Shown here: piece by piece, positions 1 to 29,972 of the stretch
Layout of the letters: each line of letters opens with the position of its first letter
How positions within the stretch are numbered: position 1 is the stretch's first letter
NCBI GenBank assembly: GCA_947623845.1
Contig: CANQHM010000010.1
Location: forward strand, 1 to 29,972
Direction: 5' to 3'
DNA: 29,972 bases
DNA from: an uncultured Bacilli bacterium
GTDB taxonomy: Bacteria > Bacillota_I > Bacilli_A > RF39 > UBA660
Notes under the pieces: model-generated
Databases searched by the model: none
Told to the model about the DNA's origin: nothing
The model's input: the letters and a program-made list of their open reading frames with translations, nothing else
Made by a program: the position numbers and the translations under genes

Positions 1-2561
1 TAGCAGAAATGACTAATATTGGTCTTCCTGTTCCACAAGGTTTTACTATTACTACTGAAGCATGTACTCGTTATTATGAAGATGGCAAAGAAATAGATGC
101 TGATATTCAAGAGCAAATTAATGAGTATATCGTAAAATTAGAGGGTGTTACTGGTAAAAAGTTTGGTGACGTAGAAAATCCTCTACTTGTATCAGTTAGA
201 TCTGGGGCTAGAGCATCTATGCCTGGTATGATGGATACAATATTAAATCTAGGATTAAATGAAACAGTTGTGGAAACACTAGCAAAGAAATCTAATAATC
301 CTAGATGGGCTTGGGATTGCTACAGAAGATTTATTCAAATGTATTCTGATGTAGTTATGGAAGTTGGTAAGAAATATTTTGAAGAACTTATTGACAAAAT
401 GAAAGATAAAAAGGGCGTTAAACAAGATATTGAACTTGATGCTAATGATTTAAAAGAACTTGCTAATGAGTTTAAAGCCGAATATAAAGATAAGATTGGT
501 AAAGATTTCCCAGATGACCCTAAAGAACAATTAATGGGAGCTATTAAAGCGGTATTCCGTTCTTGGGATAATCCACGGGCTAATGTTTATCGAAGAGATA
601 ATGATATCCCATATTCTTGGGGAACAGCAGTTAATGTTCAATCTATGGCCTTTGGTAATATGGGTGATGATTGTGGTACAGGTGTTGCATTTACAAGAGA
701 CCCAGCTACTGGAGAAAAAGGTTTATTTGGTGAATTTTTAACTAATGCCCAAGGAGAAGATGTAGTTGCTGGGGTACGGACACCAATGCATATAACGGAA
801 ATGGAAGAAAAATTCCCAGAAGCATTTAAACAATTTAAAGAAGTTTGTAAAACTCTAGAAGATCATTATAAAGATATGCAAGATATGGAATTTACGGTAG
901 AACATGGTAAACTTTATATGCTTCAAACAAGAAATGGTAAAAGAACGGCTAAAGCAGCTTTAAAGATTGCTTGTGATTTAGTTGATGAGGGTATGAAAAC
1001 CGAAGAAGAAGCCTTACTAATGATTGAACCAAGAAACTTAGATACTTTACTTCACCCACAATTTGATAGTAAAGCCTTAAAGGAAGCAAAACCTATCGGT
1101 AAAGGTTTAGGAGCATCTCCAGGAGCGGCTTGTGGTAAAGTTGTCTTCTCAGCCGAAGATGCGGAAAGAGAAGGTATTGGTGGTAAAGGCGAAAAAGTTA
1201 TTCTTGTCCGTCTTGAAACTTCACCAGAAGATATTACGGGTATGAAAGCTAGTCAAGGTATTTTAACTGTTCGTGGTGGTATGACTTCTCATGCGGCAGT
1301 TGTAGCGCGTGGTATGGGTTCTTGTTGTGTTTCTGGTTGTGGAGATATAGTCATGAATGAAGCTAGAAAAGAATTTACTTTAGCTGGTAAAACATATCAT
1401 GAAGGTGATGTCATTTCTATCGATGGAACAACAGGTAATATCTATGATGGCGAAATACCTACCGTAGATGCTACTATTGCTGGTGAATTTGGTAGAGTTA
1501 TGGCTTGGGCTGATAAATATCGTAAATTAGCAGTTAGAACTAATGCCGATAATCCACGTGATACTAAAAAAGCCGTAGAACTTGGAGCAGAAGGTATTGG
1601 ACTTTGTAGAACAGAGCATATGTTCTTTGATGAAGAAAGAATTCCTGCTATTCGGCAAATGATTTTATCTGATACCCCAGAAGCAAGAGAAGAAGCTTTA
1701 AATAAATTAATACCATTCCAAAAAGGTGACTTTAAAGCTATGTATAAGGAATTAAATGGACTTCCAATGACCGTTCGTTATTTAGATCCACCTTTACATG
1801 AATTCTTACCTAAAGAAGATAAAGATATTGAAGCTTTAGCTAAAGATATGGGCATTACTGCTGAACAATTAAAACAAAAATGTGATGAATTACATGAATT
1901 TAACCCAATGATGGGACATAGAGGTTGTCGTTTAGCAGTTACTTATCCAGAAATAGCTAGAATGCAAACTCGGGCTTTAATGGAAGCGGCTATTGAAGTA
2001 TCAGAAGAAGAAGGATTTGATATTACACCAGAAATTATGATACCTTTAGTTGGCGAAGTTAAAGAATTAAAATTTGTTAAAGATGTAGTTGTGGAAACAG
2101 CTGAACAAGTTAAAAAAGAAAAGAATAGTAATATGGAATACCATATTGGTACCATGATTGAAATTCCAAGAGCAGCATTAACAGCTGATAAGATTGCGGA
2201 AGAAGCTGAATTCTTCTCATTTGGTACAAATGATTTAACGCAAATGACTTTTGGATTCTCAAGAGATGATGCTGGTAAGTTCTTAGGTTCATATTATGAA
2301 AATAAGATTTATGAATCTGATCCATTTGCAAAACTTGACCAAGAAGGTGTGGGAAAACTTGTGGAAATGGCAGCGAAATTAGGACGTAAAACAAGACCTA
2401 ATATCAAACTTGGTATTTGTGGGGAACATGGTGGAGAACCATCTAGTGTAGAATTCTGCCATAGAGTAGGATTAAATTATGTTTCTTGCTCACCATTTAG
2501 AGTTCCTATCGCAAGAATTGCGGCAGCGCAAGCAGCTATTAAAGAAAAACAAGCAAAATAA
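1..2561 (+). CDS. ppdK: Pyruvate, phosphate dikinase (5'-truncated by window edge)
   Basis: This enzyme interconverts pyruvate + ATP + Pi and PEP + AMP + PPi in the cytoplasm, at the glycolysis/gluconeogenesis branch point. The window opens inside the gene: the frame is open to base 1, and the residues before the ATG at 9 (L-A-E) fit the family's LAEMTNxGLPVPQGF segment. That ATG is therefore internal, and roughly 25-30 N-terminal residues are missing. Counting from that ATG, the phospho-carrier histidine is His428 in the GGMTSHAAVVARG motif. The C-terminal PEP/pyruvate barrel carries GTNDLTQMTFG and GICGEHGGEP with the catalytic cysteine just before the GEHGG. Length and motif order are otherwise normal. 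The gene is followed at once by a terminator, so the accessory genes downstream are separate units. Confidence 0.97.
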   Translation, partial: AEMTNIGLPVPQGFTITTEACTRYYEDGKEIDADIQEQINEYIVKLEGVTGKKFGDVENPLLVSVRSGARASMPGMMDTILNLGLNETVVETLAKKSNNPRWAWDCYRRFIQMYSDVVMEVGKKYFEELIDKMKDKKGVKQDIELDANDLKELANEFKAEYKDKIGKDFPDDPKEQLMGAIKAVFRSWDNPRANVYRRDNDIPYSWGTAVNVQSMAFGNMGDDCGTGVAFTRDPATGEKGLFGEFLTNAQGEDVVAGVRTPMHITEMEEKFPEAFKQFKEVCKTLEDHYKDMQDMEFTVEHGKLYMLQTRNGKRTAKAALKIACDLVDEGMKTEEEALLMIEPRNLDTLLHPQFDSKALKEAKPIGKGLGASPGAACGKVVFSAEDAEREGIGGKGEKVILVRLETSPEDITGMKASQGILTVRGGMTSHAAVVARGMGSCCVSGCGDIVMNEARKEFTLAGKTYHEGDVISIDGTTGNIYDGEIPTVDATIAGEFGRVMAWADKYRKLAVRTNADNPRDTKKAVELGAEGIGLCRTEHMFFDEERIPAIRQMILSDTPEAREEALNKLIPFQKGDFKAMYKELNGLPMTVRYLDPPLHEFLPKEDKDIEALAKDMGITAEQLKQKCDELHEFNPMMGHRGCRLAVTYPEIARMQTRALMEAAIEVSEEEGFDITPEIMIPLVGEVKELKFVKDVVVETAEQVKKEKNSNMEYHIGTMIEIPRAALTADKIAEEAEFFSFGTNDLTQMTFGFSRDDAGKFLGSYYENKIYESDPFAKLDQEGVGKLVEMAAKLGRKTRPNIKLGICGEHGGEPSSVEFCHRVGLNYVSCSPFRVPIARIAAAQAAIKEKQAK

Positions 2562-2576
2562 ATTATAAAAGTATTT

Positions 2577-2605
2577 GACTGAGATAGTGATGTCTTAGTC
2601 TTTTT
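2577..2605 (+). terminator. Intrinsic terminator of ppdK
   Basis: GACTGAGA (2577-2584) pairs with TCTTAGTC (2593-2600), with one G-T pair, and is followed by five T. It closes the ppdK transcript and marks the left border of the accessory island. Confidence 0.85.
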
Positions 2606-2648
2606 ATTTATTTTATTTAATAATGTCTTTATTGCTAGCTATAAATGG

Positions 2649-2657
2649 TGATATAAT
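2649..2657 (+). promoter_or_regulatory. Extended -10 promoter of the Abi_2 gene
   Basis: TGa-TATAAT (TATAAT at 2652-2657) lies 23 bases before the start codon. No good -35 box is seen, so recognition would rest on the extended -10. The Shine-Dalgarno is AGAAGGTGAT. Confidence 0.6.
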
Positions 2658-2680
2658 ATTTTCTAAGAGAAGGTGATAAT

Positions 2681-3679
2681 ATGACTAAAAATTTTACTAC
2701 AATTACTTTAAGACCTATGATGAAAATTTCTGAAATGGTTCCATATTTAAAACAAAAGAATATTAAATTTGAAGAATGCAAAGAACAAGATGCGGAACAA
2801 TATCTTAGAGAAAGCAACAATTATTTTAATGTAACATCATACAAAAATAATTTCGTTAAGTATCAGTATGGGAAATCAACGGGAAAATATATTGACTTGG
2901 ATTTTGCTTACTTGAAAGATCTATCTATTATAGATTATAGAACTAGAATTGTGCTATTTAAAATGATAATTGATATTGAACATTATTTAAAGATTAGAAT
3001 ATTAAATAGTATTGAGGAAATAGATGAAGAAGACGGATACAATATTGTAAATTTATATCTTGATAAAGATTATAATGATGAACAGTTTCCTAAAAGAGTG
3101 CATGATAGTATTATGAAGAAAGTATCTAATGAATATTATAAAAAAATATTTTCAAAGTATGATTTAGATAAAGATAAAAAACTTGAAAATATTCCAATAT
3201 GGGAGTTTTTAGAAATAATAACTTTTGGAGAATTGATAAACTTTTTTGAATTTTTTACTGCTCATTATAATTTAGAAGATAAAAAATATGTATTTATTTT
3301 AAGAGAAGTAAATAAACTTAGAAATGCAGTAGCTCATAATTCTTGTGTATTATCCGACCTTGATAAAAAAGATAATACCCATAGACCAGATATTTTAATT
3401 ATTAACTACCTAAAAGATTGTGGTATAGGAAAAGAAAATCGAGATAATAAACTAAAAAATTCAAGAATAAGACAAATAACTTATACTTTATATTTATTTA
3501 ATGTTATTGTAAGTAGCGATGGAATAAAAAGAAATGTTAACCATGATATTAGTAAATTATTTTATGGAAGAATAATTCTTAATAGAAAATACTATACTAA
3601 TAATGAACTACTTAAATCCATTTATCAATATTTTGATAAAATAATTGAAAAAAATTATAAAGAAATTTTGGATGAGTAG
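2681..3679 (+). CDS. Abi_2/AbiD-AbiF family HEPN protein (putative abortive-infection RNase)
   Basis: 332 residues with the Abi_2 pattern: an N-terminal segment with YxxNxFVKYQ and a basic/aromatic stretch, a helical core (DYRTRIVLFKMIIDIEHYLKIRI, about residues 85-107), an IPIWEFLEIITFGEL helix (about 171-185), and the HEPN RNase motif R214-NAVA-H219-N220. In known families the R-x4-6-H motif is the active site of HEPN ribonucleases, and Abi_2 proteins act as growth-arresting toxins in phage defence. The gene has its own extended -10 promoter and a normal Shine-Dalgarno. Its stop codon is followed, one base later, by the -35 box of a candidate small RNA. The family call is from motif recognition. 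RNase activity and control by the adjacent RNAs are inferred. Confidence 0.85.
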   Translation: MTKNFTTITLRPMMKISEMVPYLKQKNIKFEECKEQDAEQYLRESNNYFNVTSYKNNFVKYQYGKSTGKYIDLDFAYLKDLSIIDYRTRIVLFKMIIDIEHYLKIRILNSIEEIDEEDGYNIVNLYLDKDYNDEQFPKRVHDSIMKKVSNEYYKKIFSKYDLDKDKKLENIPIWEFLEIITFGELINFFEFFTAHYNLEDKKYVFILREVNKLRNAVAHNSCVLSDLDKKDNTHRPDILIINYLKDCGIGKENRDNKLKNSRIRQITYTLYLFNVIVSSDGIKRNVNHDISKLFYGRIILNRKYYTNNELLKSIYQYFDKIIEKNYKEILDE

Positions 3680-3680
3680 T

Positions 3681-3709
3681 TTGACATAGATAAAATTTTG
3701 TGATATATT
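3681..3709 (+). promoter_or_regulatory. Consensus sigma-A promoter of small RNA 1
   Basis: TTGACA (3681-3686), 17-base spacer, TATATT (3704-3709) preceded by TGa. It starts one base after the stop codon of the Abi_2 gene, and no credible protein gene follows it within its transcription unit. Confidence 0.8.
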
Positions 3710-3715
3710 ATCTAT

Positions 3716-3777
3716 GCAAGGAAAAAATGTTAAATCATTTTTGCATGGGGTCTATTTTAGGATAGAGCCCTATTTTT
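3716..3777 (+). ncRNA. Candidate small RNA 1 next to the Abi_2 gene
   Basis: A unit of about 62 nt bounded by a consensus promoter and an intrinsic terminator. Hairpin 1: GC (3716-3717) plus AAAAATG (3723-3729) pairs with CATTTTT plus GC (3736-3744), leaving an A/G bulge on the 5' side. Hairpin 2: ATGGGG-TCTAT (3745-3755) pairs with ATAGA-CCCTAT (3762-3773) with one bulged G, loop TTTAGG and five T, so it is also the terminator. Structured RNAs called abiF RNA have been described beside Abi_2/AbiF genes; from memory, not a database match, this is my leading interpretation. A 12-codon frame at 3727-3765 has an AAGG upstream, but its start is buried in the hairpin. Confidence 0.65.
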
Positions 3778-3792
3778 CTGCAATAAAAAGGA

Positions 3793-3821
3793 TTGATAGT
3801 ATCCAAAATATATGGTATACT
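3793..3821 (+). promoter_or_regulatory. Consensus sigma-A promoter of small RNA 2
   Basis: TTGATA (3793-3798), 17-base spacer, TATACT (3816-3821). It begins 15 bases after the T-run of small RNA 1. Confidence 0.75.
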
Positions 3822-3827
3822 TTACAT

Positions 3828-3898
3828 CGAGTAGTGCCTAGAAAACTTTTGAAGCTCTAGGTCATTCAAAGCCTAGTTTAATAACTAGGTTTTAATTT
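3828..3898 (+). ncRNA. Candidate small RNA 2, two CCTAG/CTAGG hairpins
   Basis: A unit of about 70 nt with a strong promoter and terminator and no open frame. Hairpin 1: CCTAGA (3837-3842) pairs with TCTAGG (3856-3861). Hairpin 2: CCTAGTT (3872-3878) pairs with AACTAGG (3883-3889), loop TAAT, followed by TTTTAATTTT. The single-stranded link GTCATTCAAAG between the hairpins could be a pairing or binding site. It could be a second antitoxin-like RNA for the Abi_2 gene, or belong to the SWIM gene downstream. No family is recognised. Confidence 0.55.
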
Positions 3899-3923
3899 TG
3901 GATTAAATTAATAAAAATATATT

Positions 3924-3971
3924 AATCGTTTGATCGAAGATTGAACGATTCTTAACTAAAATAGCTATTTT
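3924..3971 (+). promoter_or_regulatory. 12-bp hairpin plus 14-bp palindrome ahead of the SWIM gene
   Basis: 3924-3935 pairs with 3939-3950 (12 bp including two G-T pairs) around a GAA loop, with no T-run after it, so it is not an ordinary terminator. Eight bases on lies the perfect palindrome AAAATAGCTATTTT (3958-3971), which covers the expected -35 region of the SWIM-gene promoter and is a good operator candidate. Confidence 0.5.
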
Positions 3972-3981
3972 TGGTGATTAA

Positions 3982-3990
3982 TGATATAAT
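3982..3990 (+). promoter_or_regulatory. Extended -10 promoter of the SWIM gene
   Basis: TGa-TATAAT (TATAAT 3985-3990). The start would fall near 3997, inside the Shine-Dalgarno GAGGTGAT, giving a very short 5' leader. The upstream palindrome overlaps the -35 position. Confidence 0.6.
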
Positions 3991-4007
3991 ACTTGCGAGG
4001 TGATACT

Positions 4008-5588
4008 ATGAGTATTCTTACAAGTGCAAGTGGTTCTTCTGTTAGGAGAGGATATGATTATTACAAAAGTAATAGGGTTCATAATGTAAATCAATTAAAT
4101 GAGCATGAATATGAGGGATATGTGGATGGTAGTTTAAGAAATCCTTATTATGTAAAAATAAATATAGAGCATCCTAGAAAGTCATATTGTGATTGCCCAC
4201 ATGCAAACGGAAATATTACATGTAAACATATGACAGCCTTATATTTTGAATTATTTCCTGAGGAAGTAGAAGATTATGAATCTTGGTTAAATAGTGACTA
4301 TGATGAAGATGAGGAAGATTATGATTATGATAGTTACTATGAAGAAGAAGACTATTATGGTTATAGAAGTAATTCTAAATTTGAAAAACCATTGTTCTTT
4401 GATATAGTATTAGAAAAATATGTGAATGATCTTAATGTGGAACAATTACGCGAAATTTTACTTACAGAACTTAGAAATAATGAAAAAAGAACATTTGAAT
4501 TGTATTTAGAAAAAAATTATAAAAAGTACTTGGAAAAGAATAACGAATCTTTTGTCTTCTTAGATAAACTAAATAAAAAGATTCAAGATTTAACTAGTTA
4601 CTACGATTATGACTATAATGATTTTGATAAAGAAATATTAAATGTTAGAGATAGAAGAAAAATAGAAGAACTTTATAAAAATAAAATGCTTAGATCACAA
4701 ATAGATAAAATACTATTTAATGAAAAATTAGCGGTATATTCGGATTATGAATGGATTGCTTGTTTTTATAAAAATAATAAGAATTCTGATGAAATTAAGG
4801 AGTACTGTAATACTTTAGAAAATTATTTAGATAGTTTAAAGCATTATAGTATAAAAAATACTGTTCCAAAATCTAACGTTTTAATAACAATATATTTATT
4901 AAGTAATTATAAGATTGCAGAAATTGCTAATTCATTATTAAAAAATGCTAAATATTTACAATATACAGATTATGTTGTGAGAAATTCTAGTAATGTTAAT
5001 GAATTATATTTAGAATTTATGAAATTAATAAATAAGAATTATTTTAAAAATAAAATTTATATTCCAGATGTATTATACCGATTTGTTTCGGCGACAGAAT
5101 ATGAAAATAAAGAAATAAATATAAGTTATTTTTTGTATAGCTATCTATGTTTAGGTCATGTTGAATACCTAGAGATTTTATCTCATGATTTATCTTCACA
5201 AGAAGTTATAAGATTAATAGAAACTAAAACTAAAGATACATTTTTACTTATTAAACTTTATAAATTTTATAATGAAATAGATAAGTTGTGGGAGGTACTT
5301 AAAGATAGTAAGTATAGATACTTATTATTAAATAATATAGATTTGTTAAAAGATAAATATAATGATGAATTATATAATTATTGTATTAATGAATTTTATA
5401 ATATTCTTAAAGAAGGTAAGAGTAGAGAAGTTTATCGCAAAGCAGCAGTATATATTAAAGCCATTTCCAAATTAAATGGTGGTGATAAACTTGTAGATAG
5501 TATAATATCTAGTTTGAAACAATCGGAATATCAAAAATGTTTGGCATTATTCGATGAAATAAATAAAGCACTTAGAAATGAAATTTAA
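4008..5588 (+). CDS. SWIM zinc-finger protein
   Basis: 526 residues. The N-terminal SWIM finger is clear: C61-D-C63 ... C72-K-H74 (CxCxnCxH), a zinc-binding fold found in DNA- or protein-binding contexts. It is followed by a very acidic, tyrosine-rich stretch (about residues 95-120, runs of D/E/Y) and a long helical, asparagine- and lysine-rich region to the end with no other domain I recognise. The start is set at ATG 4008 because GAGGTGAT sits at the right distance; a TTG at 3993 is in frame but lies upstream of the Shine-Dalgarno. Bacterial SWIM proteins often accompany MoxR-type ATPases and vWA proteins. No ATPase is present here, but a vWA gene follows about 860 bases on. Function unknown. 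Confidence 0.85.
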   Translation: MSILTSASGSSVRRGYDYYKSNRVHNVNQLNEHEYEGYVDGSLRNPYYVKINIEHPRKSYCDCPHANGNITCKHMTALYFELFPEEVEDYESWLNSDYDEDEEDYDYDSYYEEEDYYGYRSNSKFEKPLFFDIVLEKYVNDLNVEQLREILLTELRNNEKRTFELYLEKNYKKYLEKNNESFVFLDKLNKKIQDLTSYYDYDYNDFDKEILNVRDRRKIEELYKNKMLRSQIDKILFNEKLAVYSDYEWIACFYKNNKNSDEIKEYCNTLENYLDSLKHYSIKNTVPKSNVLITIYLLSNYKIAEIANSLLKNAKYLQYTDYVVRNSSNVNELYLEFMKLINKNYFKNKIYIPDVLYRFVSATEYENKEINISYFLYSYLCLGHVEYLEILSHDLSSQEVIRLIETKTKDTFLLIKLYKFYNEIDKLWEVLKDSKYRYLLLNNIDLLKDKYNDELYNYCINEFYNILKEGKSREVYRKAAVYIKAISKLNGGDKLVDSIISSLKQSEYQKCLALFDEINKALRNEI

Positions 5589-5607
5589 CAAGAGAAAATT
5601 ATGAAAT

Positions 5608-5633
5608 AAGACTGAATTTATTTAGTCTTTTTT
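5608..5633 (+). terminator. Terminator of the SWIM gene
   Basis: AAGACTGAA (5608-5616) pairs with TTTAGTCTT (5621-5629), loop TTTA, then T-rich sequence. Confidence 0.85.
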
Positions 5634-5662
5634 GATGAAGTATTTATTTACAAATTTTAAAC

Positions 5663-5691
5663 TTGAAATATCCATATAACTATGCTATAAT
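5663..5691 (+). promoter_or_regulatory. Promoter of the XRE-like gene
   Basis: TTGAAA (5663-5668), 17-base spacer, TATAAT (5686-5691) preceded by TGc. Transcription should start near 5698, leaving a leader of about 130 nt. Confidence 0.8.
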
Positions 5692-5696
5692 GCTTT

Positions 5697-5830
5697 CTGA
5701 GTTGAGAAATCAACTCAGTGATTTAAATATTTTATATGAATGGAATCCTGTTAGCGATGTGAAAAATTAGATTTCACATGTTGGGAACACAAATGTAAAT
5801 GTGGAAAAAGATATTATTAGGAGGATTCAT
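5697..5830 (+). promoter_or_regulatory. Structured 5' leader of the XRE-like gene
   Basis: The transcript begins with a perfect 9-bp hairpin CTGAGTTGA/TCAACTCAG (5697-5705 with 5710-5718) capped by a GAAA tetraloop. A second element pairs ATGTGAAA (5757-5764) with TTTCACAT (5772-5779). It is nested in an outer TGTT (5749-5752)/AACA (5786-5789) pairing across an asymmetric internal loop. No known riboswitch consensus is recognised. It could be a cis-regulatory RNA, a separate small RNA, or a 5' stabilising element. The Shine-Dalgarno AGGAGG (5819-5824) follows unpaired. Confidence 0.55.
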
Positions 5831-6199
5831 ATGAAAGAAAGTTGTAAAGACTATTTAAGTCACAGTAAGTCAATGAGCTTTAATGAAATACTTTTCTCTT
5901 TCATAGATGAAAAGGACGTTAAAGATTCAGAGATTTACAAAAAGGTAGATATAGACAGGAAGTTATTTTCTAAAATAAGATGCAATAAAAACTATATTCC
6001 AAGAAAGAATGTAGTAATCAAATTATGTTTTGCTTTGGGTTTAACTAAAGACAAGTTTAATAAATTATTAAACAGTGCTGGTTATTCCCTTAGTTATAGC
6101 AAGTTTGATTTAATTATTGCCTATTGTTTAGAAAATAGTATTTATGATATAAGTATCATAAATGACTATCTCTATACCTACACAAGTGCTGTTTTATGA
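5831..6199 (+). CDS. Small XRE/HTH-like protein
   Basis: 122 residues. From about residue 25 on the sequence follows the small helix-turn-helix family common in gut Firmicutes: an S/EIYKK-xxIDRxxFSKIRxxKxYIPRK segment (helix-turn-helix, about 33-58), then KLCFALGLTKDKFNKLLNSAGYSL and a C-terminal helical tail ending in NDYLY. Members are thought to bind DNA, but their targets are not known. The start is ATG 5831, six bases after a perfect AGGAGG; the in-frame GTG at 5801 would put the Shine-Dalgarno inside the gene. It has its own promoter, a structured leader and a double terminator, so it is a monocistronic unit. It may regulate the neighbouring island genes (inference). Confidence 0.8.
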   Translation: MKESCKDYLSHSKSMSFNEILFSFIDEKDVKDSEIYKKVDIDRKLFSKIRCNKNYIPRKNVVIKLCFALGLTKDKFNKLLNSAGYSLSYSKFDLIIAYCLENSIYDISIINDYLYTYTSAVL

Positions 6200-6235
6200 C
6201 AGCTTTTTTTGTCGCTTTTTGTGCGACCTTTTTTT
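6188..6235 (+). terminator. Tandem terminators after the XRE-like gene
   Basis: Hairpin 1: GCTGT/ACAGC (stem around 6189-6203, with the stop codon inside it) followed by eight T. Hairpin 2: GTCGC (6211-6215)/GCGAC (6223-6227) followed by a T-run. Two terminators in a row insulate the next unit well. Confidence 0.8.
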
Positions 6236-6248
6236 ATATGATTTAATA

Positions 6249-6254
6249 TATAAT
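6249..6254 (+). promoter_or_regulatory. -10 box ahead of the structured RNA and DUF2828 gene
   Basis: TATAAT in an A/T-rich stretch. No clear -35 box is seen. Transcription would start near 6261. Confidence 0.45.
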
Positions 6255-6260
6255 TAAGAT

Positions 6261-6425
6261 ACAAAAAGGAGAAAGACTCATACAGCAAACTATAAAAGAT
6301 GGAATACTTAATATACTTGATCACGGTATATAGGAGTCTTGGAATTAAAGCCACGAACAGCAAAAAAAGGTAAATAATTAAAAAGAAATATTTATTGGGT
6401 GATCGTGGGTGGCTTGTTCCTTTTT
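6261..6425 (+). ncRNA. Structured RNA/leader upstream of the Ro60-like vWA gene
   Basis: A candidate RNA of about 165 nt that ends in a terminator-like stem and T5 just before the gene. Domain 1: AAGACTC (6273-6279) pairs with GAGTCTT (6334-6340) and encloses about 54 nt. Domain 2: GGAA (6341-6344) plus AAGCCAC (6348-6354) pairs with GTGGCTT (6409-6415) plus TTCC (6417-6420), then TTTTT (6421-6425). GATCAC (6319-6324) can also pair with GTGATC (6399-6404) across the domains as a pseudoknot, though this could be chance. It may be a separate RNA bound by the protein (compare Y RNA with Ro60) or an attenuator leader. It lacks the T-box core and no riboswitch class is recognised. Confidence 0.6.
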
Positions 6426-6447
6426 GATTATATTGGAGGTGTTTCTA

Positions 6448-7884
6448 ATGAAATTATTAGAGGGAATAAAAGTAAAAAATACGAAATTAAATTCTAAAGG
6501 AGGAGAATATTATGCAACAACATATGATGCTAATATTGATGTATTTACTATGCTTTCACGTTTTAATAAAAAAGAAGATATAATTAGATTATTCGAATTA
6601 GCTCTTAATGAAAATGCTGATTTAGCATTAGCTAATTTATTATATATACTAGATATTAGAAATGGTAAGGGAGAAAGGAGATTATTTAAAATAATTTATA
6701 ATTTCTTATGTAATAATTATCGGGATTATGCTTTAAAAGTTCTTCCTTTTATAAGTGAATTAGGAAGATATGATTATATATTAATAGGCATAGGTACTTT
6801 AGTCGAAGATGAAACGATTAATATTATTAAAGAACAATTAGAATTAGATAAAACGAGTGATAATCCCTCATTACTTGCTAAATGGTTACCTTCTCATAGA
6901 ACGCATGGAGTTAATAATTTATTAGCTAAGAAATTAGTTAAAGCCTTAGGTATGACTGAAAAGGAATATAGAATGACCTTGACAGCCATTAGAAATAAAT
7001 TAAATTTAGTAGAAAAAAACTTAACAACTAAAGATTACGATAAAATTGATTTTGCTAAAGTTCCTGCCAAAGCAATGCTTAAATATAGTAATTCCTATAA
7101 TAAAAATATGAGTGAAAAATTTAAGGAATATAAAGAAGCTTTAGCTAAAGGAGAAAGAAAAATTAATACAACAGGGTTATATTCTTATGAAATAATTAAA
7201 AAAATATTAATGGGGCAAAAATGTGATGCGGCATTATATGATTTAATGTGGAAAAATCAAAAAGAAATTCTTCTAAGTAGCACTAAAAATTTATTAGTAG
7301 TTGCTGATACATCTGGTTCAATGCATTGTTATGATGCTATTCCTTATTGTACATCAGTAGGACTTGCAATGTATATTGCTGAAAGAAATAAGGGTTTCTT
7401 TAAAAATCATTTTATAACTTTTTCGGAAAAACCAACATTACAAGAAATTAATGGTAAAACTTTATTAGAAAAAGTTCGTAATATGGAAGAAATAAATGCC
7501 TGGAATACGGACATAGATAAAGTATTTAAACTTATTTTAAATGTTGCTTTAGAAAATAAGCTAAAACAAGAAGATTTACCAGAAAAGATTTTGATTATTT
7601 CGGATATGGAATTTGATAGAGGAGTTTTTTCTAAAACAGGGACAAATTATAATGGATGGAAAAAAGCTTTTCAAGAAGCAGGTTATATACTTCCAACGAT
7701 TATATTTTGGAATGTAGCGGGTGCTACTAACGGAGTACCAGTAACAAAATTTGATAAAGATGTAGCATTGGTAAGTGGTTTTTCAACAAATATTCTTGAT
7801 AATCTTCTAGATCTTGATAATTATTCTGTAGAAAATATTATGTTAGAAAAACTTTCAATATATTTGGAAATGTTAAAGTCCTAG
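6448..7884 (+). CDS. DUF2828-family vWA protein, Ro60-like architecture
   Basis: 478 residues. The N-terminal two-thirds is helical and carries DUF2828 signatures (LLYILDIRNGKGERRLF about 64-80, WLPSHRTHGVNNLLAKKLVKALG about 146-168, KVPAKAMLKYSNSY about 204-217). The C-terminal third is a von Willebrand A domain with intact MIDAS residues: D287-T-S-G-S291, T354 in WNTD, D386 in ISDMEF. The plan (helical repeat ring plus MIDAS vWA) resembles TROVE/Ro60 proteins, which bind Y RNA and misfolded RNA. Homology to Ro60 is an architectural argument, not a demonstrated match. The start is ATG 6448 behind GGAGGTG; the in-frame GTG at 6409 lies inside the upstream RNA stem. The structured RNA sits immediately upstream. 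The stop codon lies inside its terminator. Confidence 0.85.
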   Translation: MKLLEGIKVKNTKLNSKGGEYYATTYDANIDVFTMLSRFNKKEDIIRLFELALNENADLALANLLYILDIRNGKGERRLFKIIYNFLCNNYRDYALKVLPFISELGRYDYILIGIGTLVEDETINIIKEQLELDKTSDNPSLLAKWLPSHRTHGVNNLLAKKLVKALGMTEKEYRMTLTAIRNKLNLVEKNLTTKDYDKIDFAKVPAKAMLKYSNSYNKNMSEKFKEYKEALAKGERKINTTGLYSYEIIKKILMGQKCDAALYDLMWKNQKEILLSSTKNLLVVADTSGSMHCYDAIPYCTSVGLAMYIAERNKGFFKNHFITFSEKPTLQEINGKTLLEKVRNMEEINAWNTDIDKVFKLILNVALENKLKQEDLPEKILIISDMEFDRGVFSKTGTNYNGWKKAFQEAGYILPTIIFWNVAGATNGVPVTKFDKDVALVSGFSTNILDNLLDLDNYSVENIMLEKLSIYLEMLKS

Positions 7885-7908
7885 TTTTAAACTAGGTTTT
7901 ATTTTTTT
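7880..7908 (+). terminator. Terminator of the vWA gene
   Basis: CCTAGTT (7880-7886) pairs with AACTAGG (7890-7896) around TTA, then a long T-run. The stop codon is part of the stem. The stem is identical to the terminator stem of small RNA 2. Confidence 0.9.
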
Positions 7909-7928
7909 TACTGATAACTATATTATAG

Positions 7929-7937
7929 TGGTACAAT
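7929..7937 (+). promoter_or_regulatory. Extended -10 promoter of the frameshifted acidic protein gene
   Basis: TGg-TACAAT (7932-7937), about 22 bases before the first start codon, with no good -35 box. Confidence 0.55.
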
Positions 7938-7959
7938 AAATTTAAAAAGGAAAGGATTG

Positions 7960-8479
7960 ATGCTTATGCCAGCTTGGAATTTTGGAAATTTAGGAGCTTC
8001 TTGCAAAAAAAGAAAGGAAACTAGTTAAGGAATTGTTAGAATGCCTTGGGGTTGATTTTACTATGAATAATGAAACAGAAAGTGGAATTATATCTAATAA
8101 ATATATGCCACAATTTGAAGGAATGATTAAAACTAATATTACTGATTTATTAGATGTATATTATATTGCTAATGGTTTATTTATTGATAAAGAATTATAT
8201 AAAGATGAAGAGATACTATATGAACTTATAAAAAATGATTCTTTTGATAACTTAGGTGATAGATTATCTTATTTAAAAATCCTTAATGATGAAAATTTTC
8301 TAAAAAGAATTTTAGAGTTAGATGAATATAATAAAAGATATGAAGAAAATAATCACCATAAAAGTATAGTGGCGGAAGAAGAAGGGGAAGAACCAAGGGA
8401 AGATGCGACTAATAATGACGATGGTTGGGCATCTTTTGCAGATGATATAGAAATTAGTGATGATGATTTAACTTTTTAA
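7960..8479 (+). pseudogene. Acidic protein gene with a +1 frameshift at an A7 run
   Basis: A start (ATG 7960 or 7966, behind AAGGAAAGGA) opens a frame MPAWNFGNLGASCKK that stops at 8026. The coding frame continues one base out of register as KLVKELLECLGVDF and runs to 8479. Removing one A from the A7 run at 8005-8011 joins them into about 170 residues: SCKK-ERKLVKELLECLG. No usable ribosome site precedes the downstream part (the TTG at 8033 has none), so it is not a separate gene. The C-terminus is very acidic (WASFADDIEISDDDLTF). The family is unrecognised. The break may be a sequencing error, a real mutation, or functional slippage at the A run. It is followed 18 bases later by the zinc-ribbon gene, probably in one transcript. 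Confidence 0.75.
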
Positions 8480-8497
8480 TAAGGTAAGGTGAATAGT

Positions 8498-9448
8498 ATG
8501 GCTCATATGGGATGTGATTGCGGAAATAATATGTGGGATGGTGATGGCGAAATTGTTTATGATGTCTATAAAAAAGAGGACTTTGTAAAATATATTCAAG
8601 ATAATGGGGATGCTACATTTGAAGATCTATGTGATAAAAATACTTTAATTACTGAAGATAACGCTTATTTTTGGTTATGTGATAAATGTAAGATGGCTCA
8701 ACTATGGAGTTATGATCCTAAATATTGTTATAGAACTTTTAAACGATGTGAAATAACAGGAAATTTAGATATTAAAGAGATTCAAAAATTAGAGGAGTAT
8801 TTTATATTTAATTTAAATGATAATTATTATGATTTTCTGTTAAGTGAGATTATAAAGGAAAACCCTATAAGACCTTATAAATATTATGCCGAAGAAGATT
8901 TAGCTAAAGTTTATATAATAGATACCAATACTAATAAAGTAGATAGAGTTTATGAACTTATTTATGAGTCATTTGTGAGATATGATGTCAAAATGGAGAG
9001 TTTCAATAACTTATTAATATATACGATTGATAAAGAAAATAAGGAATTTTCATATGAAGTTAAAGATGGGAAAAGAATATTAATTGATGATAATGACTAT
9101 CCGCATCGGCAAGTTAATTATATGACAAACGAAAAAAACGAGAATGGGGGAGTATATTATTTAGATCCATCTAAAGAAGTGAAAGTTTATACTTCTGATG
9201 ATATGGATGAATTTTATCAAAAATATGACAAGTATTATCGAAAATACTATTATGTTGAATATTTAGATTGCCAAGGAGATAAATTATATTGTTATAGTGC
9301 TAATAAAGATCATGAAGTAGGAGATATTGTGAAAGTTCCTAGAGGTTATGATGATGAAGAAGTTGAAGCTAGAATTGTTAGTATAAAGTATTATAGTGAT
9401 AAAGAAGCTCCTTATCCTTATGAAAGATTAAAAGATATAATAGATTAA
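8498..9448 (+). CDS. Zinc-ribbon protein of unknown function
   Basis: 316 residues. The N-terminus holds a zinc ribbon made of C6-x-C8 (GCDCGNNMW) and C61-x2-C64 (LCDKCKMAQLW). The middle is lysine- and tyrosine-rich without a known domain. The last 65 residues (YYVEYLDCQGDKLYCYS ... VGDIVKVPRG ... EARIVSIKYY ... PYPYERLKDII) look like a small beta-barrel module of the kind seen at PriA-like N-termini and in many phage or defence genes; this is a recollection, not a match. The start is ATG 8498 with AAGGTG at six bases; the GTG at 8489 overlaps that site. It shares a transcript with the frameshifted acidic gene and has its own terminator. Confidence 0.75.
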   Translation: MAHMGCDCGNNMWDGDGEIVYDVYKKEDFVKYIQDNGDATFEDLCDKNTLITEDNAYFWLCDKCKMAQLWSYDPKYCYRTFKRCEITGNLDIKEIQKLEEYFIFNLNDNYYDFLLSEIIKENPIRPYKYYAEEDLAKVYIIDTNTNKVDRVYELIYESFVRYDVKMESFNNLLIYTIDKENKEFSYEVKDGKRILIDDNDYPHRQVNYMTNEKNENGGVYYLDPSKEVKVYTSDDMDEFYQKYDKYYRKYYYVEYLDCQGDKLYCYSANKDHEVGDIVKVPRGYDDEEVEARIVSIKYYSDKEAPYPYERLKDIID

Positions 9449-9450
9449 TT

Positions 9451-9473
9451 CCTAGTGTAATGACTAGGTTTTT
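9451..9473 (+). terminator. Terminator after the zinc-ribbon gene
   Basis: CCTAGT (9451-9456) pairs with ACTAGG (9463-9468), followed by five T. Confidence 0.85.
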
Positions 9474-9478
9474 AAATG

Positions 9479-9507
9479 TTTAAAAAAAGAGAAATTTATT
9501 ATATAAT
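9479..9507 (+). promoter_or_regulatory. Promoter of the DraG-MBL-nuclease operon
   Basis: TATAAT (9502-9507) with a weak -35 TTTAAA (9479-9484) at a 17-base spacing. It starts the three-gene operon. Confidence 0.6.
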
Positions 9508-9530
9508 TAGTTAGAAGATGGTGATTTAAT

Positions 9531-10475
9531 ATGTCAATTATCAAAGATTCATTATATGGTTTTGCTATCGGCGATGCTATGGGTGTTCCGATTGAGTTTG
9601 AAAATAGAGATAAGTTAAAGAATAACTTAGTTACTTCTATGTTAGGATATGGGAGTTATGATGTGCCGAAAGGGACGTGGTCTGATGATACTTCTATGAC
9701 CTTAGCAACAATAGATTCGTTAATAAATAATAAAGGGGAATTAAATTATAATGATATAGCTGATAAGTTTTGTGATTGGATTAATAATGCTACTTATACC
9801 GCGACAGGGGAAATATTTGATATTGGGATTACCACAAAATATGCTTTAATGCGTTATTGGAACGATAAAACGGATGCTACAAAATGCGGAGGTAGTGGTT
9901 TTTTAGAAAACGGAAATGGGTCTTTAATGCGGATGCTACCAATAGCTTGGTATGCTTATTATAATAAGTTAGAAGATGAAGAGATAGTTAAAGTAGTAAG
10001 AAATGTATCTTCTATTACGCATGCGCATGATATTAGTATTATGGGATGTTATATTTATGTTAAATATGTCTTATTTTTATTACAAGGTTATGATAAATAT
10101 ACAAGTTATAAGATGGTAAAAGATTTAGATTATAAAGAGTTTAGTGAAGAAGCAAATGATGAATATAAAAGATTTTTAAATAGTGATATTGCTAAAGCAA
10201 AGTTAGATGATATATCTTCTACGGGTTATGTTGTGTATACTTTAGAAACGGTTATGTGGGTGATATTAAATTGTAGTAGCTATAATGAAACAATTATTGG
10301 GGCGATTAACTTAGGAGGAGATACCGATACTATCGGAGCGATATGTGGTTCGATTGCAGGAATTTTATATGGTTTTGATAATATTAACAAGAAATGGTTA
10401 AAAGATTTAGAAGGAAAAGATAAATTAAACTATTATATTGCGAGTATGGAAAAAATCTTTCATGATAGAATTTAG
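9531..10475 (+). CDS. ADP-ribosylglycohydrolase (DraG family)
   Basis: 314 residues, close to full length for DraG/ARH enzymes, which remove ADP-ribose from proteins, nucleic acids or small molecules using a two-metal centre. The metal-binding motifs are all present: GDAMGVPIEF (14-23), WSDDTSMTL (50-58), a GNGSLMRMLP segment (128-137), a central HAHD (164-167) and LGGDTDTIGA (261-270). It is the first gene of an operon with the beta-CASP protein (26-base gap) and the PD-(D/E)xK-like protein. The Shine-Dalgarno is GGTGAT. In Ter-type and other conflict-related clusters this family co-occurs with vWA proteins, which matches the gene two units upstream. The substrate here is unknown. Confidence 0.92.
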   Translation: MSIIKDSLYGFAIGDAMGVPIEFENRDKLKNNLVTSMLGYGSYDVPKGTWSDDTSMTLATIDSLINNKGELNYNDIADKFCDWINNATYTATGEIFDIGITTKYALMRYWNDKTDATKCGGSGFLENGNGSLMRMLPIAWYAYYNKLEDEEIVKVVRNVSSITHAHDISIMGCYIYVKYVLFLLQGYDKYTSYKMVKDLDYKEFSEEANDEYKRFLNSDIAKAKLDDISSTGYVVYTLETVMWVILNCSSYNETIIGAINLGGDTDTIGAICGSIAGILYGFDNINKKWLKDLEGKDKLNYYIASMEKIFHDRI

Positions 10476-10501
10476 ATAATATAGAGTAGTAGAGGTGAAG
10501 T

Positions 10502-11782
10502 ATGAAAGTAAAAATTATTAAAGGTACAGAACAAATAGGAGGTTGTATTACGGAGATAACCAGTGATAAAGGAACTAAAATTATTATTGATTATGGGGAA
10601 GATTTAGTAGATAATCCTATGGCTTGTACCGATTACCCTTTAAAAGGACTTACACATGGAAAGACCAAATATAAGGGCGTATTTATAACCCATAGTCATG
10701 GTGATCATATCGGTCTTATTACAAAGATTAAGAAAGATATTCCAGTCTATGTTGAAGAAGTTTCAGCTAAAATATATGAAGTATCCAATGATTTTTGTTC
10801 TAATGAACAATTTAAGGGTAATCTAAAGAAATTTAAATTTGAAGATAAAATAATAATAGATGATTTAGTTATAACCCCATATCGTACTGATCATTCGGCG
10901 TATAATTCTAGTATGTTTTTAATAGAAAATAATGGGAAAAGAGTATTACATTTAGGAGATTATCGTTCTACGGGGTATAGTGGGGGAGTATTTTATGATA
11001 ACTTAAGAAAAATTGGGCCAGTAGATTTATTAATAACCGAAGGAACTAATGTTACTAATCCTAAAACAACACCTCTTAGTGAAGAAAAGCTAAAAGAAAA
11101 AGCTAAAGAAATATTTAAAAAATATAAACAAGTATTTATCTTACAAGCTTCTACAAATTTAGATCGTTTACGTAGTTTTAAAGAAGCGGCTAAAGAAACT
11201 GGTAAAAAATTTATCTTAGATATTTCGACCGCTAATATCTTAAAAGCTATAAATGATCCTAATTACGAGTATTTGCGTGATAAAGATGTCTCAGTATGGG
11301 TACCTAATGCTTATTCTAAAAATAATAATTCTAAGAGAGTAGAAAGTTTTTATACCCATAAAAGTCCTAATTTTTATGATACTTATATTAAACCATTTGA
11401 TGATTCTAAACTTAAAAATACACATGTTTATGACGAGTACGTGATGTTAGTTAAAACGTCTATGGCTTCAGATATAAAGTATAATTTAAAAAATTATCAT
11501 GATAAGGCCCATTTAATATATTCGATGTGGCTAGGGTATAGAGATAAAGAAAGACCTAATACAGAAAAGATGATAGATTTTTTAGAGGAATTAGAGAAAC
11601 TTGGTATTCATAATGAATATCTTCATACTTCGGGACATGCGGATTTAAAAACCATTAAAGAAGTATTTGAGATAGTTAAACCTAAAAAAGCGATTGGTAT
11701 TCATACCGAAGATAATGCGAAATTAGCAGAATACTGTTCAAACTATGTTATAATAAGTGACAAGGAAGAAATTGAGGTGTAA
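10502..11782 (+). CDS. Beta-CASP metallo-beta-lactamase-fold nuclease (RNase J-like)
   Basis: 426 residues. Metallo-beta-lactamase motifs: H64-S-H66-G-D68-H69, TDHSAYN with H131, and LGD with D153. C-terminal beta-CASP motifs are HTSGHADLKTI and IGIHTED, as in RNase J/CPSF73-type ribonucleases. It is shorter than housekeeping RNase J (about 550 residues) and lacks that enzyme's C-terminal extension, so it is a specialised relative. Known beta-CASP proteins cut or digest RNA, some DNA. It is tightly linked to the next gene (two bases between stop and start), suggesting coupled translation and a joint role. The Shine-Dalgarno is GAGGTGAAGT. Confidence 0.9.
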   Translation: MKVKIIKGTEQIGGCITEITSDKGTKIIIDYGEDLVDNPMACTDYPLKGLTHGKTKYKGVFITHSHGDHIGLITKIKKDIPVYVEEVSAKIYEVSNDFCSNEQFKGNLKKFKFEDKIIIDDLVITPYRTDHSAYNSSMFLIENNGKRVLHLGDYRSTGYSGGVFYDNLRKIGPVDLLITEGTNVTNPKTTPLSEEKLKEKAKEIFKKYKQVFILQASTNLDRLRSFKEAAKETGKKFILDISTANILKAINDPNYEYLRDKDVSVWVPNAYSKNNNSKRVESFYTHKSPNFYDTYIKPFDDSKLKNTHVYDEYVMLVKTSMASDIKYNLKNYHDKAHLIYSMWLGYRDKERPNTEKMIDFLEELEKLGIHNEYLHTSGHADLKTIKEVFEIVKPKKAIGIHTEDNAKLAEYCSNYVIISDKEEIEV

Positions 11783-11784
11783 TA

Positions 11785-13473
11785 ATGGGAAGTAGAAATA
11801 ATAGTGGCATGAAACTAGAAGGAATGACTTTAAAAAAATTTATCGAAGGATTTGATGCTAATTTTGAAGATTTTATTTTACGGGTAAGAGATCCTAAAAA
11901 AGAATATAATACCGGCGATAATAATAAAAGTTTAGTTTATTATAATGGAATAGAATCCTTCACAGTTAAAGATAATGGGGAATCTATAGAGCTAGATTTT
12001 CCAATAAATGTATATAAATTAAATCCTACGGGGTTTAAAAATGTCGCTAAAGATAACAATGAGGAAGAAGTTTTAGCTGATGTACTAGTAGAAGATCTTG
12101 AAGAAGGGGAGTCTTTGGCGCAAAAGGAAAAAAACTATCGAAAAGAAGTCGGTGATATCCTAGATGCGATGCATAGATTGTTTGATTTTGAAATGAGTAA
12201 AATTAAATTTGATATAAATTTTGAAGAAAAAGATCCTGAGAAAAATAAAGAGAAAAAGAAAGTAAAAACTAAAAACCAAATAGTAAATGAATTTTATAAA
12301 TTAATTAAAGAGTTTACAAAATATACGGCTTCCCATAATCGTGCTAAGAATAGAGACTTAGATAAGCTTTATGAAATAACTAATGATAAAAATGATGATA
12401 TTATTTATTCTAATGCCACTAAGGAAGAAGTTAAAAATATTTGTGATGAATTATCTGGTAAAGTTAGCTTTATTTTAACATTTATACCTCCTCTTACAAC
12501 TAAAAAAGAAGAAATGAATTCAACCCCTAAAGATATTATTACTTTACAATGTTGGTTTTTAAGAAAAGCAAGAGATATTGGAACCGCTAGTGGACTTGAA
12601 TTTACCGTTTGTTCTAATTATATAAATAAAAATTATAAACCAGAGATAGCCTTAAGTAAATTTTCGAAAAATACAAAGAAAGCGATTGATAAATATAAAA
12701 AGACATCGTGCAGGAAACTAGAAAAAACATATCAACATTATTTTATGCTTCGAGCTAAGGAAATGAAAGATTTATTTGCGGTTAAAGAAGGAGAGTTTAT
12801 CGATTATTTTGAACAAGAATATGGTATTTATAATCCAAATGTATTTGGGGCAGAAAAATTTATGAGTGATCAAAAGAAAGATAAAACAGGAAGAATAGAT
12901 TGTATTGTTTATAAATATAGAAAAAATGGTAATACGAGAGTTATAAGTGATATATACATGATTGAATTAAAAGTTAATTGTGATGTCGTATTAGGAAATA
13001 ATGGGGTTATGACTCATTTAGAAGATATTAAAGCTTTCTTAAACCTAAACACTACAGATAAATGGCGTTATTATGATTATCTTACTTTAGAAAAAAGAAT
13101 TAGTGATCGCATAAAAATAATATCAGGAGAAGAAGTGAATTTAGATAAGGTAGCTAAACACTTCTATACCGTAATTGGCTATACTAATAAAGATGAAAAA
13201 GACAGCGTAATGCAAATGTTAAATAGTTTAACGACTGATGAAGGAATTAAAGAGATGATTCTAACGGGTGTTTCTAAAAAAGTTAAAGGGGAAACTAAAA
13301 GATATAAACTAGATCCGCGTTTTGAAGGAACAACCCTTCTAGCTTTAAAAGAAGATATTAAAGATTGTGAGATAAAATTTTTCTTAGAAAGTATAAAAAA
13401 AGAAGATTTTACGAAAGAAGATATCGGCTTAGAATTTAAAGATATAACGGAGGAAATATTTAGTGATAATTAA
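11785..13473 (+). CDS. Large protein with a PD-(D/E)xK nuclease-like motif
   Basis: 562 residues, not assigned to a named family. Residues 100-165 contain acidic and lysine-rich (KEKKKVKTK) stretches, and 165-345 are helical. Residues 366-400 carry the best functional clue: GRID372 ... IELK with E394 and K396, the D-x(n)-ExK core of PD-(D/E)xK nucleases, followed by a predicted helix region (HLEDIKAFL). The translation start is two bases after the beta-CASP stop, so the two are co-translated. Context with an RNA-type nuclease and an ADP-ribose hydrolase fits a nucleic-acid-targeting effector or repair protein. Nuclease activity is inferred from a short motif. Confidence 0.7.
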   Translation: MGSRNNSGMKLEGMTLKKFIEGFDANFEDFILRVRDPKKEYNTGDNNKSLVYYNGIESFTVKDNGESIELDFPINVYKLNPTGFKNVAKDNNEEEVLADVLVEDLEEGESLAQKEKNYRKEVGDILDAMHRLFDFEMSKIKFDINFEEKDPEKNKEKKKVKTKNQIVNEFYKLIKEFTKYTASHNRAKNRDLDKLYEITNDKNDDIIYSNATKEEVKNICDELSGKVSFILTFIPPLTTKKEEMNSTPKDIITLQCWFLRKARDIGTASGLEFTVCSNYINKNYKPEIALSKFSKNTKKAIDKYKKTSCRKLEKTYQHYFMLRAKEMKDLFAVKEGEFIDYFEQEYGIYNPNVFGAEKFMSDQKKDKTGRIDCIVYKYRKNGNTRVISDIYMIELKVNCDVVLGNNGVMTHLEDIKAFLNLNTTDKWRYYDYLTLEKRISDRIKIISGEEVNLDKVAKHFYTVIGYTNKDEKDSVMQMLNSLTTDEGIKEMILTGVSKKVKGETKRYKLDPRFEGTTLLALKEDIKDCEIKFFLESIKKEDFTKEDIGLEFKDITEEIFSDN

Positions 13474-13487
13474 TAATAAGGTGGAAT

Positions 13488-13687
13488 ATGAATGAAAAGT
13501 ATGAAGGATTTTTAAATAATGCTCACGAATTAAATAGAAAGTTTGGAATAGTTCCTTTGTTATATAGAAATTTTAACTAAGTCTAATTTAGATGCTAAAG
13601 ATATTGATATTTTAATACCAGAAGTATTTATTAAAGGAGCTAGATGGGAAGAAAATTAAGTTTATAGAAGAACAAATTAATAAATAA
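13488..13687 (+). pseudogene. Decayed nucleotidyltransferase-like gene
   Basis: The first frame (ATG 13488, behind AAGGTGG) reads NNAHELNRKFGIVPLLY and then stops. A second frame continues with EILTKSNLDAKDIDILIPEVFIKG and stops at 13659, and a third adds KFIEEQINK to 13687. Together they match a small family I associate with nucleotidyltransferase folds, in which PLLYGSLGLE...DIDILIP is expected. The GSLGL part, holding the Gly-Ser active-site motif, is deleted, leaving the frames out of register. At least two lesions make this a true remnant rather than one sequencing error. It fills most of the gap between the island and the ABC transporter. Confidence 0.65.
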
Positions 13688-13710
13688 TTGTCAAAAATTG
13701 CAGTTTTAAT

Positions 13711-13740
13711 AAGAAAGTAGTGATTATTTTCTTATTTTTT
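13711..13740 (+). terminator. Weak A/T terminator at the island's right end
   Basis: AAGAAA (13711-13716) can pair with TTTCTT just before a T-run. The stem is A/T-only apart from two pairs, so this is a weak call. Confidence 0.35.
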
Positions 13741-13748
13741 GATATAAT
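13740..13748 (+). promoter_or_regulatory. Extended -10 promoter of the ABC transporter gene
   Basis: TGa-TATAAT (13743-13748). No strong -35 box. Confidence 0.6.
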
Positions 13749-13779
13749 TACACTAGATTTTTTTAAAAGGAGAGATAAT

Positions 13780-16353
13780 ATGTTAGAGATTAAAAAAATA
13801 ACGAAAACATATGAAACTGATGGCTTTAAGCAAAAAGCTTTACATAATGTTAGTATTAACTTTCGAAAGAATGAATTTGCTTCTATTTTAGGACCTAGTG
13901 GTAGTGGTAAAACAACACTGCTTAATATTATTGGAGGTCTAGATAGATATGATTCAGGCGACTTAGTAATTAATGAAGTTAGTACCAAGAAATATAAAGA
14001 CCGGGATTGGGATTCTTATCGGAATCATCGAGTTGGTTTTGTATTTCAAAGTTATAATTTAATTGCCCATCAAAGTGTCTTACAAAATGTCGAACTTGCT
14101 CTTACTTTATCGGGAGTATCTAAAGGAGAAAGAAGAAGACGAGCAAAACAAGTTTTAAAAAGTGTGGGACTAGAAAAACATATTAATAAATTACCTAATC
14201 AATTATCAGGTGGGCAAATGCAAAGAGTTGCTATAGCTAGAGCTTTAATAAATGACCCAGATATCTTACTAGCAGATGAACCTACGGGAGCTTTAGATAG
14301 TGAAACTAGTACGCAAATTATGGATTTATTAAAAGAAGTAGCTAAAGATAAATTAGTTATCATGGTTACCCATAATCCCGATTTAGCTAAAAAGTATTCA
14401 TCAAGAATTATTAAATTAAAAGATGGGGAAGTTACCGATGATTCACATCCTTATGATGGTAAAGATAATACCAAAGAAGCCTTAGAAATTGAAAAATCAA
14501 AAAGTAAAAAGACTTCCATGAGTTTAGTTACCGCTTTATCATTATCTTTAAATAACTTAATGACAAAAAAGGGAAGAACAATCCTTACCGCTTTTGCTGG
14601 AAGTATTGGTATTATAGGGATTGCCCTTATCTTATCATTATCTCATGGACTTAATAGTTATATTGGCAAAGTTGAAGAAGATACCTTATCATTATATCCT
14701 TTAACATTAGAAAAAGCATCTATGGATAGAGCAAGTTTAATGGAATCATTTATGGAAATTGAAAATAGGGATGAAGAACTAAAAAATGATAAAGTATATT
14801 CTAATAATATTATGACAGATTTAATATCATCAGTAGCTGGTTCAAGATTAGATAATGACTTAAAAGGATTTAAAGAATATATAGAAAGTGGAAAATCTTC
14901 TATAAACGATTATGTTAGTGATATAAGATATAAATATAATTTAAATTTAAATATCTATAAAGCCGATTATGAAGATAAAATTACCCAAGTAAATCCTAGT
15001 ACAGTTTTTGATAATATTGGAATTGGTAATGAAATGATGAGTCAAGTAAGTGGTAGTAGCATGATGGGGATGAATGAAGTAAACTCATGGGTTGAATTAC
15101 CAGATAAAGAAGAAGTATTAAAATCCCAATATGATTTAGTAGCAGGTAAATTACCAGAAAACTATAATGAAGTAGTACTCGTAATGGATCAAAATAACGA
15201 AGTTAGTGATTATGCCCTATATTCTTTAGGATTACTTAATCAAGATGAACTTAAAAGTATTGTCGGAAAAATAATGAATGGGGAAGAAATAGAGAAAAAA
15301 GATACTTATGAATATGAGTATGATGAAATTATTGGTCTTAAATATAAATTACTTTTAAATACCGATTATTATGAAAAACAAGGTAATATTTGGGTTGATA
15401 AGAGTAATGATGAAAAGTATATGAAGAAAAAATTAGATAATGCCTTAGATATTGAAGTTGTTGGTATTATTAAGATTAGTGAAGACTCTTCCGCAGTAAC
15501 AACGGGAGTTATTGGCTATACTAAAGATTTAATGGAATATACTGTTGGCAAGATAAATGAAACAAAGATAGTTAAAGAACAACTTGCTGACCCTAAAAAG
15601 AATGTTTTTACAGGCTTAGAATTTAGCGAAAATCCGGCATTTGATATGAAAGATTTACCAATAGAACAACAACAATATTTAGCTAGTTTATCCCAAGAAG
15701 AATTAGCGAAAGTTATTGCGGAATATAGTGAAAATGCGACAGCAACATATGAAACAAATATTCAAAAATTAGGAGTCGTAGATTTAGAAGACCCTTATAC
15801 GATTGAGTTATATCCTAAGGACTTTGAATCTAAAGATAAGATAGTTTCCGTAATTGATGACTTTAATAAAGATCGGGATGAAGATGAACAACTTATTTAT
15901 ACCGATGTTGTTGGCGTAATGATGAGTTCGGTAACGACAATTATTAATGCCATAAGTTATATCTTAATCGCCTTTGTAAGTATTTCTTTAGTAGTATCTT
16001 CTATTATGATAGCAATTATTACATATATTTCCGTTATTGAAAGAACAAAAGAAATTGGTATATTAAGAGCTATTGGAGCAAGAAAGAAAGATGTTTCACG
16101 CGTATTTAATGCGGAGACTTTAATTGAAGGTTTATTTGCGGGAGTTTTAGGAATAGTTGTAACTATTTTACTTAACATTCCAATTAATATGGTAATTGAA
16201 AACATTACAAGTATTTCTGGCTTAGCAAAATTACCAATGGGTGGGGGAATAATCTTAGTAATTATTTCGGTAACTTTAACCTTTATTGCTGGTTTAATTC
16301 CTGCAAGGATGGCAAGCAAGAGAGACCCAGTTGTAGCTTTAAGAACCGAATAA
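13780..16353 (+). CDS. MacB-type ABC transporter, fused ATPase and permease
   Basis: 857 residues. The N-terminal ATPase is complete: Walker A GPSGSGKTT (38-46), Q-loop Gln90, signature LSGGQ (142-146), Walker B ILLADEP with D166/E167, and H-loop His198. The permease follows with one membrane helix at about 265-285, a large extracellular domain (about 290-740) and three C-terminal helices in a FtsX/MacB layout with the ERTKEIGILRAIGA loop. MacB-type (type VII) transporters drive lipoprotein, peptide or toxin export mechanically rather than by transmembrane passage. Fused forms occur in Firmicutes as peptide-resistance or signal transporters. The start is ATG 13780 behind AAAGGAGAG. No two-component system is adjacent, so the substrate is unknown. 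Confidence 0.93.
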   Translation: MLEIKKITKTYETDGFKQKALHNVSINFRKNEFASILGPSGSGKTTLLNIIGGLDRYDSGDLVINEVSTKKYKDRDWDSYRNHRVGFVFQSYNLIAHQSVLQNVELALTLSGVSKGERRRRAKQVLKSVGLEKHINKLPNQLSGGQMQRVAIARALINDPDILLADEPTGALDSETSTQIMDLLKEVAKDKLVIMVTHNPDLAKKYSSRIIKLKDGEVTDDSHPYDGKDNTKEALEIEKSKSKKTSMSLVTALSLSLNNLMTKKGRTILTAFAGSIGIIGIALILSLSHGLNSYIGKVEEDTLSLYPLTLEKASMDRASLMESFMEIENRDEELKNDKVYSNNIMTDLISSVAGSRLDNDLKGFKEYIESGKSSINDYVSDIRYKYNLNLNIYKADYEDKITQVNPSTVFDNIGIGNEMMSQVSGSSMMGMNEVNSWVELPDKEEVLKSQYDLVAGKLPENYNEVVLVMDQNNEVSDYALYSLGLLNQDELKSIVGKIMNGEEIEKKDTYEYEYDEIIGLKYKLLLNTDYYEKQGNIWVDKSNDEKYMKKKLDNALDIEVVGIIKISEDSSAVTTGVIGYTKDLMEYTVGKINETKIVKEQLADPKKNVFTGLEFSENPAFDMKDLPIEQQQYLASLSQEELAKVIAEYSENATATYETNIQKLGVVDLEDPYTIELYPKDFESKDKIVSVIDDFNKDRDEDEQLIYTDVVGVMMSSVTTIINAISYILIAFVSISLVVSSIMIAIITYISVIERTKEIGILRAIGARKKDVSRVFNAETLIEGLFAGVLGIVVTILLNIPINMVIENITSISGLAKLPMGGGIILVIISVTLTFIAGLIPARMASKRDPVVALRTE

Positions 16354-16357
16354 ATTT

Positions 16358-16391
16358 GGAGGAAGAAATGCGAATTTTTCTTCCTTTTTTT
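16358..16391 (+). terminator. Terminator of the ABC transporter gene
   Basis: GGAAGAAA (16361-16368) pairs with TTTCTTCC (16377-16384), followed by seven T. Confidence 0.9.
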
Positions 16392-16400
16392 AATAAAATT

Positions 16401-16409
16401 TGATAGAAT
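16401..16409 (+). promoter_or_regulatory. Extended -10 promoter of the lipoprotein gene
   Basis: TGa-TAGAAT (16404-16409), about 24 bases before the GTG start. Confidence 0.5.
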
Positions 16410-16432
16410 TAGATTTAAGAGAGGTGAGTTTA

Positions 16433-16906
16433 GTGATAAAAGGATTAAAGGTAGCTGTTTTAAGCGGTTTAGTATTACTAATGACTGGTTGTTTTACAAA
16501 TATGGCTCTTCCGCCACTAGGTAATCCTAATCAATTAGTTTGCCATCATAGCGAAGAAGGCCTTGATGCCCATTTAGTATTCCAATACGATGATAGCCAA
16601 ACCCAAATAATGAATGCTATAATGGATATGCAAGTTGAGTTCCCTGAGCTTTTAACTGATGGCTTAGATGAATTAGTGGGATTTAATGTTTCGGGTTTAG
16701 CTGATTATATGACATCCGAAGATATTTGTGAAGCTTATGGTATTACTACGGGAGATTGTAGTGGGTCTTATGATGATAATGTCCTAAAAATTAATGTAAA
16801 ACTTGAAGGCGATGAGATAGGCTCCCAATTAGAAACAGTTACTTCTGATATGACAAGAGAAGAGGTTATTGCAGCGGCCGAAGAAGAAGGCTTTACTTGC
16901 GAGTAA
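16433..16906 (+). CDS. Small secreted lipoprotein, unknown function
   Basis: 157 residues. A short basic start (MIKGLK) and a hydrophobic helix lead into the lipobox L-M-T-G-C, so the mature protein is lipid-anchored at a cysteine near residue 20. The mature part is acidic, with four further cysteines (at LVCHH, DICEA, GDCSG and the C-terminal TCE) that may form disulphides. The last residues (MTREEVIAAAEEEGFTCE) resemble the closing helix of small YehR-type lipoproteins, but no family is assigned. The start is GTG 16433, since GAGGTG lies six bases upstream; the in-frame TTG at 16400 overlaps the -10 box. Confidence 0.8.
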   Translation: MIKGLKVAVLSGLVLLMTGCFTNMALPPLGNPNQLVCHHSEEGLDAHLVFQYDDSQTQIMNAIMDMQVEFPELLTDGLDELVGFNVSGLADYMTSEDICEAYGITTGDCSGSYDDNVLKINVKLEGDEIGSQLETVTSDMTREEVIAAAEEEGFTCE

Positions 16907-16918
16907 GTCTTCTTTTTT
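16882..16918 (+). terminator. Terminator of the lipoprotein gene
   Basis: A GAAGAAGGC-TTTACT arm pairs imperfectly with AGTAA-GTCTTC around TGCG, then six T. The coding end forms the 5' arm. Confidence 0.75.
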
Positions 16919-16920
16919 AA

Positions 16921-16949
16921 TTTACACAATATCTAACTTATGATATAAT
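16921..16949 (+). promoter_or_regulatory. Promoter of the PfkB-Smr operon
   Basis: TTTACA (16921-16926), 17-base spacer, TATAAT (16944-16949) preceded by TGa. Confidence 0.75.
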
Positions 16950-16976
16950 AATTTATAGAATACGAGGTTGATAATA

Positions 16977-17888
16977 GTGATAAAAGTATTGTGTCTTGGA
17001 CATTCTTCATATGATATATATATTAAAGTAGATGAATTTCCTAAAGAAAATACCAAGAATAGATTCGTTCATAAAGTAGCTTGTGGAGGAGGACCTGCAG
17101 CAAATGCCGCTTATTTATTAGGTAAATGGGGTGTTAGTACCACCTTTGCTGGTGTAGTTGGTAATGATGTTTTTGGAAATAGAATTAAAAAAGAATTAGA
17201 AAGTGTGGGCGTTGATACAAGATATATGGAAACCTCATACGAAAATGATACGACGATAAGTTTTATCTTAGCTAATCAAAAAAATGGGTCAAGAACATCA
17301 TTTAATGTCGCCGATGAATATGTAGGACTTAAAAAATATGATTTTGATTATACGCCGGATGTTATTTTAATAGATGGACATGATATTATTGCTTCCCGTT
17401 CCACTTTAGAAAGATTTCCTAAAGCGATTGGTATAATTGATGCGGGAAGATACACGGAAGATATATCTAATTTATGTAAAAAAGTAAAATATATTGTTTG
17501 TTCTAAAGAATTTGCGGAAAGAGCAACGGGAATGGTAATGGATTATCAAAATCCGCAAACAATTGTAAATGTTTATGATGCTTTAATGAAAAAGTATGAC
17601 CAACAAGAAATAGTTATTACCCTAGAAGATCAAGGAGCAGTTTATAAATTTGGTGATGATATTAAAATAAGCCCTGCTTTAGATATAAGTCCAGTCGTAG
17701 ATACAACAGGGGCAGGCGATATCTTCCATGGCGCATTTACTTATGTCATCGCTGCTGGGGGAAATATCGAGAAAGCTGTTAAGTTTGGGAATATCGCTGC
17801 TGGTTTATCGTTAGTTACTTTAGGAGCCCGTTTATCTATTCCTAAACTAGATGATGTTAAAAAAGTATATGAAAAGAATTTGGGTTGA
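16977..17888 (+). CDS. PfkB-family carbohydrate/nucleoside kinase
   Basis: 303 residues, the usual length of the ribokinase/PfkB family, which phosphorylates sugars or nucleosides with ATP. It has the N-terminal substrate-binding glycine segment (CGGGPAANAAYLLGKWG, 36-52) and the C-terminal signature DTTGAGDIFHGAF (242-254) with the anion hole and catalytic base Asp248. Substrate specificity cannot be read from the sequence. The start is GTG 16977, seven bases after GAGGTTGAT; a TTG at 16968 is in frame but too close to the ribosome site. Its 3' end overlaps the start of the Smr gene by about 20 bases. Confidence 0.9.
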   Translation: MIKVLCLGHSSYDIYIKVDEFPKENTKNRFVHKVACGGGPAANAAYLLGKWGVSTTFAGVVGNDVFGNRIKKELESVGVDTRYMETSYENDTTISFILANQKNGSRTSFNVADEYVGLKKYDFDYTPDVILIDGHDIIASRSTLERFPKAIGIIDAGRYTEDISNLCKKVKYIVCSKEFAERATGMVMDYQNPQTIVNVYDALMKKYDQQEIVITLEDQGAVYKFGDDIKISPALDISPVVDTTGAGDIFHGAFTYVIAAGGNIEKAVKFGNIAAGLSLVTLGARLSIPKLDDVKKVYEKNLG

Positions 17889-18144
17889 TCCATTTACTGC
17901 TAATCTTCCAACTTTAGATTTACATGGAGAAGTATCTAGTCTAGCACCTAATTTAATAAATACTTTTATTAGTGATAATGTTAAATCAGGAAATAACAAA
18001 GTTATAATAATTCATGGTAAGGGTAGTGGAGTTATTAAGAAAACTACGCAAGAAGTATTAAAGAAAAATAAGCAAGTTACAAGGTTTTATATTGATGGAA
18101 CAAATGACGGGATGACCGTTGTGGAGCTAGTAAAAAGGCCTTGA
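17869..18144 (+). CDS. Stand-alone Smr-domain protein
   Basis: 91 residues, essentially a single small MutS-related (Smr) domain: LDLHG (16-20) and IHGKGSG (48-54), followed by the basic KKTTQEVLKK stretch. Smr domains nick or bind branched DNA and, in some proteins, cleave RNA at stalled ribosomes. The stand-alone form may act in either process. The start is placed at ATG 17869 because homologous content begins there; ATG 17851 and 17854 are also in frame and give a longer N-terminus without a better ribosome site. It overlaps pfkB, so translation is probably coupled. Confidence 0.8.
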   Translation: MKRIWVDPFTANLPTLDLHGEVSSLAPNLINTFISDNVKSGNNKVIIIHGKGSGVIKKTTQEVLKKNKQVTRFYIDGTNDGMTVVELVKRP

Positions 18145-18156
18145 AATTTGCTTTTT
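18131..18156 (+). terminator. Weak terminator after the Smr gene
   Basis: AAAAAGGC (18132-18139) can pair with GCTTTTTT (18150-18157) with a bulged G. Low stability. Confidence 0.35.
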
Positions 18157-18176
18157 TAAGCATTTTATGGTATAAT
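18148..18176 (+). promoter_or_regulatory. Upstream promoter of the 139-residue gene
   Basis: TTGCTT (18148-18153), 17-base spacer, TATAAT (18171-18176) preceded by TGg. It lies about 93 bases above the main promoter and may be a second start for the same gene. Confidence 0.5.
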
Positions 18177-18220
18177 TAGTATAGATACAGCAGAAAAAGT
18201 CAATAATAATGTTGAATATT

Positions 18221-18269
18221 TCATAAAATTTAACACAAATTTGACATTTATGACAACTTGTGCTATAAT
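18221..18269 (+). promoter_or_regulatory. Consensus promoter with a surrounding inverted repeat
   Basis: TTGACA (18241-18246), 17-base spacer, TATAAT (18264-18269) preceded by TGc: one of the best promoters in the window. TCATAAA (18221-18227) and TTTATGA (18247-18253) form an inverted repeat flanking the -35 box, and two AAATTT palindromes (18226, 18237) lie between, so a repressor or activator site is possible. Confidence 0.8.
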
Positions 18270-18293
18270 TGTATCAATTAAGGGGGTTAATAT

Positions 18294-18713
18294 ATGAAAG
18301 GTTATATTTTAGAGTATATTAATGAAAATGAATATAGAAAGTTAGAAAGAGCACTTAAAAAGTACAATATGCTTGCTTATAAAAAGCTTAATTTTGAGTA
18401 TTATCCTAACTTAAGAAATGGTAAATTCGTTGGTGAATTAGTAGAAACTAATAAAAAAGAACATACAAAAAGATATGAACTTAGACTTCCAAGTGATAAG
18501 ATGTTTGCTCAAGTTCACGGAGAAGTTAAACTTATATATACAGTTTATGAAAAAGAAGGGACAGTAATCTTAGAAAAGATTACACCTGAACATATCTTAA
18601 TTGAAGGACATAATTCTGAGTTACATACTTATAAAGGTATTATGATATCTTCAAGTAATGCCATGAAAGATAAATTTAAAATCGATTTATTAAATAAGTT
18701 ACAAGGTAAATAA
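18294..18713 (+). CDS. Unknown 139-residue cytoplasmic protein
   Basis: Not recognised. No signal peptide, membrane segment or known motif is seen. The protein is lysine- and tyrosine-rich with an alternating beta-like pattern (KLIYTVYEKEGTVILEKITPEHILIEGH) between an N-terminal helix (NEYRKLERALKKYNML) and a C-terminal helix. It starts at ATG 18294 behind AAGGGGGTTA and a strong promoter, and has its own terminator, so it is a monocistronic and probably well-expressed gene. Coding character is good (regular third-position A/T bias), and I treat it as real. Confidence 0.75.
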   Translation: MKGYILEYINENEYRKLERALKKYNMLAYKKLNFEYYPNLRNGKFVGELVETNKKEHTKRYELRLPSDKMFAQVHGEVKLIYTVYEKEGTVILEKITPEHILIEGHNSELHTYKGIMISSSNAMKDKFKIDLLNKLQGK

Positions 18714-18736
18714 TAATGACAATAATAATTTTAAAA

Positions 18737-18794
18737 CTTATTTTCGATAAAATAAGAAGGGGAAAAGAATTAAACTACACTAAGTAGTTTTTTT
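18737..18794 (+). terminator. Hairpin and terminator after the 139-residue gene
   Basis: An 8-bp hairpin CTTATTTT/AAAATAAG (18737-18744 with 18749-18756) has no T-run. It is followed by the terminator AAACTAC (18772-18778)/GTAGTTT (18784-18790) with a T-run. Confidence 0.75.
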
Positions 18795-18803
18795 CTTTGG
18801 TAT

Positions 18804-18838
18804 TTTATAAACAAAAAAAGTCCAAATTTATGGACTTT
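18804..18838 (-). terminator. Terminator of the tRNA-Ile2/tRNA-Leu unit
   Basis: Read on the minus strand, AAAGTCCA and TGGACTTT pair around a short loop, followed by T's (the A-run at 18814-18820 on the plus strand). Confidence 0.8.
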
Positions 18839-18849
18839 ATAATTCAAAA

Positions 18850-18934
18850 TGGTGCACCTGAAGGGACTTGAACCCCCACGGATCACTCCGCTAGATCCTA
18901 AGTCTAGTGCGTCTACCAATTCCGCCACAGGTGC
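18850..18934 (-). tRNA. tRNA-Leu (anticodon TAG)
   Basis: 85 nt. Acceptor stem GCACCTG (5', ends at 18934) pairs with CAGGTGC. The anticodon loop is CTTAGGA (TAG), a class II variable arm is present, the T-arm has GGTTCAAGTCC, and CCA is encoded (18850-18852). It reads CUA leucine codons and is co-transcribed behind the CAT tRNA. Confidence 0.95.
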
Positions 18935-18940
18935 ATATAA

Positions 18941-19017
18941 TGGTGGACCTCGTAGGACTCGAACCTACGACCGCCCGGTTATGAGCCGGATGCTCTAACC
19001 AACTGAGCTAGAGGTCC
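18941..19017 (-). tRNA. tRNA with CAT anticodon, probably tRNA-Ile2
   Basis: 77 nt with encoded CCA. Acceptor GGACCTC/GAGGTCC, anticodon loop CTCATAA. The acceptor and loop resemble the Bacillus tRNA-Ile2 that TilS converts to lysidine rather than elongator Met (which begins GGCGG there). The call between Ile2 and Met is from similarity only. Confidence 0.85.
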
Positions 19018-19028
19018 AATACTTCTTA

Positions 19029-19057
19029 ATATTACCACAAACAATAAGGCATTTCAA
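19029..19057 (-). promoter_or_regulatory. Promoter of the tRNA-Ile2/Leu unit
   Basis: On the minus strand TTGAAA (19052-19057), 17-base spacer, TAATAT (19029-19034) preceded by TGg. Confidence 0.8.
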
Positions 19058-19125
19058 GTAATTTTTTCATAAAAATAGGTTTATTTATCTAATTTTGTTA
19101 ATACTAGAAATTAAGAGTGATAATT

Positions 19126-20292
19126 ATGAAATATAGAATAAGAAATGAAGTGCATATTATATGTTGGGTATTTTTATTAATAATCGCCGTAACTATGACC
19201 GTATTTATCGATTATAAAAAGAAAAAAGAACTAGATGATAAGATTGACTTTGATGAAATAATTAATGATGTTATCGCCGAAAATGCTTATAATAAAGAAA
19301 ATACCACTTATACCATTATTGGAAATAAATATATAAGTATTATTGATAAAACTAATATTAATCCTGTTGGAACGATTAGAGATATTAAGAATGGGGAAGT
19401 ATCTATAGATAAAGTTTTAAAAGAAGATAAAGTAAATGATTTTAATGATTTAGTTAGTTTTGTAGTAAGACAAAAATACCCAGAATTTATTACTAATACT
19501 ATTTTAGGAGAAGATAAACGAAGTTATGAAGTATCAGATACTAAGATAACTATATATTTTTCTAACGAAAGTATTAATCCTAGTTATGATAAAAGATTAA
19601 GTATTGATTTAGGATGCCCAGTAATAAAAGACTTTTTAAACTATGAATGTCAAGGTACGGTAGAATTTCCTAATGAAGTAGATAGTTTAGATAAGGTAGT
19701 AGCTCTTACTTTTGATGATGGGCCAACTAAAAATAAAACTGATAAAGTAGTTGAAATATTAAATAAAAATAAAGCTAATGCGACATTTTTTATGGTTGGT
19801 AATAAAATAAGTTATCAAAATAAACCAACGATACTAAATGTATTAAATAATGGTAATGAAATAGGAAGTCACTCCTATTCCCATAAGATGTTTACGAGAA
19901 TGAAAGATGAAGAAATATTAGAAGAACTTACGAATACAAATAATAACTTTAAAGAGATAACAGGAGAAGATTTATACTTAGTAAGACCACCATATGGATC
20001 TTCTAATCAAAGAGTAAGAAGTACGGTAGAAAATCCTTTTATCTTATGGAGTATTGATACTTTAGATTGGCATTCTAAAGATGCTTTAAAAGTTTATGAG
20101 GAAGTAATATCCAAAGTAGAAGATGGGGATATTATTTTAATGCACGATTCGTATGATTCAACCTTAGCGGCCTTAGAAGAGGTATTACCTAAACTATATA
20201 CAATGGGTTATAAAGTAACAACCGTATCTAATTTAGCAAAATTTAAAAACCAAGAAATAGCAAAGAATACAACATATCACTTCTTTAGATAA
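19126..20292 (+). CDS. Membrane-anchored polysaccharide deacetylase (NodB family)
   Basis: 388 residues. One membrane helix at about 11-28 anchors the enzyme with its domains outside. Residues 40-180 form a separate N-terminal domain of unknown role, as in PdaC-like peptidoglycan deacetylases. The NodB domain follows with all motifs: TFDDGP (D197/D198), HSYSH (H249/H253 metal ligands), RPPYG (R287), the LWSIDTLDW strand and ILMHD. These enzymes remove acetyl groups from wall peptidoglycan or other glycans. The start is ATG 19126 behind AAGAGTGAT; a GTG at 19117 overlaps that site. The 3' end overlaps the convergent minus-strand gene by 8 bases, with no terminator between. Confidence 0.92.
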   Translation: MKYRIRNEVHIICWVFLLIIAVTMTVFIDYKKKKELDDKIDFDEIINDVIAENAYNKENTTYTIIGNKYISIIDKTNINPVGTIRDIKNGEVSIDKVLKEDKVNDFNDLVSFVVRQKYPEFITNTILGEDKRSYEVSDTKITIYFSNESINPSYDKRLSIDLGCPVIKDFLNYECQGTVEFPNEVDSLDKVVALTFDDGPTKNKTDKVVEILNKNKANATFFMVGNKISYQNKPTILNVLNNGNEIGSHSYSHKMFTRMKDEEILEELTNTNNNFKEITGEDLYLVRPPYGSSNQRVRSTVENPFILWSIDTLDWHSKDALKVYEEVISKVEDGDIILMHDSYDSTLAALEEVLPKLYTMGYKVTTVSNLAKFKNQEIAKNTTYHFFR

Positions 20293-20662
20293 CTTCATCG
20301 ACATCCGTAGTATCCGCCCCAGTATAAGTTAAATAAATAACTATCGCTCCACCTACTAAAAATAAAATATTAGTTATAACACTTAATTTGGTATCATTAA
20401 TTTCTTTAATGGTACTTTTATTATTTAAATCTTTAAAGTCTTCAATACTTAATCCTAGAAAATATAAATATAGTAAGAATAAGACGATAACTAAAGTTTT
20501 ATTAATAGTTTTATATATATTTTTACTATTCTTATTACGATACATTAAGTAATCGCGTTCAAACTTATTCGAAATAAAATTAAAAATTATAACAAATAAA
20601 TAGATAACCCAGATAATATTTTCATTTCTAACCCTAGTTAATTGCTTAGCAAAGTTATTCAT
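20285..20662 (-). CDS. Small integral membrane protein
   Basis: 125 residues with three hydrophobic helices (about 17-35, 56-76 and 96-113), separated by basic and asparagine-rich loops. No family is recognised. It is convergent with the NodB deacetylase gene, overlapping it by 8 bases. The start ATG at 20662 has no good Shine-Dalgarno; a -10-like TATAAA lies only about 10 bases upstream, so the message may be nearly leaderless. The three-helix pattern argues that this is a real gene. Confidence 0.65.
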   Translation of the reverse strand: MNNFAKQLTRVRNENIIWVIYLFVIIFNFISNKFERDYLMYRNKNSKNIYKTINKTLVIVLFLLYLYFLGLSIEDFKDLNNKSTIKEINDTKLSVITNILFLVGGAIVIYLTYTGADTTDVDEVI

Positions 20663-20706
20663 ATTAAATTTTATACTTTAACTTTTTCCTTAAGAACATT
20701 ATTTTA

Positions 20707-20715
20707 TGTTATAAT
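20707..20715 (+). promoter_or_regulatory. Extended -10 promoter
   Basis: TGt-TATAAT (20710-20715), 20 bases before the GTG of the frameshifted small membrane peptide. It may also serve the WG-repeat gene. Confidence 0.6.
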
Positions 20716-20735
20716 GATATTAGGAAGGAGTTTAT

Positions 20736-20824
20736 GTGAAGAATTTTATTAAGAAGTGGGTTGTTATATTTTAAGCGGTGCGATTATAGTTAAAGTAACA
20801 TTAAAAAAAATTAGTGTTAATTAA
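20736..20824 (+). pseudogene. 29-residue membrane peptide gene with a T-run frameshift
   Basis: An excellent Shine-Dalgarno (AGGAAGGAG, 20722-20730) precedes GTG 20736. The frame reads MKNFIKKWVVIF and stops. One base out of register the sequence continues SGAIIVKVTLKKISVN and stops at 20824. Adding one T to the T4 run at 20769-20772 joins them into one basic-hydrophobic-basic peptide with a single membrane helix. Error or real mutation cannot be decided here. It is in the same orientation as, and 33 bases before, the WG-repeat gene. Confidence 0.6.
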
Positions 20825-20857
20825 AAATATTTAAAAAGAAAGTTTGAGGTATTATAA

Positions 20858-22678
20858 ATGACGAAGAATAAAGATGAACAAAATAAAAATTCAAAATTAG
20901 GTTTATTTATTATTATAGGGATTGTTTTGGTACTTGTAGTTATAGGAATAATATTAATGTTATTACCTGGTAAGGAAAATAATAAGGGGTTAAATGATGA
21001 TCTACATGAAGAACAACCATTAATTAGCAAAGAGGGCGATAGAACTTTAAAAGTTGTTAGGACAGATTACTTTACTGATGGCATGATGCCAGTCGAAAAT
21101 GACGATGATAAATGCGGTTATATGGATGTTACGGGTAAAGTAGTAATTGATTATCAATATGATAGTTGTAGTGATTTTCAAAATGGGTATGCCACGGTAA
21201 AAAAAGATGATGAATACTTTTTAATCGATAATAAAAATAAAATAGTTAATAAGTGGAAAGGTGTTTCAGCATATTTAGAAAATGACTTAGTAAAAATATA
21301 TAGTGAAGAAAAGTACGGAGTTACAGATTTCAAAGGAAAAGTTATTATTCCCGCAGAGTATGAATCTATAAAAGTTTATGAAAAATTTATTGAAGTAGAA
21401 AAGAATGATAAATATGCTATCTTTGATCGTAAAGGAAAACAATTAACGGAGTTTGCTTTTGATTATGTGGAAGCAGCAGGAGATAGAATTGTCGTTGAAT
21501 TAGACGATAAGTATGCCTTATTTACAGTTTCAGGTAAACAATTAACGGAGTTTAAATATGATGAATTATTTTATAATGAACTAGTCGGTGCTGGAAGAGT
21601 TTGCATAGATGATTTATGTGGGGTTATTGATGCTAATGGTAAAGAAGTTACGGAAATAAATTATAAAGAATTAGGATATTTTACTAAAGATGGCAAAGTA
21701 TCGGCTACTAAAGATGAAAAAGTATATGGATTTGTAGATACAAAGGGGAAAGAATCAGATTTCCAATATAGTTTAACGGAAAGTTATGTAAATGGTTATG
21801 CGACGGTATGCAATAAAGACGAATTATGCGGAGTTATTGATAAAAATGGCAAACTAGTAGTTGATTATAAATATGAGGCTGTTTTAACATTTACCGAAGA
21901 TGGGGTAGCATTTGCCGTCTTAGATGGTAAATTTGGAGTAATTGATGCGAAAGGAAAAGTATTAGTAGATTTCCTATATGATGGTTATTTTAGTTTTGTT
22001 AATGGGTTTGGTTATTTATATAAAGAAGATGATTCATTTAATAAAACGTATGCTATTGTAAATAGTAAAGGTAAACTTATTGCACCAGCTATTTTTGATG
22101 AAGTAAGTTATTTCCATAGTGGATTAGCTAATGTTTGTATTGATGATGAATGTGGATTTATTAATATTGAAGGGAAAATGATTTTAGGAACCTTAGATAT
22201 TGATAAGAAAATAAAAGAACAAGAAGATAAAGAAAATGAGAAGCAAGAAGAAGAAAAAAGAAAAGAAGAATTAGAAGAATTTGTCGGTTATTATGCGGTT
22301 GGAGATTATGATACTTATACGGATTATATCTACTTTAAAGATGATAATACCTATGATAGACAAGTTAATAATACCCATGGATTTGAACATTTATATGGCG
22401 ATTATGAATTTGTTACTAAAAATGAGAAAAAATATGTAAAACTATCATATGATAATGAGGATTTAGATGAACCTTTTGAATGTTATATGGAAATATTAAG
22501 TGATGGTAGTTTAAAATATGATGAAGAGCTTTCGGGTAAAAGTGATCCGCTATGGATTAGTTTAGCTATTCTTTTGAATGATGACGGAAAAGATATGATT
22601 TTTAAAAAACATGATAAAAGTGATACCAAATATGTAGAAGATTTTGTTACGGATGTTATAACTCCTGATGATTATTAA
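20858..22678 (+). CDS. Membrane-anchored WG-repeat protein
   Basis: 606 residues. After a charged N-terminus, one membrane helix (about 13-36) anchors the protein with its bulk outside. About eleven WG-type beta repeats follow (about 75-450), each with a core like CGVIDxNGKxV. Several copies (DKCGYMD, DLCGVID, ELCGVID, ECGFIN) carry a cysteine. A charged E/K coiled-coil stretch (about 450-480) leads to a C-terminal domain with YDEELSGK and DDNTYDRQ-type strands. WG repeats form beta-propeller-like scaffolds; the binding partner is unknown. The start ATG 20858 has GAGGT upstream. A terminator follows directly. Confidence 0.9.
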   Translation: MTKNKDEQNKNSKLGLFIIIGIVLVLVVIGIILMLLPGKENNKGLNDDLHEEQPLISKEGDRTLKVVRTDYFTDGMMPVENDDDKCGYMDVTGKVVIDYQYDSCSDFQNGYATVKKDDEYFLIDNKNKIVNKWKGVSAYLENDLVKIYSEEKYGVTDFKGKVIIPAEYESIKVYEKFIEVEKNDKYAIFDRKGKQLTEFAFDYVEAAGDRIVVELDDKYALFTVSGKQLTEFKYDELFYNELVGAGRVCIDDLCGVIDANGKEVTEINYKELGYFTKDGKVSATKDEKVYGFVDTKGKESDFQYSLTESYVNGYATVCNKDELCGVIDKNGKLVVDYKYEAVLTFTEDGVAFAVLDGKFGVIDAKGKVLVDFLYDGYFSFVNGFGYLYKEDDSFNKTYAIVNSKGKLIAPAIFDEVSYFHSGLANVCIDDECGFINIEGKMILGTLDIDKKIKEQEDKENEKQEEEKRKEELEEFVGYYAVGDYDTYTDYIYFKDDNTYDRQVNNTHGFEHLYGDYEFVTKNEKKYVKLSYDNEDLDEPFECYMEILSDGSLKYDEELSGKSDPLWISLAILLNDDGKDMIFKKHDKSDTKYVEDFVTDVITPDDY

Positions 22679-22688
22679 AAAGAGAATT

Positions 22689-22718
22689 AGAAGACTAAAA
22701 ATTTGGGTCTTCTTTTTT
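22689..22718 (+). terminator. Terminator of the WG-repeat gene
   Basis: AGAAGAC (22689-22695) pairs with GTCTTCT (22707-22713), then T's. Confidence 0.85.
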
Positions 22719-22719
22719 A

Positions 22720-22748
22720 TTGTCTTGTTAGAAGAAATTTGATATATT
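22720..22748 (+). promoter_or_regulatory. Promoter of the Ig-like protein gene
   Basis: TTGTCT (22720-22725), 17-base spacer, TATATT (22743-22748) preceded by TGa. It overlaps the tail of the preceding terminator. Confidence 0.65.
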
Positions 22749-22785
22749 AATAGAGTAATAAAGTAAGAGATGGGAAGTATTTGTT

Positions 22786-24033
22786 ATGAAAAAAATATTC
22801 AAAAATAAGAAAATATTAATAAGTATAATTTTGGTGATCATAATAGGTATAGGAGTAGGAGCAACTATTTTATGGTTTAAACCAAAACCTAAGAGTAATT
22901 CGCCGAAAGAAGAGGAAAAAGCGACAGTAGTGCGGTCTTTAGTAAAACCGGAAACAGGAAGTCCTATACCAGAGATTAAAGATTATTTTGAATATTTAAG
23001 TGGTAAAGAAGAAGATTATGAAATTACCTATCTTAATGATAATGAAGAAGTAGAAAAACGGGATGAATTACTTACTTTTACTTATTATGTAGATAAAGAT
23101 GATAATGAAGTAACTTATGATGATGCTTTTATAAGTAACGAAGATAATCATGAAGAAAAAGTCTTAAAAGATGGTTATAAGGAAATTACGATTCTTAAAG
23201 GTACTTATAATTATACTGTAACTATTACTAATAAAAATAATGAAAAAGAAGTATATACCAGTAGATTAGAACTGCAAGATACTACTGCTCCGGTATTAAA
23301 AGTAAAAGATGTTACGATTACAGAGGGTAGTGAGGTTACAGCAACTAGTTTCTTTCTCAAGTGTGATGATAATTCCAGAGAAGATTGTAATGAACCTTAT
23401 TTTGCCAAAGAAGTAAAAGGGGAAGATGGTAAAGTAACTTATGAAAAAACTAATGAACTTGATAAATCAGTAGGGGGACACGAAGTGCTTTTACAAGCTT
23501 CGGATGCTTCAGGCAATGTTTCAAATGTTGTTAAAGCTAAACTTACCGTTAATAAAAAGCCTACTACAACTAATAAGAAACCAACAACAAATACTAATCC
23601 ATCTAGTAGTGAAACAACTGAGACGAAACCAAATGATCAAGAAAGTACGGTGGAAACTAATTCTGGTACAGCAAATACTTGTGGGTCTAAAGGATATAAC
23701 TATGATCCATCAATGGCTTATATCTTCTGGGGCTGCAACAGTCACGAACCAGCTGGAGGAATGAATAGTGAAATTAACAATGAATTTTATCGTGGTGCTG
23801 GGGCTAGGGAACTAGACGATTGTAACGCCCATTTTGGTGATACAAATTGTGTTGATAGTATAAATGTTATGCCAATTATAGATAACGCTACAGGTAAAAT
23901 TGTTGGCTATTATGTTAAATTTGTTATGTCATACGATGAATCCATCCCTGGCGATACTTGGGGAAATTCTCGAAAAGTAGGCGAAGGTTATATACTTCCT
24001 GGCCGCGTTGTCATGACATCTAAGAGTTACTAA
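22786..24033 (+). CDS. Membrane-anchored Ig-like surface protein
   Basis: 415 residues. A basic N-terminus and one helix (about 9-31) anchor the protein outside the membrane. Middle: two Ig-like segments, the second opening with the typical DTTAPVLKVKDVTITEGSEV and closing with DASGNVSNVVKAKLTV (about 160-260). A threonine/asparagine/lysine-rich linker (KPTTTNKKPTTN) follows. The C-terminal domain (about 300-415) contains CGSKGYNYDPSMAYIFWGC, paired cysteines and IPGDTWGNSRKVGEGY and is not recognised. It is likely a surface or extracellular protein. The terminator follows at once. Confidence 0.85.
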   Translation: MKKIFKNKKILISIILVIIIGIGVGATILWFKPKPKSNSPKEEEKATVVRSLVKPETGSPIPEIKDYFEYLSGKEEDYEITYLNDNEEVEKRDELLTFTYYVDKDDNEVTYDDAFISNEDNHEEKVLKDGYKEITILKGTYNYTVTITNKNNEKEVYTSRLELQDTTAPVLKVKDVTITEGSEVTATSFFLKCDDNSREDCNEPYFAKEVKGEDGKVTYEKTNELDKSVGGHEVLLQASDASGNVSNVVKAKLTVNKKPTTTNKKPTTNTNPSSSETTETKPNDQESTVETNSGTANTCGSKGYNYDPSMAYIFWGCNSHEPAGGMNSEINNEFYRGAGARELDDCNAHFGDTNCVDSINVMPIIDNATGKIVGYYVKFVMSYDESIPGDTWGNSRKVGEGYILPGRVVMTSKSY

Positions 24034-24050
24034 AACTTCTAAAATCATTT

Positions 24051-24075
24051 AAGAGTTCTTCGGAACTCTTTTTTT
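24051..24075 (+). terminator. Strong terminator with UUCG loop
   Basis: AAGAGTTC (24051-24058), loop TTCG, GAACTCTT (24063-24070), then T's. A stable C(UUCG)G tetraloop makes this the strongest terminator in the window. Confidence 0.95.
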
Positions 24076-24100
24076 CTATTATAAAATAAAAGTTACAATG

Positions 24101-24123
24101 AAAAAAATCTAGATGAATCTAGA
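24101..24123 (-). terminator. Terminator of the tRNA-Ile/Glu/Lys unit
   Basis: On the minus strand TCTAGAT and ATCTAGA pair, followed by seven T (the A-run 24101-24107 on the plus strand). Confidence 0.75.
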
Positions 24124-24137
24124 CTTTAAAAACTTAT

Positions 24138-24213
24138 TGGTGTCCCCTTGGGGGCTTGAACCCCAGACCCACTGATTAAGAGTCAGTTGCTCTACCAACT
24201 GAGCTAAGGAGAC
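24138..24213 (-). tRNA. tRNA-Lys (anticodon CTT)
   Basis: 76 nt with encoded CCA. Acceptor GTCTCCT/AGGGGAC (one G-T pair), D-arm TAGCTCAGTTGG, anticodon loop CTCTTAA, T-arm GGTTCAAGCC. It is the last gene of the three-tRNA unit. Confidence 0.95.
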
Positions 24214-24225
24214 GTTTATATAAAA

Positions 24226-24242
24226 ACTCACGATTCGTGAGT
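24226..24242 (-). terminator. Terminator-like hairpin inside the tRNA unit
   Basis: On the minus strand ACTCACG and CGTGAGT (7 bp, loop AAT) are followed by TTTTTATAT, between tRNA-Glu and tRNA-Lys. It may give partial termination or serve as a processing hairpin. Confidence 0.6.
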
Positions 24243-24253
24243 AAGTAACATTA

Positions 24254-24329
24254 TGGTGACCAGTACGAGATTTGAACTCGTGAATGCATGCGTGAAAGGC
24301 ATGTGTGTTAACCGCTTCACCAACTGGCC
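24254..24329 (-). tRNA. tRNA-Glu (anticodon TTC)
   Basis: 76 nt with encoded CCA. Acceptor GGCCAGT/ACTGGTC, anticodon loop CTTTCAC, T-arm AGTTCAAATC. It lies 2 bases after tRNA-Ile(GAT) in the direction of transcription. Confidence 0.95.
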
Positions 24330-24331
24330 AA

Positions 24332-24408
<77 letters not shown>

Positions 24409-24427
24409 GTCTTTAATCGACTATTTA

Positions 24428-24456
24428 ATTGTACCTTATAATTTCCTTTTTGACAA
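24428..24456 (-). promoter_or_regulatory. Promoter of the tRNA-Ile/Glu/Lys unit
   Basis: On the minus strand TTGTCA (24451-24456), 17-base spacer, TACAAT (24428-24433). Confidence 0.8.
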
Positions 24457-24559
24457 GTCTTTTTTTATAAAAATATGTAAAAATTGTTAGTTTTAGACTA
24501 TTTTAAGAACTTATTTTAGATTTTTTAGGAATATAATTAGATAGATAAGGAGGAATAGT

Positions 24560-24889
24560 ATGAATTTAATACCAAATATTCCTCCTAAAGTATTTACTTT
24601 AAGTGCGGTAGTAGTAGGATTTATTTTAGTAGATGATATGAATGCTAATGAACAAAATGCCTTAGGGAACTGGTTAATGCTTACTTCCCAATTATTATGT
24701 ACTAATGCCGCTTATATTCAGTTACAACAAGAAAGAGCAACAGGTAACCCAAATAATGTAACTAATGGCATACCAGGACACCCCGATAACAATAATAATG
24801 GTAATAGTACCCAAGATACTATTAATATGTTAGAAAAGATGGTAAAAGCCTTACAAAAAGAAGTAGGGGATTTAAAAAAGAGCCTTTAA
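24560..24889 (+). CDS. Small protein with hydrophobic N-terminus and coiled-coil tail
   Basis: 109 residues, family not recognised. It has a hydrophobic N-terminal segment (FTLSAVVVGFILV, about 12-24), a helical middle (LGNWLMLTSQLLCTNAAYIQLQ), an asparagine/glycine-rich linker (about 63-83) and a heptad-like helix at the C-terminus (INMLEKMVKALQKEVGDLKKSL), suggesting self-association. The translation signal is strong: AAGGAGG at 24547-24553 before ATG 24560. It is convergent with the F420-ligase-like gene; the two stop codons lie within about 10 bases and within the minus-strand terminator. Confidence 0.8.
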   Translation: MNLIPNIPPKVFTLSAVVVGFILVDDMNANEQNALGNWLMLTSQLLCTNAAYIQLQQERATGNPNNVTNGIPGHPDNNNNGNSTQDTINMLEKMVKALQKEVGDLKKSL

Positions 24890-24896
24890 GACTCTT
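24874..24896 (-). terminator. Terminator of the F420-ligase-like gene
   Basis: Minus strand: AAGAGTC and GGCTCTT pair (one T-G pair) around TTAAA, then a T-run. It covers the stop codons of both convergent genes. Confidence 0.75.
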
Positions 24897-26085
24897 AATC
24901 ACTAGCTAGATTATCGAAATAGCCTTGAATATATACTACTGGGGTACCTTTATCACCACTACCACTAGTTAAATCACATAAAGATCCAATAAGATCAGTA
25001 TATCTTCTAGGAGTAGTTCCTTGTGAAGTCATAGTTCCTTTTAAGTTAGCATCTTTATTACGAATTTCTTCTTTAATAGCTTCTTTAAGTTCATCTCCTC
25101 GTAAATTATCATACTTATTATCACTTAAGTATTTAAGTTTTAATTCATTAGGTGTACCTTCTAACCCTTTAGTATAGAAGGGAGCAACAACGGGATCAGC
25201 TAGTTCCCAAATTCCACCAACAGGGTCTTTAAAAGCTCCATCACCATAAACTAAGACTTCGACATCTTTACCTGTTTTTTCTTTCATTAAACTTTGAACT
25301 TTAAGAATGATTTTTTCACCATCTTTAGGGAATAGTTTTAATCTTTCTTCTGTACTTTTATTACTTCCTAATAAACCATAAGTAGGATTAAAGCCACTAC
25401 CATCGACACTTTCATTTAAGATATCATCAAGACCTAGAACAATAGAAGCCCCTTTACTTTTTAAAACTTCTTTAGAATGAGCTCTCGTATGAATATCACA
25501 AGTTATGACATTTTTAGTATATTCTAGAATCGTATCTACTTGATTAGAGAAGATAAATTCTACTTCACAACCTTCATTTTCAATTAATTCTTTATAGAAT
25601 GTTACATAATTAATACCCGTAAATGGGTGAACCTCATTACCAAATAAACGATGATATTCTTCTTCGTTTAAAACATCGACGCCAGGATTTAAATTAGTTT
25701 TATAAATTAAATTACGAGGGAATAATTCATTTCCCACTTCATCAGTAGGGTAACTAAGTTGCATATAAATCTTTTTAACCCCGCGACATATACCTTTTAA
25801 GATTAGAGAAAAACGATTACGACTTAAGATAGGGAAAACAATACCTACTGTATCACTTTTAATTTTATTTTTAACGTCTTTTCCAATAGCATCAACACTA
25901 GCATAATTACTAGTAGCAATTCCTACTACGGCTTCCGTAATACCGATTATATCTTTATCTTTAACCGTAAAACCCTCACTTTCTTTAGCATCCATAACGG
26001 AATTAACAACAACATCTGCTAAATCCATTCCTTCTTTAATTATAGGAGTTCTAATTCCTCTTACAACAGTTCCAACATTTCGCAT
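24895..26085 (-). CDS. F420-0:gamma-glutamyl ligase family protein
   Basis: 396 residues with the F420_ligase (CofE-type) plan: GTVVRGIRTPIIKEGMDLADVV at the start, KDKDIIGITEAVVGIA, then a central VDVLNEEEYHRLFGNEVHPFTGINYVTFYKELI, a catalytic-core region (CDIHTRAHSKEVL) and GDGAFKDPVGGIWELADPVVAP. In F420-producing organisms CofE adds glutamate to F420-0. Low-GC gut bacteria of this type are not known to make F420, and no other F420 gene is in the window, so the real substrate is probably something else. The start is ATG 26085 behind AAGGAAGG with a long spacing. Confidence 0.85.
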   Translation of the reverse strand: MRNVGTVVRGIRTPIIKEGMDLADVVVNSVMDAKESEGFTVKDKDIIGITEAVVGIATSNYASVDAIGKDVKNKIKSDTVGIVFPILSRNRFSLILKGICRGVKKIYMQLSYPTDEVGNELFPRNLIYKTNLNPGVDVLNEEEYHRLFGNEVHPFTGINYVTFYKELIENEGCEVEFIFSNQVDTILEYTKNVITCDIHTRAHSKEVLKSKGASIVLGLDDILNESVDGSGFNPTYGLLGSNKSTEERLKLFPKDGEKIILKVQSLMKEKTGKDVEVLVYGDGAFKDPVGGIWELADPVVAPFYTKGLEGTPNELKLKYLSDNKYDNLRGDELKEAIKEEIRNKDANLKGTMTSQGTTPRRYTDLIGSLCDLTSGSGDKGTPVVYIQGYFDNLASD

Positions 26086-26169
26086 TTTATAACATACCTT
26101 CCTTCTATAATAAGTTTATCATAAATTTATTATAAACTAAAGAAAGTTACTTTAATTTGACACTATTTA

Positions 26170-26178
26170 TGCTATAAT
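26170..26178 (+). promoter_or_regulatory. Extended -10 promoter of the small membrane protein gene
   Basis: TGc-TATAAT (26173-26178). A TTGACA at 26157 is only 10 bases away, too close to serve as its -35. Confidence 0.6.
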
Positions 26179-26197
26179 ATTTAGTAGGAGTGTTTAG

Positions 26198-26407
26198 ATG
26201 GAAAAAGTTTTAAATAGATTAATATTTGAGGGGATTGGCTGTTTAGTATTTAGTTTAATATTTTTTATTAGTGCTTTAGTTACTAAAGGTAGTTGGTATG
26301 AATATGTATTTGCAGCAGGTTTATTATTATCAGGTAGTGCCTTTATCTATAAAAGTATTACTATTAAGAAAAAACTAAAGAATAAAATTATAACTAAAAA
26401 GAAGTAA
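26198..26407 (+). CDS. Two-helix small membrane protein
   Basis: 69 residues: two hydrophobic helices (about 11-29 and 36-52) and a strongly basic tail (KKKLKNKIITKKK) that should stay in the cytoplasm. No family is recognised. The Shine-Dalgarno TAGGAG is at a normal distance from ATG 26198. It is followed by a lipoprotein gene with its own extended -10. Confidence 0.75.
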   Translation: MEKVLNRLIFEGIGCLVFSLIFFISALVTKGSWYEYVFAAGLLLSGSAFIYKSITIKKKLKNKIITKKK

Positions 26408-26412
26408 TGAAT

Positions 26413-26421
26413 ATGATATAA
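26413..26421 (+). promoter_or_regulatory. Extended -10 promoter of the lipoprotein gene
   Basis: TGa-TATAAT around 26414-26422, within 35 bases of the ATG at 26449. Confidence 0.5.
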
Positions 26422-26448
26422 TATTTAGTGAAAGGAGTAAAACTTGTT

Positions 26449-26859
26449 ATGAAAAGAAAAGCGTGTTTAACATTATTATGTGGGGTTATGTTGTTTTGTT
26501 TAACGGGATGTGCGGAAATTTTTGTTCCTATAGTAGAAGAGAAGTCTGAAAGTTCTGAAATGAAACTAGCTGAACCTTTACAAGAGATTGAAGATGAAAT
26601 TACTAATATGGAAGATGTCGAGACGGCAAAAGTTATAGATTATGGTGAATCGATTTATATTAGTGTTACATATGTTGATAATATTTCTAGTGAGCACATG
26701 AAAAATGAAGGGGTAAAAATATTAAGTTTATTTGATCAAGATATTATTGATAATAAGGAGTTTAAATTTGAAATGATTAGTATGGGTTATGCTAGTTGTA
26801 GTGCTTATAAAAATTATGATGAAGATGATATAAATTGGGATTGTTACGATTTAGACTGA
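26449..26859 (+). CDS. Small lipoprotein, unknown function
   Basis: 136 residues. A signal peptide (MKRKACLTLLCGVMLFC) ends in the lipobox L-T-G-C, giving a lipid-anchored mature protein of about 117 residues. The mature part has an alternating beta-like middle (KVIDYGESIYISVTYVDNI) and two late cysteines (SCSAYKNY, DWDCYDLD). The start is ATG 26449, 11 bases after AAAGGAG; an in-frame GTG at 26428 lies before that site and is rejected. A bipartite terminator follows. Confidence 0.82.
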   Translation: MKRKACLTLLCGVMLFCLTGCAEIFVPIVEEKSESSEMKLAEPLQEIEDEITNMEDVETAKVIDYGESIYISVTYVDNISSEHMKNEGVKILSLFDQDIIDNKEFKFEMISMGYASCSAYKNYDEDDINWDCYDLD

Positions 26860-26882
26860 TGAACTAATTAATTTTGGTAGGT

Positions 26883-26922
26883 AGAGTTATTGAATGCATA
26901 ACATTCTAGGTAACTCTTTTTT
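26883..26922 (+). terminator. Two-tier terminator of the lipoprotein gene
   Basis: Outer stem AGAGTTA (26883-26889)/TAACTCT (26911-26917), inner stem GAATG (26892-26896)/CATTC (26902-26906), then T's. Confidence 0.85.
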
Positions 26923-26930
26923 ATTGGTTT

Positions 26931-26955
26931 TAAAAAGACGGATAAGTATCCATCT
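26931..26955 (-). terminator. Terminator of the GNAT gene
   Basis: Minus strand: AGATGGATA and TATCCGTCT pair (one T-G pair) followed by TTTTT. It lies just beyond the GNAT stop codon. Confidence 0.8.
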
Positions 26956-26958
26956 AAG

Positions 26959-27450
26959 TTATAAATGAAATAAGTAAATATTTTCTTTGTATGCTTCTCT
27001 AAAGGGGCTGGTACCAATCCATTTCCCACCAAGATGCTTATAAAAGTTATTAGAAGAATTACCTTCAAGACAGCCGATTATTAAGTTATTTATACCTTTT
27101 TCCTTGATATTTTTAACGGCATAGTTATATAGTAATTTACCATAACCTTGGCCTTGATATTCTTTTAGAATATATAAAGAATTTATTTCAGCGGCATTTT
27201 CATATTTATCACTATCTAAAGTATAATAAAGCCAACCAATTATTTTATCTTGTAAGGTTAAAACATAATAATCAGGTTGTTCATCTAAGTTATGTTTTAA
27301 TCTTTCAGCATTCCTAGGGACACTATTTTGTAAGCCTTCTAAAAAATCATCATCAACAATTCCTTTATAAGTAGTATTCCAAACAAGAGCAATATCTTTA
27401 GCTAATTCATCGGAGTCTTCAACTTTTCTTTTTCTAATTATTGGTTCCAA
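26959..27450 (-). CDS. GNAT-family N-acetyltransferase
   Basis: 163 residues, one GNAT domain. Acetyl-CoA loop (motif A) is E-Y-Q99-G-Q-G-Y-G104-K-L-L-Y, preceded by AAEINSLYILKEY, and motif B follows with NLIIGCLEGNSSNNFYKHLGGKWIG. These enzymes transfer acetyl from acetyl-CoA to amines of small molecules or proteins; the substrate is unknown. It is alone in its unit, with its own terminator downstream. Confidence 0.9.
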   Translation of the reverse strand: MEPIIRKRKVEDSDELAKDIALVWNTTYKGIVDDDFLEGLQNSVPRNAERLKHNLDEQPDYYVLTLQDKIIGWLYYTLDSDKYENAAEINSLYILKEYQGQGYGKLLYNYAVKNIKEKGINNLIIGCLEGNSSNNFYKHLGGKWIGTSPFREAYKENIYLFHL

Positions 27451-27508
27451 TATAATCTTCTCCTTACATATCTATTACAACAATTTTAGCACTTTTTAGG
27501 ACAAAATA

Positions 27509-27536
27509 AAACCATAACAATTAAATGCTATGGTTT
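27509..27536 (-). terminator. Bidirectional terminator below tRNA-Ser
   Basis: AAACCATA (27509-27516) pairs with TATGGTTT (27529-27536). On the minus strand the tail is TTTTATTTT, and T's follow on the plus strand too. On the minus strand it ends the tRNA-Ser transcript. Confidence 0.7.
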
Positions 27537-27549
27537 TTATATTCTAAAA

Positions 27550-27640
27550 TGGCGGAGCAGAGAAGATTTGAACTTCCGCGCCAGTTACCCGACCTACACC
27601 CTTAGCAGGGGCGCCTCTTCAGCCTCTTGAGTACTGCTCC
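27550..27640 (-). tRNA. tRNA-Ser (anticodon GCT)
   Basis: 91 nt with encoded CCA. Acceptor GGAGCAG/CTGCTCC, anticodon loop CTGCTAA, a long class II variable arm and T-arm AGTTCAAATC. It has its own promoter. Confidence 0.95.
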
Positions 27641-27661
27641 ATAAACCAAGTGAACAAAATA

Positions 27662-27691
27662 ATTGTACTATATATTTAGGTAGTAAGTCAA
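27662..27691 (-). promoter_or_regulatory. Promoter of tRNA-Ser
   Basis: Minus strand TTGACT (27686-27691), 18-base spacer, TACAAT (27662-27667). It lies directly behind the terminator of the neighbouring lipoprotein gene. Confidence 0.75.
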
Positions 27692-27693
27692 GT

Positions 27694-27723
27694 AAAAACT
27701 GCTATTTTAGAACAGCAGTTTTA
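27694..27723 (-). terminator. Terminator of the ZnuA-like gene
   Basis: Minus strand AAAACTGCT and AGCAGTTTT pair, followed by T's. The stop codon TAG is inside the hairpin. Confidence 0.85.
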
Positions 27724-28568
27724 ATATCTTCAATATAACCATTCATAATGTTTAAATAATCTTCGCCATTAGCTCGTTCTTCATCAGTTAAAGTATTCAT
27801 CATATTAACTTTAATTAGAGTGGCATTATGATTAGTTTCTAAATCTTTAGCAATTTCGTTTTCTTCATCATTTCTTACAAATAAGTAAGTATAAGTTTTA
27901 CTAGTAAAGTTATTTTTAATGATATCAGTATAATTATCTTCATCTAAATAGATAACATTAAAGCCATAATCAGTTAAATATCTTAAGACAGGGCAGGTGG
28001 TAACAATAATATTGTTATTCTTACTACGAGCCGCAGATGCTACCGTACGAAGTTCCGCATCCATCTTTGATAAATTTTCTTCTAATTCTTTAAAATTAGT
28101 ATCAATTTCTTCTTTAATATACTTATTACTAATAAATTCACTTAAATTATCTTTAATAGTACCTGCTAACATTAAATAATTATTAGGAGCTAACCATAAC
28201 TCTTCATAAGTAGTTAAACCATAAGCATTATTAAGTCCATAAGAGACATCGATAATCTTCATATCCTTATTCTCATTAATAAAATCTCTAGCTATTTGTT
28301 TTTCTTTACTAAGACCATTATAAACGAATAAAGACGCTTTACTATAATCTCTTACTTGTTTATCCGTTAAAGTATAAGTAAAAGTATCAGCTCCACTAGG
28401 ATAGATAGTATAAATATTTGAAGAATCACCATATAATTCTTTTACTAAATACTCAATAGGATAAACCGTAGTATAAATATCAATTCCTTCCATATCATCT
28501 CTTTTAAAACAGCCAGTAGCACTAAAGATAAGTATTACTAATAATAGTAATTTACTAAATTTTTTCAT
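27702..28568 (-). CDS. ZnuA/AdcA-like lipoprotein with degenerate metal site
   Basis: 288 residues. A signal peptide with lipobox S-A-T-G-C (Cys20) makes it a lipid-anchored extracellular binding protein. The fold segments match cluster 9 metal-binding proteins of zinc/manganese ABC importers: [14 protein letters not shown] (35-48) and an [14 protein letters not shown] segment (55-68). The expected metal histidines are not there: F63 in place of the DxH histidine, E123-L-W in place of HxW, and TTCPVLRYL in place of the SHD motif. No ABC permease or ATPase is adjacent. It probably binds a different ligand or is a decayed paralog. It overlaps the upstream yidD by 4 bases. Confidence 0.8.
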
Positions 28569-28795
28569 AAACTCTCCTTCTTATCATCATTTGGTACAGG
28601 ATCATATCCCACCTTACCAAAGGGATGACACCTTAATATTCTTTTTATTCCCAAATAACTCCCTTTAATAGTACCATATTTATTTAAAGATTCGATCATA
28701 TAAGTAGAACAAGTAGGAGTAAAATTACATAGAGAATGACTACCTAAAGGACTTATCTTATATAAATAAACTATACCGATGAGCATATATTTCAT
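28565..28795 (-). CDS. yidD: Membrane insertion efficiency factor YidD
   Basis: 76 residues, normal for YidD. Signature: [33 protein letters not shown] followed by [17 protein letters not shown]. YidD assists YidC/SecYEG-dependent membrane protein insertion at the inner membrane. The start is ATG 28795 behind GGTGAA. It overlaps the ZnuA-like gene by 4 bases, so the two are translationally coupled. Pairing with yidC or rnpA is common elsewhere but neither is here. Confidence 0.93.
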
Positions 28796-28812
28796 ACATA
28801 TTCACCAATATA

Positions 28813-28841
28813 ATTTTACTATATATTTTTAAACTTGTAAA
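28813..28841 (-). promoter_or_regulatory. Promoter of the yidD operon
   Basis: Minus strand TTTACA (28836-28841), 17-base spacer, TAAAAT (28813-28818). It diverges from the rnc promoter about 30 bases away. Confidence 0.65.
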
Positions 28842-28866
28842 ATATCTTTAATTATTTTTTATAATT

Positions 28867-28875
28867 TGTTATAAT
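28867..28875 (+). promoter_or_regulatory. Extended -10 promoter of rnc
   Basis: TGt-TATAAT (28870-28875), about 19 bases before ATG 28894. No good -35 box. Confidence 0.65.
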
Positions 28876-28893
28876 TATTATGGTGATTAAAGT

Positions 28894-29544
28894 ATGAACT
28901 TTCTAGAAAAATATGGGATTAAAATTAAAAATAAAGAATTATTATTACAAGCATTAACTCATACTTCTTATGCTAATGAACATAATACGGCTTCTTATGA
29001 AAGATTAGAGTATTTAGGAGATGCCGTATTACAATTTATTATGAGTGAGTATTTTTATTTGAATACCAGTGATGCAGAAGGGGAAATGAGTAAAAAAAGG
29101 GCAAGTTTTGTGTGTGAAAATGCCTTATATGAATATGCGAAAGAAATAGGTTATGCCCCATATGTTAGAGTTGGTAATGGTCAAATAAGTGATATTAATG
29201 CGACTATTCTTGCCGATATTTTTGAAAGTATTTTAGGAGTTATCTATCTTGATCAAGGGATGGAAGTGGCTAAAAAATATATTTATGATATCATTGTTCC
29301 AGATATTAAGAGTAATAAACATTTTTTAATTGATTATAAAAGTGGTTTACAAGAATTAGTGCAAACGGATAAGAAGACTTTAACTTATGAAGTAGTTAAA
29401 GAAAGTGGACCTGCCCATGATAAAACATTTACGGTAGAAGTAAAAATCGATGATATGATTTATGGAACAGGAACAGGAAAGAGCAAAAAAGAAGCCGAAC
29501 AAATGGCAGCAAAGGATGCTTATCAAAAACAAGCACATCAATAA
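28894..29544 (+). CDS. rnc: Ribonuclease III
   Basis: 216 residues, normal length. Catalytic domain with ERLEYLGDAVLQF (E39, D43) and DIFESILG (D108, E111), the four acidic residues that bind the two Mg ions and cut double-stranded RNA. The double-stranded RNA-binding domain follows from about residue 144 (DYKSGLQEL ... GTGKSKKEAEQMAAKDA). It processes rRNA precursors and regulates mRNAs. The start ATG 28894 has GGTGAT upstream. smc follows 15 bases later, the usual Firmicutes order rnc-smc. Confidence 0.96.
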   Translation: MNFLEKYGIKIKNKELLLQALTHTSYANEHNTASYERLEYLGDAVLQFIMSEYFYLNTSDAEGEMSKKRASFVCENALYEYAKEIGYAPYVRVGNGQISDINATILADIFESILGVIYLDQGMEVAKKYIYDIIVPDIKSNKHFLIDYKSGLQELVQTDKKTLTYEVVKESGPAHDKTFTVEVKIDDMIYGTGTGKSKKEAEQMAAKDAYQKQAHQ

Positions 29545-29559
29545 GAGAGGTTGTAACTT

Positions 29560-29972
29560 ATGTATTTAAAGTGTATTAAGATAAATGGGTTTAAATCATT
29601 CGCGGATAAGATTGATTTAGAATTTAAGAATGGTATTACGGCGATAGTTGGACCTAATGGTAGTGGCAAAAGTAATATTGTTGATGCCGTACGTTGGGTT
29701 TTAGGAGAACAATCGGTTAAGGCTTTACGGGGAAATAGTTCGATGAGTGATGTTATTTTTGCGGGAAGTGCTTCAAGACCAGGGGCGACAAGAGCAAGTG
29801 TGGCGTTAATATTTGATAATACGGATAGATATTTAAAAAGTGAATTTAATGAAGTAGAGATAAAAAGAGTAGTATATAAAACGGGCGAAAACGATTATTT
29901 TATTAATAATGAAAAAGTAAGACTTAAAGATATTATTAATTTATTTATGGATACGGGAGCGGGGAAAGAAGC
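29560..29972 (+). CDS. smc: Chromosome condensation ATPase SMC (3'-truncated by window edge)
   Basis: The first 137 residues of an open frame that runs off the window. N-terminal ATPase head: the family start LKCIKINGFKSFADK, Walker A GPNGSGKSNIVDAV, and further head motifs WVLGEQSVKALRG and VIFAGSASRPG. SMC homodimers compact and segregate the chromosome with ScpA/ScpB. The start ATG 29560 has AGAGAGG upstream. It is probably co-transcribed with rnc. Confidence 0.95.
   Translation, partial: MYLKCIKINGFKSFADKIDLEFKNGITAIVGPNGSGKSNIVDAVRWVLGEQSVKALRGNSSMSDVIFAGSASRPGATRASVALIFDNTDRYLKSEFNEVEIKRVVYKTGENDYFINNEKVRLKDIINLFMDTGAGKE

Follow-up and report, generated by a model that had tools for sequence, protein, structure and literature searches.

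The window, as we call the whole 29,972-base stretch of DNA analyzed here, contains two adjacent genes that belong together: MBL, encoding an RNase J-type beta-CASP metallo-hydrolase, and H, encoding a protein with a PD-(D/E)xK nuclease domain. That they constitute a two-gene unit, kept, fused and exchanged together between gut bacteria, is well supported by their arrangement in relatives. The cassette probably serves in defense: with a probability of roughly 0.55, we read it as the two-nuclease effector module of an innate conflict with phages or mobile elements, kept and exchanged as a unit. The initial annotation had placed both genes in a five-gene, RNA-centered system; the real unit, an exchangeable beta-CASP plus PD-(D/E)xK cassette, is more interesting than that proposal.

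The window and the two cassette proteins

All five genes of the earlier grouping are real and lie on the plus strand, and the nuclease folds of MBL and H had been called correctly. Table 1 lists them with their neighbors.

Table 1. Features of the window. Positions count from the first base of the window; the rightmost column gives the basis of an assignment.
Feature	Position	Strand	Basis
PEP-utilizing dikinase	enters from window edge, ends 2561	+	
Abi_2 protein	2681-3679	+	
Protein with sub-threshold SWIM match	3993-5588	+	
132-aa HTH-like protein, partner of the DUF2828 gene	5801-6199	+	Neighborhoods of relatives
DUF2828/DUF7788 vWA protein	6445-7884 (ORF opens at 6409)	+	Pfam
Acidic protein, 148 aa, without family	8033-8479	+	
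319-aa protein, zinc-ribbon-like start, without family	8489-9448	+	
DraG-type ADP-ribosylglycohydrolase	9531-10475	+	Pfam, 1e-69
MBL, RNase J-type beta-CASP metallo-hydrolase, 426 aa, cassette gene 1	10502-11782	+	Pfam, PDB, motifs
HxHxDH metal motif of MBL, residues 64-69	10691-10708	+	
H, 562 aa, cassette gene 2	11785-13473	+	
Variable N-terminal half of H	11785-12633	+	Low conservation in alignment A2
PD-(D/E)xK nuclease domain of H	12634-13473	+	
Catalytic core of H: D372 (12898-12900), E394 (12964-12966), K396 (12970-12972)	12898-12972	+	
ABC transporter, downstream of H	13720-16353	+	

MBL matches the Pfam families Lactamase_B_2 and RMMBL, and its best PDB sequence relatives are RNase J structures, along with EF2904 (2az4). 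Both marks of RNase J/beta-CASP membership are present, namely the metal ligands of the metallo-beta-lactamase fold (HxHxDH, H and D) and the beta-CASP motifs (SGH, followed by a later H; here SGHA and IHTE). Among the 15 MBL sequences examined, HxHxDH and SGHA are kept in all, the DHSxYN pattern in 13, and the strict IHTE pattern in 7, the window MBL being one of these. These proteins differ from RNase J in that they span only about 410–430 aa and score far below the NCBIfam RNase J cut-offs (75.5 bits for the window MBL, against a cut-off of 820), which places MBL outside RNase J proper. Weak RNase J-sized matches are present elsewhere in the genomes that carry the cassette. Judged from its sequence, MBL is a beta-CASP hydrolase of the RNase J type; its metal motifs are intact, and its substrate may be RNA.

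In H, the N-terminal half evolves fast and is followed by a PD-(D/E)xK nuclease domain. The three catalytic residues of this domain (Table 1) are invariant across 22 aligned sequences and, together with an alpha/beta core, place it in the PD-(D/E)xK superfamily. The VIA rows for residues 129–281 include designed ferredoxin folds. A search of the PDB with the H profile returned a single match, to keratin (E 0.44), which we judged to be chance, and Foldseek with the whole of H gave nothing at E ≤ 0.001. The protein is rare: nine H proteins, including the query itself, were found among 7,998 candidates scored from 5.8 billion.

Pairing of MBL and H in two bacterial orders

A pattern scan for H, using one genome per species, gave 69 matching stretches, 18 of which encode relatives; the records are titled as uncultured Bacilli (16), Clostridia (1) and Clostridiales (1). 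MBL adjoins H in 13 of the 18 loci and is fused to it in one frame in two more (L011 and L013, with proteins of 1,036 and 1,035 aa), giving 15 of 18. Among the 13 adjacent loci, MBL precedes H in 11; the reverse arrangement is seen in L009, where MBL is cut by the contig end, and L010. Only two bases separate the MBL stop codon from the H start in the window, a spacing that is identical in L001, L002 and L003. Three loci have no adjacent or fused MBL: L007, L016 and L004, in which a contig end comes some 400 bases from H. In L007, L016 and L111, H sits away from MBL, yet the same genome has an MBL elsewhere; the assignments of L007 to G054:C17 and of L016 to G076:C30 were inferred partly from gene layout, and in both genomes MBL is on another contig.

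Co-occurrence was counted in 241 genomes of the order to which the L002 genome belongs. H is present in 10 of them and MBL (at E 1e-25 or better) in 24, and 9 of the 10 H genomes also have MBL (p = 1.9e-9); p-values in these counts are only a guide, because the genomes are relatives. The H count is a lower bound, as the A2 search missed L031, L036 and L037, whose H-like genes adjoin MBL and were detected only with a local HMM. RNase J-sized or remote proteins at L007, L027, L028 and L115 were excluded from the counts of cassette MBL. Fifteen of the 24 MBL genomes belong to the cassette's own branch and nine to a side branch (L043–L051), whose MBLs have about 35% identity and lie beside SSB-sized genes. 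Among the window, L001, L002 and L003, dN/dS is 0.11–0.23 for MBL and 0.30–0.42 for H; both genes are thus kept, with H changing faster. The link that the initial annotation drew between the two nucleases therefore holds, both in gene arrangement and in genome content.

In a second order, that of the L009 genome, H was found in only one of 191 genomes (L009's own), and MBL relatives (query P0174, E 1e-40 or better) in 20, including a few that are broken or cut. We compared the genes of these 20 loci with the H domain by hhalign. A probability of at least 20, a threshold chosen after part of these proteins had already been examined, was reached by 8 of 36 direct MBL neighbors vs. 1 of 132 other genes (p = 1.7e-5). 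The eight matches sit in seven loci, with probabilities from 24 to 98, and the single non-neighbor match, in L151 at a distance of five genes from MBL, is again an H-like protein. Direct neighbors fall into several families that are not joined at blastp 1e-5; two of these, c2 and c4, have D...ExK motifs by eye (uncounted) and hhalign probabilities of ≤1.3. In one MBL of 800 aa (L155), a PD...EVK motif lies within an extension at the C-terminus; the protein looks like an independent fusion, a view to which the hhalign probability of 0.4 lends no support. MBL relatives of the second order are thus found next to other PD-(D/E)xK-like proteins, which speaks for the generality of the pairing. That this order would keep MBL, often near a PolC-related protein, and swap the PD-(D/E)xK family is held only tentatively, as part of the replisome-mimic reading given below.

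A replisome-like operon and block exchange

In many relatives, MBL-H closes an operon of stripped-down replication paralogs. The genes run in the order 348-aa protein, KOW-motif protein, weakly DnaB-like protein, PolC-like protein, 226-aa protein, second weakly DnaB-like protein (DnaB_C 1.3e-3, under its cut-off), MBL and H. Eleven of the 18 H loci have a PolC-like or PolC gene nearby, mostly within such an operon (L002, L003, L005, L006, L007, L011, L013, L014, L015, L017 and L018); that of L014 is a full-length polC and that of L007 the end of a polC at a contig edge. The 683-aa PolC-like protein of L002 matches the model of the PolC-type DNA polymerase III alpha subunit (2.7e-142) and is far shorter than the 1,542-aa PolC of L014; the PolC positions matched extend from about 609 to about 1,390. 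By eye, the palm aspartates of the L002 protein are kept, and some are lost in the copies of L006 and L029. A near full-length PolC is encoded elsewhere in five of the six operon-holding genomes searched (G001, G002, G003, G004 and G249); in the sixth (G008) PolC appears only as a fragment at a contig edge. In another genome, G250, PolC is split over two contig pieces and a PolC-like copy is absent, and a PolC search of G251 gave no match.

Identities along the operon are mosaic. Between L002 and L011 the backbone genes are 79–88% identical, MBL 44% and H 29%, and between L002 and L003 the backbone is 47–55%, MBL 84% and H 68%. MBL and H have therefore been swapped as a cassette, together and apart from the rest of the operon. 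The window cassette stands alone, with none of the PolC/DnaB-like backbone genes beside it, and shares 77–78% (MBL) and 59–61% (H) identity with L001–L003. The PolC-like gene, compared in three pairs, has a dN/dS of 0.10–0.14; it, MBL and H are all under constraint, H the least.

PolC-related proteins also occur within six genes of MBL in 9 of the 20 second-order loci (L138–L140, L143, L144 and L146–L149), a figure that stands without a control count. They directly adjoin MBL in L138, L139, L143, L144 and L146, and the one in L138 matches through its exonuclease domain.

We rejected a plasmid or phage origin of the region. The DNA from 6400 to 13500 has no plasmid match. It matches 40 phage records (35 Campylobacter, 5 Enterococcus), and the 20 matches listed lie without exception in the vWA gene. 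H was not found in plasmids or phages, and 32 pattern stretches from IMG/VR yielded no confirmed H; MBL gave four remote matches in phages, at 23–25% identity. We scanned 82 of the 83 near flanking proteins (≤4 kb) of the loci, leaving out the full-length PolC of L014. Their Pfam families are mostly of housekeeping kinds among the 25 of 117 matches listed. Thirty-one PADLOC models each match one to three of these proteins, a count made without a control set, and the 25 of 31 listed include a DRT-type RT, PDC-S04 and SoFic. A role in conflict is weakened by flanks that look mostly housekeeping.

Candidate roles and known systems

What favors conflict nonetheless is the patchy presence of the cassette branch (15 of 241 genomes) and its exchange as a block. 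MBL and H would work as one complex. Foreign or abnormal replication might be sensed either by the N-terminal half of H or by a partner protein; DNA would then be cut by the PD-(D/E)xK domain, and the beta-CASP enzyme may either degrade or trim the nucleic-acid ends left by the cut or gate H. In relatives, the upstream operon (the PolC-like protein, the two weakly DnaB-like proteins and the KOW protein) could serve as an adaptor or decoy. A more specific version, which is possible but speculative, is that the PolC/DnaB paralogs act as decoys or sensors of host-replisome takeover, with MBL-H at the operon end as the effector and the wider pairing of the second order included. The association with degenerate PolC/DnaB-like paralogs suggests a hypothesis open to testing, namely that cells employ duplicates of their replication proteins to detect or mislead invaders.

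The closest precedent is HamMAB/AVAST, described in PMC12799240 (November 2025) as systems in which the gene for an MBL-fold pro-nuclease adjoins an effector gene, typically upstream of its partner, and in which such pairs move as modules between systems. In the Hachiman version given there, the partner of the MBL carries a HamA domain. The same paper compares the HamMAB/AVAST MBL with a competence-type nuclease that has gating loops, whereas the window MBL is an RNase J-like beta-CASP protein; the partner has a trypsin-like protease, whereas Pfam, PADLOC and NCBIfam showed no protease family in H; and the HamA motif is mostly lost from the partners, whereas H keeps its D...ExK residues. The motif of Hachiman HamA (8vxy, 8zue) is given in that text as D-GEXK, compared with D...ELK in H. 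No HamB-type helicase lies beside H in the window, the pair's neighbors being DraG and the ABC transporter, and PADLOC found no Hachiman match among the eight window proteins submitted. We found no literature on this MBL-H pairing among open-license PMC papers. If our reading is true, the cassette joins a PD-(D/E)xK nuclease to an MBL enzyme of RNase J type in a manner unlike the protease-activated pairs of PMC12799240; the pairing occurs in two orders whose bacteria are little studied, and the evidence for it comes from fusion and block exchange.

The main rival to an effector module is a set of nucleases for replication or repair, in which MBL-H would process ends or flaps at forks together with the stripped-down PolC, as a lineage-specific analogue of a mutasome. 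We consider this rather doubtful: the same restricted distribution and block exchange of alleles that favor conflict speak against it, as do PolC-like copies (L006 and L029) in which some palm aspartates are missing on visual inspection and a window cassette that does without any gene of the PolC/DnaB-like operon. Tight pairing, the two-base spacing of the closest copies, fusion and cassette exchange would suit a selfish, toxin-like pair in which MBL controls a toxic nuclease, H; addiction would maintain such a pair, and exchange of alleles would spread it. That is improbable, since fusion and an intact MBL metal site suggest an enzyme and not an antitoxin, and both gene orders exist (reversed in L009 and L010).

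We favor the two-nuclease effector module over these, and far more so over the five-gene system, in which the vWA protein and an RNA would recognize damaged or foreign RNA, the nucleases act on it, and DraG reverse ADP-ribosylation. Its genes share one strand, only 26 bases separate the DraG stop from the MBL start, and a weak DraG relative (25% identity) lies downstream of H in L003. This is, however, the only one of the 18 H loci with a DraG relative nearby. In the neighborhood survey, the five genes did not recur together as a set; scattered homologs were the outcome named in advance as telling against the grouping, and those of the DUF2828-vWA, zinc-ribbon and DraG genes did not recur beside MBL-H. 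We therefore rejected the system, to which we give almost no credence. DUF2828 is present in 6 of the 241 genomes and shares a single genome with MBL, on different contigs (p = 0.47). The 319-aa protein has matches in five genomes, three of them over its last 70 residues only; the two that span residues 4–253 (L069 and L070) sit among other genes. No relative of the DUF2828, 319-aa or 148-aa proteins lies beside MBL or H in the loci checked, including all 18 H loci. DraG, the 319-aa gene and the vWA gene are neighbors of the cassette, not components of it. The RNA-centered label and the reversal of a mark by DraG found no support in this analysis. A Ro60-type RNA partner of the vWA protein was looked for and not found, with no RNA family detected in the region by Rfam; in the protein itself, Pfam identified DUF2828/DUF7788 and no TROVE domain, and a PDB sequence search with it gave no match. 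The DUF2828-vWA gene, which has at least 7,287 homologs, is instead a separate unit with the upstream HTH gene: a relative of the 132-aa HTH protein lies beside DUF2828 in four of six loci (L063, L064, L066 and L067; absent from L065 and L068).

A gene pair and an operon of replication paralogs

The gene for a 132-aa HTH protein (HTH132) and the DUF2828-vWA gene form a recurrent pair of their own, found in the window and in four of the six relatives (loci L063, L064, L066, and L067). DNA of the window vWA gene is similar to 40 phage records, 35 from Campylobacter and 5 from Enterococcus; the 20 phage matches listed all fall within this gene. Four loci of relatives carry an operon of pared-down paralogs of replication proteins. 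Its products are a PolC-like protein with palm and fingers regions, a pair of proteins that weakly resemble DnaB and whose ATPase motifs are, judged by eye, partly lost, a KOW protein, and two family-less proteins of 348 and 226 aa.

Coordinates of the features described in this section and those that follow.
Feature	Location
HTH132 + DUF2828-vWA pair	window 5801-7884
vWA gene	window 6445-7884
319-aa protein	window 8489-9448
Abi_2 and PDC-S62-matching genes	window 2681-5588
Operon of pared-down replication paralogs	L002:2666-8713; L011:1691-7721; L013:1133-7165; L017:285-6328
800-aa protein	L155:5764-8166
H-like protein	L151:11165-12697

Other genes in the window

The C-terminal ~70 residues (247-319) of the 319-aa protein occur without the rest of it in three genomes (G056, G024, and G104), which suggests a mobile small domain. 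A short way upstream of the HTH132 and vWA genes are two possibly separate defence genes: one encodes an Abi_2 protein (7.4e-23), and the product of the other weakly matches PDC-S62 (1.1e-8).

Further MBL and H relatives

MBL relatives at loci L043-L051 (~35% identity) apparently represent a different branch and adjoin a gene for a ~100-aa SSB-like protein and a ClpP-like gene; these were named by eye from sequences of L043, L044, L045, and L050, and the remaining loci have similar-sized genes. At L155, in the second order (that of the L009 genome), the 800-aa protein combines MBL with a C-terminal extension bearing a PD...EVK motif, an apparent independent fusion that hhalign did not support. 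The H-like protein of another second-order locus, L151 (510 aa; HMM E 4e-31), is encoded five genes away from MBL.
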